The notes beneath the pieces are model-generated. The model was given only the letters and a program-made list of their open reading frames with translations. It was not told where the DNA came from and did no database searches. DNA of 64,000 nucleotides from Halorubrum trapanicum. GTDB taxonomy: Archaea; Halobacteriota; Halobacteria; Halobacteriales; Haloferacaceae. Location of the stretch: NCBI RefSeq assembly GCF_017873555.1, contig NZ_JAGGKE010000001.1, positions 248,001-312,000 of the forward strand, written 5' to 3'. Shown here one piece after another: positions 1 to 64,000 of the stretch (position 1 is its first letter; every line of letters begins with the position of its first letter). The position numbers and the translations under genes were made by a program.

Positions 1-1133
1 ATCTCCTCGGCGAGGGTGCGGCCGGTGACGGTCATCGCGTCGCCGTGGAGCAGGTCGGCCTCCAGCAGGCGTCGGAGCACGACCGGCACGCCGCCGACCT
101 CGTGGAGGTCGTTCATCACGCGGCTCCCGCCGGGCTGGAGGTTCGCGATCTTCGGCGTGCGCCGCGAGATCTCGTCGAAGTCCTCGATCGAGAGGTCGAC
201 GTCGGCCTCGCCCGCGAGCGCGAGCAGGTGGAGGACCGCGTTGGTCGACCCGCCCATCGCGGTCTGGACCGCGATCGCGTTCTCGAACGACTCCCGCGAG
301 AGGATGTCCGAGGGGCGGCGGTCGTTCTCGATGCAGTCCATCGCGAGCTCGCCCGCGCGCTCGGCGACCGCGTAGCGCGCCTCGTCCTCGGCGGGCGGCG
401 AGGCCGATCCGAGCGGCGCCATCCCGAGCGCCTCGGAGATAGAGGCCATCGTGTTGGCGGTGAACATCCCGCCGCAGGAGCCGGCGCCGGGACAGGCGTT
501 GCGCTCTAAATCGTCGAGCTCGTCGGCGCCCATGTCCCCTTGCGCGTACGTGCCGACCCCCTCGAACACCTGCTCGATGGTCACGTCGCGGCCCTCGTGT
601 TGGCCGGGCATGATCGAGCCGCCGTAGAGGAAGACGCTCGGGAGGTCCGTCCGAATCGCGGCCATCATCATCCCGGGGAGGTTCTTGTCGCAGCCCGCGA
701 CAGTCACGAGGGCGTCCATGCGCTCGCCGAAGGAGACGAGCTCGACGGAGTCGGCGATGACCTCCCGCGAGATGAGGCTCGCCTTCATCCCCTCGGTCCC
801 CATCGAGATGGCGTCGCTAATGGTGATCGTCCCGAACTCGATGGGCATCCCGCCCGCGGCGTCGATGCCGTCGAGCGCGGCGTCCGCCACGTCGTCGAGG
901 TGGACGTTACACGGCGTGATGTCGGCCGCGGGGTTCGGCACGCCGACGATGGGCGAGGAGAGGTCCTCGTCGTCGAACCCCATCGCGCGGAACATCGCGC
1001 GGTGCGGCGCCTTATCCGGTCCCTCGGTCACGTCGCGGCTCCGCAGGCTCTCGTCTTTTTCGCCGGCGAATCGGTCCGCGTCCTCCCGGCGGCGACGTCG
1101 ATCGTCGTCGGATCTCGGCTGCTGTTCGCTCAT
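1..1133 (-). CDS. ilvD: Dihydroxy-acid dehydratase, 3' end cut by window edge
   Basis: This enzyme removes water from dihydroxy acids in isoleucine/valine synthesis and carries an iron-sulfur cluster. About 377 N-terminal residues are visible and the rest lies left of the window. The family cysteines are present: Cys74 in ITPCNVH, Cys147 in GCDKNLPGMMM, and Cys219 in GAGSCGGMFTANTM; these match the cluster ligands known for IlvD. The start at 1133 gives an acidic/arginine-rich lead (MSEQQPRSDDD) before the conserved core, as in other haloarchaea. No other branched-chain gene is beside it here. Identification is secure; the C-terminal half cannot be judged. Confidence 0.95.
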   Translation of the reverse strand, partial: MSEQQPRSDDDRRRRREDADRFAGEKDESLRSRDVTEGPDKAPHRAMFRAMGFDDEDLSSPIVGVPNPAADITPCNVHLDDVADAALDGIDAAGGMPIEFGTITISDAISMGTEGMKASLISREVIADSVELVSFGERMDALVTVAGCDKNLPGMMMAAIRTDLPSVFLYGGSIMPGQHEGRDVTIEQVFEGVGTYAQGDMGADELDDLERNACPGAGSCGGMFTANTMASISEALGMAPLGSASPPAEDEARYAVAERAGELAMDCIENDRRPSDILSRESFENAIAVQTAMGGSTNAVLHLLALAGEADVDLSIEDFDEISRRTPKIANLQPGGSRVMNDLHEVGGVPVVLRRLLEADLLHGDAMTVTGRTLAEE

Positions 1134-1245
1134 ATTCGACCCTGTCGCTCGGGGGTCTTAAACGGCCGCGTCGGGGCGAGGGTTGCTCGGCGAGGCGAAC
1201 TGGTTCGGGGGAAGTCGGTCGGGAGCCGGCAGCACGTTTCCGCCC

Positions 1246-1638
1246 TCACACCCGCGCCTTCAGCTCCACACGGTAACCGAACGGATCGCGGACGTACACC
1301 GCGCCCGCCTCGCCGGTCGCGCCGAGCGGCGAGTCCAGCGTCTTTTCGATCTCGACGCCGGCGTCCGCCAGTTCGCTCTCGATTTCGTCGACCGACTCCT
1401 CGACGACGACCGCGACGTGGTCGTAGTTCGTCTTCGTCGGCCGCTCGAACTCGTCGGTCGGCCACAGGTGTATCACCGCGGTCGCCGAGAGCCGCACGTC
1501 GAAGAAGGGCTTCTCGCCGGCCGCGTACAGCGCGTCCTCGATCCCGAACCCGAGCTTCTCGCCGTAGAACTCGCGGGCCTCGTTGGCGCCGTCCTCGGGA
1601 ATCCGGAGGTTGACGTGGTCGATGTGGCGTGCGTTCAC
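1246..1638 (-). CDS. VOC / glyoxalase-fold protein
   Basis: A 130-residue single-domain vicinal-oxygen-chelate protein. It begins with the family pattern ARHIDHVNLRIPEDG (first metal-ligand His) and ends YVRDPFGYRVELKARV, which holds the typical DPxGxxxE ligand motif. I chose a GTG start at 1638 because a T-rich box (GATTTTT, 1664-1671 on this strand) sits 26-33 bases upstream, as expected of a leaderless haloarchaeal message; a longer TTG start at 1665 would swallow that box. The substrate cannot be told: glyoxalase, dioxygenase and resistance proteins share this fold. Confidence 0.8.
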   Translation of the reverse strand: MNARHIDHVNLRIPEDGANEAREFYGEKLGFGIEDALYAAGEKPFFDVRLSATAVIHLWPTDEFERPTKTNYDHVAVVVEESVDEIESELADAGVEIEKTLDSPLGATGEAGAVYVRDPFGYRVELKARV

Positions 1639-1785
1639 TCCCGTCGATTCGGCGGCCGGGCGCAAAAATCGTTGGGGCGGAGCGGTTTCTCGGACGTGTT
1701 CGGGATGTCGATCCGAGACGGGACGCGGTCTCGCGACCCGCGAACGCCCGCGGAGTATTTATTCATAGACGTGTGACTATCGCAC

Positions 1786-2157
1786 ATGATCGTTCTCGAA
1801 ACCGCAGCTGTGGCGCCGCTGATGGGCGGTATGGCCGGTTCGGGGATGGCGGGCGGGATGGGCGGTGCGATGGTCGTGTTCCCCCTCGTCGCGCTGCTCA
1901 CCGTCGCGGCGCTGCTCGTCGTGGGCGTCGTCGGAATTCGGGCCCTCGAGGATGAGACCGGCGGCGGAGCGCGCCCGACCGAGACCGACGAGGATCCGGT
2001 CGAGCGCCTCCAGCGCCGGTACGCGGCGGGCGAACTCACCGAGGCGGAGTTCGAACGGGCGCTGGAACGCGAACTGGAGGGCGAGGGAGTCGACGAGACC
2101 GGCACGGGACCGATCGCCGGATCGGATCCGATCGGGGAGACGGAGCGAGCGCGGTAA
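1786..2157 (+). CDS. Small membrane protein with C-terminal SHOCT domain
   Basis: A 123-residue protein. The N-terminal third is Gly/Met rich followed by one strong membrane segment (about residues 28-50, VVFPLVALLTVAALLVVGVV). A short SHOCT domain follows (about 66-93), with the typical DPVERLQRRYAAGELTEAEF pattern; SHOCT is a short helical module often found at protein ends and thought to mediate oligomerisation. The tail is acidic. A TATA-like stretch (AGTATTTATTC, 1754-1764) lies 22-32 bases upstream of the ATG. Many haloarchaeal genomes carry several such proteins; no function is known. Confidence 0.8.
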   Translation: MIVLETAAVAPLMGGMAGSGMAGGMGGAMVVFPLVALLTVAALLVVGVVGIRALEDETGGGARPTETDEDPVERLQRRYAAGELTEAEFERALERELEGEGVDETGTGPIAGSDPIGETERAR

Positions 2158-2171
2158 TCTCGGGGATCCGG

Positions 2172-2849
2172 TCAGGCGAACGCCGCCAGAATTCCCGCGC
2201 CGTCGGTGCTCCGGCCGAGGTCCGGGAGGGTGGCGCGCTCGGGATGCGGCATCAGCACGGCGACCGTCTCGCGCTCGCCGAGGACGCCGGCGACGTTGTC
2301 GGTCGAGCCGTTGGGGTTGGCCGCGTCGGTGACGTTGCCGTCGGCATCGCAGTAGCGGAAGAGGACGCGGTCGTCGTCGACGAGGTCGGCGTGGGCCTCG
2401 TCGCTTATCTCGAAGCGCCCCTCGCCGTGCGCGATGGGGACCTCGATCACGTCGCCCTCGCCGTAGGCGGCGGTCCACGGCGTGTCCGCGCGCTCGACGC
2501 GCAGGCGGACCGGCTCGCACTGGAAGCGCGCGGAGGCGTTCGTGGTGAACGCGCCGGGCGTCAGCCCCGACTCGGAGCCGATCTGCGCGCCGTTACAGAT
2601 CCCGATCACGGGGACGCCCTCCTCGGCCGCGGCGCGGACCTCGTCCATGATCGGCGCGCGCGCGGCCATCGCACCGGCCCGGAGGTAGTCGCCGTAGGAG
2701 AACCCGCCGGGGAGGACGATCCCCTCGGCGTCGTCGGGGAGCCCGTCCTCGTGCCAGACGCGCTCTGCGTCGACGCCGAGGTGGTCCAGCGCGCGGACGG
2801 CGTCGCGGTCGCAGTTGGAGCCGCCGAACTGGACGACGGCGACCGTCAC
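2172..2849 (-). CDS. purQ: Phosphoribosylformylglycinamidine synthase, glutaminase subunit
   Basis: PurQ releases ammonia from glutamine for the FGAM synthase complex (PurL-PurQ-PurS), the fourth step of purine synthesis. The class I amidotransferase triad is visible: nucleophile Cys85 in GICNGAQ, and His202/Glu204 in MPHPER. Two in-frame GTG codons could start it, at 2858 and 2849; I chose 2849 because it gives MTVAVVQFGGSNCD, the usual family start. It lies 88 bases downstream of purS on the same strand, probably in one transcript. purL is not in the window. The length (225 aa) is normal. Confidence 0.95.
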   Translation of the reverse strand: MTVAVVQFGGSNCDRDAVRALDHLGVDAERVWHEDGLPDDAEGIVLPGGFSYGDYLRAGAMAARAPIMDEVRAAAEEGVPVIGICNGAQIGSESGLTPGAFTTNASARFQCEPVRLRVERADTPWTAAYGEGDVIEVPIAHGEGRFEISDEAHADLVDDDRVLFRYCDADGNVTDAANPNGSTDNVAGVLGERETVAVLMPHPERATLPDLGRSTDGAGILAAFA

Positions 2850-2937
2850 GCCGCCCACCTCGCGTGGACGGCCGCGGCGGTTCCGCCGGCACCGCTCGCG
2901 CCGGTGACGATCGGCGTCGTCTCGGCGACGGCGACCG

Positions 2938-3189
2938 TCATCGCTCCGCGACCGCCACGTCGTAGTCGTGGATCGTGGGGTTCGCGAGCAGCCGCTCGGC
3001 CATCTCGTCGGCGCGGTCGGCGGCCTCGCCTGCGTCGGCGGCGTCGAGGTCCACCTCGAAGCGGTCCGCCGAGCGGAGGTCGGACAGCTCGAACCCGAGC
3101 CGTTCGAGGGCCTGCTGGGTCGTCTCGGCCTCCGGATCGAGGACGCCCCGCTTCAGCCGGACCGTCACCGTCGCCGTGTACGCGGTCAT
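2938..3189 (-). CDS. purS: Phosphoribosylformylglycinamidine synthase, PurS subunit
   Basis: An 83-residue protein that bridges PurL and PurQ in the three-part FGAM synthase found in archaea and Gram-positive bacteria. It shows the family start YTATVTVRLKRGVLDPEAET, and the middle helix and the LLANPTIHDYDV end of PurS. It is first in a purS-purQ pair. A T-rich box (GGTTTTTACA, 3211-3220 read on this strand) lies 22-31 bases before the ATG, so the message is probably leaderless. This contrasts with the divergently read purU gene, which has a long leader. Confidence 0.95.
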   Translation of the reverse strand: MTAYTATVTVRLKRGVLDPEAETTQQALERLGFELSDLRSADRFEVDLDAADAGEAADRADEMAERLLANPTIHDYDVAVAER

Positions 3190-3234
3190 ACCTGTTGGTG
3201 CGGAGTCGTGTGTAAAAACCGTTTTGGAACGCCG

Positions 3235-3241
3235 CTTATAC
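3235..3241 (+). promoter_or_regulatory. Probable TATA box of purU
   Basis: CTTATAC in the divergent purS-purU gap, preceded by a GC stretch that could serve as the BRE. Transcription would begin near 3262, leaving a leader of about 108 bases before purU. A second AT-rich candidate (GGATAGGTATT, 3252-3262) cannot be excluded and would shorten the leader by about 20 bases. This is inferred from spacing only. Confidence 0.5.
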
Positions 3242-3261
3242 GCACATTCGTGGATAGGTAT

Positions 3262-3369
3262 TGGTCGATCCTTCGGGAGGCAGGGACCGCACGGAACGAA
3301 AGGGGCAAACCCCTCCGACCGTTGGAGAGGGTGTATGCAGCCGCTCGAACCCGCGGAGGTGATCGTCGC
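3262..3369 (+). promoter_or_regulatory. Structured 5' leader of purU with upstream ORF and Shine-Dalgarno
   Basis: The leader holds two mutually exclusive helices: AGGGG (3301-3305) with CCCCT (3310-3314), or CCCTC (3311-3315) with GAGGG (3327-3331). A third hairpin pairs CCGC (3341-3344) with GCGG (3353-3356), and its 3' arm overlaps GGAGGTGATC (3355-3364), a near-perfect Shine-Dalgarno complementary to the 16S rRNA end. An upstream ORF (ATG 3335, peptide MQPLEPAEVIVA) ends in a TGA that overlaps the purU ATG as ATGA. Such a leader is unusual where most genes are leaderless. It may be a regulatory RNA or leader-peptide switch; that role is inference. Confidence 0.5.
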
Positions 3370-4350
3370 ATGACCCGCGAACTGACCGAGATCACGGTCG
3401 TCGGAGGAGACAAGACCGGACTCATCGCGCGGGTCACCTCGCTGCTGTTCGAGCGGGGAATCAACATCGAGGACCTCGATCAGGCCGTCCGCGAGGGCGT
3501 CTTCCGGATGACGACCCGCGTCGACACCGCGGAGATGGATACCTCCCGCGGCGAGCTCCGCCGCGCGCTCGCCGAGCTCGGCCGCGAGCTCGACGTGGAC
3601 ATCCAGGTCCGGTTCCCGAGCGACCGCGACGCCCGCCGGGTCGCGCTCTTGGTCACGAAGGAGACGCACGCGCCCGAGGCGCTGCTGGAGGCCGAGGCGC
3701 GGGGTGACCTCGCGGACGACGGCGAGGAGGCCGAGATCCCGGTCGTCATCGGCAACCGCGGCGACCTCCGGTCGCTCGCGGAGCGTTACGATAAGCCGTT
3801 CTACGACGTGGGCGACGGCAACGGAAACACGGACGAGGGACGCCTCCTCGACCTGCTGACCGAGTACGACGTGGACCTGATCGTCTTGGCCCGCTACATG
3901 CGGATCCTCTCGCCGGAGGTCGTCTTCCGGTACGAGGGCCGGATCGTCAACGTTCACCCCTCGCTGCTCCCGGCGTTCCCGGGCGCCGAGGCGTACCGGC
4001 AGGCGAAGGACGCGGGCGTCCGCGTCGCGGGCGTCACCGCCCACTACGTCACGACCGACCTCGATCAGGGACCGATCATCGCGCAGCGCGCCTTCGACGT
4101 GCCGCCGGGCGCCGACGTCGCCGAGATCAAGCGCCGCGGGCAACCCCTCGAAGCCGAGGTGTTACTCGACGCGGTGCGGCTCCACCTCGCGGACGCCATC
4201 GCGGTCCACCGGGGGACCGTCCACGTGCGCGAGGACGTCGACGTCGACGCGCGGCTCGGGCTGAGCGAGGCCGCCGTCGACGCGAATCCCGACGAACCGG
4301 TCGACGGCGAGCCGCTCAGGCGGTCTCAGGCGTCTCCATCGGACGACTGA
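3370..4350 (+). CDS. purU: Formyltetrahydrofolate deformylase
   Basis: PurU hydrolyses 10-formyl-THF to formate and THF, balancing one-carbon units and feeding formate to purine synthesis. The 326 residues comprise an N-terminal ACT domain (about 5-80, TEITVVGGDKTGLIARVTSLL), then a formyltransferase-fold domain (about 95-280). Catalytic motifs are NVHPSLLPAFPG (Asn/His) and HYVTTDLDQGPII (Asp). The C-terminal 40 residues are acidic and variable. ATG 3370 was chosen because a strong Shine-Dalgarno ends 6 bases upstream and the ACT domain starts at once. It is read away from purS-purQ. The ACT domain suggests amino-acid control (glycine or methionine in bacteria), not shown here. Confidence 0.93.
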   Translation: MTRELTEITVVGGDKTGLIARVTSLLFERGINIEDLDQAVREGVFRMTTRVDTAEMDTSRGELRRALAELGRELDVDIQVRFPSDRDARRVALLVTKETHAPEALLEAEARGDLADDGEEAEIPVVIGNRGDLRSLAERYDKPFYDVGDGNGNTDEGRLLDLLTEYDVDLIVLARYMRILSPEVVFRYEGRIVNVHPSLLPAFPGAEAYRQAKDAGVRVAGVTAHYVTTDLDQGPIIAQRAFDVPPGADVAEIKRRGQPLEAEVLLDAVRLHLADAIAVHRGTVHVREDVDVDARLGLSEAAVDANPDEPVDGEPLRRSQASPSDD

Positions 4351-4374
4351 GGAGTCGCAGCCGGAGAGATCGAT

Positions 4375-4431
4375 CCGATCGAGTCGCCGACATCCGATCG
4401 AGTCGCCGACATCCGACCGATTCGCCGACCG
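4375..4431. repeat. 19-bp tandem repeat, two perfect copies and one degenerate
   Basis: The unit CCGATCGAGTCGCCGACAT occurs perfectly at 4375-4393 and 4394-4412; a third copy at 4413-4431 differs at several bases. It lies just after purU and before the promoter of the next small gene. It may be a slippage product; no function is evident. Confidence 0.85.
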
Positions 4432-4480
4432 ACACCGCTCCACAGGCTATTTTTAACCGGGCGGACGCAACGACGGACCG

Positions 4481-4669
4481 ATGACCGAACGTCGCCCGCG
4501 GACGGCGTTTCTCGCGGATACCGCCGCGGTCGTCCGCAGCGACGAGCGGCTGATCCTGCTGTTCCTGCTGTTGCTGTCGATCGCGGCGCTTGCGGTCTTC
4601 CTCCACTACACGACGCTGGTCTTGGAAGGGCTCCCCGATCCGCTCCCGACAGAGCCGATTCGGCCGTGA
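4481..4669 (+). CDS. Small single-span membrane protein, unknown function
   Basis: A 62-residue protein with one strong hydrophobic helix (about 24-46, LILLFLLLLSIAALAVFLHYTT) after a charged N-terminus, and a Pro-rich end. A clear TATA-like box (CTATTTTTAACC, about 4447-4458) lies 24-34 bases before the ATG, so this is likely a real leaderless gene. The hydrophobic codon pattern continues to the stop, 10 bases before the convergent lhr gene ends. I do not recognise a family. Confidence 0.6.
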   Translation: MTERRPRTAFLADTAAVVRSDERLILLFLLLLSIAALAVFLHYTTLVLEGLPDPLPTEPIRP

Positions 4670-4678
4670 TCGACCGTC

Positions 4679-7657
4679 TCAGTCCGGTCGGCGGTCCGCG
4701 GGCGGTCCGGCGTCGCGGCCGCCGGTCTCGCCGCTCTCGGCGGTCCGCGGTTCCTCGCCGATCTCCTCCATCACGCGGGCGTGGAACTCCCGGAGGACGG
4801 CGGACTCGTCGTCGGCGATGACGGTGTCGGAGTCGACGAGCGTCGCCAGCCCGAACGCGAGCGGGCTGGGCGAGTCGACGACGCGGTGTTCGACCGACAG
4901 GTCGCCCGTCGAGATCCGCCTGACGACATCGCGGATTCCCTCGACGTCGAGGCGGTCCTCCAACAGTTCGCGGTACGTCTCCTCTAACACGGCGAACCCT
5001 TCGAGGTCGGCCGCGAACGACAGCAGCATCTCGGCGGACACCTGCTGTTCGGCGGCCGACTTCTCGTACCCCTTGTACCGCTTTAAGATCATGAGCGAGC
5101 GCCCCGCGTCGATCCGGAAGTAGCGCTGGAGCAGGTCGGTCCCCCGAACGGCCTCGCGGAGGTCCTCGCGGACCGTCTCCGGGTCGAGGTCGGACAGAAT
5201 CCCCGCCACGTCGACCTTGCGGTTCAGGGGGAGCGCGAGCGAGAACCCGCGGTCCGCGACCGCGACGGCGACGTTGGCGTCGGTCCGGTTCGCGACCGCG
5301 GCCGCGACGAGCCGCGAGAGGCCGTCGTTGAACCGCCGGCCGTAGACGGAGTGGACGTAGAACCGGCGCTTGTACTCGTCCCGGTCGAGCTCCTCCTCGA
5401 CGACGAGGCGGTCGGGCGTCGAGACGCCGTCGAGGCCGGCGTACCGAACCTGCTCGTCGTACATGCGGGCGAGCGCGCGGACCGCGTTCTCGTCGAGGGG
5501 GAACTCGCGGAGCCACGCGCGGACCGCGGCCGGGCCGGCGTTCGGGCCGTCGCCGGCCAGCCGGTCGAGGAGTTCGGCCTGGAACGCCAGCACCTCGCGG
5601 GCGAGGTCCGCGGACAGCGGGAGGCGCTCCGCGAACCACGAGGGGACCGTCGGGCGCTCGCTCGTCCGGTCGACGTACACCTTCGAGCCGCGGCGGTAGC
5701 GGAACGCGAACCGCTCGCCGCCCAGCGCGAACACGTCGCCCGAGTCGAGCGTGTCGAGGTACGACTCGTCGAGGGTGCCGACCCACTGGTCGTCGCGCGT
5801 GAACACGTCGCAGGTGAACGAGTCGGGGATCGTCCCCACGTTCGTCATGTAGATGACCCGCGCGAGCCGCCCGCGCTTCCCGACGAGGGTCTCGCCGACC
5901 GGGTACTCCGGGTGGTGGTGGTCGCCCTCCGGCGGGTCGTTGGCGTCGCGCCACACCTTCGGGTAGACGTTCTTCGACTCCAGTCCGTCGTAGTCCGCGG
6001 TGAGATATCGGAACAGCCGCTCGTAGGCCGCGTCGTCGAAGTCGCGGTACGGGTGCGCCCGGCGTAGCACCTCCCGGACCTCGCGGTCGGGGCGGACCCG
6101 GTTTATCGCCATCCCGTAGACGTGCTGGGCGGCGACGTCGTAGGCGCCCTCGGGCGGGAACACGCGGTCGACGAAGCCGTCCTCGGCGCGCGCGAGCAGC
6201 GTCGCGCACTCGATCAGCTCGTCGCGGTCGAGCGCGAACACCCGGCCCTCGACTGTCTCCCCCGGGCTGTGACCCGCGCGGCCGACGCGCTGGAGCAGCG
6301 CGGCGACCGACTTCGGCGAGCCGACCTGGACCACCAGATCGAGGTGAGGCATGTCGATGCCGAGTTCGAGGCTCGTCGAGGTGGTGACCACGTCGAGGTC
6401 GCCCGCCTTCAGCCCCTCCTCGACGCGCGTGCGCTGCGCCTCGCCGAGGCTCCCGTGGTGACAGCCCGAGTTCGACTCGTCGTAGTCGAACCGCTGGCGG
6501 AGCTCCTGAAGGGTGCGTTCGGCGCCCGACCGCGAGTTCGTGAACACGAGCGTGTTCTCGTGGGACTCGATCAGGTCGCGGAGCGACTCGTAGAACCGGT
6601 CGGTCACCGCCGACCGCGGCGTGTGGATGAGGTCGGCCGCGGGCGTCCGGAGTTCGAGGTCGAACTCGCGAGCGAACCGCGCGTCGACCACCTCGCAGGG
6701 GCGCGTCTCGAACCCGTCGACGTCGCCGACCGCGCCGTCGACGCGGTCGCGCCCGACGAGGAACGAGGCGATCCCGTCGAGCGGTTCGACGGTGGCCGAG
6801 CAGCCGATCCGGGTGATTTCGTGGTCGGGTTCCGCTTCGACTTCCTCCTTCCCGCCGTTCCGCGCCAATTCGGTCAGCCGCTCCAGCGACACCGAGAGGT
6901 GCGTGCCGCGCTTGTTGGCGGCCAGCGAGTGGATCTCGTCGACGATCACGTACTCGACGGTCCGGAGCTTCTCCTTGAACTTCGGCGAGTTGAGCAGTAT
7001 CGCGAGCGTCTCCGGCGTGGTGTTGAGGACGTGCGGCGTCTCCGAGAGCATCGCTTGCCGGTCCGCCTTCGAGGTGTCGCCGTGGCGGATCGCCTGCCTG
7101 ACGCCGGGCTCGTAGTCGTCGTCCGCGACCTCCTCGGGAGTCGCGTCCGCGTCGCTATCGCGGGTCGCGGCCGCGTCACTCTCCTCGGCGTCGGCCGCGG
7201 CGATCGCCTCGCCGATCCCTTCGAGCGGGGTCGCGAGGTTGCGCTCGATGTCGTTCGCGAGCGACTTCAGCGGCGAGACGTACAGGCAGTAGACGGAGTT
7301 TTCCAACTCGCTGGCGCGGTCGCGCGCGAAGAGGTCGTCGAGGACCGCGAGGAAGGAGGCGAGCGTCTTCCCGCTGCCCGTCGGCGCGGCGACGAGGCAG
7401 TTCTCCCCGTCGTCGACGTGGGGGATCGCCTCCCGCTGCGGGGGCGTGAAGAAGCCGCCGTTCTCGGCGACGTACCCGCCGAACCGCTCGACCCACCAGC
7501 GACGGACCGGCGGCGAGAGCCGCGCGAGCACGTCGGCGTCGCCGAGCGGGACCGTCTCCGGGTCGAAGTCGGGGTCCGCGAACGCGCCGCGCTCGACCGC
7601 GTCCCGGAGGAGCGCCCGCGCGGCCGCCTCGTCGCCGCGGTCCGTGGACTCGCTCAC
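4679..7657 (-). CDS. lhr: Lhr-family DEAD/DEAH ATP-dependent helicase
   Basis: A 992-residue large helicase-related protein, probably acting in DNA repair or replication restart. Motifs visible: Q-like FTPPQREAIPH, Walker A APTGSGKT (91-98), SPLKSLANDI, DEIH (240-243), helicase C motif GIDMPHLDLVVQVGSPKS and QRVGRAGH, then the Lhr winged-helix and C-terminal core. An acidic insert (about 155-182) lies between helicase motifs, as often in haloarchaea. I chose the GTG at 7657 (MSESTDRGDEAAA) over a TTG at 7720, because the longer form would run through the 27-bp repeats shared with the cmk promoter. It is divergent from cmk. Confidence 0.92.
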   Translation of the reverse strand: MSESTDRGDEAAARALLRDAVERGAFADPDFDPETVPLGDADVLARLSPPVRRWWVERFGGYVAENGGFFTPPQREAIPHVDDGENCLVAAPTGSGKTLASFLAVLDDLFARDRASELENSVYCLYVSPLKSLANDIERNLATPLEGIGEAIAAADAEESDAAATRDSDADATPEEVADDDYEPGVRQAIRHGDTSKADRQAMLSETPHVLNTTPETLAILLNSPKFKEKLRTVEYVIVDEIHSLAANKRGTHLSVSLERLTELARNGGKEEVEAEPDHEITRIGCSATVEPLDGIASFLVGRDRVDGAVGDVDGFETRPCEVVDARFAREFDLELRTPAADLIHTPRSAVTDRFYESLRDLIESHENTLVFTNSRSGAERTLQELRQRFDYDESNSGCHHGSLGEAQRTRVEEGLKAGDLDVVTTSTSLELGIDMPHLDLVVQVGSPKSVAALLQRVGRAGHSPGETVEGRVFALDRDELIECATLLARAEDGFVDRVFPPEGAYDVAAQHVYGMAINRVRPDREVREVLRRAHPYRDFDDAAYERLFRYLTADYDGLESKNVYPKVWRDANDPPEGDHHHPEYPVGETLVGKRGRLARVIYMTNVGTIPDSFTCDVFTRDDQWVGTLDESYLDTLDSGDVFALGGERFAFRYRRGSKVYVDRTSERPTVPSWFAERLPLSADLAREVLAFQAELLDRLAGDGPNAGPAAVRAWLREFPLDENAVRALARMYDEQVRYAGLDGVSTPDRLVVEEELDRDEYKRRFYVHSVYGRRFNDGLSRLVAAAVANRTDANVAVAVADRGFSLALPLNRKVDVAGILSDLDPETVREDLREAVRGTDLLQRYFRIDAGRSLMILKRYKGYEKSAAEQQVSAEMLLSFAADLEGFAVLEETYRELLEDRLDVEGIRDVVRRISTGDLSVEHRVVDSPSPLAFGLATLVDSDTVIADDESAVLREFHARVMEEIGEEPRTAESGETGGRDAGPPADRRPD

Positions 7658-7700
7658 GCCGATCACGAGGGTTCGGGAAGGGAAATCGGTTGCGTCGATT

Positions 7701-7765
7701 CTCCGCGGAAATTCGCGCAACCGACCCCAGTCCGTCGGCTCCGCGGAAATTCGCGCAACCGACCC
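7701..7765. promoter_or_regulatory. 27-bp direct repeat in the lhr-cmk divergent promoter region
   Basis: Two perfect copies of a 27-base unit (core GGAAATTCGCGCAACCGACC) sit at 7701-7727 and 7739-7765, 38 bases apart start to start. A partial inverted copy, CGGTTGCG, is at 7687-7694 nearer lhr. The right copy directly precedes the TTTAT box (7767-7771) that lies 28-32 bases before the cmk ATG. Perfect repetition between two divergent genes suggests an operator for a shared regulator; the protein is unknown. Confidence 0.6.
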
Positions 7766-7798
7766 GTTTATCCGCCGCGCTTCCGTGGCGCAACACGC

Positions 7799-8413
7799 AT
7801 GAGCGGCACCTCGCCGGAGCCCGACAGACGGATCGATCGAAACCTGTTCATCACCGTCTCCGGCCCGCCGGGCTGCGGCGCCACGACGCTCGTCGAGGGG
7901 ATCGCCGAGGCGCTCGACTGCGGCTACGTCTCCGGCGGCGAGCTGTTCCGCGAGATCGCGGCCGAGCGGGACATGAGCCTCTCGCAGCTCATCGCCGAGA
8001 CCGGCGAGTCCGAGGAGATCGACCGCGCGCTCGATCAGCGCCTCCGCCGGATCGCCGAGAAGTGGGGGACCGCGAACAAGGCGTTCGTGCTGGAGTCGCG
8101 GCTCGCGGGCTGGATCGCGGGCAACCGCGCCGACCTCCGGATCTGGCTCGACGCGCCCGACGAGGTCCGCGCGGACCGAACCGCCGAGCGCGCGGAGATG
8201 ACCTCCGAGATGCAGGTCCGCGAGGTCATCGAGGAGCAGCGCTACAAGTCCTACTACGGGATCGACCTGAGCGACCGCTCCATCTACGACCTGGTGATCA
8301 ACACGGGGCGCTGGGACGCCGAGGCGACGCTCGCTCTGGCGCTCACCGGAATCGAGGGATACGACGTCGACGCCGACGAGGGCGCGTTCGACACGCCCGA
8401 CTTCGATATCTGA
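7799..8413 (+). CDS. cmk: Cytidylate kinase, archaeal type
   Basis: Phosphorylates CMP/dCMP to the diphosphate. The 204 residues carry the P-loop GPPGCGATT (22-30), an NMP-binding part VSGGELFREIAAERDMS, and an Arg-rich lid RADRTAERAEM. The short ~200-residue form without the large bacterial insert is the archaeal AAA/cytidylate-kinase-like-2 type. ATG 7799 is supported by a TATA-like TTTAT at 7767-7771, giving a leaderless mRNA. In many haloarchaea cmk sits near ribosomal or secY genes; here its neighbour is lhr. Confidence 0.93.
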   Translation: MSGTSPEPDRRIDRNLFITVSGPPGCGATTLVEGIAEALDCGYVSGGELFREIAAERDMSLSQLIAETGESEEIDRALDQRLRRIAEKWGTANKAFVLESRLAGWIAGNRADLRIWLDAPDEVRADRTAERAEMTSEMQVREVIEEQRYKSYYGIDLSDRSIYDLVINTGRWDAEATLALALTGIEGYDVDADEGAFDTPDFDI

Positions 8414-8442
8414 TCGGTCGATATCCGGGCCGGGCCGCCCGC

Positions 8443-8907
8443 TTATATTCCTTCGACGCGCCGGAGCGCGCTCCGCACATCGCCCGGGGTCGCGTACGGG
8501 CCGCCGCTCACCCGGTGGTCCGGGAGCAGGAGCGGGATCGGGTTGTCCGCGAGCGCGCCCGTCACGGTCTCCAGATCGTCTGCGTCGTCCGGGTCGAATC
8601 CGCCGAGCCGCGCGAGCCGGCTCACCGACACCTCCTCGCCGTACGGCACGCTCCGGAGCGACTCCAACACCTCTCGCTGGTCGGTCGGGACCGTCAGCCC
8701 GAGCGCGACCTCGGGGAACTCGTCGCGCTCGCCGTCGAGGTACGCGCCGATCCGGTCCAGCAGGTCGGTATCGTCCCCGGCGTCCGCCGGCGGCTCGGCG
8801 GGGAACGACACCGAGATGACGCGACCCCCGGCGAACCCCACCTGGACGGCGCGGCCGATCTCGTCGAACTCCCGGGCGAAAACGCCGGACGTACCCGATA
8901 GACTCAT
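8443..8907 (-). CDS. MGMT-family alkyltransferase-like protein lacking the active-site Cys
   Basis: A 154-residue relative of O6-alkylguanine-DNA alkyltransferase. The fold signatures are present: VPYGEEVSVSRLARLGG (88-104), ALADNPIPLLL (118-128), and a C-terminal RSALRRVE. The catalytic PCHR motif reads PDHR (129-132), so the Cys that accepts the alkyl group is Asp130. That makes it an alkyltransferase-like (ATL) protein that may recognise damaged bases without repairing them; bacterial ATLs usually have Trp here. ATG 8907 was preferred over 8931 because CTTAAGAT (8931-8938) is then correctly placed as a TATA box. Confidence 0.8.
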   Translation of the reverse strand: MSLSGTSGVFAREFDEIGRAVQVGFAGGRVISVSFPAEPPADAGDDTDLLDRIGAYLDGERDEFPEVALGLTVPTDQREVLESLRSVPYGEEVSVSRLARLGGFDPDDADDLETVTGALADNPIPLLLPDHRVSGGPYATPGDVRSALRRVEGI

Positions 8908-9004
8908 ACCTTCATTCGAAGGGTCGATCACTTAAGATACCGGCCGCGAGACCGCTCCGCGCCGCGAGTGCGGGTTCCGGTCGAGCGGCGCGGTCCCCGC
9001 AAGC

Positions 9005-9037
9005 CTTATGAACAGATACGTACATTAGTGTATAGTA
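9005..9037 (+). promoter_or_regulatory. trp operon promoter with embedded near-palindrome
   Basis: A TATA-like CTTATGAA (9005-9012) lies 26-33 bases before the trpC ATG, implying a leaderless mRNA. Between box and start sits TACATTAGTGTA (9021-9032), a 12-base palindrome with one mismatched pair, followed by another TATAGTA. Its place over the transcription start would suit a repressor. Methanothermobacter TrpY uses TGTACA-type boxes, so a related Lrp/Trp regulator is possible but not shown. Confidence 0.5.
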
Positions 9038-9913
9038 ATGGACGATCCAGACGAGCTGGCGCCGGCGGTCAGGTCGATCCTGTCCGCCGCCCGAGAGCGC
9101 GCGAACGGGGGACCGGGAGCGGAGGTCGGCAGGACCGTCTCGGTCGCTCCCCGCGACCTCGCCGCCGCGTTCGAGCGGGCCGAGGCGGACGGGCGCGTCC
9201 CGGTGATCGCCGAGGTGAAGCCGACGAGCCCGACGACCGAGGGGACCCGCGAGGAGGACCCGGTCGCGCTCGCGCAGGGGATGGTCGCCGGCGGGGCCGC
9301 CGCCCTGAGCGTGCTCACCGAACCGGAGCACTTCGGGGGGAGCGTCGACACCCTCGACCGCGTGCGCGACGCCGTCGACGTGCCGGTCCTCCGGAAGGAC
9401 TTCGTCGTCGACGAGGCGCAGCTGGACGCCGTCGAGAGCGACGTCGTCCTGCTCATCGCCCGCTTCGTCGGCGACGACCTCGGCGACCTGCTCGCGGCCG
9501 CCCGCGACCGCGGCTTTCAGGTGCTCGTCGAGGTCCACGACCGCGAGGAGCTGGAGCGCGCGCTCGACGCGGACGCGACGACGATCGGCATCAACAACCG
9601 CGACCTCGCGGAGCTGGCCGTCGACCTCGGAACCTTCGAGTCCGTGGCGCCCCACGTCCCGGACGAAGTCACGCTGATCGCGGAGAGCGGCATCGGTTCG
9701 CCCGCGGACGTCCGGCGGATGCGCGCGGCGGGCGCCGACGCCCTGCTCGTCGGGAGCGCCATCATGGACGGCGACGTCGAGGCGAACACGCGCGAACTGG
9801 TGCGGGCCGAGGCGGACGACGGCGGCGCGGTCGCGGACGACGGCGAGGGCGACGGTGAGGACGACGCGAACGGCGGGAGCGACACCCGAGACACCACGGA
9901 GACACCCACATGA
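9038..9913 (+). CDS. trpC: Indole-3-glycerol-phosphate synthase
   Basis: Closes the indole ring in tryptophan synthesis (CdRP to indole-3-glycerol phosphate). A 291-residue TIM barrel with family motifs [35 protein letters not shown] and [12 protein letters not shown]; the catalytic Lys and Glu residues lie in these. The last ~35 residues are a low-complexity Asp/Gly/Glu tail of no known role. It is the first gene of trpC-trpB-trpA and its stop overlaps the trpB start by four bases (ATGA), so translation is probably coupled. trpD, trpE, trpF and trpG are not in the window. Confidence 0.96.
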
Positions 9914-11214
9914 GCGAGACCGACACGCGGACGACGGAGGAGACGGAGCGGGCGCGACGCCCCGGCCGCGAGCGCGGCCGCGACGACGGGAAGTTCGGCC
10001 GGTACGGCGGCCAGTACGTTCCCGAGGCGCTGATGCCCGCGATCGAGGAGCTGACCGACGCCTACGAGCGTTACGTCCTCGACAACGAGGACGGCTTCAT
10101 GGACGAGTTCCGCGAGCGACTCGCGGAGTTCGGCGGCCGGCCGACGCCCCTCCAGCGCGCCGACCGGCTCTCGGAGCGCTACGACACGGAGGTGTTCCTC
10201 AAACGGGAGGACCTGCTCCACGGCGGCGCGCACAAGCTGAACAACGCGCTCGGGCAGGTCCTCCTGGCGAAGTACATGGGCAAAGAGCGGATCATCGCGG
10301 AGACGGGCGCCGGCCAGCACGGGACCGCGACCGCGATGGCGGCGGCGCACCTCGACATGCCCTGTACGATCTACATGGGCGAGCGCGATATCAACCGCCA
10401 GCGCCCCAACGTGTTCCGGATGAAGCTCAACGGCTCGGAGGTGAAGCCGGTGACGACGGGCCGCGGCACGCTGAAGGAGGCCATCTCCGAGACGATGCGC
10501 GACTGGGCGGCCACCGTTGAGGACACTCACTACGTGATCGGCTCTATCGTCGGGCCGCACCCGTTCCCGGTGATGGTCCGCGACTTCCAGGCCGTCATCT
10601 CCGAGGAGGCCCGCGGGCAGGTGGTCGAGAAGACGGGCGGACTCCCGACCGACGTGGTCGCCTGCGCGGGCGGCGGCTCGAACACGATGGGCGCGTTCGC
10701 CGACTTCGTCGACGACGAGTCGGTCGCGCTCCACGCGGTCGAGGCCGGCGGCTCGACGCTGGAGGTCGACGAGGAGGCGGGCGTCGCGCCCAACTCCGCG
10801 TCGCTGTACGCGGGCGAGGAGGGCGTCCTCCACGGCGCTCGCACGAAGCTCCTTCAGGACTCGGACGGGCAGATCATGGAGAGCCACTCGGTCTCCTCCG
10901 GACTCGACTACGCCGGGGTCGGTCCCGAGCTCGCGTACCTCGTCGACGAGGGGCGCGTGCGTCCGGTCGCGGTCGACGACGACGCCGCGCTGGAGGGGTT
11001 CCACCGTCTCTCCTCGACGGAGGGGATCATCCCCGCGCTGGAGACGGCGCACGCGTTCGGGTTCCTCGAAGACCACCACGAGGAGCTGGGCGAGCGCGTG
11101 GTCGTCAACGTCTCCGGGCGCGGCGACAAGGACCTCGACGCCGCCATCGAGGAGACCGACCAGCGCGACGTGGCGAACGCGCCGGACATGTCGATGTTTA
11201 CGGGGGGGATCTGA
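9910..11214 (+). CDS. trpB: Tryptophan synthase beta chain
   Basis: Joins indole and serine to form tryptophan, using PLP. 434 residues. The PLP lysine is Lys109 in [26 protein letters not shown], the phosphate-binding loop GGGSNTMG, and the C-terminal NVSGRGDKD are all present. It is the TrpB1 type that pairs with TrpA. The first ~25 residues are a charged extension before [13 protein letters not shown]. It overlaps trpC by four bases and directly abuts trpA (stop at 11214, ATG at 11215). Confidence 0.97.
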
Positions 11215-12111
11215 ATGGCGGACACCGGCAACTCCGCGGCCATCGCCGAGGCGTTCGCCGACGGTCCCGCCTACGTCCCGTACCTCGTCGTCGGCGACCC
11301 GGACTACGAGTCCTCGAAGGCGTACGTCGAGGCGCTCGACCGCGGCGGCGCCGACGTGATAGAGCTCGGACTCCCCTTCTCCGAGCCGATCGCGGAGGGG
11401 TCGACGATCCAGGAGGCGCTCGTCCGCTCGCTCGACGCGGGGATGACGCCCGACCGGTTCTTCGCGTTCGCGGCGGAGCTGGACGTCGAGGCGCCGCTGG
11501 TCTGTATGACGTATTATAACCTGATATACCAGTATGGGGATAGCGAGGCACGGAGCGCCTCGAACGCGAGCGGCGAAGCCGCGAGCACCGGTCCGCGTCC
11601 CTTCGTCGAGCGCGCCGCCGCGGCCGGCATCGAGGGACTCGTCGTCCCGGACCTCCCGGCCGAGGAGGCGGACCCGCTCCGCGAGGCGTGCGACGAGTTC
11701 GGACTGGACCTCGTCTTCATCGTCGCGCCGACCACGCGCGCGGACCGCCTCGACCGGCTGATGGACCGCGTGTCGGGGTACGTGTACGTCCAGGCGCGGC
11801 TCGGGACGACCGGCGCCCGCGACGACGTCTCCGACCAGACCACGGAGAGCCTCGACCGGCTCCGCGAGTACGACGTGCCGAAGGCGGTCGGGTTCGGCAT
11901 CTCGACCGGCGACCACGCCGAGCGGATCGTCGCGGGCGGCGCCGACGGGATCATCGTCGGCTCGGCGCTCGTCGACACCGTCGCCGAGGGGGTCGCGGAG
12001 GACCTCTCGACGGACGAGGTGGCCGACCGCCTCGAGGCCCTGTCCCGCGAACTGAAGGACGGGGCCGTTCGTGGCCACCGCTCGCGGACCGACACCGTCG
12101 AGTCCGCCTGA
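11215..12111 (+). CDS. trpA: Tryptophan synthase alpha chain with small in-frame insert
   Basis: Cleaves indole-3-glycerol phosphate to indole and glyceraldehyde-3-phosphate, passing indole to TrpB. 298 residues, TIM barrel. The catalytic Glu is Glu50 in DVIELGLPF. The position of the second catalytic acid (Asp60 in enteric TrpA) reads Glu57, in FSEPIAEG instead of FSDPLADG. Between NLIYQYG and the next helix, about residues 109-128 form a small-residue insert ([15 protein letters not shown]) encoded by two palindromes. It sits on the loop after strand 4, so it can be tolerated. Last gene of the trp operon. Confidence 0.95.
11544..11582 (+). repeat. Twin-hairpin mini-insertion inside trpA
   Basis: Two perfect inverted repeats lie in tandem: CGAGGC (11544-11549) with GCCTCG (11557-11562), and GCGGC (11570-11574) with GCCGC (11578-11582) around a GAA loop. 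They encode the Ser/Ala/Gly insert in TrpA. They are flanked by an unusually AT-rich stretch (11510-11540). The form resembles a short palindromic repeat element that entered the gene in frame. Confidence 0.6.
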
Positions 12112-12191
12112 GCCGAACCGAACCAATACGTCCCCGAACGAAACCGTCTTACCTCCGATTGACACACGCTCACACAACGACCGACCTCACC

Positions 12192-12983
12192 ATGACAGCA
12201 GGACTCTCGGCACGACTCGACCGCATCTCCACGAACGACCAATTCCTCATCGTCCCGATGGACCACGGGATCACGATGGGCGCCGTCGAGGGGCTCGTCG
12301 ACATCGAGTCGACGATAGACGGCGTCACCGGGGGCGGCGCGGACGCGGTGCTCACCCAGCGCGGCATCGCGGAGCGCGTCCACGAGAACAAGAACGGTGC
12401 GGGCTACATCGTCCACCTCAACGGGTCGACGACGATCGGTCCCGACGAGAGCGACAAGCGCGTCACCGGCACCGTCGAGGACGCGGTCCGCGCCGGCGCC
12501 GACGCGGTCTCCTTCCACATCAACGTCGGGTCGGAGTACGAGCCGAACCAGATCGAGGAACTGGCGGAGCTGACCGCCGACGCCGAGCGACTCGGCCTTC
12601 CGGTGCTCGCGATGGCGTACGCGCGCGGTCCGGGCGTCGACAGCACGGACCCCGAGTCGCTCGGCCACGCCGTCCGGCTCGCCGAGGAGCTCGGCGCCGA
12701 CGTGGTGAAGACGGGCTACTCCGGCGACGGCGACTCCTTCGAGCGGGTGACGGAGTCGACCCGCCTCCCGGTGGTCATCGCCGGCGGATCGAAGGGGACC
12801 GACCGCGAGACGGTGGAGATGGTCCGTGGCGCGATGGACGGCGACGCGGCCGGCGTGTCGATGGGGCGGTCGATCTTCCAACACGACGACCCCGAGGGGA
12901 TCGCCCGCGCGGTCTCCGCAGTCGTCCACGACGACGCCTCCGTCGAGGAGGCGCTGCGAGCGGGCGGGTTCGTTGAGGCGTGA
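12192..12983 (+). CDS. 2-amino-3,7-dideoxy-D-threo-hept-6-ulosonate synthase (ADTH synthase)
   Basis: First step of the archaeal shikimate pathway, an aldol transfer onto aspartate semialdehyde; the family is related to class I fructose-bisphosphate aldolase. 263 residues. Key residues: Asp24 in PMDHGITMG, Tyr143 in MAYARGPGV, and the Schiff-base Lys173 in VVKTGYSGD; phosphate-binding IAGGSKGTD and VSMGRSIFQ follow. It lies 80 bases after trpA, with a G-poor, CA-rich stretch before the ATG. With the dehydroquinate synthase II gene 1.7 kb on, it forms the complete two-enzyme archaeal entry to aromatic amino acids. A fructose-bisphosphate aldolase role is less likely given that partner. Confidence 0.88.
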   Translation: MTAGLSARLDRISTNDQFLIVPMDHGITMGAVEGLVDIESTIDGVTGGGADAVLTQRGIAERVHENKNGAGYIVHLNGSTTIGPDESDKRVTGTVEDAVRAGADAVSFHINVGSEYEPNQIEELAELTADAERLGLPVLAMAYARGPGVDSTDPESLGHAVRLAEELGADVVKTGYSGDGDSFERVTESTRLPVVIAGGSKGTDRETVEMVRGAMDGDAAGVSMGRSIFQHDDPEGIARAVSAVVHDDASVEEALRAGGFVEA

Positions 12984-13007
12984 GGTCGGGCCGTCGTCCG
13001 GTCCGGA

Positions 13008-14561
13008 TCAGCAGGCGAGGCGTATCTTCTCGTGCGCCTCGGGTTCGCCGACCGGCCCGTCCGCGTCGACCGCCTGCTCGACGTGGAAGACGGTCACGGA
13101 CGCCACGTCGCGGTCCGTTCGCTCACAGGCGTACGACGCGACCGGCCGATACCGGGACTCGCCGGCGTTTTTTATCCTGAATCCGAACTGATGCCAGAGG
13201 GTCGTCGGATACGTCTCCGCCGCGTCTGGCGGTCGGTCGTACGTGACCGCCCCGCCGTCGCGCAGGTCGATCGGGTCCCCGGACTCGGGCGTCCCGCGGA
13301 CGACGTACCAGCTGGAGGCGTCCGGCGGGTCGGGCGCGAAGAACGACCAGCTCACCTCCGACAGCTCGCCGCTCGCCTCCGACGCCGGGAGGTCGACGAG
13401 ACCGACCCCCGCCGCCTGCCACCAGACGAGCGCGAGGAAGAACCCCACGAGCAGCGCGGCGGCTCCCGCCCTGATCCCGCGGCGAGCCCGCGACGGATTC
13501 GGAGACGCGGCACGGCTCTCGGTTCCGCCGCCGCCCCGGTGCGTCCGGTCCGGCTCCCCGAGTCGCGTGGACTCGCGGAGTTTGGACGCGGCGGTCTCGA
13601 CGAGGTCCCACGCGCCGGGCGGGAGAAACAGGAGGAGGATCGCGACCATGACGAACGGGAACACGGCGAGCCGCATCGTCGCGGCCATGCCGAGGTGCGC
13701 GGCGACGAACGCGAGGGCGACGCCGGTCCTGAGCCGCCCGGTCGCGACGATCAGCGCGGGAGACGCCGAGAGGAGCGCGATCCAAGACCAGTTTATCGCC
13801 GCGAGAACCGCGGCCTGGTCCGAGACGAGCGGCCCGAGCCACACGGTGAACTCTCCCAACTGAAAGATCCGCGGGACCGCGATTCCCGACATCCACGCGT
13901 CGCTCCGGTACTTCGAGACCGCGTTCGCCGCGTATATCGACACGAGCGTCATGAGCGTGACCGCCGTTCCGAGCGAACAGACCCGTGGATCGAGGGCATT
14001 CTCCGGGCTGTCATCGCCACCTCCGTCGGCGTCGCTCCGGTCGCTCCGGTCGCCCGGGCGGTCCGAACTGAGCGACCAGCGGGCGTCGAGCGGGAGGAAG
14101 AGGCTCAAGAACAGGAACACGACCAGGATCGTGTTCCCGCCGTTGATCACGTACGGGTTCCGAGCGTACAGCGACGCGAGCAGAACGAGGGAGAGACCCG
14201 TCGCCGCCCGCGTGCGATAGCCGACCAGCAGGCAGCCGGCGGCGAAACCCCCGCCCGCGAGCAGGCTCGCCTGTACCCACGCGGACCCGGAGATCGCGTG
14301 TAGCGAACCCCTCGCTAACAGCGGAAAGGTCTCGGCCAGCGTCGAACGCGGAAGGACGCCGCCGTCCGCGTAGAACGTGTCCACCGCCGGCAGCCGATAG
14401 ACCACCAGGTCGGCGAGGACGAAGAGCGCCACCGCGATGCGGAACGCCCCGAGCGCTCGCGGATCGATCCCGAGGTGCGGCGCGACACGCTCGCGGACGG
14501 ACTCGCGCGCGGCGGCGTATCGGGACCCCGCGTTCGGGGGGCGCTGGCTCGGTGGCGTCAT
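13008..14561 (-). CDS. HTTM-domain integral membrane protein
   Basis: A 517-residue protein of the HTTM (horizontally transferred transmembrane) family, related to vitamin-K-dependent gamma-carboxylase. An N-terminal cytoplasmic part leads to repeated membrane helices (for example FRIAVALFVLADLVVY, ILVVFLFLSLFLPLD, FPFVMVAILLLFLPP), a basic/low-complexity cytoplasmic loop, a last helix (about residue 370-395), and an extracellular C-terminal domain (WSFFAPDPPDASSWYVV). An acidic low-complexity loop occurs near residue 190. Carboxylase activity is not assured: most prokaryotic HTTM proteins are uncharacterised. It sits on the opposite strand between the two archaeal shikimate genes. Confidence 0.82.
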   Translation of the reverse strand: MTPPSQRPPNAGSRYAAARESVRERVAPHLGIDPRALGAFRIAVALFVLADLVVYRLPAVDTFYADGGVLPRSTLAETFPLLARGSLHAISGSAWVQASLLAGGGFAAGCLLVGYRTRAATGLSLVLLASLYARNPYVINGGNTILVVFLFLSLFLPLDARWSLSSDRPGDRSDRSDADGGGDDSPENALDPRVCSLGTAVTLMTLVSIYAANAVSKYRSDAWMSGIAVPRIFQLGEFTVWLGPLVSDQAAVLAAINWSWIALLSASPALIVATGRLRTGVALAFVAAHLGMAATMRLAVFPFVMVAILLLFLPPGAWDLVETAASKLRESTRLGEPDRTHRGGGGTESRAASPNPSRARRGIRAGAAALLVGFFLALVWWQAAGVGLVDLPASEASGELSEVSWSFFAPDPPDASSWYVVRGTPESGDPIDLRDGGAVTYDRPPDAAETYPTTLWHQFGFRIKNAGESRYRPVASYACERTDRDVASVTVFHVEQAVDADGPVGEPEAHEKIRLAC

Positions 14562-14682
14562 TCGGTGTCGTGTATCGATCGAGGCGATCTCAGCGATAAG
14601 TGCTTTGTCGTCTTCTGGGTCGCGGTCCGCAACGCCCGAGCCTTTCGCAGTTTTCAAGCCGTCGCGCCGTGAGGATCCGTCA

Positions 14683-15855
14683 ATGACACGCACGGTCTGG
14701 GTCAAAGCCGACGGCGACGTCGGCGACTGGGAGGCGCGCAAGCGACGGGTCACGGCCGCCATCGAGGCCGGCGCGGACTGGGTGCTCGTCGACGAGGGCG
14801 ACGTGGGTCGCGTCCGCGACCTCGGTGACATAAACGTCGCGGCGTTCCGTTCTGACGCCGACGTGATCGACGACGCCGAGAGCGACGTCGAGGCCGACGC
14901 GTACTTCGTCGGGAAGGGCGGCGAGGGCGACGGGACGGTCTCGATGCCCGAGGACCTCTCCGGCTCGGCCGACCTGACGACGCTGCGCCGGCGCGACGAC
15001 CGCGCGCAGGGCGCGTACGTCCGCGTCCTCGGCACCGAGTACGAGGAGTTCGCCCAGGAGGCCGCCGCCGACGCCGACTTCACCGTGATCGTCGGCGAGG
15101 ACTGGTCGATCATCCCGCTGGAGAACCTCATCGCCCGCGTCGGCGAGGAGACCCACCTCGTCGCGGGCGCGACGACGGCCGCTGAGGCCCGGACCGCCTT
15201 CGAGACGCTGGAGATCGGCGCCGACGGGGTCCTCCTCGATTCCGACTCGCCGGACGAGATCCGCGGCGCGGTCGAGGCCCGCGACGCCGCCGACCGCGAG
15301 ACGCTCGACCTCCGGTACGCCGAGGTGACCGAGGTCGAACAGACCGGGATGGCGGACCGCGTCTGTATCGACACGGGGTCGCTGATGGACGACAGCGAGG
15401 GGATGCTCGTCGGCTCGATGTCTCGGGGACTCTTCTTCGTCCACGCCGAGACCGCGGAGTCGCCGTACGTCGCCTCCCGCCCGTTCCGCGTGAACGCGGG
15501 CGCGGTCCACGCGTACGTCCGCAACGCCGAGGGCGGCACCAACTACCTCGCGGAGCTGTCGAGCGGCGACGAGGTCCAGCTCGTCGACACCGACGGCCAC
15601 ACCCGCGAGGCGGTGGTCGGCCGGGTGAAGATCGAGAAGCGTCCGATGTTCCGGATCCAGGCGGAGGTCGAGACGGAGGACGGCACCGACCGGATCGAGA
15701 CGCTCATCCAGAACGCCGAGACCGTGAAAATCGCCACGAGCGAGGGGCGGAAGCCCGTCACCGAGGTCGAGCCGGGCGACGAGGCGCTCGTCTACTACGA
15801 GGACGTCGCGCGCCACTTCGGCGAGGCCGTCGAGGAGAGCATCATCGAGAAGTAG
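14683..15855 (+). CDS. 3-dehydroquinate synthase II (archaeal type)
   Basis: Second step of the archaeal shikimate pathway: NAD-dependent oxidative deamination and cyclisation of ADTH to 3-dehydroquinate. 390 residues, normal for the family. Recognised by MTRTVWVKADGDVGDWEARK, the core EDWSIIPLENLIA, and the highly conserved SMSRGLFFVHAE and RPFRVNAGAVHAYV. A TATA-like TTTTCAA (about 14651-14657) lies about 26-32 bases before the ATG. It pairs functionally with the ADTH synthase gene upstream, though the HTTM gene lies between them on the other strand. Confidence 0.93.
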   Translation: MTRTVWVKADGDVGDWEARKRRVTAAIEAGADWVLVDEGDVGRVRDLGDINVAAFRSDADVIDDAESDVEADAYFVGKGGEGDGTVSMPEDLSGSADLTTLRRRDDRAQGAYVRVLGTEYEEFAQEAAADADFTVIVGEDWSIIPLENLIARVGEETHLVAGATTAAEARTAFETLEIGADGVLLDSDSPDEIRGAVEARDAADRETLDLRYAEVTEVEQTGMADRVCIDTGSLMDDSEGMLVGSMSRGLFFVHAETAESPYVASRPFRVNAGAVHAYVRNAEGGTNYLAELSSGDEVQLVDTDGHTREAVVGRVKIEKRPMFRIQAEVETEDGTDRIETLIQNAETVKIATSEGRKPVTEVEPGDEALVYYEDVARHFGEAVEESIIEK

Positions 15856-15968
15856 GTCGGCGGCGTCGCGCCCGCAGTGCGGTCGCCGCGACGCGTCGCG
15901 GTCGCGGAGAACCGGCCGCGATCGTGTCGACCAGAACGCATTTCACGGACACTCCGGATCCAGTGTTC

Positions 15969-16583
15969 ATGGCAGTCGCTGACGAAGGCGGTCGTCGCGT
16001 CGCTGAGTTGGGATTCGTCGAACGGATTCGCCACCTGGCGGACGCCGCGAACCCGGCGTTCGCGGCCGGGAGCTTCCTCGTGCCGCTGGCGTTTCTCGCC
16101 GCGAGCCTCGCGCTCGCGAGCACCGAACTGCTCTTCTACACGCACGTCGCCGCCGGCGCGGTGTGGTTCGGGTTCGCGGTCATCTTCCCGGCGATCATCG
16201 GCCCGACGCTGGGCGGACTCGACGAGGAGGCGTCGGCCGCGGTGAACACCGCGCTCATTCCGAAGGCCGTCTTCTTCCTCGTCGGCTTCTCGCTGACGAC
16301 GGTGCTGTCCGGAACGGTCCTGTTGACGCCCGACCCCGGACTCGGCTACGGGTTCGCCGGGTCGTGGTCCGGGCTCGCGCTCGCGCTCGGCTGGGGGCTG
16401 TTCGCGTTCGGGCTGGCGGTGCCACACCGCCTCCAACTCAGCGCGTACTACGAGACGCTGTCGCCGGATCCGGATTCCTCTCGGCTCGAATCGATCGAGA
16501 AGAAGAACCTCGTCGTCGGGCTGTTCGAGGGCGCCGTGATGCTCGCGCTCATCGTGTTGATGACCGGGTTCCGGCTGGCATGA
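15969..16583 (+). CDS. Multi-span membrane protein, unknown function
   Basis: A 204-residue protein with about four to five membrane helices (near residues 30-55, 58-82, 97-122, 128-150 and 178-202). Charged loops carry LGGLDEEASAAVN and a cytoplasmic ETLSPDPDSSRLESIEKK. The arrangement is reminiscent of CopD/DUF2269-type integral membrane proteins, but I cannot place it firmly. ATG 15969 was chosen over a GTG at 15924 because CGCATTT (15937-15943) then sits 26-32 bases upstream as a TATA-like box. Confidence 0.65.
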   Translation: MAVADEGGRRVAELGFVERIRHLADAANPAFAAGSFLVPLAFLAASLALASTELLFYTHVAAGAVWFGFAVIFPAIIGPTLGGLDEEASAAVNTALIPKAVFFLVGFSLTTVLSGTVLLTPDPGLGYGFAGSWSGLALALGWGLFAFGLAVPHRLQLSAYYETLSPDPDSSRLESIEKKNLVVGLFEGAVMLALIVLMTGFRLA

Positions 16584-16852
16584 GTTCGGAGTGAGTTCGG
16601 AGACGCTGGGAGACGCTGGGAGCGGACGCGGATCGGAACGACTGGGGCGTCTCGCGAGGAGCGGACGGTCGGGCACGCGACCCTTGAGGGACCGTCCCGC
16701 TCTCACCGGGATACCTGCTCGCGGCCCCTTCGGGGCTGGCCCGCCGACGGATCAGTACTTCTGAAGCAGGGGCGTCGCAGAAGTCGGACTCGCCTTGTCC
16801 CGTCCCGGACGCCGTCCGACGGCGTTTTACTCCGCTGGACGAGTCTGTACAC
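16584..16852. other. Non-coding stretch with several hairpins
   Basis: No convincing gene in 269 bases. A 10-base direct repeat (GAGACGCTGG) occurs near 16600-16620. GGACGGTC (16663-16670) pairs perfectly with GACCGTCC (16690-16697). GCCCC-TTC-GGGGC (16724-16736) makes a compact hairpin of UUCG type. CTTCTG (16758 on) can pair with CAGAAG 14 bases later. A TTTTA box near 16825 serves the following methyltransferase. The upstream part may be a 3' UTR or an unannotated RNA. Confidence 0.4.
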
Positions 16853-17470
16853 GTGGAACCTCACTCCGTCCGAGACACGTGGACGAATCGGACGGGCGAA
16901 TACTCGCCGGCGTACTACGCGCATTACGGTCCCGACGAGACGAGCGAGCTAATCTTCGAGACCCTCGACGAGCACCTCGGCCGCGACGCGGCGGTGCTCG
17001 AACTCGGGTGCGGCTCCGGTCGACACCTCGAACACCTCGCGAACAACGGCTTCGAGGACCTCTCGGGCGTCGACATCGACGCCGGGGCGTTCGACACGAT
17101 GCGGGAGACCTACCCCGCGCTCGCCGCCGAGGGGACGTTTCACCGCGGCCCGATAGAGGACCTCGTCGGGGAGTTCGACGACGGGCAGTTCGACGCGGTC
17201 TACTCGGTCGAGACGCTCCAACACCTCCATCCCGACGTCGACTGGGTCTTCGAAGAGATCGTCCGGATCACCGGCGACGTCCTCGTCACGGCGGAGATCG
17301 AGGGACCGACGGGCGACGCGTCGGCCGACCCGGACGTGAACTACGTCGACGACGACACGCCCCTCTACTACCGGGACTGGAGCCGCGTCTTCACCTCGCT
17401 CGGCCTCGTCGAGGTCGACGTCGTCCGCGGCGACAGAGACACCACGCGGAGCTTTCGCACGCCCGGCTAA
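16853..17470 (+). CDS. Class I SAM-dependent methyltransferase
   Basis: A 205-residue Rossmann-fold methyltransferase. Motif I is [15 protein letters not shown] (about 48-62), followed by the acidic [10 protein letters not shown] and post-motif region [19 protein letters not shown] start at 16853, supported by a GCGTTTTAC box 23-31 bases upstream. The substrate cannot be inferred: the C-terminal part ([19 protein letters not shown]) resembles small-molecule methyltransferases. It stands alone, convergent with the M32 peptidase. Confidence 0.82.
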
Positions 17471-17488
17471 TCGGCGGATCCAGCGTCG

Positions 17489-17504
17489 AAAAATCTTCTT
17501 TTGA
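17489..17504. terminator. Possible shared terminator between convergent genes
   Basis: GAAAAATCTTCTTTTG gives a T-run on both strands in the gap between the methyltransferase and peptidase stops. Archaeal termination relies on T-rich tracts, and this is the only AT-rich stretch in the gap. Confidence 0.45.
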
Positions 17505-17541
17505 AGGTCGGAAGCGGTATTCCTCGGCGACCCGAACCGAC

Positions 17542-19068
17542 TCAGATCCCGTACAGCTCGCCGTACTTCTCGTCGACGTAGTCGAGGAAGGCGTCCGCCG
17601 AGAAGTCCTCGCCGGTCGCGCGCACCACCAGCTCGTTCGTCTCGTAGCGGGAGCCGTGCCGGTGGACGTTCTCCCCGAGCCAGTCGTGGAGGTCGTCGAA
17701 CTCGCCGTCGGCGATCTTCCCGTTGAGGTCGTCGATGTCGTCCTCGGCGGCCTCGAACAGCTGCGCGGCCATCACGGAGCCGAGCGAGTAGGTGGGGAAG
17801 TAGCCGAAGTTGCCGTGGCTCCAGTGGATGTCCTGAAGGCAGCCCTCGGCGTCGTTCTCGGGCCGAATGCCGAGGTACTCCTCGTACTTGTCGTTCCACA
17901 CTTCGGGCACGTCCTCGACGTCGAGGTCGCCGCGGATCAGGTCGCGCTCGATCTCGAAGCGGATCACGATATGGAGGTGGTAGGTGAGCTCGTCGGCCTC
18001 GACGCGGATGAAGTTGTCCTCGTACACCTGGTTGAACGCCTCGTAGGCGTCTTGAACCGTCGCGTCCTCCGTCTGCGGGAAGTGCTCCTGGAAGACGGGG
18101 AGGAACTCCTGCCAGAACGCCTCGCTGCGCCCGACGTGGTTCTCCCAGAGCCGCGACTGCGACTCGTGGACCGAGAGGTCGCGGGACTCGCCGAGCGGCG
18201 TGCCGAAGTGTTCCTGGGGAAGCCCGAGGTTGTACTGCGCGTGGCCGAACTCGTGGATCGTCGAGCCGACGGCGCCGAGCGGATCGTTCTCGTCGAACCG
18301 GGTGGTGACGCGGCAGTCGAACTGGTTGCCCGAGGTGAACGGGTGCGAGGAGACGTCGAGGCGGCCGCGGTCGAAGTCGTAGCCGACGAGTTCGAGCGCC
18401 TCCCGGGAGAGGGCCTCCTGCTCCTCCTCGGGGAAGGTCCCCTCGAAGGTGTCGACGGCGAGTTCGACGTCCGACTCGCGGATCTCCTCGATCATCGGGA
18501 CGAGCGCCTCGCGCAGCTCCGTGAGGATGGACTCGGCGCGCTCCATCGAGAGGCACGGCTCGAACTCCTCGAAGAGGACCTCGTAGGGGTCGCGGTCGGG
18601 ATCGATGTGCTCGGCGTACTCGCGTTTCAGCTCGACGTGTTTCTCGAGGTAGGGCGCGAACGTTTCGAAGTCGTCCTCGGCCTTCGCCTCCTCCCACGCC
18701 TGGAGCGCCTCGGAGCCGGTCTCGGAGATTTCCTCGACCAGCTCGACCGGGACGGCGTCGGCGCGCTCGTACTCGCGGCGGACCTCGCGGACGACCGCGG
18801 CCTGCTCGTCCGTGAGGTCGGCGTCGTCGAGCTCGTCGAGCAGCTCGCCCGTCTCGTCGGCGGTGACCATGTCGTGCTGGACCGAGGAGAGCGCCGAGAG
18901 CTGCTTCGACCGGGCGGGGGTGCCGCCCTCGGGCATCATCACCTGCTGGTCCCAGCCGAGGACGCCGGCGGCGCTGCCGACCGCGTTCCACCGCTGGACG
19001 CGGTCGAGGAGGGCGTCGTAGGCGTCCGGTGCGTCGGCTGCGTCGTCTGGAGCGGCTTCCGTTGCCAT
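17542..19068 (-). CDS. Carboxypeptidase Taq-type metallopeptidase (M32)
   Basis: A 508-residue zinc/cobalt carboxypeptidase that trims C-terminal residues from peptides. The HExxH metal site is HEFGH (272-276), and the third ligand region is [13 protein letters not shown] (from 301). [13 protein letters not shown] near the N-terminus and [19 protein letters not shown] in the C-terminal half are family-typical. The length matches M32. The first 16 residues are a variable acidic lead. It is a single gene with its own promoter region, cytoplasmic, probably in peptide recycling. Confidence 0.95.
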
Positions 19069-19259
19069 ACGCCACGGATCGATCCCGGTCGTTAAGAAGG
19101 GACCGAACCCGGAACCGCTCGTTCCGCGCGCCGAACGGCCGGGGCCGCCGCGGAACCGCCGGGATCCGCTCGTCGCCCCCGTCTCCGAGATCCGCTCGTC
19201 GGCCTGCCCTTCGCCGAGCGCGGGATATATGCCCGCCGCCGCGGAACGACCCGTAACGG

Positions 19260-20306
19260 ATGTCCGACGACGACTTCATCGACCTGCGGTCCGACACCGT
19301 CACGACGCCCTCCGCGGAGATGCGCGAGGCGGCCGCGACCGCCGAGGTCGGCGACGACGTGTACCGCGACGACCCGACCGTCAACGAACTGGAGCGCCGG
19401 GCGGCCGAGGCGGTCGGCACCGAGGCCGCGCTGTACGTCCCCTCGGGGACGATGGCGAATCAGATCGCGGTCCACGCCCACACGGAGCCGGGCCAGGAGC
19501 TGCTCTTGGAGCGCGAGTCGCACATCTACCGCTGGGAGCTGGCGGGCGCGGCCAAGCTCTCCGGCGTCCAGACCCGGACGAGAGACGCCGGCGAGCGTTG
19601 CGTCCCGACGCCCGACGCGGTTCGCGAGGGGCTCGTCGACGAGGACCTCCACCGGCCGGGAACCGGCCTGCTCTCCCTGGAGAACACGCACAACTACCGC
19701 GGCGGGACGGCGATCCCGGTCGACCGGATCGCGGCCGCGGCCGAGGCCGCCCGCGACGCCGGCGTGCCGGTCCACCTCGACGGCGCGCGCGTGTTCAACG
19801 CCGCGGTCGCGCTCGGGGTCGACGCGAGCGATATCGTCGCCCCCGTCGACAGCGTCACCTTCTGTCTCTCGAAGGGGCTGGGTGCCCCCGTCGGCTCGAT
19901 CCTCGCCGGCGACGAGGCGTTCGTCGAGGACGCGCGCCGCGTCCGCAAGCTGTTCGGCGGCGGGATGCGCCAGGCCGGCATCATCGCCGCGCCCGGTCTC
20001 CGCGCGCTGGAGAACGTCGACCGACTCGCCGAGGACCACGCCAACGCGGACCGACTCGCGGCCGGGCTGGACGCCCTCGCCGGCGTCGACGCGCCCGCGC
20101 CCGACACCAACATCGTCGTGGCGTATACCGAGGACGCCGGCATCCCGGCCGAGTCGCTCTACGCGGCCTGTAAGGACGCCGGCGTCGGCTGCGTCGAGTT
20201 CGACGACTACGCGACCCGGTTCACCACGCACCTCGACGTCGACGAGGCCGACGTCGACGAGGCGGTCGACCGGATCGCGGCCGTCGTCGACGATCTGCGG
20301 GACTGA
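19260..20306 (+). CDS. ltaE: Low-specificity L-threonine aldolase
   Basis: PLP enzyme cleaving threonine/allo-threonine to glycine and acetaldehyde. 348 residues. Family motifs: [11 protein letters not shown] at the N-terminus, [25 protein letters not shown], and the PLP Lys205 in [23 protein letters not shown] and HLDGARVFN complete the PLP site. GATATATG (19225-19232), about 28-35 bases before the ATG, is a clear TATA box. Release of acetaldehyde and glycine could feed one-carbon and acetyl metabolism, but no partner lies beside it. Confidence 0.93.
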
Positions 20307-20366
20307 CCGGCGGCTTCCCCTCCCTCCGCCGAACGAGTTAACTCCTCATCGTGACAACGGAGGGGT

Positions 20367-20540
20367 ATGTCCGGACTCGACGGATCGACGACCGCGGCGA
20401 TCGGCGGCGGGATCGGGGGTGCGACCGGGGGCGCGCTCGCGTCGGTGACGGGATTCTCCGTCGCGGCCGTCGGACTCGCCGCGGCGGCCGGCGCGGCGCT
20501 CGGGGGCGCGGGCTACTACGTCGCTCGGGCGCTCGCGTGA
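20367..20540 (+). CDS. Small glycine/alanine-rich membrane peptide
   Basis: A 57-residue frame with ATG at 20367: MSGLDGSTTAAIGGGIGG at the start, then a long Gly/Ala hydrophobic segment ending GGAGYYVARALA. The GxxxG spacing resembles glycine-zipper membrane peptides. GGAGG (20359-20363) lies just before the ATG. It fills an otherwise empty gap after ltaE. No family recognised; small Gly/Ala-rich frames can be chance in GC-rich DNA, so confidence is moderate. Confidence 0.5.
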   Translation: MSGLDGSTTAAIGGGIGGATGGALASVTGFSVAAVGLAAAAGAALGGAGYYVARALA

Positions 20541-20606
20541 GGAGCGTTCGGCGCGCTCGCGCTCGACACGGAAACGTTGAATTCGAAGGGCGACCAACGC
20601 TCCCGC

Positions 20607-20675
20607 ATGGACGCACAGGTGGTCGACGCGGACGCGCTGACCGACGGAACCGAGGTGACGGACGCCCGTCCCTGA
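20607..20675 (+). other. Short upstream frame before the DUF2209 gene (leader peptide or frameshifted N-terminus)
   Basis: ATG 20607 is well placed 25-30 bases after a GTTGAATT box (about 20576-20583) but runs only 22 codons (MDAQVVDADALTDGTEVTDARP) to TGA 20673. The DUF2209 frame opens in the +1 frame beside it. Either a leader peptide precedes the gene, or one base has been gained or lost near 20670. Confidence 0.4.
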
Positions 20676-20685
20676 GGTCGTCGGC

Positions 20686-21042
20686 GTGGACATCAGCGGT
20701 CGCCACGAGGAGGACGGCGAGTACCTGATGGTCGCGGCCGCGGTCCACGCGCGGGTGGACTCCTCGCGGATCCGGTCCGTGGAGGGGATGGGCTTCGCCG
20801 CCGCGCGCGAGGGACCGACGCTGGAGGCGACGGTCGCGCTCGCCGCCGAGGCGGTGGGGAACCTCCCGTCCCCGCCCGACGGACCGATCGTCGCGGAGAA
20901 CGGCGAGTTCTACGAGGAGCCGGCGGCGCGCGTCGGACTCAGCTTCCAGCCCGAGTTTAAATACGTCGAGAGCATAGGCGAGCGCGAAACAGTGCAGGCA
21001 GCACACCACGCCGCGTACGCCGCCCGGAATCTCCTCCGATGA
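20686..21042 (+). CDS. Probable DUF2209 protein, start uncertain
   Basis: A 118-residue protein opening DISGRHEEDGEYLMVAAAVHA, which resembles the archaeal DUF2209 family (an RNase-H-like first strand, D-x-S-G-R). No ATG is available; GTG 20686 is the only start in frame, as a TGA lies 30 bases before it. It leaves out residues (PEVVG) that look like the first strand. The end overlaps hflX by four bases (ATGA), so the two are co-transcribed. Function unknown. See the short frame upstream for the possible frameshift. Confidence 0.65.
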   Translation: MDISGRHEEDGEYLMVAAAVHARVDSSRIRSVEGMGFAAAREGPTLEATVALAAEAVGNLPSPPDGPIVAENGEFYEEPAARVGLSFQPEFKYVESIGERETVQAAHHAAYAARNLLR

Positions 21043-22397
21043 GCGGGGGTGCCGAGCAGGCGGACGCCGACGCCGAGCCGACCGCCGAGGGACGCCGAGC
21101 AGTCGTCGCCAAGCGCGTCGACTCCGGCGAAGCCGACCTCGCGGAGATCAGACAGCTCGCGGCCGCCGCGGGCTACGAGGTGATCGGCGAGCTCACCCAG
21201 ACCCGCACCGAGGACGCCGCCTTCATGTTCGGGGAGGGGAAGGTCGCGGAGCTCCGCGACCTGGTCCGCCGCACCGACGCCGGATCGGTGATCATCGACA
21301 ACGACGTGGGACCGTACCAGACGTTCAACATCGGCGGGAAGCTCCCCGAGGGCGTCGAGGTGGTCGACCGGTTCACGCTCATCCTCGAGATCTTCGGGCA
21401 GCGCGCCAACACGCGGAAGGCGCAGCTCCAGGTCGAGCTGGCGGAGCTGCGCTACGAGCTGCCGCGCGCCGAGGCGAAGGCGAGCCTCGCGAAGCGCGAC
21501 GAGCGCCCCGGATTCATGGGACTCGGCGAGTACGACGAGAGCGTCGAGCGCGACATCAAACGCCAGATATCGGAGATCCGCGACGAGCTGGAGTCGATCG
21601 CGGCAAAGGAGGAGGCGCGCCGCGAGCAGCGCCGCGACTCCGGATTCGACCTCGTCGCGCTCGCGGGCTACACCAACGCCGGCAAGTCGACGCTGATGCG
21701 CCGGCTCGCCGACGAGTTGGCGGTCGACGAGAACGCCGAGCGCCACCGCGACCTCGACACCACCGCCGAGTCGCAGGACATGCTGTTCACGACGCTCGGC
21801 ACCACGACGCGCCGGGCCGAGATGGAGAAGCGCGACGTGCTCTTGACCGACACGGTCGGCTTCATCGCGGACCTCCCGCACTGGCTCGTGGAGTCGTTCG
21901 AGTCGACGCTCGACTCCGTCTACCGCGCCGACCTCGTGCTGCTCGTCGTCGACGCCAGCGAGCCGGTCGCGGAGATGCGCGAGAAGCTCGTCACGAGCCA
22001 CGACACCCTCTACGAGCGCAACGAGGCGCCCGTCGTCACCGTGTTCAACAAGATCGACCGGCTGGAGCCGGGCGAACTCGCGGACAAGCGCGCCGCGCTC
22101 TCGGGCGTGGCGCCCGACCCGATCGCCGTCTCGGCGAAGACGGGCGCCGGCGTGGCCGAGCTCCGCGACCGCGTCGAGGACGAGCTCCCCGACTGGGAGC
22201 GCGAGCGGCTCGTCCTCCCCGTCTCCGACGACGCGATGAGCCTCGTCTCGTGGGTTCACGACCACGGGCACGTCGCCGAGGAGACGTACGCGGGCGACCA
22301 GGTGACCGTCGACTTCGAGGCGAAGCCGTCCATCGTCGCCCGCGCTCGGGCGAAGGCGGCCGAGATCGCTGCGCCGCCGGCCGAGGAGTCGGCCTGA
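21039..22397 (+). CDS. hflX: HflX-family ribosome-associated GTPase
   Basis: A 452-residue GTPase that in characterised cases binds the large ribosomal subunit and splits stalled ribosomes. Domains: an N-terminal HflX domain (about 20-130, with GEGKVAELRDLV and VVDRFTLILEIFGQRANTRKA), a helical linker, then the G domain with G1 GYTNAGKST (210-218), G3 DTVGF, G4 NKID and G5 SAK. The tail carries a short C-terminal domain. ATG 21039 overlaps the DUF2209 stop, indicating coupling. Confidence 0.94.
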   Translation: MSGGAEQADADAEPTAEGRRAVVAKRVDSGEADLAEIRQLAAAAGYEVIGELTQTRTEDAAFMFGEGKVAELRDLVRRTDAGSVIIDNDVGPYQTFNIGGKLPEGVEVVDRFTLILEIFGQRANTRKAQLQVELAELRYELPRAEAKASLAKRDERPGFMGLGEYDESVERDIKRQISEIRDELESIAAKEEARREQRRDSGFDLVALAGYTNAGKSTLMRRLADELAVDENAERHRDLDTTAESQDMLFTTLGTTTRRAEMEKRDVLLTDTVGFIADLPHWLVESFESTLDSVYRADLVLLVVDASEPVAEMREKLVTSHDTLYERNEAPVVTVFNKIDRLEPGELADKRAALSGVAPDPIAVSAKTGAGVAELRDRVEDELPDWERERLVLPVSDDAMSLVSWVHDHGHVAEETYAGDQVTVDFEAKPSIVARARAKAAEIAAPPAEESA

Positions 22398-22532
22398 CCG
22401 CCGGGGAGCCGTCTCAGTGGTCGAGCCGCCTTTCGAGCTCCGTCGAGGCCTCCGATGCCGGTCCCACCGGAGCGCTCTCGGCGGACGGGGACTCGGACAA
22501 AGTATACATTTCTCCGCGGGTCATAGCGTGTT

Positions 22533-24488
22533 ATGGACGACTCCGGGGGCGACGGTCGGCTCGTCGACGGCGACGGAGACGTCGTCCCGCCGCCGGCAGA
22601 GTTTCGTCGGCGAGCGGTCGCGAGCGACCCCGCGGTGTACGAGCGGTTCGACCGAGAGGGACCGGACGCGTGGCGCGCGGCCGCCGACCTCCTGACGTGG
22701 GAGCGCGAGTACGAGACGGTCCTCGACGACTCCGAGCCGCCCTTCTACGAGTGGTTCCCGGACGGGCGGCTCAACGCCGCGGCGAACTGCGTCGACCGCC
22801 ACCTCGACGAGCGGCGGAACCAGCTCGCGATCCGGTGGTTCGGGAAGCGCGGCGAGCGCCGGTCGTACACCTACCTCGACCTCCACCGCGAGGTGAACGC
22901 GCTCGCGGCCGGACTCCGCGACCTCGGCGTCGAGGAGGACGACGTGGTGACGCTGTACCTGCCGATGATCCCGGAGCTGCCGATCGCGATGCTGGCGTGC
23001 GCCCGGATCGGCGCGCCGCACAACGTCGTGTTCGCGGGGCTGTCCGCGGAGGCGCTCGCGACGCGGATCGACGCGGCCGACTCCGAGTTCCTGATCACCT
23101 GCGACGGCTACTACCGCCGGGAGGACGCGTTCAACCAGAAGTCGAAGGCGGACAACGCTCGGATCCGCGCCGAGGGGGAGCTGTCGGCCGCGGTCGTCGT
23201 CGACCGCCTCGGCGACGAGCTGTCGGTCTCGCTGGGCGACGACGAGCGGGAGTACGGCGCGCTCGTCGACGCGCACGACGGCGAGACGGTCGAGCCGGTC
23301 GCCCGCGACGCCACCGACCTCCTCTTCGTGATGTACACCTCGGGAACGACCGGGCGGCCGAAGGGGGTCGAACACGCGACGGGCGGCTACCTCGCGCACG
23401 TCGCGTGGACGACGCGGAACGTCCTCGACGTGCGGCCCGAGGACACCTACTGGTGCGCCGCCGACATCGGCTGGATCACCGGCCACTCCTACGGGGTGTA
23501 CGGTCCCCTCTCCGTCGGAACCACGAGCGTGCTCTACGAGGGCTCGCCCGATTACCCCGACCGCGACCGCGTCTGGGACCTGATCGAGCGCAACGCGGTG
23601 AGCGTCTTCTACACCTCGCCGACCGCGATCCGGTCGTTCATGAAGTGGGGCGCGGAGTACCCCGACGCCCACGACCTCTCGTCGATCCGCCTGCTGGGGA
23701 CGGTCGGCGAGTCGATCACGCCGAAGGCGTGGCGCTGGTACCGCGAGCACGTCGGCGGCGGCGACGCGCCCGTCGTCGACACGTGGTGGCAGACCGAGAC
23801 CGGAGCCATCGCGCTCGCGACGCTGCCGGGCGTCACGCCGATGAAACCGGGGAAGGTCGGCCCGCCGCTCCCGGGTATCGACGCCCGCGTCGTCGACGAG
23901 GACGGCGAGGCGGTCGAACCCGGCGAGTCCGGCTACCTCACGCTCGCGTCGCCGTGGCCCGGGATGCTCCGCGGGCTCCGCGAGGGCGACGAGCGCTACC
24001 TGCGGGAGTACTGGCTGAAGGGGGAGGACGGCTGGCGCTACCGGACCGGCGACGGCGCGGCCGTCGACGAGGAGGGCTACGTCACGATCCTCGGGCGCGT
24101 CGACGACGTGATCAACGTCCGCGCCCAGCGGTTCAACACCGGCGAACTGGAGGCGGCCATCGTCGACGCCGCGGGCGTGACCGAGGCCGCGGTCGTCGGC
24201 GACGGTGACGGGCACATCGTCGCGTACGTGACGACCAAAAGCGGCGTCGAGCCGGACGGGACCCTCCGAAACGCCATCGCGGACCGGCTGGCGAGCGCCG
24301 TCGGCGACGTGGCCCGCCCGGACCGGGTCGTCTTCACCCCGGAACTCCCGAAGACCCGCTCGGGGAAGATCATGCGGCGGCTGCTGGAAGACATCGCCCG
24401 CGGCGAGGAGTTCGGCGACGTGAGCGCGCTCCGCAACCCGGAGGTCGTGGGCGAGATCGAGTCGACCGTTCGGAACGGGAGTAACTGA
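22533..24488 (+). CDS. acs: Acetyl-CoA synthetase paralogue 1 (AMP-forming, diverged C-terminus)
   Basis: Activates acetate or a similar short acid to acyl-CoA via acyl-AMP. 651 residues with P-loop-like YTSGTTGRPKG (268-278), VDTWWQTETGA, which keeps the Trp that limits the pocket to short acids, and the regulatory Lys612 in PKTRSGKIMRR. Unlike paralogue 2, the hinge region reads INVRAQRFNTGE instead of NVSGHRLGTME (from about 528), and the HxIKGEAxYAYV loop is shortened to GHIVAYV. This suggests a changed substrate or regulation. A box AAAGTATACATTT precedes the ATG by 21-33 bases. It opens the organic-acid module. Confidence 0.88.
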   Translation: MDDSGGDGRLVDGDGDVVPPPAEFRRRAVASDPAVYERFDREGPDAWRAAADLLTWEREYETVLDDSEPPFYEWFPDGRLNAAANCVDRHLDERRNQLAIRWFGKRGERRSYTYLDLHREVNALAAGLRDLGVEEDDVVTLYLPMIPELPIAMLACARIGAPHNVVFAGLSAEALATRIDAADSEFLITCDGYYRREDAFNQKSKADNARIRAEGELSAAVVVDRLGDELSVSLGDDEREYGALVDAHDGETVEPVARDATDLLFVMYTSGTTGRPKGVEHATGGYLAHVAWTTRNVLDVRPEDTYWCAADIGWITGHSYGVYGPLSVGTTSVLYEGSPDYPDRDRVWDLIERNAVSVFYTSPTAIRSFMKWGAEYPDAHDLSSIRLLGTVGESITPKAWRWYREHVGGGDAPVVDTWWQTETGAIALATLPGVTPMKPGKVGPPLPGIDARVVDEDGEAVEPGESGYLTLASPWPGMLRGLREGDERYLREYWLKGEDGWRYRTGDGAAVDEEGYVTILGRVDDVINVRAQRFNTGELEAAIVDAAGVTEAAVVGDGDGHIVAYVTTKSGVEPDGTLRNAIADRLASAVGDVARPDRVVFTPELPKTRSGKIMRRLLEDIARGEEFGDVSALRNPEVVGEIESTVRNGSN

Positions 24489-24530
24489 TAGTAGTTTCTT
24501 TTCACTATTTGAGACACGTTTTGTAGTTAC
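24481..24530 (+). terminator. Inverted-repeat, T-rich end of acs1
   Basis: GTAACT (24481-24486, over the stop codon) pairs with AGTTAC (24525-24530). Nested inside, ATAGT (24488-24492) pairs with ACTAT (24504-24508) around a T-rich loop. The T-rich tracts fit archaeal termination; the right arm also overlaps the probable promoter of the next gene. Confidence 0.5.
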
Positions 24531-24557
24531 TTACCACCGGCGACCGAAAGCAGTGGT

Positions 24558-24797
24558 ATGAACACCAGCGTCTTCTCGCGGGACGCGGTCCACGCCCGCC
24601 GCCGTGCGGTCGTCAAGACCCTCTGCTACCGGGCGTTGATGGTGACGATCACGGTCCTGGTCGCGTGGCTCGTCGTGGGCGACGCCGGTCAGGCGGCGAG
24701 CATCGGTGTCGTAACCAACGCCGTAAAGACGCTCACTTACTACGGCTACGAGCGTCTGTGGGACCACGTGGCTTGGGGCGTCGGCGCCTCCGGCTGA
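24558..24797 (+). CDS. DUF2061 small membrane protein
   Basis: A 79-residue protein with two predicted membrane helices: LCYRALMVTITVLVAWLVVG and the region after NAVKTLTYYGYERLWD. RRAVVKTLCYRALMV and AVKTLTYYGYERLWDHVAWG are characteristic of DUF2061, a family of unknown role that also occurs fused to sulfate-metabolism and other enzymes. It lies between the first acetyl-CoA synthetase and the regulator, read in the same direction. Twelve bases after its stop begins the first copy of the twin inverted repeat. Confidence 0.85.
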   Translation: MNTSVFSRDAVHARRRAVVKTLCYRALMVTITVLVAWLVVGDAGQAASIGVVTNAVKTLTYYGYERLWDHVAWGVGASG

Positions 24798-24808
24798 CCG
24801 CGCCGATC

Positions 24809-24836
24809 GTTTCGGAAACTGATTTAGAGCCGAAAC
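24809..24836. promoter_or_regulatory. Inverted repeat GTTTCGG-N14-CCGAAAC, distal copy
   Basis: Seven-base arms at 24809-24815 and 24830-24836 with a 14-base spacer. The left arm continues as GTTTCGGAAAC, itself a palindrome. The same arms and exact spacing recur at 24927-24954, 118 bases on, before the regulator ATG. Likely a protein-binding site; the binder is unproven. Confidence 0.65.
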
Positions 24837-24926
24837 AGATCGATCGGAAACCGAGCTCGATCGGGAGACGGCTCGTGACATCGTGTCGAACTCTGCCGTA
24901 GACGGGTCATCTTCCGGAACAGTTTT

Positions 24927-24954
24927 GTTTCGGGTACTTGTTGAGTTCCGAAAC
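24927..24954. promoter_or_regulatory. Inverted repeat GTTTCGG-N14-CCGAAAC, proximal copy
   Basis: Arms at 24927-24933 and 24948-24954, ending three bases before the regulator's ATG (24957) and overlapping its core promoter (AGTTTTG, 24921-24927). Arms and spacing match the distal copy, but the spacer sequence differs, which points to selection on the arms. Placement fits autoregulation by repression. Confidence 0.68.
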
Positions 24955-24956
24955 GA

Positions 24957-26744
24957 ATGGTCGACGGTCTCGACGCGGACGCCTACGACGCGCTCGTCAC
25001 CGCCGCGGAGACGTATCGCGCGGCGCTCGTCGTCAGGCTGGCGGGCGAGGCCGGACTCCGAACCGAGGAGATCACCCGCGTCGCCCCGCGACACCTGCGC
25101 GAGGCGGAGTCGGTCGCGAGCGCTCGGATCCTCGCGGTGCCCGCGACCGACGGCGACGAAAGCGCGGGCGCGGAGTCGACCCTGTCCGGGGCGGAATCGA
25201 TCGACAGAGAGACCGTCGTACCGGCCTCTCTGGCCGCCGGTCTCGACCGATACGCGACGAGCGAGGGTCTCGGCGACGACGACCCGTACGTCGACGTCTC
25301 TCCCCGCCGGGTCCAGATGATCGTGAGCGAGACGGCGGCGCGGGCGGCCGGTCTCACCGACGCCGCGCTCGACGAGCGGGTCACGCCCAGCGTCCTCCGG
25401 AAGACGTTCGCTCGCCGGATGCTCGTCGAGCGCGGCGTCGACCCGCGGGCGGTCCGCGACGCGGGCGGCTGGGAGTCGCTCGGCACGCTCGACGGCTACC
25501 TCGATCCGCTCGACGGGGAGGCGCTCGCGGCCGCGATAGCCGGTGAGGAAGACGCCGAGGGCGCGCCGGCGGAGCGGACCGGAACGACCGTCTTACCGGG
25601 GTTCGAGGCGCTCGCGGAACCCGGGTCGGCGGATCCCGTCACGGCGGTTCCCGCGGGCTTAATCGAGACCGACCGCTGGGCCGAGGCCTGGGTCGTCCGC
25701 CGGGCGGTCGGAGGCGAGCGGGCCGACGTGGCCGCGACCGCGGGCGTCGACCGAGAGACCCTCGCGGACCGGGGCGCGACCGCCGAGGGACCGTGGTCGG
25801 CCGCGATAGCGGACCGCACGCCGGCCGCGATCGACGGTAGCCAAGCGACGGGGGGGCGGCCGGCGGTCGCGGTGCCGGCGGTCTACGAGGGCGTCGTTCA
25901 CGGGGCGCTCTGCGTCGTCGCGGCGGACGACGATCCGGCGGACGAGACCGAGCGGCGGGCGCTCGCCGCCCTCGGCCGGTGTCTCGGGCGGGCGATCACC
26001 GCGGACCGGTGGCGGGAGCTGCTCCACTCGGACGCGGTCACCGAAGTCGAGTTCCACACGACCGACGAGGGGGCGTTCCTCGCCCGCGCGAGCGAGCGAC
26101 TTGGCTGCCGGATCGAGCTGGCGTCGACCGTCGACGTCGACGACGACGTCTCCCGCGCGTACCTCTCCGTGGAGGGCGCCCGCCCGCAGGACTTCGCGGC
26201 CGTCGTCGAGGCGTCGACTGGCGTCTCCGACTTCCGGGTGATCGAGACGCGGGAGGACGGCTGTTCGGCGTCGCTCCGCCTCGCGGGCGGGTCGCTGGTG
26301 CGGGCGCTCGTCGACCACGGGGCGACGGTCCGCGACGCGTCCGCCGCCGACGGCCGGGTCCGCGTCGTCGCCGACTTCCCCGAGGGAACGAACGTCAGGC
26401 CCGTCGCCGACGGCCTCCGTGACCGCTTCGCTGATGTCCGACTCGCCAGCAAGGAGTCCGTCGCGCGCTCGCCGCGCGCGGAGTCGTCGCTGCGGGACGG
26501 GATCGCCGACCGGTTCACGGATCGCCAGTGGGCCGCGCTGTCCGCGGCGTACCACGGCGGCTACTTCGACTGGCCGCGCGGGAGCACCGCCGAGGAGGTC
26601 GCCGACGCGATGGGCGTCTCGTCGCCGACGTTCCACAACCACCTCCGAAAGGCCCAGCGCGCCCTGCTCGACGGCGTCTTCGAAGACGGCGGGGAGCGGT
26701 CGGTCCGGGAGGGCGAGGAGCGCGCGGTCCGCACCGACGGGTGA
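24957..26744 (+). CDS. Bat-type transcription regulator with N-terminal tyrosine-recombinase-like domain
   Basis: A 595-residue three-part regulator. Residues 1-190 resemble the catalytic domain of tyrosine recombinases: Arg35 in GLRTEEITRV, LRKTFARRML (Arg148), GGW and Tyr181. The box II His is Ser145, so it is probably inactive and used for DNA binding. Residues about 225-350 look like a GAF sensor; 355-505 are the Bat-associated domain; 519-572 are a bacterioopsin-activator HTH_10 (DWPRGSTAEEVADAMGVSSPTFHNHL). It lies between two acetyl-CoA synthetase genes and just behind the twin inverted repeats, so it probably controls them and itself. The effector is unknown. Confidence 0.85.
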   Translation: MVDGLDADAYDALVTAAETYRAALVVRLAGEAGLRTEEITRVAPRHLREAESVASARILAVPATDGDESAGAESTLSGAESIDRETVVPASLAAGLDRYATSEGLGDDDPYVDVSPRRVQMIVSETAARAAGLTDAALDERVTPSVLRKTFARRMLVERGVDPRAVRDAGGWESLGTLDGYLDPLDGEALAAAIAGEEDAEGAPAERTGTTVLPGFEALAEPGSADPVTAVPAGLIETDRWAEAWVVRRAVGGERADVAATAGVDRETLADRGATAEGPWSAAIADRTPAAIDGSQATGGRPAVAVPAVYEGVVHGALCVVAADDDPADETERRALAALGRCLGRAITADRWRELLHSDAVTEVEFHTTDEGAFLARASERLGCRIELASTVDVDDDVSRAYLSVEGARPQDFAAVVEASTGVSDFRVIETREDGCSASLRLAGGSLVRALVDHGATVRDASAADGRVRVVADFPEGTNVRPVADGLRDRFADVRLASKESVARSPRAESSLRDGIADRFTDRQWAALSAAYHGGYFDWPRGSTAEEVADAMGVSSPTFHNHLRKAQRALLDGVFEDGGERSVREGEERAVRTDG

Positions 26745-26777
26745 ACGCGGCGAGCCGGCCGGAGCGCCGACAGTCTA

Positions 26778-26840
26778 TCACGATTTTTCGTATTTAGCGT
26801 GAGCGTTTATATGCCGATATCGGTTGGGTACGACCGTACC
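26778..26840 (+). promoter_or_regulatory. Promoter region of acs2 with inverted repeats
   Basis: TTTATAT (26806-26812) lies 29-35 bases before the ATG at 26841. TCACG (26778-26782) and CGTGA (26798-26802) form an inverted repeat upstream. CCGATATCGG (26814-26823) and GGTACG-AC-CGTACC-like palindrome (26827-26840) lie between box and start codon. These differ from the GTTTCGG sites, so a separate regulator could act here. Confidence 0.5.
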
Positions 26841-28835
26841 ATGACAGAGGGAGACGGCCAACTGGAAGCGAGACTCGCGGAACAGGAGGTATTCGAGCCG
26901 TCGGAGTCGTTCGTCGAGCAGGCGAACGTCTCCGACCCGGAGATATACGAGGAGTTCGAGGAGAACTGGCCCGAGTGCTGGGAGGCGGCCGCCGACCTGC
27001 TGGAGTGGGAAACAGATTACGACCAGGTGCTCGACGACGGCAACCCGCCCTTCTACGAGTGGTTCACGGGCGGCGAGCTGAACGCGTCGGCGAACTGTCT
27101 CGACCGACACCTCGACGAGCGCGGCGACGAGGCCGCGATCGAGTGGGTCGGCGAGCCGGTCGACGAGGACGACCGCACGTACACGTACGAGGAGCTCCAC
27201 CGCGAGGTGAACGAGTTCGCGGCCGCCCTTCGGGAGCGGGGCGTCGAGGAAGACGACGTCGTGACGATGTACATGCCGATGATCCCGGAGCTGCCGATCG
27301 CGATGCTGGCCTGCGCGCGCATCGGCGCGCCCCACAGCGTCGTGTTCGCCGGGTTCTCGGCCGACGCGCTCGCGACGCGGATGAACTCCGCGGACTCCGA
27401 GTACCTCGTCACCTGCGACGGCTACTACCGCCGCGGCGACCCGCTCGACCACCTCGACAAGGCGAACGAGGGGCTCGCGGGCGTCGAGCACGACACGACC
27501 ACGGTCGTCGTCGACCGGCTCGGGCCGAACGGCGACGACTTCGGTCACGAACTCGGCGACGACCAGATCGACTACGGCGACCTCGTGGCCGAACACGAGG
27601 GCGCCGAGGTCGAGCCGGTCACGCGCGACGCCGAGGACATGCTGTTCCTGATGTACACCTCGGGGACGACCGGGAAGCCGAAGGGCGTGAAACACACGAC
27701 CGGCGGCTACCTCTCGTGGGTGTCGTGGACCTCACAGTCGGTCCTCGACATCAAGCCGGATGACACGTACTTCTGTTCGGCCGACATCGGCTGGATCACG
27801 GGGCACTCCTACATCGTCTACGGCCCGCTCGCGCTCGGCACCACGACGATGATGTACGAGGGAACCCCGGATCACCCGGAGCGCGACCGCCTCTGGGAGA
27901 TCGTCGAGGAGCACGAGGCGACCCAGCTGTACACGGCGCCGACCGCGATCCGGGCGTTCATGAAGTGGGGGTCGAAGTTCCCGGACCGCCACGACCTCTC
28001 CTCGCTGCGGCTGCTCGGCACGGTCGGCGAGCCGATCAACCCGCGCGCGTGGAAGTGGTACTACCAGCACATCGGCGACGAGGAGTGTCCCGTCGTCGAC
28101 ACGTGGTGGCAGACCGAGACCGGCGGGATGATGGTGACCACGCTGCCCGGGGTGAAGGACATGAAACCCGGAGCGGCCGGACCGCCGCTGCCGGGACTCG
28201 ACGTCCAGATCCTCGACACGCTCGGCGACGAGGTGGAGCCGGGGAAGGCGGGCTACCTCACGGTACAGAAGCCGTGGCCCGGCATGCTCCGGACGCTGTA
28301 CAACAACGACGAGCGCTACATCGAGGAGTACTGGGCGGAGTACTCCGACACCGACAGCGACGACCCCGACGACTGGGTGTACTTCCCGGAGGACGGGGCG
28401 AAGATCGACGAGGACGGCTACATCACCGTCCTCGGTCGCGTCGACGACGTGCTCAACGTCTCCGGCCACCGGCTGGGGACGATGGAGATCGAGTCGGCGA
28501 TCGTCGGGGTCGAGGGCGTCGCCGAGGCCGCCGTGGTCGGCGGTGACCACGACATCAAGGGTGAGGCGGTCTACGCGTACGTGACCACCGAAGACGGCTA
28601 CGAGGGCACCGACGAGCTCCGCGACGCGATCGTCGCGGGCGTCGAGGACGCCATCGGCCCGATCGCGCGGCCCGAGCAGGTCGTGTTCACCCCGGACCTG
28701 CCGAAGACTCGGTCCGGGAAGATCATGCGCCGCCTGCTCGAAAACATCGCCGACGGCGAGGAGCTCGGGAACACGAGCACGCTTCGGAACCCCGAGATCG
28801 TCGAGGAGATCCAACAGAAGGCCGACGCCGAGTAG
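26841..28835 (+). CDS. acs: Acetyl-CoA synthetase paralogue 2 (AMP-forming)
   Basis: Converts acetate, ATP and CoA to acetyl-CoA. 664 residues in standard layout: ATP loop YTSGTTGKPKG, pocket motif VDTWWQTETGG, hinge DDVLNVSGHRLGTME, loop DIKGEAVYAYV, and acetylation-target Lys627 in PKTRSGKIMRR. All canonical Acs motifs are kept, so it is the better candidate for true acetate activation than paralogue 1. ATG 26841 was chosen over an upstream GTG (26799), which would include the TATA box. It is followed by the symporter pair. Confidence 0.94.
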   Translation: MTEGDGQLEARLAEQEVFEPSESFVEQANVSDPEIYEEFEENWPECWEAAADLLEWETDYDQVLDDGNPPFYEWFTGGELNASANCLDRHLDERGDEAAIEWVGEPVDEDDRTYTYEELHREVNEFAAALRERGVEEDDVVTMYMPMIPELPIAMLACARIGAPHSVVFAGFSADALATRMNSADSEYLVTCDGYYRRGDPLDHLDKANEGLAGVEHDTTTVVVDRLGPNGDDFGHELGDDQIDYGDLVAEHEGAEVEPVTRDAEDMLFLMYTSGTTGKPKGVKHTTGGYLSWVSWTSQSVLDIKPDDTYFCSADIGWITGHSYIVYGPLALGTTTMMYEGTPDHPERDRLWEIVEEHEATQLYTAPTAIRAFMKWGSKFPDRHDLSSLRLLGTVGEPINPRAWKWYYQHIGDEECPVVDTWWQTETGGMMVTTLPGVKDMKPGAAGPPLPGLDVQILDTLGDEVEPGKAGYLTVQKPWPGMLRTLYNNDERYIEEYWAEYSDTDSDDPDDWVYFPEDGAKIDEDGYITVLGRVDDVLNVSGHRLGTMEIESAIVGVEGVAEAAVVGGDHDIKGEAVYAYVTTEDGYEGTDELRDAIVAGVEDAIGPIARPEQVVFTPDLPKTRSGKIMRRLLENIADGEELGNTSTLRNPEIVEEIQQKADAE

Positions 28836-28941
28836 CGCTCGGCGAACCGTTTTCGATCCGTTCCACTCACGACCACGACGGACGACACGACGACAAACAT
28901 CACGAAAATACCACACAAACGAACCCGACACACACCAAAAC
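28836..28941 (+). promoter_or_regulatory. C/A-rich, G-poor leader before the symporter operon
   Basis: The last ~75 bases before the DUF4212 start are almost free of T and poor in G (for example CAAACATCACGAAAATACC), so any mRNA leader would be unstructured. AT-rich boxes GTTTTCGAT (28849-28857) and GAAAATA (28912-28918) could serve as promoters. No hairpin terminator for acs2 is apparent, so read-through is possible. Confidence 0.4.
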
Positions 28942-29421
28942 ATGACAGATAATACCTCACGCGAACGAGACGACGCGGCAACCGATGGTGGGCGCGCACC
29001 TAACGACGCGGCCACTGACGGTGGGCGCGCAACTGACGACGCGGCCACTGACGGCGGCGTCGCCTCCACGGGAGCCGCACAGGCGCACAACGACACCGAC
29101 TACCTCGGAGCGGAGGTGAACATCCTGAATCCGAGCACGCCGTACATGCGCGACCACCTCCGTATCGTCTGGACGGGGTTCGCCATCTGGGTGCTCGCGG
29201 TGTGGGGACCGGTTACCCTGACACGACTGGCGACCGAGCCGATGACGCAGACGATGCCGGTCTTGGGCTTCCCGCTCCACTACTTCCTCGTCGCGTTCGG
29301 CGCGCCGACCAGCGCGCTGATCTTAGCGTTCTGGTACTCGCGAAAGCGGGACGCGCTCGACGACAAGTACGGCATCGAGCACACTGACGTCGCCGCAACC
29401 GACGGAGGGGTCGACGAATGA
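28942..29421 (+). CDS. DUF4212 small subunit of a sodium:solute symporter
   Basis: A 159-residue protein with a repeat-rich acidic N-terminus (about 1-50) and two membrane helices (about 73-92 and 108-133), joined by a short loop. The region YMRDHLRIVWTGFAIWVLAVW is typical of DUF4212, the putative small partner of VC_2705-type symporters. Its stop overlaps the large-subunit start by four bases (ATGA). The N-terminus carries three 11-residue repeats also found at the end of the large subunit. Probably needed for assembly or function of the transporter. Confidence 0.9.
   Translation: MTDNTSRERDDAATDGGRAPNDAATDGGRATDDAATDGGVASTGAAQAHNDTDYLGAEVNILNPSTPYMRDHLRIVWTGFAIWVLAVWGPVTLTRLATEPMTQTMPVLGFPLHYFLVAFGAPTSALILAFWYSRKRDALDDKYGIEHTDVAATDGGVDE
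28966..29064 (+). repeat. Three 33-bp repeats coding 11-residue acidic units
   Basis: Units DDAATDGGRAP, NDAATDGGRAT and DDAATDGGVAS follow one another without gaps at residues 9-41 of the DUF4212 protein. The same type of unit ends the symporter coded by the next gene. Confidence 0.85.
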
Positions 29422-31217
29422 CGGGCGCGTCGCTCCTCCTACAGAGCGACCTCCTTCCGGAGGCCCTCGACATCTCGTTCAAGCTCGGACCGTCGATCCT
29501 CGTGATCGGGATGCTGGGGCTGTTCCTCACGATCGGCTTCGTCTTCCGCGTGGCCGACACCGAGAACATGTGGGTCGCCGGCCGGTCCATCGGGAACGTC
29601 GAGAACGGAATGGCGATCGGGGCGAACTGGATGTCGGCCGCGTCGTACCTCGGCATGGCGGCGTCCATCGCGCTCGCGGGGTTCTACGGGCTGGTGTACG
29701 TCGTCGGCTGGACGACGGGGTACTTCATCCTGCTCATCTTCCTCGCCGCGCAGCTGCGCCGGTTCGGGAAGTACACGGCGCCGGACTTCGTCGGCGACCG
29801 ATTCAACTCCGACACCGCGCGCGCCATCGCGGCGGTGACGACGTTCCTCATCGGCTTCGTCTACGCCATCGGGCAGGCGAAGGGGATGGCGCTCGTCGGC
29901 CTGTACATCTTCGGTAACTACGGGGGCCTCATCCCCGGTCTCGACGGGTATCAGGTGATGGTCGTCGCGATGATGGTCGTCACCGTCGCCTACCTGACGC
30001 TGTCCGGGATGCTGGGCGCCACGAAGAACCAGGCGGTCCAGTACGTCATCCTCATCTTAGCGTTCGTCGTCGGGCTGTTCGTCGTCGGCTACACCAACGG
30101 CTACTCGACGGTGCTGCCGCAGCTCGAGTACGGCGCGCTGATCAGTCAGCTCGGCAGCGAGTTCTCCGAGCCGTTCGCCTCGTCGAGCTACTACCTCTGG
30201 GTCGCGACGACGTTCTCGCTCATCGTCGGCACCTGCGGGCTCCCGCACGTGCTCGTCCGGTTCTACACGGTCGAGAGCGAGCGGACGGCCCGCTGGTCGA
30301 CGGTCTGGGGGCTGTTCTTCATCTGTATCCTCTACTGGAGCGCCCCGGCGTTCGCGGCGTTCGGCACCGACCTCTACTCGCAGAACATCGGCGCGACGTA
30401 CGGTGACCCCGGCATGACGAGCGCGGCGAGCGAGGTCATCGTCGTGCTGGCGACGCAGCTGTCCGGGCTTCCGGAGTGGTTCGTCGGTATCGTCGCGGCG
30501 GGCGGTATCGCCGCGGCCATCGCGACGGTCGCCGGGCTGTTCATCGCCGGGTCCTCGGCGATCAGCCACGACATCTACACGAACATCATCAACGAGGACG
30601 CGACGCAGCGACAGCAGATCCTTGTCGGCCGCCTCTCGATCGTCGCGCTGGGCGCGCTGACCACGCTGGCCGCGCTCAATCCCGCGTCCTCGATCGCGGC
30701 GCTCGTCGGCTACGCGTTCTCGCTCGCCGGCTCCGTCCTGTTCCCGATGTTCTTCCTCGGCATGTGGTGGGAGAACGCCAACCGACAGGGCGCGCTCGCC
30801 GGCATGACGACCGGGCTGACGCTCTGGTCGATCCCGATGATCAACCAGATCGTCCCGACGTACATCGGGTCGCTCGAGGCGCCGCTGTCGGCGGGGCTGG
30901 CGCAGTGGATGCCCGCCATCGGCTCGGCGCTCATCACGCTCCCGATCGTGTTCGTGGTCACCATCGTCGTCTCGATGGCGACCGACGAGCCGTCGCTGGA
31001 GACGAAGCGGATCGTCCGGCAGTGTCACAGCCCCGAGCCGATGGGGCAGCAGGAGACCGCCGAGGACGTCGTCGCCGCTGACGGCGGCGAAGACGTTGCG
31101 ACCGATGGCGGCCGCGCAGTGGACGATGCGGGCGCCGACGGGAACCGCGCAGTGGACGACGCGGGCGCCGACGGGGACCGCGCAGCGGACGACGCGACCA
31201 CGGAGGAGGAGCGATAA
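29418..31217 (+). CDS. Sodium:solute symporter, VC_2705-like large subunit
   Basis: A 599-residue SSS-family transporter with about 13 membrane helices, probably driving uptake of acetate, pyruvate or a related short acid with sodium. Recognised by the core GRSIGNVENGMAIGANWMSA (helix 1-2), the region APDFVGDRFNSDTARAIA, and AGLFIAGSSAISHDIYTN in the sodium-site helix. After the last helix a cytoplasmic acidic tail (about 545-599) contains 11-residue repeats like those of the small subunit. Gene order (two acs genes upstream) supports acetate; substrate is not proven. Confidence 0.9.
   Translation: MTGASLLLQSDLLPEALDISFKLGPSILVIGMLGLFLTIGFVFRVADTENMWVAGRSIGNVENGMAIGANWMSAASYLGMAASIALAGFYGLVYVVGWTTGYFILLIFLAAQLRRFGKYTAPDFVGDRFNSDTARAIAAVTTFLIGFVYAIGQAKGMALVGLYIFGNYGGLIPGLDGYQVMVVAMMVVTVAYLTLSGMLGATKNQAVQYVILILAFVVGLFVVGYTNGYSTVLPQLEYGALISQLGSEFSEPFASSSYYLWVATTFSLIVGTCGLPHVLVRFYTVESERTARWSTVWGLFFICILYWSAPAFAAFGTDLYSQNIGATYGDPGMTSAASEVIVVLATQLSGLPEWFVGIVAAGGIAAAIATVAGLFIAGSSAISHDIYTNIINEDATQRQQILVGRLSIVALGALTTLAALNPASSIAALVGYAFSLAGSVLFPMFFLGMWWENANRQGALAGMTTGLTLWSIPMINQIVPTYIGSLEAPLSAGLAQWMPAIGSALITLPIVFVVTIVVSMATDEPSLETKRIVRQCHSPEPMGQQETAEDVVAADGGEDVATDGGRAVDDAGADGNRAVDDAGADGDRAADDATTEEER
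31113..31211 (+). repeat. 33-bp repeats in the symporter tail
   Basis: Three consecutive 33-base units encode RAVDDAGADGN, RAVDDAGADGD and a diverged RAADDATTEEE. They match in length and composition the DDAATDGGRA repeats at the N-terminus of the DUF4212 partner. Confidence 0.85.
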
Positions 31218-31678
31218 TGTACGACCGAATCCTCGTACCCACGGACGGAAGCGACGTCGCGGAGGCCGCCGTCGACCACGCGCTCGACCTCGCGGCGAAG
31301 TACGGAGCCGAGGTCCACGCGCTGTACGTGGTCGACATCGACTCCGTGAACTTCAGTCTCGGGACCGAACAGGTCGACCGGCTCAAGCAGGGTCGGTTCG
31401 ACGAGATGGACGAACTGAAAGATCAGGCGGACGAGGCGACCGGCGTGGTCGCCGAGCGCGGCGACGAACGCGGCGTCGACGTCGTCGAACACGTCTCGGG
31501 CGGTCGACCGCACAAGGTGATCGCCGACTACGCCGAGAACCACGACATCGACCTGATCGTGATGGGGAGTCACGGCCGCGCCGGCGTGCGTCGGGCGCTG
31601 CTCGGCAGCGTCACGGAGCGCACCCTGCGCTCGACGCACGTCCCCGTCCTCGTCGTCGACTACCTCGACGAGGACTGA
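31217..31678 (+). CDS. Universal stress protein (UspA family)
   Basis: A 153-residue single-domain Usp. Starts MYDRILVPTDGSDVAEAAVDHA and ends with the nucleotide-binding loop GSHGRAGVRRALLGSVTE, suggesting an ATP-binding form. Its ATG uses the last base of the symporter stop (TAATG), so it is translated with the transporter. Usp proteins are often coded beside transporters and may act as soluble regulatory partners. Confidence 0.92.
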   Translation: MYDRILVPTDGSDVAEAAVDHALDLAAKYGAEVHALYVVDIDSVNFSLGTEQVDRLKQGRFDEMDELKDQADEATGVVAERGDERGVDVVEHVSGGRPHKVIADYAENHDIDLIVMGSHGRAGVRRALLGSVTERTLRSTHVPVLVVDYLDED

Positions 31679-31784
31679 GCGCTCGACGGGTCGATCTCCT
31701 CGTCGACCGACGGATCGCTTCGTCGCGCGCCCGACGCCGCGCGATTCCGCAACACCGACGTAACCCCCCGCACACACTCACTTC

Positions 31785-32060
31785 ATGCCCGACACGGACG
31801 CCGCGGAGACGCCGGACGACGAGCCGACCGACCCGAGCGTCGCCGACCGCGCCCGGCACGTGCTCAGCGAGAACGGCACCGGGATGCTCCAGGACCTGCT
31901 GTTCGCGCTCGTCTGGGTGGGGATCGCGTCGTCGCTGTACAACGTCGCCTTCTCGACGGCCCCGCAGTGGGTGCTGTACATGTTCATGGCCGCGGGGATC
32001 CCGGCGTACTTCGGCTTCTTCATCTCGCTGGAGATGGCCAAGGAGCGCAGCGCGCGCTGA
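31785..32060 (+). CDS. Small two-span membrane protein
   Basis: A 91-residue protein with an acidic N-terminus (MPDTDAAETPDDEPTDPS) and two hydrophobic helices (about 42-60 and 65-84, VLYMFMAAGIPAYFGFFISLE). The leader just before the ATG is CA-rich and G-poor like that of the symporter operon. It lies 106 bases after the Usp gene and may belong to the same cluster. Function unknown. Confidence 0.72.
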   Translation: MPDTDAAETPDDEPTDPSVADRARHVLSENGTGMLQDLLFALVWVGIASSLYNVAFSTAPQWVLYMFMAAGIPAYFGFFISLEMAKERSAR

Positions 32061-32092
32061 CGGGCTTTTACGATCAGGTATCTCCCCGCCGC

Positions 32093-32749
32093 TCACCCGG
32101 CGAGGTCGCGAATGTCGGAGACGTCGAGCAGCCGCTCGCCCGGGTCCAGCGCGGCGCGGTACGTCGCGCGAGCGACGGTGTCGACGGAGAGGGGCCGCGC
32201 CTCGCCGAGCCGCGACGCGATGGGGCGCGCGCTCGCGACGAACCGAAGGACGCGGTCGGCGACGCCGGGGAGATGGGGCTGTCCCTCGCCGTACACCGGT
32301 CCCGGCCGGAGGGTGACGACGTCGAGGTCGAGGTCGGCGATAGACGCCTCGGCGCGGCGCTTAGCCGTCAGGTAGGCGTTCCGGATCCCCGGCGGCTTCG
32401 CGGCCGCGGAGAGGAAGACGAACGCGTCGACGCCGGCGCGCTCGGCCTCCAGCGCCGTGAGAACGGCCGCGTCGCCGTTGACGCGCTCGAAGGTGACGCC
32501 GTCGGTCGCCGCCTCGGTGAGCGTCCCGACGGAGTGGACCACGGCGTCGACGCCGTCGAGGCGGTCGCGCCACGCGTTCGGTCGGAACAGGTCGGCGCTC
32601 GTCCACGAGACGGAATCCACCCACGCCTCGTCGACCTCGGGGCGGCCGCTCCGCGAGACGCTGCGGACCTCGTGTCCGTCGCGAACGGCGAACCGACAGA
32701 CGTCGCGTCCGATGAAGCCGCTGCCGCCGACGACGAGGAGGGTCGACAT
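32093..32749 (-). CDS. NAD(P)-binding NDUFA9-like / epimerase-type protein
   Basis: A 218-residue short atypical SDR. The nucleotide motif is TLLVVGGSGFIGRDVCRFA (3-21), followed by VDAVVHSVGTLTE, FVFLSAAAKPPG, and a tyrosine-lysine pair (NAYLTAKRRAE). RPGPVYGEG is typical of the NDUFA9/YbjT-like group, which may act in quinone or complex I assembly or merely bind NAD(P). Convergent with the preceding membrane protein. Exact role unknown. Confidence 0.85.
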   Translation of the reverse strand: MSTLLVVGGSGFIGRDVCRFAVRDGHEVRSVSRSGRPEVDEAWVDSVSWTSADLFRPNAWRDRLDGVDAVVHSVGTLTEAATDGVTFERVNGDAAVLTALEAERAGVDAFVFLSAAAKPPGIRNAYLTAKRRAEASIADLDLDVVTLRPGPVYGEGQPHLPGVADRVLRFVASARPIASRLGEARPLSVDTVARATYRAALDPGERLLDVSDIRDLAG

Positions 32750-32828
32750 ACGCCGGCGTACGCGCCGGGCCGTCTTGGGGCTTCGGGACGGCGGCGGGAA
32801 GCGGACGGGAGCGGCGGTCGACTCCCGA

Positions 32829-35489
32829 TCAGCGCCGGAGGAACCCGAGGAGCCGGTAGTCGCCGTCGGGGTCGTACCGGCGGAAGAGGAGGCTGTTCGT
32901 CAGCACGGACACCGACGAGAACGCCATCGCGCCGGCCGCGAGGACGGGCTGGAGCAGCCCGAGCGACGCGAGCGGGATCATCGCCGTGTTGTAGCCGAGC
33001 GCCCACACGAGGTTCTGTTTGATCTTCTGGAGCGTCGCGTCCGAGACGCGGATCGCCTTCACCACGTCGAGCGGGTCGTCGCGCATCAGCGTCACGTCCG
33101 CGGCCTCGATGGCCACGTCGGTCCCGGAGCCGATGGCGGTGCCGACGTACGCGACCGCGAGCGCCGGGGCGTCGTTGACGCCGTCGCCGACCATCATCGC
33201 CCGGCGCCCGTCGGCCTGGATCTCCTCGACCGCGTCGGACTTGTCCTCGGGCAGGACGCCGGCGCGAACGCTGTCGGGGTCGATCCCGACCTGCTCGGCG
33301 ACCGCGCGGGCCGTGCGCTCGTTGTCGCCCGTGATCAGCATCACGTCGACCCCGCGCTCGCGGAGTTCGCTCACCGCCTCCTTCGCGCTCGGTTTCACCG
33401 TGTCGGCGTCGGCGACGACGCCGAGGAGCTCCCCGCCATCCGTGCCGGCGCGAACCCGGGCGACGAGCATCGCCGTCTTCCCCTCGCTCTCTAAGCGTTC
33501 CATCGTCTCCGCGGCGGGCGCGGGGTCGATCCCGTTGTCGCCCAGCAGCTTCCGGTTGCCGACCAGCACCTCGTCGCCGTTCACGGTCGCCTTGACGCCG
33601 TGTCCGGGGACGTTCTCGAAGTCCTCGGGGTCGCTGAGGTCGAGGCCGCGCGACTCGGCGCCGTCGACGATGGCGCGGGCGAGCGGGTGTTCGCTGCCGC
33701 GCTCGGCGCTCGCGGCGAGCCGGAGGACCTCGTCCTCGGACGTCGCCGTCGAGCCGCCTCTCGTCGCGTCTTCGCTCGTCGCCACCGCGTTCTCGCCCTC
33801 GGCGAGCGCGCCGCCGTCGGGGAGCGTCTCGCTGAACGCGACCACGTCCGTCAGCTCCATCTCGCCTCTCGTGAGCGTCCCGGTCTTGTCGAAGACGACC
33901 GTGTCGACGTCCTTCGCGCGTTCGAGCACGTCGCCGCCCTTGAACAGGACGCCGTTCTGCGCCCCGATGGTGGTCCCGACCATCGTCGCGGCCGGGGTCG
34001 CCAGCCCGAGCGCGCAGGGACACGCGATCAGGACCGACGAGGCGAACACGACGATCGCGAACTCGAACACCGAGACGGTCCCGCCGACCGGGGCGGGACC
34101 GCCGGCGACCTGGCCCCACAGCGGGAGCCAGTCGACGAAGGCGGCGAGCGTCTCGGGGAAGGCGAACCAGACGATCCCCCACAGCAGCGCGTTCGCGATG
34201 ACCGCGGGCACGAAGTACGCGGAGATGCGGTCCGCGAGGTTCTGGATCTCGGGCTGGCGGGACTGCGCCTCCTTGACGGTCTGGACGATCTGCTGGAGGG
34301 CGGTGTCCGCGCCGACCTTCGTCGCCTCGACGACGAGGAGACCGTTCTCGTTGATGGTGGAGCCGACGACCTCGTCGCCCTCGGTCTTCTCGACCGGGAC
34401 GGACTCGCCGGTCACCATCGACTCGTCGACCGCGGACTGCCCCTCGACGACGACGCCGTCGGTCGGAATCTGTTCGCCGGGGCGGACCTTCATCCGGTCG
34501 CCGACCTCGACATCGTCGATCGACACCTCGCGCTCGGTCCCGTCCTCGTCGACGAGGGTGGCGGTGTCGGCCTCCATCTCCAACAGCTTCCGGAGCGCCT
34601 CCCCGGCCTGTCCCTTCGAGCGGGCTTCGAGGTAGTTGCCGAGCGTGATGAAGACGAGGATGAGCGCGGCCGTGTCGAAGTAGACGCTCCCGGCGACCGC
34701 GTTGAGGAGGACGGCGACGGAGTAGACGTACGCCGTCGTCGAACCCAACGCGATCAGCACGTCCATGTTGGCGCGGCCGTTCGTGACGAGCGCCTTGTAG
34801 GAGTTCACGTAGAACGGCCGGCCGAGCACGACCTGGACCGGCGTCGCGAGCGCGAACGCGACCCAGTGAATATCGAGACCGAAGACGCCGTCCGGCACGA
34901 TGGCGCCCCCGAGGAGGAGATTATCGACGAGGAAGAAGAGGAGGGGCGCGGAGAGCGCGGCGCCGAACAGCGTCAGTCGGCGCTGTTTGCGGATCTCGTC
35001 GTTCCGGGCCGCGTCGCGCGCGCTCTCGGCGGAGTCGCCGCCCTCCCCGTCGGCCGCCTCGCCGTCGCCCTCGCGGACCGGCGAGTAGCCCGCGTCCTCG
35101 ACGGCGTCGTACAGCGCCGAAATCGACGTGTCGGCGGGATTGTACCGCACCTGCGCCTCGTCGGTCGCGTAGTTCACGTCGGCGTCGATGACGCCGGAGA
35201 CGCCTTCGAGCGCCTCGCGGTTGGCGTCCGCGCAGTTCGCGCACGACATGTCGGTGATCGCGACGGTCGCGGTCTCGGAGACCGCGCCGTAGCCCGCGTC
35301 CTCGATGGCGTCGTAGATCGCCGCGAGCGAGGTCCGCTCCGGGTCGTACTCGACGGTCGCCTCGTCGGTGGCGTAGTTCGCGTCCGCCCGCGAGACCCCG
35401 TCGAGCGACTCCACGGCGTCGCCGACGGTCGCCGAGCAGTTGGCGCAGCTCATCCCCGTGATGTCGAGATGGGTGGTTCTGGTGCTCAT
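32829..35489 (-). CDS. copA: Copper-translocating P-type ATPase
   Basis: An 886-residue P1B-type ATPase exporting Cu(I). Two N-terminal heavy-metal-binding domains with GMSCANCS (Cys15/18) and DMSCANCA (Cys83/86), an acidic linker, then membrane helices, the TGES actuator loop, the metal channel motif CPC (490-492), phosphorylation DKTGT (Asp534) and the [10 protein letters not shown] hinge. ATG 35489 gives the first HMA domain directly. The second HMA is shifted toward MSCANC without the preceding Gly. No copper regulator or chaperone lies beside it. Confidence 0.95.
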
Positions 35490-35721
35490 CTTGTGTTGTA
35501 CTACGGGATACTCCCTTAGTGCGTTTTCCCCTTCGGAACCAAAGCTCTCCACCGCCGGTACTTTCGGATCAAAACCCAACCGATGGTCGCGCCCGCGACA
35601 GAAAACGGAAACTGGCGGATCGGGATCGGTCGAGGCGTCGTCGTTCCCGTCCTCGGCCGCGGTCAGCGGCACGGACGTGTTCGAGGAAAGGCTATAGGGA
35701 GCGGCGGGTTGTTCCCACGAT

Positions 35722-36492
35722 ATGGCCCGCTTGGAGCGACTCAGGGTGTTTCCGGTGAAGGGATTAGACGGGGTCGACGTCGAAGCCGTCCCGATCCTCG
35801 ACGGCGGGACGCTGAAACACGACCGCGAGTTCGCGCTGTTCGACGCCGACGGCGACGTCCTCAACGGGAAGCGGACAGACCGGGTACACGACCTCGCGAC
35901 CGACTTCGACCCCGAGTCGGGGACGCTGCGGGTCGAGACGCCCGACGGAACCGGTCGGCGGTTCGACCTGGACGACGAGCGGACCCGCGCGACGCGGTGG
36001 TTCAGTGACTTCTTCGACGCGGATCTGACGCTCCGGCGGGACGAGTCGCTGGGGTTCGTCGACCGGCGAGACATGGGTCCGTCGGTCGTCAGCACGGCGA
36101 CGCTGGAGGCGGTCGCGTCGTGGTTCGACGGGATGACCGTCGACGGCGCGCGTCGACGCCTTCGGGCGAACGTCGAGGTCTCGGGCGTCCCGGCGTTCTG
36201 GGAGGACCGGTTCGTCGGCGACGAGGCACCGGCGTTCGAACTCGACGGCGTGCGCGTCGAAGGGGTGACGCCGTGCGGCCGGTGCGTCGTTCCGCAGCGC
36301 GACCCCGACACCGGGGAACCGACCCCCGAGTTCCGCGAGCGGTTCGTCCGGCGACGGGAGGCGACGTTCCCCGAGTGGGCCGACGACGACGCGTTCGACC
36401 ACTACTACTCGCTGATGATCATCGCGCGGATTCCCGAGCGCGACCGCGGGGAGACGCTCCGCGTCGGCGACGAGGTCGCGGTCCGCGACTGA
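35722..36492 (+). CDS. MOSC domain protein
   Basis: A 256-residue protein with an N-terminal MOSC beta-barrel ([24 protein letters not shown]) and a C-terminal MOSC domain with the conserved Cys in [22 protein letters not shown] domains occur in molybdenum-cofactor sulfurases and in mARC-type reductases, where that Cys binds or carries sulfur. A CTATA sequence near 35691 lies about 28 bases upstream of the ATG. Partner and substrate are unknown. Confidence 0.88.
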
Positions 36493-36638
36493 AATCGGTA
36501 GCGGTCTCGACGCCGCGTCACACGAACGCGCACCGAATTCCCCTCGCGTGCGACGAATACGCCCGGCAGAAGGCACGCAGCGGAGATCTCCCGAGGCACG
36601 CAACACTTATCACCACGTCGGGAGACAGTTAGATTGCG

Positions 36639-36833
36639 ATGGCGACAGGCAAGGTCGACTTCTTCAACGACACCGGCGGCTACGGATTCATCGAGACTGA
36701 CGACGCTGACGAGGACGTGTTCTTCCACATGGAAGACGTCGGCGGCCCGGACCTCGAGGAGGGACAGGAGGTAGAGTTCGAGATCGAGGAGGCGGACAAG
36801 GGTCCGCGCGCGACGAACCTCACTCGGCTGTAG
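36639..36833 (+). CDS. cspA: Cold-shock domain protein
   Basis: A 64-residue single CSD binding single-stranded nucleic acid. RNP1-like GGYGFIET (13-20) and RNP2-like DVFFHMEDV (27-35) are present; the start MATGKVDFFNDTGGYGF is classic. It is highly acidic, as usual in halophiles. CACTTATCA (about 36604-36612) is a good TATA box 27-35 bases before the ATG. Single gene. Confidence 0.96.
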   Translation: MATGKVDFFNDTGGYGFIETDDADEDVFFHMEDVGGPDLEEGQEVEFEIEEADKGPRATNLTRL

Positions 36834-36950
36834 CTCGTCCGGCGGCATCCGCTACCGACGAACTCGGACAGCTCTCGAAACGCGTTCCCGTATATTCACG
36901 CCCCGAGCGACGGCGCCGTCGTTTTGGTCGCCGAGCGAGGAGCGCTCCGC

Positions 36951-37526
36951 ATGGAGGCTGACGACTCCCACGCGGACGACGCTCATCCGTCACCGGACGA
37001 CCTCGACGCGTTCGTCGCCGAGAACCTCGACCGCTACGCCGAGACGCAGGGCCTGCTCCCCGAGCGGCTGGAGGAGTTCGGCGAGACGTATCGGTCGCAG
37101 GGGCACCTGACCCGAGATCAACTGTACGAGATCGCCTACGCGTCGTCGACGCGGAGCGCCTACCACGTCGAGACGAACCCCGAATCACGGTGTCGAGAGG
37201 TGACCCGCAACGCCCGCGCGGTCGACGGCGACTTCTCGACGATCCGCCTCCTCACCGGTCTCTCCGGGTTCAAGGCGCCGACCGCGTCGTGCGTGCTGGC
37301 CGCGCTCGACGGCGACCGCCACGCGGTCGTCGACACGCGCGTCTGGGCGTCACTGGAGCGGCTCGGCTACCTCGACGGCCGGAAGGAGAGCTTCGACGCC
37401 GCCGACTACGTCGCGATGATCGAGCCGATCCGCGAGATCGTCGACAAGACCGATTACCGCGCTGTCGACGTGGGCTACGCGCTGTTCGCGTACGACGACC
37501 ACGTCCGCGAGGGGACGTTACACTGA
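36951..37526 (+). CDS. HhH-GPD-like (base-excision glycosylase-like) protein, no Fe-S cluster
   Basis: A 191-residue protein. After an acidic N-terminus (about 1-30), the central part reads LLTGLSGFKAPTASCVLAAL (a helix-hairpin-helix) followed by HAVVDTRVWASLERLG. This parallels endonuclease III (LPGVGRKTANVVL ... VDTHVxRVxxRLG), so Asp in VVDTR would be the catalytic Asp; the Lys position of bifunctional glycosylases is Pro. No C-terminal cysteine cluster exists. It may be a DNA-damage enzyme or a degenerate relative. ATG 36951 was preferred over a TTG at 36924. Assignment is tentative. Confidence 0.55.
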   Translation: MEADDSHADDAHPSPDDLDAFVAENLDRYAETQGLLPERLEEFGETYRSQGHLTRDQLYEIAYASSTRSAYHVETNPESRCREVTRNARAVDGDFSTIRLLTGLSGFKAPTASCVLAALDGDRHAVVDTRVWASLERLGYLDGRKESFDAADYVAMIEPIREIVDKTDYRAVDVGYALFAYDDHVREGTLH

Positions 37527-37539
37527 GTCGCTCGGACGA

Positions 37540-38499
37540 TCAAACCGGGAACTCGACGCCGGTCGCCTCGGTCGAGTACTCCCAGAGCTTCCGGGCGTCC
37601 TCGCGGTCGTAGGAGGCGTCGTTCGACCGGCCGACGGTCGGGTGCCCGCGCATGTTCATCAGGCCCCCCGGCTCGACGTACGCGCCGCCGTCGACGTCGG
37701 CCGTCGCCGCGTACAGCATCGGTTCGACGCCGATCGCTGCGTCCTGTCCCAGCACAAGGTTCGCGGCCCGCATCCCGACTTTCATCAGGGGGTTCCCGCT
37801 CTCGGCCGCGGTCCGCATCTGGAGGTTCGTGTCGGTGTAGCCCGGGTGACAGGCGACGCTGCGGATCCCCGGGTCGTCGCCCTCGTCGCTCGCCGCGTCG
37901 AGGCGGCGCTGGAGCTCGTAGGCGAAAAGCAGGTTCGACAGCTTGCTGCGCCCGTACGCCTGCCACTTGCCGTACGAGCGCTCCCAGTTGAGGTCATCGA
38001 AGTCCATCTCGCCCTGCTCGTGGGCGCCCGACGACTGGGTGACGACGCGGGTGTCGCCGTCGATGCCGTCGGCCGCGTCGAGGAGGTCGAACAGCCGACC
38101 GGTGAGCGCGAAGTGGCCGAGGTGGTTGACGCCGAACTGCGTCTCGAAGCCGTCCTCGGTCTCGCTCCGCGGGATCGCCATCACGCCGGCGTTGTTACAG
38201 AGGACGTCGACCGCGTCGTAGTCGTCGCGCAGTCCCTCGGCGAACGCCGCGACCGAGTCGAGCGAGGCGAGGTCGCACTCGCGGACGTCGAGTTCGCCGT
38301 CGACCGCGCCCCCCGCGTCGGCGCGGAGCTCGCTGGCCGCCTCCTCGGCGCGCTCGACGCTCCGGCACGCCATCACGACTGTCGCGCCCCGGGCGGCGAA
38401 CGCGCGGGTCCCCTCGTACCCAAGTCCGCTGTTCGCCCCGGTGACGACGACCGTCTTCCCGTCCAGTCGCGGCACGTCCTCGGCGGTCCACTCTGTCAT
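37540..38499 (-). CDS. Short-chain dehydrogenase/reductase
   Basis: A 319-residue SDR of the retinol dehydrogenase / protochlorophyllide-reductase-like group. Cofactor motif TGANSGLG (20-27) and ACRSVERAEEAA (NADP-type Arg), then NNAGVM, active-site Ser in VTQSSGAH, and YGRSK (Tyr/Lys pair). ATG 38499 was chosen as it starts ten residues before the first strand; an upstream start would add 40 unmatched residues. Substrate unknown. Convergent with the HhH-GPD-like gene. Confidence 0.9.
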   Translation of the reverse strand: MTEWTAEDVPRLDGKTVVVTGANSGLGYEGTRAFAARGATVVMACRSVERAEEAASELRADAGGAVDGELDVRECDLASLDSVAAFAEGLRDDYDAVDVLCNNAGVMAIPRSETEDGFETQFGVNHLGHFALTGRLFDLLDAADGIDGDTRVVTQSSGAHEQGEMDFDDLNWERSYGKWQAYGRSKLSNLLFAYELQRRLDAASDEGDDPGIRSVACHPGYTDTNLQMRTAAESGNPLMKVGMRAANLVLGQDAAIGVEPMLYAATADVDGGAYVEPGGLMNMRGHPTVGRSNDASYDREDARKLWEYSTEATGVEFPV

Positions 38500-38669
38500 G
38501 GGGTACAGAAGGGGCGTCACGGGGAGAAACCTGTCGGCGGGATCGGACGTTGCCTTTTCGTGCGACACACTCTCGAACAGGGCGACGAGACGCCGTCTGA
38601 CGCGGATATCCACTTCCACCGCGCCGCCGGTGCGTTTTTAGGTGCCTCGGAGGTAGGATGGTGTACCGA

Positions 38670-41138
38670 ATGACGTCCTTCCAGTCGACGATCGGCGACG
38701 AGGAGGGGATCGCGGAGGAGCTGGCCGAGGGCCAGCGCGAGATCTCCATCGCCGAGTTCTTCGAGAAGAACAAGCACATGCTCGGGTTCGACTCGGGCGC
38801 CCGCGGGCTCGTCACCGCCGTCAAGGAGGCGGTCGACAACGCCCTCGACGCGACCGAGGAGGCCGGCGTCCCCCCCGACATCTACATCGAGATCGAGGAG
38901 GTGGGCGACTACTACCGGCTCGTCATCGAGGACAACGGGCCGGGCATCACGAAGGAACAGCTCCCGAAAGTGTTCGGGAAGCTTCTGTATGGCTCAAGAT
39001 TCCATAAGCGTGAACAAAATCGCGGTCAACAGGGGATCGGGATTTCAGCGGCCGTGCTGTACTCTCAGTTGACCTCCGGCCAGCCCGCGAAGATCACCTC
39101 GCGCCCGAAGGGGCAGTCGCGGGCGCAGTACTTCGAGCTGATCATCGACACGGACACGAACGAGCCGGAGATCCAGGCCGACGAGGAGACGACGTGGGAC
39201 CGTCCGCACGGCACCCGGATCGAGCTGGAGATGGAGGCGAACATGCGCGCCCGCCAGCAGCTCCACGACTACGTGAAACACACCGCGGTCGTCAACCCCC
39301 ACGCCCGGATCGAACTGCGCGAGCCGGGGCTCGACGAGCCGCTGAAGTTCGAGCGCGCGACCGACGAGCTGCCCGCGGAGACGAAGGAGATCCGTCCGCA
39401 CCCGCACGGCGTCGAACTCGGGTCGCTGATCAAGATGCTGGAGGCGACCGAGTCGTACTCCGTGTCGGGGTTCCTCCAGGAGGAGTTCACGCGGGTCGGG
39501 AAGAAGACCGCGGACGGCGTCATCGACAACTTCCGCGATATCTACTACGGCCGCGAGCTGTCGTGGTCCCCGCCCCGGACCCACGACGACCGCGACGTCG
39601 CGAGCGCGGTCGCGGACGCCGTCGCCAACAAGGGCAAGGACGCGACGACCGCCTTCGCCGAGGGCGTCGCCGAGACGGTTTCGAACAACGACCGGCTCAC
39701 CCGGTCCGAACTCGCGGAAATCGTCGACAACACCGCGGAGACGGTCGAGGGCGACACGAGCAAGACGTTCGGCGGGACCGTCCGCGAGAACGCGGTCGAC
39801 GCCGCGTGGCGGGCGGTCACCGGTCTCGGCGCCGAGGAGGACGCGGCCGCCGATCCGGGCGAGAGCGACGTCGGTGACGCCGACGAGACCGAGGAGTCGC
39901 CGCTCGTCCCCGACGTCTACGCCCTCGTCGACGAGGCGACGTCGACGCGGAAGGACGACGCCGCGGTCCAGGCGATGGCAGAGGCGCTCGCGCGCCGGTT
40001 CGAGAACCTCGACGGCGACGCGTTCCGGATCACCCGCGACGACCTCGACCGCCTCGTCGCGGACGCGGCGTCGTTCGTCGCCGAGCAGCGCGACGCGACG
40101 TTCGGCGAGACGGCCCGCGAGAACGTCGTCGAGGCGTTCTGGTCGCGGGCGCGGACCGTTCCGGACGACCCGCCGAAGGTGAAATCGATCGCGGGCGACC
40201 GCGACGCCGCTGCCGACCTGCTCGAGGCGATGCGGACGACAGACATCCTCGCGCCGCCGACCGACTGCCTCGCGCCGATCACCGCGGAGTTGGTCGAGGC
40301 CGGGCTGCGGAAGGAGTACGACGCCGACTTCTACGCGGCCGCGACCCGGGACGCCGACGTCCACGGCGGCGACCCGTTCATCGTCGAGGCCGGCATCGCC
40401 TACGGCGGGTCGATCCCGTCGGAGGGGTCGGTCGAACTGCTCCGGTTCGCGAACCGCGTCCCGCTCGTCTACCAGCGCGGCGCCTGCGCGACGACGGACG
40501 TGATAAAGCAGATCGGCTGGCGCAACTACGGGTTGGACCAGCCCGGCGGCTCCGGGATGCCGAACGGTCCCGCAGTCATCTCGATCCACGTCGCCTCCAC
40601 CAACGTCCCGTTCACGAGCGAGTCGAAGGACGCGCTCGCGAACGTCCCGGAGATCGAAGACGAGATCGAGCTGGCGGTTCGGGAGGCCGCAAGGGAGCTG
40701 AAGTCGTTCCTCAACAAGCGGCGCTCGATGCAACAGCGCCGGGAGAAGCAGGACGTACTCGGCCGGATACTCCCCGAAATGGCCGACAAGGTCTCGGAGG
40801 TGACGGGACGGTCGCGCCCCGACATCGACGGGGCCTTGGCGCGGATCATGAACAACGTCAGCGTCGAGCGCGAGGTGAACGGCGAGACGGTGACCCTCGT
40901 CGTCGAGAACCACTCGGACGTGAACGAGGCGCTTGAGATCACGGACATCGTCTCGGCGGAGCCGACCGACCTCTCCGACGGGACGGTGGTGGACATGGAC
41001 GGCGAGTGGTTCGTCCAGTGGAAGCCCGAGGTGCCCTCGGGCGACGAGAGGGAACTGACGTACGCGGTCGACGGCAACCCCGAGTTCGAGGTCAGCGTCG
41101 GCGGCGTGGAGACGGAGAAGCTCACGGTGAACGCATAA
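38670..41138 (+). CDS. top6B: DNA topoisomerase VI subunit B, with extended middle region
   Basis: ATPase subunit of the archaeal type IIB topoisomerase that unlinks and relaxes DNA. 822 residues, against roughly 530-560 in many other archaea. GHKL motifs: EAVDNALDA (Asn), DNGPGI, and GQQGIGISA (119-127), followed by the H2TH region and transducer domain ([14 protein letters not shown]). The extra ~200 residues (about 305-500) lie in the H2TH region and contain two similar modules. ATG 38670 fits a TTTTTA box at 38635-38640; ATG 38658 would lie upstream of the predicted transcript start. It is followed directly by top6A. Confidence 0.96.
38982..39047 (+). other. AT-rich, rare-codon patch at the ATP lid of top6B
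   Basis: About 49% GC over roughly 69 bases inside a gene that is otherwise far more GC-rich. Codons CTT, TAT, TCA, AGA, CAT, CGT, GAA, CAA, AAT, GGT, ATT, TCA follow one another while the protein ([20 protein letters not shown]) remains perfectly conserved in type. The edges are sharp. Best read as imported sequence, for example co-conversion beside an intein site. Confidence 0.75.
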
Positions 41139-42224
41139 ATGACGACCGAAAGCGACGCACGAGACGAGCTGATCGACCTGGCCGCGGACTTCTACGACCA
41201 GTTCGCGGCGGGGGACATCCCGGAGATGACGCTCCCCACGCGGACGAAGAGCAACATCGAGTACGACGAGGAGAGCGGCGTCTGGACCTACGGCGACCGC
41301 ACCTCGACGCGCAGCGCCAACTCGGTGCGGGGCGCGCGCAAGCTGTTGAAGGCCGCCTACACGATCGAGTTCCTCGCGGGCCAGCTCGACGACGACCGCT
41401 CGTCGACGCTGCGTGAGCTGTACTACCTCTCGGAGTCGTGGGACAACGACGAGGCGCAGTTCAACAGCCAAGACGAGTCGAACGACCTCGTGGAGGACCT
41501 CGAGATCGTGACGGGGGTCACCCGCGAGGACTTCCACATGCGTCCGGAGGAGTCGGGCGCGAAGGTGATGGGACCGCTACAGATCCGCGAGCAGACCAAC
41601 CGCGGCGACCGCGAGATTCACTGTCAGCTCGACGTCGGGCAGGGGGGGTACCAGATCCCTAACAACCCCGACACCATCGAGTTCCTCGACAACGACGCCG
41701 AGTTCGTCCTCTGCGTGGAGACCGGCGGGATGCGCGACCGGCTCGTCGAGAACGGCTTCGACGAGGCGCACGACGCCCTCGTCGTCCACCTCGGCGGGCA
41801 GCCCGCGCGCGCGACGCGCCGGCTGACGAAGCGTTTCCGCGACGAGCTGGACCTCCCCGTGGTGGTGTTCACGGACGGCGACCCGTGGTCCTACCGGATC
41901 TACGGCTCCGTCGCGTACGGCTCGATCAAGTCCGCGCACCTCTCGAAGTACCTCGCGACGCCGGAGGCGAAGTTCATCGGGATCCAGCCGGAGGACATCG
42001 TCGAGTACGACCTCCCCTCCGACCCGCTCTCGGACTCGGACGTGAACGCTCTCGAATCCGAGCTGGAGGACCCGCGCTTCCAGACCGACTACTGGGAAGA
42101 GCAGATCGAGCTCCAGCTCGACATCGGCAAGAAGTCCGAACAGCAGTCGCTCGCGAGCCGCGGCCTCGACTTCGTCACGGACACCTACCTCCCCGAGCGG
42201 CTCGGCGAGATGGGCGTGCTCTAA
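41139..42224 (+). CDS. top6A: DNA topoisomerase VI subunit A (Spo11-like)
   Basis: DNA-cleaving subunit of topoisomerase VI. 361 residues. The winged-helix domain holds the tyrosine pair in [13 protein letters not shown] (95-96), of which the second aligns with the DNA-attacking Tyr of Spo11. The Toprim domain shows [10 protein letters not shown] (Glu) and [15 protein letters not shown] (Asp-x-Asp) for magnesium. Its ATG follows the top6B stop with no gap, so the two form an operon and the A2B2 enzyme. Confidence 0.97.
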
Positions 42225-42242
42225 GGGGCGAGCGAGAGGCGG

Positions 42243-42479
42243 CTACTCGTCGGCGTAGACGATCTCGTCGATCTCGCGCCGCTCCGCCTCGGGGTCGTCG
42301 TCCGGGTACTTGTACACGACGCCGTCCGCCTCGTCGGCAGTCGCGTTGTGCGAGCCGTCACAGAGCGGCTTCGTGTCCGAGAGGCCGCACTGGCAGACGT
42401 AGATGAGGCCGTCGTCGCCCTTGTCGTCGTCGTCGAGCACCGCCGGCCCCCGCTCCTCGTGCGTGACTTCGCGCGCCAT
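42243..42479 (-). CDS. CDGSH iron-sulfur (mitoNEET-like) protein
   Basis: A 78-residue protein with a single CDGSH motif: VCQCGLSDTKPLCDGSH, giving 2Fe-2S ligands Cys29, Cys31, Cys40 and His44. Acidic segments flank the motif. Such proteins transfer electrons or clusters; partners here are unknown. ATG 42479 precedes MAREVTHEERGPAVL, the usual lead of prokaryotic single-CDGSH proteins. Convergent with top6A. Confidence 0.92.
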   Translation of the reverse strand: MAREVTHEERGPAVLDDDDKGDDGLIYVCQCGLSDTKPLCDGSHNATADEADGVVYKYPDDDPEAERREIDEIVYADE

Positions 42480-42587
42480 GCGAACCGATCCGCAGCGAGG
42501 GTGAAACCAGTTGGGTCGGCGGCGCGTCGCCGCCGGGGTCGCTCCGATCGGCGCAACCCCCTTGCCCGTGGGGCGCGTACCGGTGGT

Positions 42588-42998
42588 ATGAGCGAGACCG
42601 ACGAGCGCGACCCGAGCGAACTGACCGACGAGGAGTGGCGCGAGCGGCTCTCCGAGGAGGAGTACCGCGTGCTCCGCGAGAGCGGCACGGAGGCGAAGTT
42701 CTCGGGGGAGTACGTCGACCACCACCCCGACGACGGGGAGTACCGCTGTCGGGCCTGCGGCACCGTCCTCTTCGAGGCCGAGACGAAGTTCGAGTCCGGC
42801 TGCGGCTGGCCCGCCTTCTACGCCGCCGAGGAGGAGTCCGTGACGACGACGGTCGACACCAGCCACGGGATGCGCCGGACCGAGGTCCGGTGCGCGAACT
42901 GCGACTCCCATCTGGGCCACGTGTTCGACGACGGCCCCGAGCCGACCGGCAAGCGATTCTGTATCAACTCGGTCGCGATGGAGTACGACGACGAGTAG
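42588..42998 (+). CDS. msrB: Peptide-methionine (R)-S-oxide reductase
   Basis: Repairs oxidised methionine in proteins. 136 residues. Zinc site CRAC (Cys54/57) and CANC (Cys102/105); CGWPAF; and the catalytic Cys125 in KRFCINSVAM. The length and motif order are standard. No resolving thioredoxin gene is adjacent; msrA is not in the window. Confidence 0.97.
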   Translation: MSETDERDPSELTDEEWRERLSEEEYRVLRESGTEAKFSGEYVDHHPDDGEYRCRACGTVLFEAETKFESGCGWPAFYAAEEESVTTTVDTSHGMRRTEVRCANCDSHLGHVFDDGPEPTGKRFCINSVAMEYDDE

Positions 42999-43079
42999 GT
43001 CGGGTCTGAGATTCGGTTGACGGTCTGTTTATAAATGACCGATGACGCGGAGAATCTCTCTAACTCTCCAGCCCCTCGC

Positions 43080-43859
43080 TTATGATCCCTCACAGAGCGG
43101 CAGGCGGACCACGAACACGGCGCCCTTCGGCTCGTTGTCCTCGATCCACACGTCGCCGCCGTAGATCTCGACGAGCGACCGGACCAGGTAGAGTCCGATC
43201 CCCGCGCCGGGGCTGTCGAGTCCCTTCTCGCCTTTGCCGAACACCTCGTCGCGCTGGTCTTCGGGGATCCCCGGCCCGTTGTCGGCGATCCGCACCTCGG
43301 CGACGCCCTCGCTCCCCTCGACCGTCGCGGACACCGTCACCTTCGGCGGCGTCTCGTCGTTGTGCTGGACCGCGTTCCGTAGGAGGTTCCGGAACACGGA
43401 ACTCAGCATCTCGTCGGCGACGACCGCCGCCTCGGGGAACGACCCCTCGACGGTGAAGACGGCCTCCGAGTAGGCGGAGCGGACCTCCTCGACCTGCTGT
43501 GAGAGGATCCGGTCGAGCGAGACGCGGCTCGGCTCCGCGTCGTCCCGGAGCATCACCTCCGCGAGGTCGCGGACCGTCGTGGTGAGCGAGACGGCGCTCT
43601 GGGTGTTCCGTTTGATCACGTCCAGGTACTCTTCGCCCTCCTCGTCGACGTGGTCGTCGAGCAGTTCGGCGTACGCCCCGACGAGCTGGAGATCGTTGCG
43701 GATGTCGTGGCGCATTACCTGGTTCAGGAGTCGGAGGTCGTCGCGCTGGCGCTTGAGCCGCTCCTCGGGGTCCGCCTCGTCGCCCGGTTCGAACGTTACG
43801 CCGTCGCCCGTTCCGGCGTCTGCCCCCTCGACCCGCTCGGCGTCCGCGTCCTTGCTCAT
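43080..43859 (-). CDS. Soluble histidine kinase without a sensor domain
   Basis: A 259-residue kinase. A short acidic lead (1-30) and coiled segment lead to the H box, with phosphorylatable His51 in QVMRHDIRNDLQLV, then N box NLLRNAVQHND, G1 DNGPGIP and G2 GAGIGLYLV. No membrane segment or PAS/GAF domain is present, so it must get its signal from a partner. GTAAAAAC (about 43885-43892 on this strand) is a TATA box 26-33 bases upstream. No response regulator is adjacent. Confidence 0.9.
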   Translation of the reverse strand: MSKDADAERVEGADAGTGDGVTFEPGDEADPEERLKRQRDDLRLLNQVMRHDIRNDLQLVGAYAELLDDHVDEEGEEYLDVIKRNTQSAVSLTTTVRDLAEVMLRDDAEPSRVSLDRILSQQVEEVRSAYSEAVFTVEGSFPEAAVVADEMLSSVFRNLLRNAVQHNDETPPKVTVSATVEGSEGVAEVRIADNGPGIPEDQRDEVFGKGEKGLDSPGAGIGLYLVRSLVEIYGGDVWIEDNEPKGAVFVVRLPLCEGS

Positions 43860-43928
43860 GCCGCGGTCCTACGTCGCCCCGGAGTTTTTACGTACCGGTT
43901 GCTGCCGGCGCGGGACCCGTCCCCGACC

Positions 43929-45083
43929 TCACATCCCCTCGTCGAGCAGCTCGCGGGCGACGATGTTCTTCTGGATCTCGGTGGTCCCCTCGTAGATCTG
44001 GGTGATCTTCGCGTCGCGGTAGAGCCGTTCCACGTCGTGGTCGTTGACGTAGCCGGCGCCGCCGTGGACCTGGACCGCCTCGTCGGCGACCTCCACCGCG
44101 GTCCGCGAGGCGAACTCCTTGGCCATCGACGCGAGCGCGGTCAGGTCGCCGGACTCGTTGTCGACCGCCCACGCGGAGCGGTAGGTGAGCCAGCGGGCGG
44201 CCTCGGTGTTCGTGTGCATCTCCGCGAGCTTGTGTTTGATCGCCTGGAAGTCGCTGATCGGGCGGTCGAACTGCTCGCGCTCCTCGGCGTACTCCAGCGC
44301 GCGCTCGGCCGCGCCGCGGGCGATGCCGACCCCCTGTGCGGCGACCGCGGTTCGGGTCTCGTCGAAGAACTGCATGAGCTGGAGGAACCCCATGCCGCGC
44401 TGGCCGATGAGGTTCTCCTCGGGGACCCGAACGTCATCGAAGCGCAGCTCGGCCGTGTCGCTCGCCCGAATCCCGAGCTTGCCGGTGATCTTGTCGCGGG
44501 TGAGCCCGTCGCGGTCGCCCTCGACGAGGATCTGCGAGTAGCCCGAGTAGCGGTCGTCGATCTCGGGGTCCGTCTCGCAGACGACGACGAAGTAGTCCGC
44601 GACGGTGCCGTTCGTGATCCACATCTTCGAGCCGTTGAGCACCCACTCGTCGCCGTCCTTCTCCGCCCGCGTCGCGACCGAGGTCACGTCCGACCCCGCC
44701 TGCGGCTCCGAGATGGCCGAACCCATCACCGCGTCGCCCGCGGTGACCTCGGAGAGGACGCGCTCCTTCTGATCCTCCGTCCCGAACTCCATCAGGGCCT
44801 CCGCGCCGAACCCGGCGCTGGAGATACAGAGACCGATCCCGGGGTCGGCCGCGAACAGCTCCTCGGTGAGGATCGCGTTCTCCAGCGAGGAGTAGCCGAT
44901 GCCGCCGTACTCCACCGGGACGTGCGGCGCGAGCAGCCCCATGTCGGCCGCCTTGTCCATGATCTCGTGGGGGTACTCCTCGTCGACGTCGTACTCGGTC
45001 GCGACCGGCCGGATCTCCTCGTCGGCGAACTTCCGTACCTCCTCGCGCAGCTGCTTCTGTTCGTCCGTTAGCTGGAACTCCAT
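43929..45083 (-). CDS. Acyl-CoA dehydrogenase
   Basis: A 384-residue FAD enzyme of beta-oxidation or branched-chain acid breakdown. Visible: [33 protein letters not shown] (FAD/substrate loop), [13 protein letters not shown], and the catalytic Glu365 in [13 protein letters not shown], as in short/medium-chain enzymes. Chain-length specificity cannot be given. A GATTATCAC box lies 22-30 bases before the ATG. No electron-transfer flavoprotein gene is beside it. Confidence 0.94.
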
Positions 45084-45221
45084 ACCCCGTCGATCCGGAT
45101 CGAACGTGATAATCGTTGGCGAACGGTGATAAATTCGCGAGGAGTTGTTCGTTTACCGGTCGCGGGCGCACGGCGATCGCGGAGTCCCCGGGTGGTCGCC
45201 GCTCGGGTCGCGACCCGCCGC

Positions 45222-45554
45222 TCAGTACTCGCGCTCCTCGCGGACCTCGTAGTGTCGCGCGCGGTCGTCGAACCGCTTCAGGACCTCGCGGGCCGCCGGC
45301 GGAACGTGCGCGTCTCGGTACTCCTCGCCCGCGAACTCCCTCACCGACTCGGTCGAGTCGAACCGGAGGATCGTGACGAACTCGACCTCCCCGTCGTCGG
45401 TTTCGGGGTCGGCCTCGCGCCGGAGCAGCCGAGTGCCCCGGTAGCCGTCGTTGTCCGCGTCGGCGAACGATGGGAGGATCTCCTCGCGGAGCAGCCGCTC
45501 GTACTCGTCCGCGTTCTCCGGGGTCGTCCAGCCGTGCCAGATCCTGTCGATCAT
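45222..45554 (-). CDS. Antibiotic-biosynthesis-monooxygenase-like (ABM fold) protein
   Basis: A 110-residue dimeric alpha/beta-barrel type protein: RIWHGWTTPENADEYERLL and VEFVTILRFDSTESVREFAGE are typical of ABM-domain proteins of unknown substrate. It lies 19 bases after the aminotransferase gene on the same strand, as the last gene of an lrp-aminotransferase-ABM operon. Enzymatic activity is not certain. Confidence 0.78.
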   Translation of the reverse strand: MIDRIWHGWTTPENADEYERLLREEILPSFADADNDGYRGTRLLRREADPETDDGEVEFVTILRFDSTESVREFAGEEYRDAHVPPAAREVLKRFDDRARHYEVREEREY

Positions 45555-45573
45555 CGGTCCTCGACGAACTCGG

Positions 45574-46713
45574 TCATCGGCCCTCGACGAACGCCGCGAT
45601 CCGGTCGGTCGCCTCCTTCAGCTCGCGCATCGAGGTCGCGTACGAAACGCGGAGGTGGCCCTCCCCGCCGTCGCCGAAGACGGACCCGGGGACGACCGCG
45701 ACGCCCTGCGCCTCCAGCAGCGCCTCCGCGAACGCCTCGTCGTCGCCGCCGCACTCGGGGAACGCGTAGAACGCGCCGCCCGGCTCGAAGGTGTCGAGAC
45801 CCATCTCGTTGAACCGGGAGACGACCAGCCGGCGGCGACGGTTGTACTCCTCGACCATCTCCGTCACCTCGTCGTCGCAGCGGTCGAGCGCCTCGATGGC
45901 CGCGTACTGCGGCGTCGTCGGCGCCGACAGCATCGTGTACTGGTGGATCCGGTTCATCGCGTCGATCGCCTCCGCGGGGCCCAGCGCGTACCCCAGCCGC
46001 AGGCCGGTCATCGCGTACGCCTTCGAGAAGCCGTTGACGACGACCGTGCGCTCGCGCATCCCTGGCTGGGTCGCGATCGAGGCGTGGTCGGCGCCGTATG
46101 TGAGCGCGGCGTAGATCTCGTCGGCGATCACGCGGAGATCTTCCTCGCGGCAGAACGCCGCGACCTCGGCGTACTCCTCGTCGGTCATCGTCGCGCCCGT
46201 GGGGTTGTTCGGGTAACAGAGCACAAGTAGGTCGGCCTCGGCCGCGCCCGCGGCCTCCAGCGACTCGCGGGTGAGCGCGAAGTCGTCCGCGGAGCGGGTC
46301 GGAACCGTCAGCTGCTCGCCGCCCGCGAGTTCGATCCCCGGGCCGTAGGAGATGTACGTCGGCTCGTGGACCGCGACCGTGTCGCCGGGGTCGACGAGCG
46401 CGCGGAACGCGAGGTCGACCGCCTCGCTCGCGCCGGTCGTGACCAGGATTTCCGACTCCGGCGCGTACGACTGGTCGTAGCGCTCGTGGTGGTCGGCGAT
46501 CCGCTCGCGGAGCGCGGCCATCCCCCGGTTCGCGGTGTAGGAGGTCTTCCCGCGTTCGAGCGAGTCGATCGCGGCGGTGCGGGCGGTCCACGGCGCCGAG
46601 AAGTCCGGCTCGCCGACGCCCAGCGAGATGACGTCGTCGCGCGCCTCCGCCAGCTCGAAGAACTTCCGGATCCCCGACTCGGGCAGGGTGCGCGCGCGGT
46701 CCGACAGCCTCAT
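45574..46713 (-). CDS. Class I/II PLP-dependent aminotransferase
   Basis: A 379-residue fold-type I aminotransferase of the Ib aspartate/aromatic group. ISLGVGEPDFSAP, the cofactor ribose motif VLCYPNNPTGA, PLP Lys231 in NGFSKAYAMTGLRLGY, and the C-terminal LRVSYATS (substrate Arg) are present. Its ATG overlaps the lrp stop by four bases. The paired Lrp regulator suggests an amino acid as both substrate and signal. Annotated alternatives include aspartate or alanine transaminase. Confidence 0.93.
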   Translation of the reverse strand: MRLSDRARTLPESGIRKFFELAEARDDVISLGVGEPDFSAPWTARTAAIDSLERGKTSYTANRGMAALRERIADHHERYDQSYAPESEILVTTGASEAVDLAFRALVDPGDTVAVHEPTYISYGPGIELAGGEQLTVPTRSADDFALTRESLEAAGAAEADLLVLCYPNNPTGATMTDEEYAEVAAFCREEDLRVIADEIYAALTYGADHASIATQPGMRERTVVVNGFSKAYAMTGLRLGYALGPAEAIDAMNRIHQYTMLSAPTTPQYAAIEALDRCDDEVTEMVEEYNRRRRLVVSRFNEMGLDTFEPGGAFYAFPECGGDDEAFAEALLEAQGVAVVPGSVFGDGGEGHLRVSYATSMRELKEATDRIAAFVEGR

Positions 46714-47198
46714 GGCGACACGGAGAGGCGGTCGTCGTCGTCGCCGTCCTCGAACCGGATCCCGCCGTCCTTGTACGTCTCCATGATGTAGTGGGTCACC
46801 GTCTGGGTGACCGCCGGCATGGGCGCGACCTGCTCGGAGATGAACTCGGAGACGTCCTGCATGTTCTCGCCGAGCACCTCGACGGCGAAGTCGTAGTCGC
46901 CGGAGACGAGGTGTAAGGCGTCGACCGCGGGGAACTTCGCGATCCGGTCCGCGACCTGTTCGTACCCCGTCTCGCGGTCGAGTTCGACGTTGATCTCGAC
47001 GACCGCGCGGATCTTCCCCTCGTCGACGCGGTCCCAGTCGACGACGGCCTGGTAGCCGTGGACGACGCCGTCAGCCTCCAGCGCGTCGATCGCGTCCGCG
47101 ACCGCCGCCGCGTCGAGACCCGTCTGGGCCGCGATGTCGTCGATGTCCTCGCGGGCGTTCCGCGCCAACACGTCGAGTACCTCGCGCTCGGCGTCCAT
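46710..47198 (-). CDS. Lrp/AsnC-family transcription regulator
   Basis: A 162-residue regulator: N-terminal winged HTH (about 5-50, LDVLARNAREDIDDIAAQTGL) and C-terminal RAM/AsnC effector domain (about 66-140) that binds amino acids and forms octamers. A TATA-like CATAAAC (read on this strand, about 47222-47228) lies 24-30 bases upstream. First gene of the operon with the overlapping aminotransferase, so it may control that operon in response to its substrate or product. Confidence 0.93.
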   Translation of the reverse strand: MDAEREVLDVLARNAREDIDDIAAQTGLDAAAVADAIDALEADGVVHGYQAVVDWDRVDEGKIRAVVEINVELDRETGYEQVADRIAKFPAVDALHLVSGDYDFAVEVLGENMQDVSEFISEQVAPMPAVTQTVTHYIMETYKDGGIRFEDGDDDDRLSVSP

Positions 47199-47340
47199 AC
47201 CTCACGATCACGCGGGGACGGTTTATGAGTAGCGACGGGCGCAACACGGGCGAACGGTTGCAATATCGAGCCGGCACCGTCGAGGCACGCTTCCTTCCGC
47301 CACCCTCACCGCTTTCCGCGTGGCGCGAGATCACTCAGTC

Positions 47341-48207
47341 ATGGCTTCCGACACCACCGACAGGAGCGAGACGTTCGACATCGGCGGCGAACGCACCGTC
47401 AACCGCCTCGGCTTCGGCGCGATGCGGATCACGGGCGAGGAGATCATCGGGCGACCCGACGACGAGGACGACGCGAAGGACGTACTCAAGCGCGCGGTCG
47501 ACCTCGGCGTCGACTTCGTCGACACCGCGGACTCCTACGGACCGGGCGTCTCCGAGCGGCTGATCGGCGAGGCGCTCGGCGACCCCGACGACGTCGTGAT
47601 CGCCTCGAAGGCCGGCCTGCTCCGCAACCGCGAGGGCGACTGGCTCCCCTACGGCGACCCCGAGTTCCTGAAGAACCAGGTGCTGTGTAGCCTCGACCGG
47701 CTCGGGACGGACACCATCGACCTCTACCAGTACCACCGCCCGGACCCCGACACCGACTTCGAGGAGTCCGTCCACGCGTTCGCGGAGATGAAAGACGCCG
47801 GGCAGATCGCCCACGTCGGCCTCTCGAACGTCACCGTCGAGCAGCTTGAGACGGCGACCGACATCGTCGACGTCGCCACCGTCCAGAACCGCTACAACGT
47901 CGGCCACCGCGACGACGAGGACGTGCTGGCCGCCTGCGAGGACCACGGCGTCGGCTTCATCCCGTGGGGACCGATGTACGCGGTCGACGACGACGAGTCC
48001 GCCGAGGCGATCGACGAGGTCGCGGAGCGCCGCGACGCGACGACCAGACAGGTCGCGCTCGCGTGGCTCCTCGACCACTCCGACGTGACGCTGCCGATCC
48101 CGGGCACGTCGAGCGTCGACCACCTCGAATCCAACCTCGCGGCCGCGGAGCTGTCGCTGACCGACGAGGACCTGACGGCGCTGGACGAGATCGACCCGCA
48201 GTACTGA
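47341..48207 (+). CDS. Aldo/keto reductase
   Basis: A 288-residue TIM-barrel NADPH oxidoreductase. Catalytic tetrad candidates: Asp in FVDTADSYGPGVSE with its Tyr, Lys in VIASKAGLL, and His in YQYHRPDPDT. ATG 47341 gives MASDTTDRSETFDIGG directly before the conserved core; the upstream GTG adds nothing conserved. It reads away from lrp. Substrate unknown; related haloarchaeal proteins are often called oxidoreductases only. Confidence 0.92.
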   Translation: MASDTTDRSETFDIGGERTVNRLGFGAMRITGEEIIGRPDDEDDAKDVLKRAVDLGVDFVDTADSYGPGVSERLIGEALGDPDDVVIASKAGLLRNREGDWLPYGDPEFLKNQVLCSLDRLGTDTIDLYQYHRPDPDTDFEESVHAFAEMKDAGQIAHVGLSNVTVEQLETATDIVDVATVQNRYNVGHRDDEDVLAACEDHGVGFIPWGPMYAVDDDESAEAIDEVAERRDATTRQVALAWLLDHSDVTLPIPGTSSVDHLESNLAAAELSLTDEDLTALDEIDPQY

Positions 48208-48311
48208 GACAATTCGCAGAATCTCCTGCTGAGCCATTCGAAACCTCTCATATCCAAATTTAATTTATTTTTAACAAGTCTATAAGTGAAATTGTGCTGA
48301 AGCAGATTTAG

Positions 48312-48863
48312 ATGGAACTTAGCCGACGACATTTGCTTGCGACATCGGTTGGGCTTAGCGCTACACTTGCTGGCTGTTCAGAGGGAAACGATTCCGATGG
48401 GGGAGGAGGTTCAAACACGAATTCGCAAAACGACGAACCGGCCGACACAGACGGTGATGGCGTTCCTGACGTACAAGACGAATACCCAGACGATCCCGAT
48501 CTCAGTGGTAGCCAGACTGAGAGCGATACTCGGAACCTAGAGGAAGACCAGTGGCGACATTTCAGTATTAGCTTTTCGAGCACGGGCTATATCGAGTTTG
48601 ACTTCATCGTCCGAGACGGGCCAGCGATCGACGTGATTCTGATGGACGAGTCCGAGTACGAACACTTTGACCAGGGAGATCGATACGAATACATTCCGGA
48701 CCTCTCAGCTCTGGATTCCAGTGGAGCAACCGTGAGTTCAAAAGTTCCCGAAGGCGAGTATCGGCTTGTTGTCGATAACTCCGAACGAGGAGAAGCGTCA
48801 CCCCCAACAAACCTCAGCAACGACGTAGTGAACGTTGAATACGATCTCACGCTCGCCGAGTAA
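48312..48863 (+). CDS. Tat-exported lipoprotein with calcium-type acidic repeat
   Basis: A 183-residue predicted lipoprotein. The signal SRRHLLATSVGLSATLAGC combines a twin-arginine motif with a lipobox Cys (residue 22). A short Asn/Gly linker and DTDGDGVPDVQDEYPDD, like a thrombospondin type 3 calcium loop, follow; then a beta-rich domain of unknown type. The gene and the 100 bases before it are plainly more AT-rich than their neighbours, with a TCTATAAGTG box upstream. This suggests recent arrival. Binding partner unknown. Confidence 0.75.
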   Translation: MELSRRHLLATSVGLSATLAGCSEGNDSDGGGGSNTNSQNDEPADTDGDGVPDVQDEYPDDPDLSGSQTESDTRNLEEDQWRHFSISFSSTGYIEFDFIVRDGPAIDVILMDESEYEHFDQGDRYEYIPDLSALDSSGATVSSKVPEGEYRLVVDNSERGEASPPTNLSNDVVNVEYDLTLAE

Positions 48864-48910
48864 CTGACTTCCCGCCTGTTCACCTGAGATCCACAGAACG
48901 TGGATCCGGC

Positions 48911-50266
48911 CTATCTATCGAACGGGTTCGTCAGTTCGACCGTCTCCTCGCGGTCGGGACCGACGCCGACCGCGTAGACCGGGGTGTCGATCTCGTCCGC
49001 GAGGAACTGTAGGTACTCGCGGGCGGCCTCGGGGAGCGCGTCGTAGCCCGCCTCGGCGACCGCGGCCGAGTCGAACGGCTCCCAGGTGTCGAGCGTCTCG
49101 GATATCGGCTCGCAGCGCTCCCACCGGTCGGTGGTGGTGGGGACGGTGTCGATCTGCTCTCCGTCCAGCTCGTACCCCGTACACACCTTCAGCTCGTCGA
49201 GGCCGGCGAGCACGTCGACGTGGTTGACCGCGACGCCCGTGAACCCGGAGACGCGCGCGGCGTGGCGGAGCATCGGGAGGTCGAGCCAGCCGATCCTGCG
49301 GGGGCGGCCGGTGACCGTTCCGAACTCGCCGCCCTTCTCGCGGATCTCGTCGGCGAGCGCCTCCTCGTCGGCGTCGCCGTCGAGTTCGGTCGGCATCGGT
49401 CCCTCGCCGACCCGCGAGAGGTACGCCTTCACGATGCCGACCACCTCGCCGTCGCCGACCGCCGTGACGCCGAGCCCCGAGCCGACCGACGCGGCGCCGG
49501 CGGTCGGGTTCGAGGAGGTGACGAACGGGTAGTTCCCGTGGTCGACGTCGATGTGAGTGCCCTGCGCGCCCTCGAAGAGGATCTCGTCGCCCGCCGCGTG
49601 GCGGCGGTGGAGGTAGTCGGAGCAGTTGACGGTCATCCCCTCGTCGGCGAGTCGCTCGCCGATCGCGGCGAACTCCTCGTGGAGCGCGTCGACGTCGAAC
49701 GCCGCGGCGCGGTCGTCGTCGTCTGCGAGGTCGAGTCCGTACACGTCCTCGACGAGCGCGCGCTTCTGCGGGACGGCGTACTCGAGCTTCTCGCGGAGCA
49801 CGTCGGAGTCGAGCAGGTCCGCGATCCGGATCCCGCGGCGGCCGGCCTTGTCCTCGTACGTCGGGCCGATGCCGCGGCCGGTGGTGCCGACCTCGTCGCC
49901 TGCGTCGTCGTCGGCCTTGACCTCCTCTTCGATCCCGTCCAGCACCCGGTGGTACGGCATGATGACGTGCGCGCGGCGGGCGACGCGCACGGCCGGGTCG
50001 AGCCCCCGCTCACGGAGGTCGTCGATCTCGGTGAACAGCGTCTTCGGGTTGACGACGCAGCCGTTGCCGAGGATTCCGGTCGTCCCCCGGACCGCGCCGC
50101 TGGGAACCAGCGAGAGCTTGTACTCCGCGCCGCCTTCGACGACGGTGTGGCCGGCGTTGTCGCCGCCCTGATAACGGACTACGACGTCCGCGTCCCCTCC
50201 CCATCGGTCGACGAGCGCGCCCTTGCCCTCGTCGCCGAGCTGGGAGCCGACGATGGTGAGTGTCAT
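48911..50266 (-). CDS. purA: Adenylosuccinate synthetase
   Basis: Joins IMP and aspartate with GTP hydrolysis, the first committed step to AMP. 451 residues. GTP loop GSQLGDEGKG (near residue 8), GGDNAGHTV, TGRGIGPTYEDK, and the closing VNHVDVLAGLDELKVCTGY. Catalytic Asp and His lie in these loops. ATG 50266 places the P-loop at the expected distance. The other purine genes of this window (purS, purQ, purU) are far away. Confidence 0.97.
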   Translation of the reverse strand: MTLTIVGSQLGDEGKGALVDRWGGDADVVVRYQGGDNAGHTVVEGGAEYKLSLVPSGAVRGTTGILGNGCVVNPKTLFTEIDDLRERGLDPAVRVARRAHVIMPYHRVLDGIEEEVKADDDAGDEVGTTGRGIGPTYEDKAGRRGIRIADLLDSDVLREKLEYAVPQKRALVEDVYGLDLADDDDRAAAFDVDALHEEFAAIGERLADEGMTVNCSDYLHRRHAAGDEILFEGAQGTHIDVDHGNYPFVTSSNPTAGAASVGSGLGVTAVGDGEVVGIVKAYLSRVGEGPMPTELDGDADEEALADEIREKGGEFGTVTGRPRRIGWLDLPMLRHAARVSGFTGVAVNHVDVLAGLDELKVCTGYELDGEQIDTVPTTTDRWERCEPISETLDTWEPFDSAAVAEAGYDALPEAAREYLQFLADEIDTPVYAVGVGPDREETVELTNPFDR

Positions 50267-50585
50267 ACGACCTGCCGATTCCCTGCGGGGGGTAAAACAG
50301 ATTACGGTCTGCGACCGCGAGAACGCCACGGATGTGGATCACGCGATAAACGCGTAGTTGTCGATAGGCTCGTTCGTGTATTGTCTCGATTTCGACCGGC
50401 GGCGCCCGCCTCGCCGCCGTCCGCGCTGACTCGGCTCCGTCCGTCGTGCCGCGATCGAACACGTTAACTACTGGCACGTCAAAGCGTCGGATCACTCGAT
50501 CCGTCGCGGCCGCCGCGGCCCGGCGCGGTCTCCCCGGCCGCCGACAGCAACTTTTAAACGGGGGCATGACGAGTTAACATGTGCC
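50267..50585. other. Non-coding stretch between purA and a small HTH gene
   Basis: No gene is supportable on either strand over 319 bases. It holds the purA promoter side and, near its right end, CTTTTAAAC (50551-50559), a strong TATA box about 27-35 bases before ATG 50586. Another AT-rich box (CGTTAACTACT, about 50463-50473) could be a second promoter. No hairpin cluster stands out. Confidence 0.45.
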
Positions 50586-50891
50586 ATGATAGATCGATTA
50601 GAGAAGGAGGTAGACATGCTGGAACGTCACCTCCAGGTCCTGCGAATGGTCATCGAAAACGAACCGATCGGCATCGTGAAGATGTCGAACGAGACCGGCT
50701 ACCCGCACCACAAGGTCCGCTACTCGCTGCGGGTCCTCGAAGAGGAGAACCTCATCGAGCCGTCCAGCCAGGGCGCGATCACCACGGAGCGCACCCACGA
50801 GTTCGTCGACGAACTCGACGAGAAGCTCGACGAGACCGTCGAGAAGCTCGGATCCATGCGGATCGACGACGCCGCGGAACTCGAGAACTGA
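50586..50891 (+). CDS. Small winged-helix DNA-binding protein
   Basis: A 101-residue protein. A leading helix (MIDRLEKEVDMLERHLQVLR) may give a coiled-coil dimer; residues about 20-70 form a winged helix (EPIGIVKMSNETGYPHHKVRYSLRVLEEENLIEP); the rest is an amphipathic acidic helix. It resembles archaeal predicted transcription regulators of this size. A strong TATA box precedes it. Target and signal unknown. Confidence 0.8.
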   Translation: MIDRLEKEVDMLERHLQVLRMVIENEPIGIVKMSNETGYPHHKVRYSLRVLEEENLIEPSSQGAITTERTHEFVDELDEKLDETVEKLGSMRIDDAAELEN

Positions 50892-50973
50892 CGCCGCTTT
50901 CGATTTCGCTCGCCGAGTAGGCGCCGCGTTTTCTCTCCGCGCGCAGCCGCGGATCCGAAACGGTCGGTGACGC

Positions 50974-53268
50974 CTACAGGTCGGGGACCGTCATGTGGAA
51001 CCCGCCGTCGCGCGCCTCGACGAGGCACAGGTGGTACCCCTGCTTGCGCGAGAGCTTCACGAAGCTCGCGCGCTTCGACCGGCTGAACAGGCCGCCGCCG
51101 ACCGCGTCGCTCGCGGTCTCTAAGGCGCCCGGCTCGAAGAAGCTCTCCGTCACCGCGAACGCCCCGGCGAACGTCTCGTTCGAGGACGCGATGTCGCGCC
51201 CGTTCTCGACGAGCGACTCCAGCGTCCCCTCGGGCGTCGGGTCCCGGCTGTCGTTCAGGTCGGCGACGAAGAGGGGGTGGCCCATCCGGTCGCGCAACAC
51301 GAGGTCGAACGTCCGCTGCTCGCGGGTCTCCTCGCCGCCCTCGCGGAGTTCGATCGACACCGTCCCGCCGATCTCGGCGCGGTCGACCTCCGGGAGGGCG
51401 TCGTAGAGGTCCCGGAGCGTCCCCTCGTTGCCGGTGCCGCGGACCTCGAACGGGAGGTCCTCGACGAGCCAGCGGGTGAACCCGTACTCGATGGTGTCCT
51501 CTAAGAACTCCTCGAACGGTCGCCCGTCCACCGCGACCCCGTCGGTCTCGAAGCTCGTGTGGTGTTCGACCCGGAGGTTCTCGCGGAGCGCCTCGCGGTC
51601 GACGCTCCCCTCGTGGGCGTCGGCCAGCGTCGCGCCCTCCTTCGAGTCGTACCTGATGAACAGGTTCGTCCCGCTGCGCGCCTCCGCCGGGGTGAGCGTC
51701 CGCTCCGCGTCCGGGAGCCGTTCCTTCGCCTTCGAGAGCTCGCGCCGGAGCCGGTCGCGCTCCTCCCTGAGGTCCTCCGTCTCGGACTCGAGCCGCTCGA
51801 CCTCGTCGGCCAACTCGTCGCGCTCCGTCTCGACCTCGTCGCGTTCGGCCGCCAGCCGGTCGCGCTCGTCGGCGAGCGACTGGCGCTCCGTCTCGGTCTC
51901 CTGGAGAGCCGCCTCGAGCTTCCGGAGTCGCTCCGGGTCCGCGCTCCCCGCCGCGTCTCCGCCCGCGTCGCGCTTCGAGACCGCAGACGGCGTCGACGCC
52001 GACTGCGCGGTCGAGCGCGGCGACGGCGACCCGCCGTTCGTTCCCGATTCGTTCCGCTCGGACCGGCCGCGTTGGCCGGCCGGCCGCTTGCGCTGTGACG
52101 ACGCGGCGCGTCGGTCGTCGCCCGGTCGGGTCTCCTCGCCCGCCTCCGAGGGGTCGAGCGCCGGGATCGACTTCTGTTCCCGCCACTCCGCCTCCTCCGA
52201 GAAGACGTCCTCGGAGTCGGGCGTGTCTGGGGCGTCCGAGGCGGCGGCGTCCGAGCTACCGCCGTCCGAGTCGGCAGGGTCCGGGACTTCGGTGCCGCCG
52301 GCGGCGTCGGCGTCTCCGATCTGGACCGCGTTCGGTCCCGCTCCCGCATCGGCGTCCGGGGACTCGCCGTCCGCGTCGGGACCGTCGTCCGGGACGCTAC
52401 CGTCGTCGGTTCCGGTCGATCGGTCCGCCGTCGCCGGATCGCTGTGCCGGGACGACGCGGTCGGGTCGGGATCCGGACCGGCGCTCGGGTCGTCGTCTCG
52501 ACCGGCGCTCGGGCCGGGGGCGGCCGCGCTCGCGGGAGTATCGGCGTCCCCGCCTTCCGCCTCCGCCCCGTCGTCGCCAGCCGTCTCAGGGGCGTTCCCG
52601 AGGTCTCCCGACTCGTCGGCCGGCCCTTCGTCCGCGTCGCTCGCGGCACCCGAACCGGTCCGGTCGGTCGTCTCTGCCGAGTCCGCCGGATCGGTCGGAT
52701 CGGCGGCGCCCGTGTCACCCGTGCTGTCGCCGTCCGGGAGCGGGCGGACGTCGAGGTCGACCTCGTACACCGTGTAGATGCCGACCTCGTCGGCGGCGAG
52801 GTCGAACGCCTCCTCGCCGGTCTCCAGCCGCCTGGCGTTGCCGACGTACGCCGCCGCCATCGACTCGCCGCCCGTGTAGGCGACGTAGTAGTCGCCGGAG
52901 AGGACGTTCTCCGACAGCTCGACGTAGCCGGTGAACCCCCCCTGCGAGAGCTTGCGGTCGGCCTCGGTCAGCGGCGTGTCGTTGGTGTAGTACTTCGCCC
53001 GCGGCTCGCCGCCAAGCTCCTGCATCGCGAAGAGCACGGGGAGCGCGTCGTCCGGGGCCCGGTAGACGGTCCCCGAGGCGTCGGCGAAGTCGTCGAGCGA
53101 CCCGTCGACGACGCCGACGACCTTCCCGTCGACGAGGAACAGCCAGCCGGTCCCGTCGGTCGCCGCGCCGGAAAACCCGTCGCTGACGACCCGGCCGAGT
53201 CCCCCGAACCCGTCGGAGAACGAGCGGTCGTCCCACTCGGCGATCGCTTCCCTTCGCTGTGCGTCCAT
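50974..53268 (-). CDS. Large acidic coiled-coil protein of unknown function
   Basis: A 764-residue protein. Residues about 1-180 form a conserved alpha/beta domain (LFLVDGKVVGVVDG, AYTGGESMAAAYVGNARRL). About 180-450 is a long Asp/Ala/Gly/Pro linker, surely disordered. About 480-560 is a strong coiled coil (ERDEVETERDELADEVERLE). About 575-764 is a second folded domain with FDLVLRDRMGHPLFVADLND, reminiscent of nuclease-like folds, but no complete catalytic set is seen. I do not recognise a characterised family. It is probably cytoplasmic; the N-terminal domain and C-terminal domain look like the functional parts. Confidence 0.8.
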   Translation of the reverse strand: MDAQRREAIAEWDDRSFSDGFGGLGRVVSDGFSGAATDGTGWLFLVDGKVVGVVDGSLDDFADASGTVYRAPDDALPVLFAMQELGGEPRAKYYTNDTPLTEADRKLSQGGFTGYVELSENVLSGDYYVAYTGGESMAAAYVGNARRLETGEEAFDLAADEVGIYTVYEVDLDVRPLPDGDSTGDTGAADPTDPADSAETTDRTGSGAASDADEGPADESGDLGNAPETAGDDGAEAEGGDADTPASAAAPGPSAGRDDDPSAGPDPDPTASSRHSDPATADRSTGTDDGSVPDDGPDADGESPDADAGAGPNAVQIGDADAAGGTEVPDPADSDGGSSDAAASDAPDTPDSEDVFSEEAEWREQKSIPALDPSEAGEETRPGDDRRAASSQRKRPAGQRGRSERNESGTNGGSPSPRSTAQSASTPSAVSKRDAGGDAAGSADPERLRKLEAALQETETERQSLADERDRLAAERDEVETERDELADEVERLESETEDLREERDRLRRELSKAKERLPDAERTLTPAEARSGTNLFIRYDSKEGATLADAHEGSVDREALRENLRVEHHTSFETDGVAVDGRPFEEFLEDTIEYGFTRWLVEDLPFEVRGTGNEGTLRDLYDALPEVDRAEIGGTVSIELREGGEETREQRTFDLVLRDRMGHPLFVADLNDSRDPTPEGTLESLVENGRDIASSNETFAGAFAVTESFFEPGALETASDAVGGGLFSRSKRASFVKLSRKQGYHLCLVEARDGGFHMTVPDL

Positions 53269-53427
53269 CCTTGCGTTTACGTCGCCAACACCGACCCAAA
53301 TACCTTCCGGAGCGTGAGACGGCCGTCTGACGCCGGGATCCGCGGATTCGAACCCGACGACGGCGGTGCCGCGGCCGGGAGACGCTCCCGACGGCCCGGG
53401 ACCGAAGCCCCCGACCACCCGGACCGC

Positions 53428-53901
53428 TCAGCGCTCCACGACGGCGGCGATCGCCTCTCGACCGAGGTCGACGACGTCTTGCGGCAGGTCGCTCGCAGCG
53501 AGTTCGGACGACGTGTACCACCGCCAGCGCTCCGGGTCGACCTCGTCGTCGCCGTCGGGGGCGATCTCGCGGGAATCGACCCGCGCGTAGTAGAGGTGAT
53601 CGACGTGTTGGTGGCCCACCGACCCGTCCTCGTGGACGTTGATGTCGTGGAGCATGAGGTGGGCCGGCTCCGGAAGTCCGCGGGTGTTCGGTCCCGCGAT
53701 CTGTGACTCCGCGGCGACCAGCTCCGGAGTTAACCCCGTCTCCTCGCGGACCTCGCGGCGCGCCGCCTCGTGGGGGAGTTCGTCGCGGTCGACGTGGCCG
53801 CCGGGCGGCAGCCTGATCCCGAGCCGCTCGTGCTCGTGAAGCGCGGTCGCCCCGTCGTTGACGATGTACGTCGTCGCCGTGAAGTGGCGCGTCGTCTCCA
53901 T
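53428..53901 (-). CDS. Nudix hydrolase
   Basis: A 157-residue enzyme cleaving a nucleoside diphosphate linked to some other group. The Nudix box is GGHVDRDELPHEAARREV followed by REETGL, complete in its Gly, Glu and Arg positions. ATG 53901 (METTRHFTATTYIV) starts at the first strand; an upstream start would add 45 low-complexity residues. Substrate cannot be inferred. Divergent from the cupin gene. Confidence 0.92.
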   Translation of the reverse strand: METTRHFTATTYIVNDGATALHEHERLGIRLPPGGHVDRDELPHEAARREVREETGLTPELVAAESQIAGPNTRGLPEPAHLMLHDINVHEDGSVGHQHVDHLYYARVDSREIAPDGDDEVDPERWRWYTSSELAASDLPQDVVDLGREAIAAVVER

Positions 53902-54010
53902 GTCCGCGGGTGGCGACGCGCCGCCTTCGCGGTTTCGGCTCGCGCCGCCGCCGGAACGACCCTCGACTTCCCGCCCGAACGCCTTTGGCGGACCTGTGTG
54001 ACCGAAGGGT

Positions 54011-54514
54011 ATGCCACCGATCAACGCGGACGACATGTCGTGGACGACGCCGGACGCCGCGGCCGCCGACTGGCGACGGAAGCAGTTGGGCGCGGCCGCT
54101 GGGAGCGAGGACTTGGGGTGTAGCCTCTACGAGCTTCCGGCGGGGGAACGCTCGTGGCCGTACCATCATCACACGGCCAACGAGGAGGCCCTGTACGTCC
54201 TCGCGGGCGAGGGAACTCTCCGGCTCGACGGGGAGACGTATCCGCTTCGCCCCGGAGAGTACGCCGCGTTCCCCGCCGACGAGACGGGCGCGCACCGCGT
54301 GGTCAACGACGGCGACGAGCCGCTTCGGTACCTCGTCGTCTCGACGATGCACGAGCCGGACGTGACCGTGTACCCGGACTCGGGGAAGTTCGGCGTGTAC
54401 GTCGGTTCGCCGCCGGGCGGCCGCGGGGAGCGGTCGCTGTCGGGGTACTACCGGATCGGCGACGACGTGGACTACTGGGACGGCGAGGGCGACGACGGCG
54501 AAACGGGCGATTGA
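54011..54514 (+). CDS. Cupin-domain protein
   Basis: A 167-residue single cupin. Motif 1 is YHHHTANEEALYVLAGEG (His pair and Glu as metal ligands), motif 2 is PGEYAAFPADETGAHRVVND. The C-terminal part (PDSGKFGVYVGSPPGG) resembles haloarchaeal cupins of unknown function. It is divergent from the Nudix gene with a 109-base gap. It may be a sugar-nucleotide or small-ligand protein; no reaction can be named. Confidence 0.88.
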   Translation: MPPINADDMSWTTPDAAAADWRRKQLGAAAGSEDLGCSLYELPAGERSWPYHHHTANEEALYVLAGEGTLRLDGETYPLRPGEYAAFPADETGAHRVVNDGDEPLRYLVVSTMHEPDVTVYPDSGKFGVYVGSPPGGRGERSLSGYYRIGDDVDYWDGEGDDGETGD

Positions 54515-54562
54515 AAACGGAACGGACTCCGAACGTCACGACGCCCGGAAGCCGAGGGCGCG

Positions 54563-55540
54563 TCAGTTCAGCGCGACCGAGTCCTCGGCCTCGAGGAGCT
54601 CGTGGTACCGGTTCCGGATGGTGACCTCGCTGATGTTCGCGACCTCGCTGACCTCGCTCTGGGTCACCTTCTCGTTGACGAGCAGCGAGGCGGCGTAGAC
54701 GGCGGCCGCGGCGAGCCCGACCGGCGACTTCCCGGAGTGGATCCCCTGCTCTTTCGCCGTGTCGAGGAGGCTGCGGGCGCGCCGCTCGGCCTCGTCGGAG
54801 AGGCCGAGGTCGGAGGCGAACCGCGGGACGTAGCTCTCGGGGTCGGCGGGCTGGATCTCCAGCTTCAGCTCGCGGACGACGTAGCGGTACGTCCGCGCGA
54901 TCTCGTCCTTCTCGACCCGAGAGACGGCAGCGATCTCGTCGAGGCTGCGCGGCGTCCCCGCCTGCCGGGCCGCGGCGTACAGCGACGACGTCGAGACGCC
55001 CTCGATGGAGCGACCGGGCAGGAGGTCCTCGTCGAGCGCGCGGCGGTAGATGACGGAGGCGGTCTCGCGGACGTTGTCGGGGAGTCCGAGGGCGCTGGCC
55101 ATGCGGTCGATTTCGCCGAGCGCCTGCTTGAGGTTGCGCTCCTTGGAGTCGCGGGTACGGAACCGCTCGTTCCAGGTGCGCAGCCGCTGCATCTTCTCGC
55201 GCTGGCGGCTGGACAGCGACTTGCCGTAGGCGTCTTTGTCCTGCCAGCCGATGTTGGTCGACAGCCCCTTGTCGTGCATCATGTTCGTCGTCGGGGCGCC
55301 GACCCGAGACTTGCTGTCCTTCTCCTTGGAGTCGAACGCGCGCCACTCCGGCCCGCGGTCGATCTCGTCCTCCTCGACGACGAGTCCGCAGTCGACGCAG
55401 ACGGTCTCGCCGTGCTCCGTGTCAGTCGCTAACTGCCCGCCGCACTCCGGGCACCGCAGCTCCTCCTCCTCGCTTTCCGACTCGGTCTCGCTCTCGTCGT
55501 CGACGGTCTCTGTCGTGTACGTTCGAAGGTTCTCGCTCAT
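54563..55540 (-). CDS. tfb: Transcription initiation factor TFB
   Basis: Archaeal TFIIB homologue that places RNA polymerase at TATA/BRE promoters. 325 residues. Acidic N-terminal lead, zinc ribbon (Cys30, Cys33, Cys48, Cys51), B-finger/linker region (GPEWRAFDSKEKD), and two cyclin repeats (about 125-215 and 220-310) with the C-terminal HTH TQSEVSEVANISEVTIRNRY. Haloarchaea carry several TFBs; this one is complete. ATG 55540 follows a leader of about 50 bases behind a TATA-like TTTAAGTA box near 55620. Confidence 0.97.
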   Translation of the reverse strand: MSENLRTYTTETVDDESETESESEEEELRCPECGGQLATDTEHGETVCVDCGLVVEEDEIDRGPEWRAFDSKEKDSKSRVGAPTTNMMHDKGLSTNIGWQDKDAYGKSLSSRQREKMQRLRTWNERFRTRDSKERNLKQALGEIDRMASALGLPDNVRETASVIYRRALDEDLLPGRSIEGVSTSSLYAAARQAGTPRSLDEIAAVSRVEKDEIARTYRYVVRELKLEIQPADPESYVPRFASDLGLSDEAERRARSLLDTAKEQGIHSGKSPVGLAAAAVYAASLLVNEKVTQSEVSEVANISEVTIRNRYHELLEAEDSVALN

Positions 55541-55851
55541 TGGTTTGGTACGTGGAGGGAACAACGAAACCGAGAGACGATTCTCGGTGTTTTCCTCACC
55601 CTTAGGTAAGTGACCCAAATACTTAAACGTTTTCGTGTCTGGTGACTCAGAGACACGGCCGAAAACGGCGTGTACAACCCTGTACAATTCGGAATTGCCG
55701 ATGTGCCGAGCGGAGCACCGAGGAGTGCGAAACTGACGCGATCTGAGCGGGGACGTAGTATATAGGCGTTTCGCGAGCTGTCGCGGCGCTCAGGGTCGCT
55801 CGCGGTTCCGCGAGGACAACCGCTTTGAGCGTCGGCCGAACAGGGAGTGGT
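55541..55851. promoter_or_regulatory. Palindrome-rich region between tfb and an M24 peptidase
   Basis: 311 bases without a gene. CCGAGA (55570-55575) and TCTCGG (55582-55587) make a hairpin in the tfb leader. GTGTCT (55635-55640) pairs with AGACAC (55651-55656). TGTACA occurs twice ten bases apart (55671-55676, 55681-55686), followed by CAATTC-G-GAATTG (55685-55697). TATATAG near 55758 could start a rightward transcript. The density suggests regulated tfb expression. Confidence 0.55.
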
Positions 55852-57036
55852 ATGAACCGACCGCGGCTCGACGACCGACTCGCCGACCTCGAGGCGGACG
55901 GCTACCTGATCGACGCCTCGCAGGAGGACGCCAACCAGCTGTACCTCTCCGGGTTCACCGGTCCCGACCCGTTCCTCACGCTGTACGCCGACGGCGAGGT
56001 CCACGTCCTCGTCAGCGGGCTGGAGTACGGCCGCGCGACGGCGGAGGCGACGGCCGACACCGTCGAGCGTCACGCCGACTACGGCTACGAGTACGGCGGC
56101 CGCGAGGCCCGCAACGACATGTACGCGGAGTTCGTCCGCGACAAGGGGGTCGACTCCGTCTCGATGCCGCCGCGCGGCCCGGTCGGCACCGCGGACGCCC
56201 TCCGCGACCGCGGCATCGACGTCGCGGTCGACACCGACGACCGACTCCGAGAGGTCCGCGCGGTGAAGACCGACGAGGAGATCGACGCGATCCGCGAGGC
56301 CCAGCGGGCGAACGAGGCGGCGATGCGGGCCGCCGAGGAGCTGATCGCCGGCGCCGACGTGGCGGGCGAGGACGCCGAGGTCGGCGACGCGGAGCCGGGC
56401 GTCCTGCTCCACGAGGGCGAGCCGCTCACCAGCGAGCGCGTGGCGGAGGAGATCGAGGTGACTCTCCTGCGACACGGCTGCGCGCTCGACGAGACGATCG
56501 TCGCCGGCGGCGCGCAGGCCGCGGACCCGCACGACCGCGGGTCGGGGCCGCTGCGAGCGAACGAGGCGATCATCGTCGACATCTTCCCGCGCTCGAAGGC
56601 GACGAAGTACAACGCCGACATGACGCGGACGTTCTGCGTCGGCGAGCCGAGCGAGGCGCTCCGCGAGTGGTACGAACTCACCGGGCGCGCGCTGGACGCC
56701 GCGCTCGACGCGGTCGAGCCGGGCGCCACCGGCGAGGACGTCCACGCCGCCGCCTGCGAGGTGTACGAGGAGGCGGGCGAACCCACCTTCCGAACCGACC
56801 CCGAGACGGAGACCGGGTTCATCCACTCGACCGGCCACGGCATCGGTCTCGACGTCCACGAGTCGCCGCGGCTCGCGAACGGGGGCGAGGCGCTGGAGCC
56901 GGGCCACGTGATCACCGTGGAGCCGGGACTCTACGACCCCGAGGTCGGCGGCGTCCGGATCGAGGACCTCGTCGTCGTCACCGAGGACGGCCACGAGAAC
57001 CTCACCGACTACCCGATCCGGTTCGCGGCCGAGTGA
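55852..57036 (+). CDS. M24-family Xaa-Pro aminopeptidase-like peptidase
   Basis: A 394-residue metallopeptidase removing N-terminal residues before proline. N-terminal creatinase-like domain (about 1-130), then the pita-bread catalytic domain. Metal ligands: Asp in IVDIFPRS and ADMTRTF, His in HSTGHGIGLDVHE, Glu in VEPGLYD and VRIEDL. An acidic insert (EDAEVGDAEPG) lies at about 178-188. ATG 55852 chosen as the first residue with family resemblance. Confidence 0.93.
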   Translation: MNRPRLDDRLADLEADGYLIDASQEDANQLYLSGFTGPDPFLTLYADGEVHVLVSGLEYGRATAEATADTVERHADYGYEYGGREARNDMYAEFVRDKGVDSVSMPPRGPVGTADALRDRGIDVAVDTDDRLREVRAVKTDEEIDAIREAQRANEAAMRAAEELIAGADVAGEDAEVGDAEPGVLLHEGEPLTSERVAEEIEVTLLRHGCALDETIVAGGAQAADPHDRGSGPLRANEAIIVDIFPRSKATKYNADMTRTFCVGEPSEALREWYELTGRALDAALDAVEPGATGEDVHAAACEVYEEAGEPTFRTDPETETGFIHSTGHGIGLDVHESPRLANGGEALEPGHVITVEPGLYDPEVGGVRIEDLVVVTEDGHENLTDYPIRFAAE

Positions 57037-57103
57037 ATCTTCGGGCCCTCTGACCGGGCGAGGCCCCGGCCCGTCTGACCGCGATCGGAAGCCGCTTTGA
57101 CCC

Positions 57104-58306
57104 GTGTCGGCAACGACGACCGTGAACTGGCGGTACGAACACACGGCGCTCGCGCTCTGTACGCTCGCGTTCACGGGGACGATGGTGGCGCGGCTGGTCG
57201 TCAGCCCGCTCGTCCCGGAGATCACGACGCAGTTCGACGTGACCAACGGGACCGTCGGGCTGGCGCTCAGCGGGATGTGGCTCACGTACGCGCTGGCGCA
57301 GTTCCCCTCCGGCGTCCTCGGCGACCGCTACGGCGAGCGCCGCGTGATCCTCACCGCGGTCGGCGCCACCGCGGTCGCGTCGGTGCTCCTCGCCGCGTCG
57401 CCGTCGATGGTCGCGTTCGCGCTGTTCGCGGCCGCGCTCGGCGTCGGCGCGGGCCTCCACTACTCGGTCGCGACGACGTTCCTCACGCGGCAGTTCGACG
57501 ACACCGGCCGGGCGGTCGGTGTCCACGTTGCTGGCGGACCGCTCGCGGGACTGGCGGCGCCGCCGGCCGCCGCCTTGGTCGGGTCGCGGTACGGCTGGCG
57601 CGCCGGCGTCCTCCTCGGGGCGGCCGTCGCGGTCCCCGTGTTCCTCCTGTTCGCGTGGCGGGTCCGACCGACCGAACCCCTCCGCCCGGACCAGCCGATG
57701 GGCGAGCGGTTCGCGCTCGGGCCGCTCGTCGAACTGCTCTCGCGGCCGCGGATCCTCTACACGACCGCGCTGGCGACGATGGGCGCGTTCACGTGGCAGG
57801 CGACCGCCTCCTTCCTTCCGACGTTCCTGGAGGTCGGAACCGGCCTGTCGAGCGCGCTGTCGGCGCTCCTGTTTTCGGTGTACTTCCTCGTCCACGGCGG
57901 TACCCAGCCGGTGACCGGGTCGGTGTCCGACCGGATCGGCCGCGACGCCACCGCGATGGTGACGATGGCCGCCGGCGTCGTCGGCTACGGGACGCTCGTC
58001 GCGGCCGCGACGCTCGACCTGGGACTCCTCGCGGTGGTTCCGGGCGTCGCTCTCGTCGGGCTCGCGATGTCGTGGGGCGCGCCGGTCCAGTCGCGGTTCA
58101 TGGATCTCCTGTCCGACGCGGAGCGCGGCGCCGGCTTCGGACTCGTCCGGACGGCGTACATGGTCACGGGCGCCTCGGGTAGCGTCGTCGTCGGTACCGT
58201 CTCGGACGCCGCGGGCTGGGCAGTCGCGTTCGGGCTGCTCGCCTGCGTGATGGCGCTCGGGCTGGCGACGCTGTCGGCGAACCGCCTGCTGGGTCTGGGG
58301 TACTGA
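57104..58306 (+). CDS. Major facilitator superfamily transporter
   Basis: A 400-residue 12-helix transporter. The A-motif after helix 2 reads GVLGDRYGERRVIL and the related motif after helix 8 reads GSVSDRIGRDATAM. GTG 57104 (MSATTTVNWRYEHT) or GTG 57122 could start it; both precede helix 1. Substrate unknown; no binding partner beside it. It follows the M24 peptidase by 67 bases and may share its transcript. Confidence 0.92.
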   Translation: MSATTTVNWRYEHTALALCTLAFTGTMVARLVVSPLVPEITTQFDVTNGTVGLALSGMWLTYALAQFPSGVLGDRYGERRVILTAVGATAVASVLLAASPSMVAFALFAAALGVGAGLHYSVATTFLTRQFDDTGRAVGVHVAGGPLAGLAAPPAAALVGSRYGWRAGVLLGAAVAVPVFLLFAWRVRPTEPLRPDQPMGERFALGPLVELLSRPRILYTTALATMGAFTWQATASFLPTFLEVGTGLSSALSALLFSVYFLVHGGTQPVTGSVSDRIGRDATAMVTMAAGVVGYGTLVAAATLDLGLLAVVPGVALVGLAMSWGAPVQSRFMDLLSDAERGAGFGLVRTAYMVTGASGSVVVGTVSDAAGWAVAFGLLACVMALGLATLSANRLLGLGY

Positions 58307-58340
58307 ACCGGGAAAACGGCAGAACGAGGGGTGTGGCGCC

Positions 58341-58577
58341 TCAGAGCCGGTCGTCTTCGAGGCTTCCCGGGTCTTCGGCGGTGTCGAACATGTTGTTCTC
58401 GGCGCCGTCGAGCATCTCGTCGCGGCGCTCGTCGTCGACGACGCTCACGTTGTACGCCTCGATGCCGGAGGCGATGAGGTCCTCGGCGGCCTGCTCCTCC
58501 GAGACGAACTCCTGTTCCGCCAGCTGCTGAAACTCCGCGTACACGTCGTCCGAGAGGTTCAGCTCGAAAGTGGGCAT
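58341..58577 (-). CDS. Small ribbon-helix-helix-like protein
   Basis: A 78-residue acidic protein. Beginning FELNLSDDVYAEFQQLAEQEF, it looks like a CopG-type ribbon-helix-helix: one strand, then two helices, then an acidic tail. TTTAAA (58601-58606) is a good TATA box 24-29 bases before the ATG, so the gene is likely real. It could be a repressor or an orphan antitoxin; no toxin gene is adjacent. Confidence 0.7.
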   Translation of the reverse strand: MPTFELNLSDDVYAEFQQLAEQEFVSEEQAAEDLIASGIEAYNVSVVDDERRDEMLDGAENNMFDTAEDPGSLEDDRL

Positions 58578-58627
58578 ACCTCCCGTTCCGACCGGACGCT
58601 TTTAAATCGTTCCCTCGTCTCGGCGGT

Positions 58628-58675
58628 GATGTTCGCGGCGTGCGCCGAGACGAGAGTCGGGCCGGCCCGAACATC
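58628..58675. repeat. Inverted repeat upstream of the MIP18-like gene
   Basis: GATGTTCG (58628-58635) and CGAACATC (58668-58675) are perfect 8-base arms around a 32-base loop containing GGGCCGGCCC. It lies in the divergent gap between two unknown genes and could be an operator or mRNA hairpin. Confidence 0.5.
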
Positions 58676-58716
58676 TGCGGGGTCAGGGGTACCCCGGCGG
58701 GAGACGATGGTCGAGT

Positions 58717-59382
58717 ATGCCCAGCTTTCCGTCTCCCTTCGGGTCCGACGACGACGACCTGTTCGACGGGTACGACGAGTTCGTCGCCGCCGACCTCCCG
58801 CGGCCGGGGGAGTTCCTCGACGGTCACGACGTGCTCGACGGCGCCGACCACCTCGCGTTCCACCGGCTCACCCGCGACTGCTTCGAGGAGCGGAAGGTGT
58901 ACGACATGACGTTCAACTACAACCTCGCGCGGCTGAACCTCGACACGCGCCACGGGAACGCCGGGTTCCGCTACGCCGTCGAGCGCGGCGACCCCGCGGA
59001 CGCCGTCGGTCCCGCCGACGTCGACGGAGACGCCGTCGGAGACGACGGTCCCGAGGAAGGGGACCTCGGCCGCGTCCTCCGCGCGGAGTTCACGCCGACG
59101 ACGCCGTTCTGCCCGCAGACGCACACGCTGACGATCGGATCGTTCCGCGCGTGGAACGGGCTCGCCGAACGCCACGAGTACGACCTCGTCCGGGTCCGCG
59201 CGGCCCCGATGCACAACCAGAGCGAGGCGGTGAACGACCGGCTCGTAGAGCTCGAGGAGGCGTACCTCGAAACGGGCGACGTGGAGTCCGAGTCGGACGA
59301 CGGCGCCGGTGTCGGACCGAATCCGACGGGGGGAACGGGGGAGGCGAGCGCGCGGAGCCGCTCGACCGACGCGCCGTTCTGA
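58717..59382 (+). CDS. Haloarchaeal protein with a MIP18/DUF59-like cysteine motif
   Basis: A 221-residue protein. The first 60 residues are acidic; a conserved part (about 60-195) includes RVLRAEFTPTTPFCPQT with Cys132. This resembles the reactive-Cys loop of MIP18/DUF59 proteins (FTPTxPxCxM), which act in iron-sulfur cluster insertion. The flanking strands differ, and an acidic insert separates the halves. The tail is disordered. If the likeness is real it would be an iron-sulfur or scaffold factor; this is inference. Confidence 0.65.
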   Translation: MPSFPSPFGSDDDDLFDGYDEFVAADLPRPGEFLDGHDVLDGADHLAFHRLTRDCFEERKVYDMTFNYNLARLNLDTRHGNAGFRYAVERGDPADAVGPADVDGDAVGDDGPEEGDLGRVLRAEFTPTTPFCPQTHTLTIGSFRAWNGLAERHEYDLVRVRAAPMHNQSEAVNDRLVELEEAYLETGDVESESDDGAGVGPNPTGGTGEASARSRSTDAPF

Positions 59383-59400
59383 GCGGGATCGGAGGGCCGG

Positions 59401-60498
59401 TCAGAACGGGGCGCTCGTCTCCTCCGAGACGGACTGCCCCTCGGCGCCCGCTTCGCTCTTCCCGATCAACACGCGGAACTCGCCCGGCTCCTGCTTGCGG
59501 TACTCCCAATGGAACTCGGGACCGGCCTCGGTCTCGAACTGGTGGTACAGCGGTTTCGGGTCGTGGTCGTTCACCAGCACGAAGCCGTCACCGTCGTCGA
59601 GGGCCGCGTACGCGTCGAATATCTCCTCGTGACGCTGCGCCGGCGGCAGGTCGCGCACGTCCAGTTCCCGGGCGACCTCGGGCGGCTCGCCGCCTGCGCC
59701 CGCACCTCCCTCGCTTCCTCCCGCCGCCGTCCCGTCGTCCGCCGCGGATTCGGAGCCTCCCTCGTCGCTCGCGGCGGCGGACCCCTCGGTCTTCGTGATC
59801 CGGACGCGACACCGACCGGGTTCCGTCTCGACTACCTCCCAGCGGAACGCGTCGCCGTAGCGCTCGCGGAACTCCCCGTGGAGCGGCCGCGGCTCGTGGG
59901 GCGCGATTATCTCCATCGTCTCGCCGTCGGGGATCATCCCGTATCGGTGGTGGATCGTCTCGTGGCGGTCCGGCTTCGGGATCTCGCGGACGTCGTACCG
60001 CGTGAACGCCTCCGACTCGGCGGCCGTCGACTCGGCGGTCTTCCGGATCTCGACCCGCCACTCGCCGGACTCGCGGCTCGCGTACTCCCACCCGACGACG
60101 TCGCCGTAGGTCGACTGAAGCTCGTAGTACAGCGGCTTCGGGTCGTGGTCGTTCACCAGCACGAACCCCTCGTCCGGGTCGAGGCCGTCGAAGGCCGCGA
60201 GCAGCACCTCGTGTCGGCGCTGCGGTAGCAGTTCGCGCACGTCGGCGGTCCCCAGCGCCCCGCCGTCGAGTTCGCCGCGGTCGACCGCGCGGACCTCGCG
60301 CGGCTCCGCGTCGGGCTGCTCGTACTCCCACTCGACGTCGCGGCCGCGGTCGATCTGATACCGGATCAGGTCGACGTCGACGTCGCGGTCGGCGACGATA
60401 CGAAGCTCCTCCCCCGTCTCGGTCGCGTCGAGCGCGTCGCGGAGCCGTTCTCGGCCCTCCTCGTCCGGCCGGTCTCGCAGGTCGATTTCGGTGGCCAT
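59401..60498 (-). CDS. Multi-repeat DUF2249 protein
   Basis: A 365-residue protein built of about four DUF2249-like units: about 1-65 (diverged), 80-150, 165-235 and 285-352. The later units share VRELLPQRRHEVLL / VREIPKPDRHETI / VRDLPPAQRHEEI followed by FVLVNDHDPKPLYYE or EIIAPHEPRPLHGE. DUF2249 is a small redox-associated domain often found singly near nitrogen-oxide or metal proteins. A long acidic linker (about 240-280) precedes the last unit. Convergent with the MIP18-like gene. Confidence 0.88.
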   Translation of the reverse strand: MATEIDLRDRPDEEGRERLRDALDATETGEELRIVADRDVDVDLIRYQIDRGRDVEWEYEQPDAEPREVRAVDRGELDGGALGTADVRELLPQRRHEVLLAAFDGLDPDEGFVLVNDHDPKPLYYELQSTYGDVVGWEYASRESGEWRVEIRKTAESTAAESEAFTRYDVREIPKPDRHETIHHRYGMIPDGETMEIIAPHEPRPLHGEFRERYGDAFRWEVVETEPGRCRVRITKTEGSAAASDEGGSESAADDGTAAGGSEGGAGAGGEPPEVARELDVRDLPPAQRHEEIFDAYAALDDGDGFVLVNDHDPKPLYHQFETEAGPEFHWEYRKQEPGEFRVLIGKSEAGAEGQSVSEETSAPF

Positions 60499-60587
60499 CT
60501 CTCGGATCGAGGACGCGCCCAGAGGGGGATGGTCTCTCGCCCGAAGGTGTTCGGCTCCGCGTTCAGATTCCGGGACTCTCGAACCGC

Positions 60588-61190
60588 CTACAGGTCCCGC
60601 CACGCGCCGAGGAACCGCTGGACCGCGGTCAGGTGGCCGACGACGGCGAACAGCGCCAGCAGGAGACCGACGACGTTCAGCCCGGCGGCGATCGGCGACG
60701 GGTACACCGCGGCGACGACGCCGACGGTCCCCGCCAGCGCGAGGCGGTCCGCCCGGCCGAGGAGGCCGCCGTACTCGCGGCCGATGCCGACCGCCTGGAT
60801 CTGCGTGCCGAGGTAGGAGGTGAGGAGGACGCCCGTGACGGCGGCGAAGCCGAGCGCGTACGCCTCGACTCCCGCGGTGAACCCCGCGATGATAGCCACG
60901 TCGGCGTAGCGGTCGAGGACGTGGTCGAGGAAGTCGCCGCCGTCGGAGGCGACCCCCTGGTGGCGAGCGAGCGCGCCGTCGACGACGTCGAGCCAGCCGT
61001 TGAGCAGGACGAGCAGCGCGCCGGCCGCGTAGAGGGTGGCCGACCCGACGGCGAAGGCGGCGGCGGCCGCGACCGCGACGAGGAACGCTATCACGCTCAC
61101 CTGGTCCGGCGAGAGACCGAGCCTGTCGGCCGCCGACACCCACGGGCCGAGCAGGCGGTCCGCCACGGAGCGGTACTGGTCGAGGGTCAT
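60588..61190 (-). CDS. CDP-alcohol phosphatidyltransferase family protein (archaeal lipid synthesis)
   Basis: A 200-residue membrane enzyme that swaps CMP from a CDP-lipid for an alcohol head group. The family motif D-x2-DG-x2-AR-x8-G-x3-D-x3-D is complete: Asp68, Asp71, Gly72, Ala75, Arg76, Gly85, Asp89, Asp93. About six membrane helices. In archaea such enzymes make archaetidyl-glycerol, -serine or -inositol phosphates; which one cannot be told. It lies 26 bases after the adenylate kinase-like gene on the same strand. Confidence 0.92.
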   Translation of the reverse strand: MTLDQYRSVADRLLGPWVSAADRLGLSPDQVSVIAFLVAVAAAAAFAVGSATLYAAGALLVLLNGWLDVVDGALARHQGVASDGGDFLDHVLDRYADVAIIAGFTAGVEAYALGFAAVTGVLLTSYLGTQIQAVGIGREYGGLLGRADRLALAGTVGVVAAVYPSPIAAGLNVVGLLLALFAVVGHLTAVQRFLGAWRDL

Positions 61191-61216
61191 CTAACGTTCC
61201 GACGCTCGCGGCCGGC

Positions 61217-61771
61217 TCATATATAATCGATGAAGTTCACGGTGCCCGCGCTCGGCTCTCGCTCCCCGTCTATCGCCGTGCGGATCGCCTCGGCGACTTC
61301 CTCGGGGTCGCTGTCGGTGGCGTCGACCTCGTAGACGTGCTCGGCGCCGTGTTCGGCGACCGCCTCCGAGAGGATCACGTCGAGCGCCTCGCTCTCGGCG
61401 TTTTCCGCGGCGGTCGCGTCAGATTCACCGCGCTCGCGGAGTCGGGATTCGATCTTTTCCGGGTGACAGCGCAGCACGACGACGCGGTCGACGTCGAACC
61501 GGTGCGAGAGGTGCGAGTCGAGGACGCCGGACCAGTCGCCGAGCTCCTCGCGGACCGCGTCGAGGTCGGCGACGAGCGTGTCGCGGTCGGCGTCGCGCTC
61601 GGTCCAGAGGTCGTCGTCCGACTTGATCCGGTCGTTGAGGTGGATCACGTCGTACTCGTCTTCGAGCAGGGCCGTCGCGGTCGACTTCCCCGTGCCGGGA
61701 GTGCCCGTGACCGCGACGCGGTCGGCGCGGCCGCGGTCGGGGCTATCGGCGGAGTCAGAACGGTCGCTCAC
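61217..61771 (-). CDS. Archaeal adenylate kinase-like NTPase (Fap7/AK6 family)
   Basis: A 184-residue P-loop kinase-like protein. Walker A GTPGTGKST (23-31), then LNDRIKSDDDLWTERDADRDTLVADLD and VLDSHLSHRFDVDRVVVLRC, typical of the COG1936/Fap7/hCINAP group linked to small-subunit rRNA maturation. GTG start at 61771 overlaps the hisC stop by four bases (GTGA), so translation is probably coupled. An acidic tail ends NFIDYI. Confidence 0.88.
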   Translation of the reverse strand: MSDRSDSADSPDRGRADRVAVTGTPGTGKSTATALLEDEYDVIHLNDRIKSDDDLWTERDADRDTLVADLDAVREELGDWSGVLDSHLSHRFDVDRVVVLRCHPEKIESRLRERGESDATAAENAESEALDVILSEAVAEHGAEHVYEVDATDSDPEEVAEAIRTAIDGEREPSAGTVNFIDYI

Positions 61772-62862
61772 GCGCTGACACCGAGTTCGAGGTCCGCCAG
61801 CGCCTCGTTGAGCAGGGCGACCGCCTCCCGGGTCTCCTCGCGGGTGCCCGTCGAGATCCGGACGTGCTCCGGGAGTCCGAACGAGGTGCAGTCGCGGACG
61901 ATCACGCCGCGCTCTTGGGCCGCCTCGGCGACGCGCTCGCCGTCGCCGACCGCGGCGAGGACGAAGTTGCCCGCGGAGTCGACGGTCGGCGCGTCCAGCT
62001 CGTCGGCGATGTACTCGCGCGCCCAGCGCGCGGTCACGACCGACTCCTCGACGTGTTCGTCGTCGTCGAGCGCGGCGAGCGCGGCGCGGCAGGCCAACTC
62101 GTTCGCGGCGAACGGCGTGTTGACGCGGGCGTACGCCTCGCCCCACGCCTCGGGGACGACGCTGTAACCGATCCGGAGTCCGGCGAGACCGTACGCCTTC
62201 GAGAAGGTGCGAAGCACCGCCACGTCGTCACGCTCGTCGACGAGCGGGATCGCGCTGTCGACGTCGGCGAACTCCCCGTACGCCTCGTCGACGACGACGA
62301 GCGTCTCCTCGGCGGTCGCGTCCGCGATCGCCTCGACCTCGTCGAGCGGCATCGTGGAGCCGGAGGGGTTGTGCGGCGAGGTGACGTAGACGATCCGCTC
62401 GCCGCCGTACGCGCTCAGCACCGTCTCCGCGTCCTGCGCGAACCCGTCGGCGGGCGAGAGCTCGTACTCGGTCACCTCGCCGTGGTGGTACCGCGACGAC
62501 ATCGCGTAGTAGGCGAAGCCGGGACTCGGCACCAGCACCTCGTCCCCCGGCTCCAAGGCGGCGCGCGAGAGGTAGTCGATCGAGCCGTCCGCGCCCGGCG
62601 ACACCCACACCTGCTCGTCGTCGACCCCCCACTTCTCGGCGAGCCTCGCGGTGAGGTCCGTGTGCGAGGACTTCGGGTACTGGTTCACCCGGTCGGCGTG
62701 CTCGCGGATCGCCTCGACCGCCGCCGGACTCGGGCCGTGCGGGTTCTCGTTCGAGGAGAGCTTGATGAGGTCGTCGGGGTCGAGCCCGCGTTCGCGGGCG
62801 ACCTCCTCGACGCCCCGCCCGGGCACGTACGGCGAGTGATCGGAGAGATCCCGTGGTCGCAT
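61768..62862 (-). CDS. hisC: Histidinol-phosphate aminotransferase
   Basis: PLP enzyme of histidine synthesis. 364 residues. LSSNENPHGPSP, VSPGADGSIDYLSRA, YVTSPHNPSGS, VVDEAYGEFAD and the PLP Lys222 in RTFSKAYGLAGLRIGY are all present, with a C-terminal Arg in VRISTGTREE. It is upstream of and overlaps the adenylate kinase-like gene. No other his genes are in the window. Confidence 0.95.
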   Translation of the reverse strand: MRPRDLSDHSPYVPGRGVEEVARERGLDPDDLIKLSSNENPHGPSPAAVEAIREHADRVNQYPKSSHTDLTARLAEKWGVDDEQVWVSPGADGSIDYLSRAALEPGDEVLVPSPGFAYYAMSSRYHHGEVTEYELSPADGFAQDAETVLSAYGGERIVYVTSPHNPSGSTMPLDEVEAIADATAEETLVVVDEAYGEFADVDSAIPLVDERDDVAVLRTFSKAYGLAGLRIGYSVVPEAWGEAYARVNTPFAANELACRAALAALDDDEHVEESVVTARWAREYIADELDAPTVDSAGNFVLAAVGDGERVAEAAQERGVIVRDCTSFGLPEHVRISTGTREETREAVALLNEALADLELGVSA

Positions 62863-62965
62863 GCCCGGGAGTCGGTGGCCGGCGGGCTTAAGCGTGGTCT
62901 TGGCGGGCGACCGGGTCGGCCTTCTCCCGCGCCGCGGTCGGGACCGGCGTCGCTCGTCGCGTGGC

Positions 62966-63709
62966 TCAGGGCACGCGCACGTCGTGTTCGAGGGTGCCGA
63001 CGCCCTCGACCTCCACCTCGACGGTGTCGCCGTCGGAGAGCGCGCCGACGCCCTCGGGGGTGCCCGTCGCGATGACGTCGCCGGGTTCGAGCGTGAGGTA
63101 CGTCGTGATCTCCTCGATCAGCGTCGGCACGTCGAATATCATGTGCTCGCGGTCGCTCGACTGCTTCGTCTCGCCGTTGACGCGGAGCTCGACGCTCGCG
63201 TCGTCGGGCACCTCGTCGGGCGTCGCGAGGACCGGACCCAACGGCGCGGCGCCGTCGAACGCCTTCCCGCGCACCCAGTTCTGCTCGCGGTTCTGGTCGT
63301 CGCGGTTCGACACGTCGTTCATACAGGTGAACCCCGCGACGACGTCCATCGCGTCTTCGGCGTCGACCGCCTTGCACTGCTCGCCGATCACCACCGCGAA
63401 CTCCGCCTCCCAGTCGATCCGGTCTTTGCCGGCGGGGACGGTCACGGTGTCGCCGTGGCTCGCCACCGCGTTCGGCGGCTTCAGGAAGAGCAGCGGGCGG
63501 TCGGGCACGTCGTTGCCGAGTTCGGCTGCGTGGTCGGCGTAGTTGCGTCCGATACAGACGATCTTCGAGGGGTCGGTCGGCGCGAGCACGTCGATCGCGG
63601 GGTCGGAGAACGCGTACTCGTCGCCGCCGAAGGCGACCGTGTCGGTCGCCGGGTCGTACTCGCCCTCGCGGATCGATCCGGCCGGGTCGCGGAACCGTGC
63701 GCGGTACAT
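62966..63709 (-). CDS. Fumarylacetoacetate-hydrolase family protein
   Basis: A 247-residue FAH-fold enzyme. CIGRNYADHAAELGN, the metal ligand Glu pair in DWEAEFAVVIGE, and FTCMNDVSNRDDQ are typical; GDVIATGTPEGVG closes the core. Family members hydrolyse C-C bonds or act as ureidoglycolate lyase, oxaloacetate decarboxylase or acylpyruvase; which applies here cannot be told. ATG 63709 gives MYRARFRDPAGSI, a usual start. Single gene before hisC on the same strand, with a 103-base gap. Confidence 0.92.
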   Translation of the reverse strand: MYRARFRDPAGSIREGEYDPATDTVAFGGDEYAFSDPAIDVLAPTDPSKIVCIGRNYADHAAELGNDVPDRPLLFLKPPNAVASHGDTVTVPAGKDRIDWEAEFAVVIGEQCKAVDAEDAMDVVAGFTCMNDVSNRDDQNREQNWVRGKAFDGAAPLGPVLATPDEVPDDASVELRVNGETKQSSDREHMIFDVPTLIEEITTYLTLEPGDVIATGTPEGVGALSDGDTVEVEVEGVGTLEHDVRVP

Positions 63710-63787
63710 ACGAGTGCGATCGGGCGGCCGCCCGAAAAGGGTTCCCGGAGAGGCAATCGACGACGATGACGGTCCTGCCCCCGCCGA

Positions 63788-64000
63788 TCACTCGGCCGAG
63801 TCGGTCGCCTCGCGGACCGAGTCGGTCTCCCCCTCCGACGGATCACCCGTCGGTTCCCGGGCCGAACTGTCCGCGACATCGTCGTCGACTGCGCCCGAAT
63901 CTCCGTCGTCGACTGCGCCCGAATCTCCGTCGTCGACTGCGCCCGAATCTCCGTCGTCCGCGAGGTCGTCGAGCGACGGCGCGCCGACGCGGTCGCCGAA
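63788..64000 (-). CDS. C-terminal end of an acidic repeat-tailed protein (cut by window edge)
   Basis: Seventy residues to a TGA at 63788-63790, with the gene continuing beyond 64000. It begins FGDRVGAPSLDDLADDG and carries three DDGDSGAV units from a perfect 24-bp repeat, then an acidic tail. The rest of the protein is unseen, so no function can be given. The frame stays open over the whole stretch and shows the acidic bias of haloarchaeal tails. Confidence 0.65.
   Translation of the reverse strand, partial: FGDRVGAPSLDDLADDGDSGAVDDGDSGAVDDGDSGAVDDDVADSSAREPTGDPSEGETDSVREATDSAE
63881..63952 (-). repeat. Three perfect 24-bp tandem repeats
   Basis: Copies at 63881-63904, 63905-63928 and 63929-63952 code for three DDGDSGAV units on the minus strand. 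Perfect identity shows recent expansion. Confidence 0.9.

Follow-up and report, generated by a model that had tools for sequence, protein, structure and literature searches.

A class-wide mini-ORF overlapping the start of haloarchaeal purU is proposed to load ribosomes from a predicted leaderless transcript start

In the window, a 64,000-nt stretch of Halorubrum trapanicum DNA, purU is preceded by a near-perfect Shine-Dalgarno (SD) sequence, which raises the question of what a haloarchaeal gene would use it for. According to the parts of the Haloferax literature used here, the SD is unused at 5'-UTRs (PMC3986360), 72% of the protein transcripts are leaderless (PMC4983044), and −4-nt overlaps with an SD lead to near-strict coupling (PMC6728339), so a leadered gene with an SD would be an oddity in this group. 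The initial annotation of this DNA, made from the sequence, offered two answers: a leader of about 108 nt with competing hairpins that would sense folate, glycine, formate or purines, or the passage of ribosomes over a 12-codon upstream ORF that ends on the purU start. We followed up both, and the features of the locus are collected in Table 1.

The 12-codon ORF and its ATGA overlap were confirmed in the sequence. The description of the SD as near-perfect was borne out as well, since its ten nucleotides are the full complement of the 16S 3' end GGATCACCTCC; this end was read in three congeneric genomes, the H. trapanicum genome giving no exact match in a pattern search. For the product of purU, the best-scoring families are the NCBIfam deformylase families despite scores below both cut-offs (222.1 against a cut-off of 223, and 218 against 286), and its closest relatives, from Halorubrum, are 95% identical.

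Table 1. Features of the purU locus, in window coordinates.
Feature	Coordinates	Strand	Description
purU	3370..4350	+	formyltetrahydrofolate deformylase; ACT and formyl transferase domains; 326 aa
purS	2938..3189	-	divergent from purU; predicted directly leaderless (start 3190, score 9.3); without mini-ORF
Mini-ORF	3335..3373	+	12 codons, MQPLEPAEVIVA; TGA overlaps purU start; predicted leaderless
Shine-Dalgarno (SD)	3355..3364	+	GGAGGTGATC, inside mini-ORF; proposed role in purU reinitiation
ATGA stop/start overlap	3370..3373	+	4 nt shared by mini-ORF and purU
Proximal BRE/TATA-like promoter	3293..3310	+	GGAACGAAAGGGGCAAAC; implied start 3334-3335; AGGGG/CCCCT strings sit here
Distal TATA-like CTTATA	3235..3240	+	possible second promoter, start ~3263, Halorubrum only; varies within genus
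Palindrome-like element	3237..3256	.	TATACGCACATTCGTGGATA; between purS and purU promoters; candidate operator
Linker mini-ORF	2846..2941	-	31 codons, located between purS and purQ; start overlap ATGA, end overlap GTGA

Conservation of the mini-ORF and its overlap with purU

We searched 292 genomes of the class, from 77 genera, for PurU. Ten genera (g7, g12, g13, g17, g22, g29, g51, g57, g76 and g77) were set aside as having no full-length PurU; their best E-values, ~1e-15 to 1e-27, fall by our reading of the search table in the range of formyl transferase paralogues. Upstream DNA was taken from 103 genomes of the other 67 genera (a subset of the genomes of each genus) and analyzed together with the window, giving 104 sequences. 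An ATG-started mini-ORF with an exact 4-nt overlap was found in 88 of them, covering 60 genera and nine of the ten families. When only the first-listed sequence of each genus was counted, such a mini-ORF of 8–20 codons was present in 60 of the 67 genera, compared with a mean of 6.2 and a maximum of 13 when the 110 nt upstream were dinucleotide-shuffled 500 times; the upstream ORF is thus conserved far beyond chance. A looser overlap search gave 62/67 with the doubtful cases g67 and g9 included, and we adopted the stricter count. In a count that is independent of the overlap, ATGs located 20–62 nt upstream split 65:4:2 by frame, the 65 being in the coupling frame. The distance from this ATG to purU varies from 23 to 59 nt, and therefore the reading frame is kept through changes in length. 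Within the Halorubrum-group alignment, the mini-ORF ATG is present in all 38 rows. The overlap tetramer is mostly of the RTGA type, with ATGA (as in the window) in 43, GTGA in 13 and TTGA in 4 of the 60 genera.

The SD is maintained together with the overlap. Matches of at least 6 nt occur in 47 of the 67 genera (shuffle mean 1.3), and 54 of the 63 matches of at least 4 nt lie at −13 or −12. Frame, overlap and SD position are thus nearly invariant whereas the peptide and its length vary, and purU carries the combination that characterizes haloarchaeal termination-reinitiation, a −4-nt overlap with an SD inside the upstream ORF.

The ATG/4-nt form is absent from the first sequence of seven of the 67 genera and from 16 of the 104 sequences overall. 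Inspection by eye showed that the mini-ORF of genus g4 (L118–L120) stops a few bases before the purU start with no overlap, and that g15 and g38 have possible GTG-started frames; g67 and g71 have no convincing mini-ORF. In g24 (L207, L209, L213–L215) and g9 (L211, L212) the frame that begins at the mini-ORF start runs on into PurU, resulting in an N-terminal extension. The promoter of genus g59 sits directly before purU, and its mini-ORF, which is counted among the 60, is probably spurious, making this genus a probable loss. Single sequences without the mini-ORF were also seen in two otherwise positive genera, L203 in g2 and L216 in g72.

Promoters and the sequence upstream of purU

We located the likely transcript start in two ways. 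First, we profiled the A+T content of 65 representatives, one per genus and length. The maximum lies 30 to 26 nt upstream of the mini-ORF ATG, with values of 0.72–0.85 at the four best positions. For the 28 representatives whose length is other than 35 nt, the best 5-nt AT window is 0.68 with the mini-ORF as anchor versus 0.57 with purU. The AT-rich box therefore tracks the mini-ORF ATG rather than purU although the lengths vary, which supports a start at the mini-ORF. Second, we scored promoters with a matrix trained on 120 likely genes in 464 kb of the H. trapanicum genome, replacing an earlier matrix built from the purU promoters themselves. Its consensus contains CGAAA and TTTTT, in agreement with the haloarchaeal BRE and TATA motifs as given in the relevant part of a published survey (PMC4983044). 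For each of 59 other genera we took the top-scoring site in the interval from −150 to purU: in 29 of them it falls no more than 2 nt from the mini-ORF ATG (expectation 1.6), and in one it falls that close to the purU start. The top promoter of the other 30 genera is more than 2 nt away from the mini-ORF ATG, in six of them 3–4 nt upstream. The median score is 7.5 at the mini-ORF ATG and −3.7 at the purU start, the 99th percentile of the background being 5.1. Across the class, a predicted leaderless start at the mini-ORF ATG is well supported by these positions.

In Halorubrum itself such a start is likely but not certain, because the proximal TATA is weak and the distal site has a similar score. 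The proximal site of the window (start 3334) scores 5.0 and the distal site (start 3263) 4.0; the corresponding medians for 37 related loci are 4.65 and 4.93. By the matrix derived from the purU class, the proximal TATA of the window scores 3.2 against a class median of 13, and in Halorubrum it is degenerate, reading GCAAAC where the sister genera g3 and g20 have CTAAAC. A conservation profile was calculated from 42 sequences, including four new ones from 30 extra congeneric loci, 17 of which failed the start pattern and were excluded. Positions 3300–3309, at a fixed distance from the ATG, are among the most conserved intergenic stretches (mean 1.86 bit), and the spacer from 3320 to 3329 is the least conserved (mean 0.66 bit). 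The 21-nt proximal block has a single occurrence in the H. trapanicum genome (3.08 Mb) at up to three mismatches, which ruled it out as a regulon motif.

The distal promoter may give a leader of ~108 nt in Halorubrum. If purU were transcribed mainly from it, this leader could fold, hide the SD and thereby control translation, for example by pairing CCCTCCG (3311–3317) with the CGGAGG of the SD. The distal scores given above are in line with such a leader, and in the RNAalifold consensus of 38 sequences the SD does pair with the CCTCC stretch, every pair holding in 36–38 of the 38 rows with G-U counted; a pair that barely varies is not disproved. However, none of the nine pairs in this consensus shows a two-sided change (covariation term −0.07), the fold is no better than that of shuffled sequences, and the distal TATA is variable within the genus. 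Moreover, the CCTCC stretch is adjacent to the promoter and, by eye, absent from most other genera. We consider control by a distal leader unlikely.

The competing helices of the initial annotation were correct as strings, in that AGGGG/CCCCT and CCCTC/GAGGG are present and share bases, but they found no support as structure. In an alignment of 38 sequences (the window and 37 loci), no covariation was seen for any of the three proposed helices. Helix 1 has no two-sided change, and 14 of its 190 cells are broken. For helix 2, 67.4% of the cells pair, compared with 48–68% in slid controls (68.4% for a slide of two columns), and its two single two-sided cells equal those of the controls; helix 3 has no two-sided change. 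Nor is there excess stability: the 124-nt stretch folds at −42.5 kcal/mol versus a mean of −45.9 kcal/mol for dinucleotide shuffles (z +0.95), of which 169 out of 200 were at least as stable. No Rfam family reached its gathering score anywhere in the window. In addition, one arm of the second helix lies in the variable 3320–3329 spacer, and in genera other than Halorubrum the BRE/TATA promoter of the mini-ORF occupies the corresponding DNA. Given the covariation, stability and Rfam results, we rejected a structured leader or riboswitch, and the proposed sensing of folate, glycine, formate or purines by competing hairpins is not supported. Of the two refuting observations that the initial annotation named for homologous leaders, a lack of covariation was seen, but the uORF is strongly conserved. 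Most likely, the AGGGG/CCCCT "hairpin" is a promoter and the transcript is leaderless.

The encoded peptide and mini-ORFs elsewhere

The 38 aligned rows contain 17 nonsynonymous and seven synonymous variant codons, and sequence and length differ across genera; a conserved peptide was therefore rejected. What the peptides share class-wide are mainly residues dictated by the SD in two frames, EV or RRW. Arginine makes up 25.8% of the class peptides, unlike haloarchaeal proteins, which are acidic. A leader peptide that senses or attenuates through codon- or nascent-chain-dependent stalling, reporting an amino acid or a one-carbon signal, would be compatible with the position and in-frame conservation of the short ORF and with this Arg richness. 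Yet the Arg/Trp tail follows from the SD read in one frame, as Glu-Val does in another, and runs of purine-linked codons such as those for Gly and Met are absent from the listed peptides. With neither a conserved peptide nor a regulatory codon run, as would be expected of an attenuation leader, and with nonsynonymous changes outnumbering synonymous ones, we regard such a role as very improbable. Programmed −1 frameshifting at the overlap, which would produce an N-terminally extended PurU like the in-frame fusions in g24 and g9, is hardly to be believed, as no shared slippery motif precedes the overlap (by eye) and the tetramer and SD suit reinitiation. The peptide thus appears dispensable, with frame, overlap and SD under selection, and selection seems to keep translation itself rather than its product.

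Mini-ORFs do not appear to be a general device of the H. trapanicum genome. A survey of 464 kb with two promoter matrices gave no enrichment of coupled mini-ORFs where promoter scores were high, so we rejected this idea; promoter-proximal coupled mini-ORFs are rare there. The same survey yielded eight double-coupled candidates, some of which are likely due to chance. Double-coupled linker candidates were seen at L235 (near base 348, reverse strand) and in the window near 45577 on the minus strand; among them are VTRRLPPLGGAP, which precedes a putative siroheme-synthase-like frame, and MTEFVEDR.

A second mini-ORF lies between purS and purQ, which are both on the minus strand. We examined the window and 80 loci, of which 20 were without a find and 61 had both genes. 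In 21 of the 61 loci, a linker ORF of 10–31 codons begins with ATGA and ends in a 4-nt overlap; in 31 the two genes overlap directly by 4 nt, and nine have neither form by our criterion. The linker was seen in the window, L001, L003–L006, L008 and others, and it opens with bases similar to the purQ start, as a duplication might produce. Its presence lends further support to the view that mini-ORFs may keep ribosomes coupled in these genomes.

The palindrome-like element is a candidate operator. A loose CACG-TT-CGTG pattern, which misses the imperfect copy of the window, matched in 16 of 67 genera, and one similar palindrome occurs elsewhere in the H. trapanicum genome (G000:C1:79876-79895).

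A proposed two-step start and its closest relatives

We propose a mostly leaderless mRNA on which purU follows as the second cistron. Judging from the promoter position, RNA polymerase would start at the mini-ORF ATG or one base before it. The ribosome would then initiate on the 5'-terminal AUG, a mode of initiation established for haloarchaeal leaderless mRNAs, read the mini-ORF, terminate at the TGA overlapping the purU start codon, and reinitiate at purU with the help of the SD within the mini-ORF. The hairpin-like strings would be promoter and spacer DNA, and the mini-ORF would by default be a ribosome-loading adaptor that sets purU output. The class-wide ORF, the 4-nt overlap and the embedded SD support the passage of ribosomes over the short ORF, the second suggestion of the initial annotation, and we consider it probable that a leaderless mini-cistron loads the ribosome that reinitiates on purU; start site, translation and coupling are here predicted from sequence, conservation and promoter-position statistics. 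In the relevant parts of the literature, removal of the SD in Haloferax cut reinitiation to varying degrees and raised it in one case (PMC6728339), reinitiation was near zero at a spacing of ~22 nt, and 15 nt from the end of an upstream gene were enough for it in E. coli (PMC10666635). By analogy with the Haloferax pairs, the mini-ORF as a partner would give the purU SD a use.

Any metabolite or initiator-tRNA signal to purU is speculative. Two successive initiations, on the 5'-terminal AUG and by reinitiation, might make PurU output drop disproportionately when initiator Met-tRNA or initiation factors run short, in which case the mini-ORF would report methionine or one-carbon status throughout the haloarchaeal class, independently of its peptide, an idea that we hold to be a long shot. 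If the proposed two-step start is correct, a deeply conserved archaeal mini-ORF would be kept for the act of translation and tied to one folate enzyme, and the SD would gain a role in a group where it has been reported non-functional at 5'-UTRs. The locus is also suited to asking why purU keeps a two-step start, since the divergent purS is predicted to start directly. ORFs as short as the mini-ORF usually fall under the size limits of gene annotation. In open-licence papers, we found no report of such a mini-ORF, whether for purU or as a feature shared across an archaeal class, and nothing relevant on purU with a leader peptide or on formyltetrahydrofolate deformylase in haloarchaea.

The type of mechanism is already known from mycobacteria and Haloferax; for its deep conservation at one gene we found no precedent in the open-licence papers searched. 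A 2025 review (PMC12548453) mentions short ORFs from which ribosomes are passed on to the gene downstream. The upstream ORFs that Babski et al. (2016, PMC4983044) described in long 5'-UTRs of Haloferax volcanii resemble the mini-ORF in being short ORFs before a normal gene; that survey lists 16 ORFs of 15–31 aa in 5'-UTRs of 150–250 nt, and purU is not in its Table 2. Closer are the overlapping gene pairs of H. volcanii (Huber et al. 2019, PMC6728339; 2023, PMC10666635), which, as far as these reports describe them, share with purU the −4-nt overlap, the SD in the upstream ORF and the predicted reinitiation. Their upstream partner is a normal gene, whereas that of purU is a productless-looking mini-ORF with which the mRNA is predicted to begin. 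In mycobacteria, as described in the pertinent part of Shell et al. (2015, PMC4633059), a leaderless RTG opens a small ORF, the TGA that closes it forms an RTGA overlap with the next start, and the linkage is kept while the peptide sometimes is not. At purU, too, the linkage but not the peptide is kept. The class-wide promoter position fits a small ORF that would start at the first base of the transcript, with two candidate promoters in the window. Translation of the mycobacterial small ORFs was shown by ribosome profiling, whereas that of the purU mini-ORF is predicted from its sequence. Unlike the mycobacterial type, the purU mini-ORF is archaeal, belongs to one metabolic gene over ~60 genera, and carries the SD within itself.

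Follow-up and report, generated by a model that had tools for sequence, protein, structure and literature searches.

Two copies of one inverted repeat form a conserved putative double operator in front of a recombinase-like/HTH_10 regulator gene of haloarchaea

In the looping operators of bacteria, such as those of lac, gal and the lambda repressor, one palindrome lies on the core promoter and a second one farther upstream, at a helical-phase distance. The dif site has a length of 28 bp, and in Cre the inner half-site is contacted by the core-binding domain. Bat, the bacterio-opsin activator, is a PAS/GAF activator that works from a UAS upstream of bop, brp and crtB1, and in Halobacterium both Bat and DmsR have an architecture of the GAF/BAT/HTH_10 type (PMC1447603). 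A family of archaeal tyrosine recombinases, fam30-04, defined by clustering at 25% identity over 60% of length, combines Phage_integrase, BAT and HTH_10 domains, and some of its members also carry GAF_2 (Badel et al. 2021, PMC8371274). The locus analysed here lies within a 64-kb stretch of the Halorubrum trapanicum genome (the window), in which two copies of one inverted repeat stand in front of a regulator gene with this set of domains (Table 1). Judging from the sequence, we propose that the two repeats are a dedicated autoregulatory double operator of the downstream regulator gene, which would act by negative autoregulation with one dimer per site, the second dimer contacting the first (probability about 0.7).

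Table 1. Features around the repeat pair, in positions of the 64-kb window
Feature	Position	Strand	Remarks
acs1	22533..24488	+	Acetyl-CoA synthetase, upstream neighbour of the regulator; synteny conserved
DUF2061 membrane protein	24558..24797	+	Sporadic between acs1 and the regulator
Distal copy (putative operator)	24809..24836	.	GTTTCGG-N14-CCGAAAC, arms 24809-24815/24830-24836
Probable BRE/TATA region	24914..24930	+	CCGGAACAGTTTTGTTT, read from sequence
Proximal copy (putative operator)	24927..24954	.	GTTTCGG-N14-CCGAAAC, arms 24927-24933/24948-24954
Regulator (595 aa)	24957..26744	+	Degenerate tyrosine-recombinase domain, GAF-like domain, BAT, HTH_10
acs2	26841..28835	+	Acetyl-CoA synthetase, downstream neighbour of the regulator; synteny conserved

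The distal copy begins 12 bp past the stop codon of the DUF2061 gene, while the proximal copy extends from the TATA-like TTTTGTTT up to 2 bp short of the ATG at 24957, and its left arm is overlapped by the probable BRE/TATA region. The arms and the spacing are as given in a preliminary description of this DNA, with a start-to-start distance of 118 bp, and the central spacers differ between the two copies. The same description had the copies bracket the promoter, which is right in placing the proximal copy at the core promoter; this copy overlaps it, so that there is no bracketing. Throughout the 3,080,988-bp genome, the exact pattern GTTTCGG-N14-CCGAAAC occurs only as these two copies, and a reversed control pattern does not occur at all. 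The shorter core TTTCG-N16-CGAAA has three matches in the genome, two of which are these copies (control 0), and relaxed matches elsewhere are single and scattered. Since these are the only exact copies in the genome and the control patterns are empty, the pair is far beyond chance, as had been surmised earlier. No other full site was found in the window. The third exact core (L122:1501-1528, corresponding to G000:C7:47968-47995) is located some 30 bp ahead of an ORF start; the ORF seems PaaB-like on visual inspection, and the match may be due to chance.

Conservation was studied in 80 distinct orthologous upstream regions, taken from Halorubrum relatives and from whole-genome relatives. The core was present at these orthologous loci in 75 of the 80 regions with at most one mismatch; at the same threshold, the gap of 16 accounts for 136 sites altogether, where shuffles average 0.39, and every other gap from 2 to 33 for at most 26. 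Both copies are recognisable in 69 of the 80 promoters (at most two mismatches each). According to the information content, the conserved core can be refined to RTTTCG-N16-CGAAAY, with a weakly constrained centre. In most orthologs the proximal copy keeps to a position of about -27 to -32 relative to the start codon, over a TATA-like element, and proximal sites alone show conserved A/T positions 2-10 bp ahead of the core. Among ten close species, the arms of the distal copy are 92% identical, compared with 38% for the distal spacer and 36% for the loop DNA. Because the pair has been kept across the haloarchaea while the surrounding DNA changed, it is very probably the switch of the regulator's own gene. 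Lineages that seem to lack the sites mostly hold variants of them: a 15-bp spacer is found in the distal copy of L101 (g48), in the proximal copy of L111 (g44) and in both copies in g55, which shows that the paired sites of a promoter can change in concert. In g13, the orthologs retain both gene and synteny, and their arms are only degenerate versions.

To assess the specificity of the pair, 293 genomes were scanned for a start codon preceded by two cores. The strict ranges of 125-155 bp and 65-95 bp gave 13 and 7 distinct places, respectively, and 19 of these 20 precede the regulator gene flanked by acs genes, the exception being G230:C1:475859. The match in G067 is also upstream of the regulator, with the gene on the other strand, and in G282, the one genome of family f7 with a genuine pair, an integrase-type ortholog likewise follows the pair. 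A looser search over 95-125 bp returned many more matches, many of them coding; those fetched precede the regulator, but as only matches with genuine-looking arms were fetched, this search is not counted as an unselected test. Exact single matches in other genomes (L075, L076, L080, L084 and L085) fall within coding sequence or unrelated DNA, and were dismissed as chance. In L078 (G093 contig 14), a reading frame with unknown residues followed by ARSEMCIRDS looks like leftover sequencing-adaptor sequence in the assembly. The link to the recombinase-like/HTH_10 regulator gene made in the preliminary description is therefore specific, and it extends to orthologs of more than 20 genera. The site is restricted to the promoter of the regulator gene and has been conserved together with it, as is expected of a dedicated autoregulatory operator, and such a pattern is the signature of a putative operator devoted to the regulator's own gene. 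It is from this strict association that we infer the regulator itself to be the binder. Conservation in cis alone cannot name the binding protein, and another, trans-encoded regulator could bind the pair and control the regulator gene; this is improbable, however, considering that a global regulator should have other sites, while the genome holds one other exact core and nearly all strict pair matches in the 293 genomes are at the regulator gene.

The order acs, sites, regulator, acs is kept in nearly all of the ortholog loci inspected, which range from Halorubrum to remote families of the order. The DUF2061 gene is present in some Halorubrum species and missing in others, and the site pair is undisturbed either way. 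The acs1 and acs2 genes of H. volcanii carry the numbers HVO_0894 and HVO_0896, respectively (PMC7746861), and from this numbering HVO_0895 is the expected ortholog of the regulator. The preliminary description had also predicted the motif before acs or symporter genes, as part of an acetate regulon. This part did not hold: the acs1 and acs2 promoters of Halorubrum lack the operator motif, which is not repeated in the genome. If the regulator controls the acs genes at all, this would have to run through another element. An alignment of Halorubrum promoters revealed a conserved CACGATTTTTCGTATTTAGCG in the acs2 promoter (26779-26802 of the window), just upstream of the TATA box. This element is unique in the genome, and is a candidate activator site of acs. 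Related TTTTG-n-ANTTAG elements are found before the downstream acs in other families, including the g13 genomes without good operator sites.

Phage_integrase, BAT and HTH_10 were detected in the regulator above the curated Pfam cut-offs, and GAF_2 is present below its cut-off. The N-terminal domain aligns by sequence with an archaeal Xer catalytic domain (4a8e, E 1.2e-17; also XerA, 5hxy), and its predicted structure resembles XerA and Cre by fold; the model of the whole regulator has a mean pLDDT of 82 and a pTM of 0.45, so that the arrangement of the domains is uncertain. The alignment to 4a8e starts at chain residue 108, and the core-binding (SAM-like) domain is absent. The residues R-K-H-R-H/W-Y that an active tyrosine recombinase should have are not conserved as a set: Arg II is found in 100% of the orthologs and W172 in 95%, Arg35 (Arg I) in 87%, position 181 is a tyrosine in 73%, and the histidine of HxxR is replaced (SVLR in the H. 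trapanicum regulator, RDLR in the ortholog consensus). R21, R84, R117, R118 and R148, on the other hand, are invariant across the orthologs.

These features bear directly on whether the repeats could be 28-bp dif-like recombination sites, at which the recombinase-like protein would delete or invert the promoter segment. The length and palindromic form of the sites do recall Xer/dif, and the protein is related to XerA and Cre. Strand exchange nevertheless needs matching crossover regions, and the spacers of the two copies differ; His of HxxR, Tyr181 and Arg35 show the losses described above, and the regulator has no core-binding domain. The recombination reading was rejected on the spacers and the active site, and we regard it as extremely improbable. 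With catalysis not conserved and invariant basic residues kept, the N-terminal tyrosine-recombinase catalytic domain is instead the most likely reading head of the putative operator. The retention of basic residues without the chemistry, combined with palindromic sites of dif length, suggests that a recombinase fold has been reused for binding, and the conservation of only the outer parts of the sites would fit the missing core-binding domain. A serious alternative, although we consider it rather unlikely, is that the encoded regulator binds the pair via its C-terminal HTH_10, with the recombinase-like domain only dimerising or tetramerising. HTH_10 is, according to its Pfam description, the accepted DNA-binding domain of Bat-type regulators, and its helix-turn-helix residues are among the invariant columns. 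The pair, however, goes with the integrase-domain ortholog, the strict scans did not find it before the many other BAT-HTH_10 paralogs of the same genomes, and the N-terminal domain keeps its five invariant arginines despite the lost catalysis.

The separations between distal and proximal copies group at 77-78, 95-97, 105-111, 115-120, 127-130, 135-141 and 148-152 bp, with further values of 123 bp and three longer ones in g24, where the distal site of some genomes lies 196-271 bp away or out of phase. Thirty genus-level events from 22 genera gave a preferred period of 10.75 bp (R 0.64, p 0.00025), and mapping onto the protein tree gave 22 inferred spacing changes of at least 4 bp, mostly of 10-12, 20-23 or 33-34 bp (p 0.0006-0.001). 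The outcome depends on the treatment of shared ancestry: p rises to 0.11 when clusters are merged across genera and to 0.95 when each of the two largest clusters (96 and 107) counts as a single event. Helical phasing of the site pair is thus likely but not settled. Of the cooperativity or looping proposed earlier, what stands is that spacing changes favour whole turns, while the strictest versions of the test are not significant. Alternatively, the two copies could work independently, with a simple operator at the proximal position and a separate activator site at the distal one, the two making no contact. The lack of significance in the most conservative tests of phasing and the few far distal sites of g24 speak for such independence, which we consider conceivable and do not favour: the tree-mapped changes prefer whole turns, and the spacings 95-97 and 105-109 turn up repeatedly, in several families, despite the unconserved DNA between the sites. 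Elements common to the loop DNA were sought between the sites, and none was shared. A GATAG-N4-CTATC dyad occurs in the middle of the segment between the sites in several g31 genomes (L067, L071 and L072).

In the proposed autoregulatory mechanism, one regulator dimer would sit on each 28-bp site, the half-sites of which lie on one face of the DNA because they are 21 bp, or two helical turns, apart. As the proximal site spans the region from the TATA element to the start codon, its occupation should block TBP, TFB and RNA polymerase and so repress the gene. At the distal site, a near-integral number of turns upstream, a second dimer would contact and stabilise the first, probably by looping out the 50-125 bp between them. 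The double operator would accordingly be probably repressing and possibly looping; activation by site occupancy, instead of repression, is also conceivable. The GAF domain may sense a metabolic signal, related to acetate or energy, and if the recombinase domain reads the sites, HTH_10 would be left free for other targets. A more speculative extension, which we put forward tentatively, is that the catalytic domain of a tyrosine recombinase has been taken over for reading and synapsing DNA in a transcription regulator, and that, without catalysis, the pairing of two palindromic sites would make a repression loop over the regulator's own promoter haloarchaea-wide.

The regulator is widespread in haloarchaea, lying between acs genes in most of the families examined, and it now gains a concrete candidate operator, through which its binding, its signal and its role in acetate metabolism become directly testable in Haloferax volcanii or Halorubrum. 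In the site pair, archaea may offer a clear natural example of double operators that depend on helical phase, and in the regulator one of a recombinase fold reused for gene control. A search of the open literature, as distinct from subscription papers, for the operator, HVO_0895 or integrase-BAT regulators returned only the domain listing of fam30-04. This family has the same set of domains as the regulator, and the likeness is by domains alone; in the part of the survey available, its entry gives the domains and says nothing of an operator, a genomic context or a function (PMC8371274). The domain family is therefore already known, while its operator, target and function were not found in the open literature, as far as that part of the survey goes. 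Compared with Bat, whose type of architecture it shares, the regulator has an integrase-like N-terminal domain instead, and its palindromic pair is at its own gene, covering the core promoter. It resembles XerA and Cre in the catalytic domain with which its N-terminal part aligns and in a palindromic site of 28 bp, but differs from them by the missing core-binding domain, the unconserved active-site residues and the non-identical spacers of the two sites. With the operators of lac, gal and the lambda repressor, the locus has in common the paired palindromes, one of them on the core promoter, and the position next to the regulator gene, whereas its promoter is archaeal, its regulator belongs to an unrelated family and its looping is putative.
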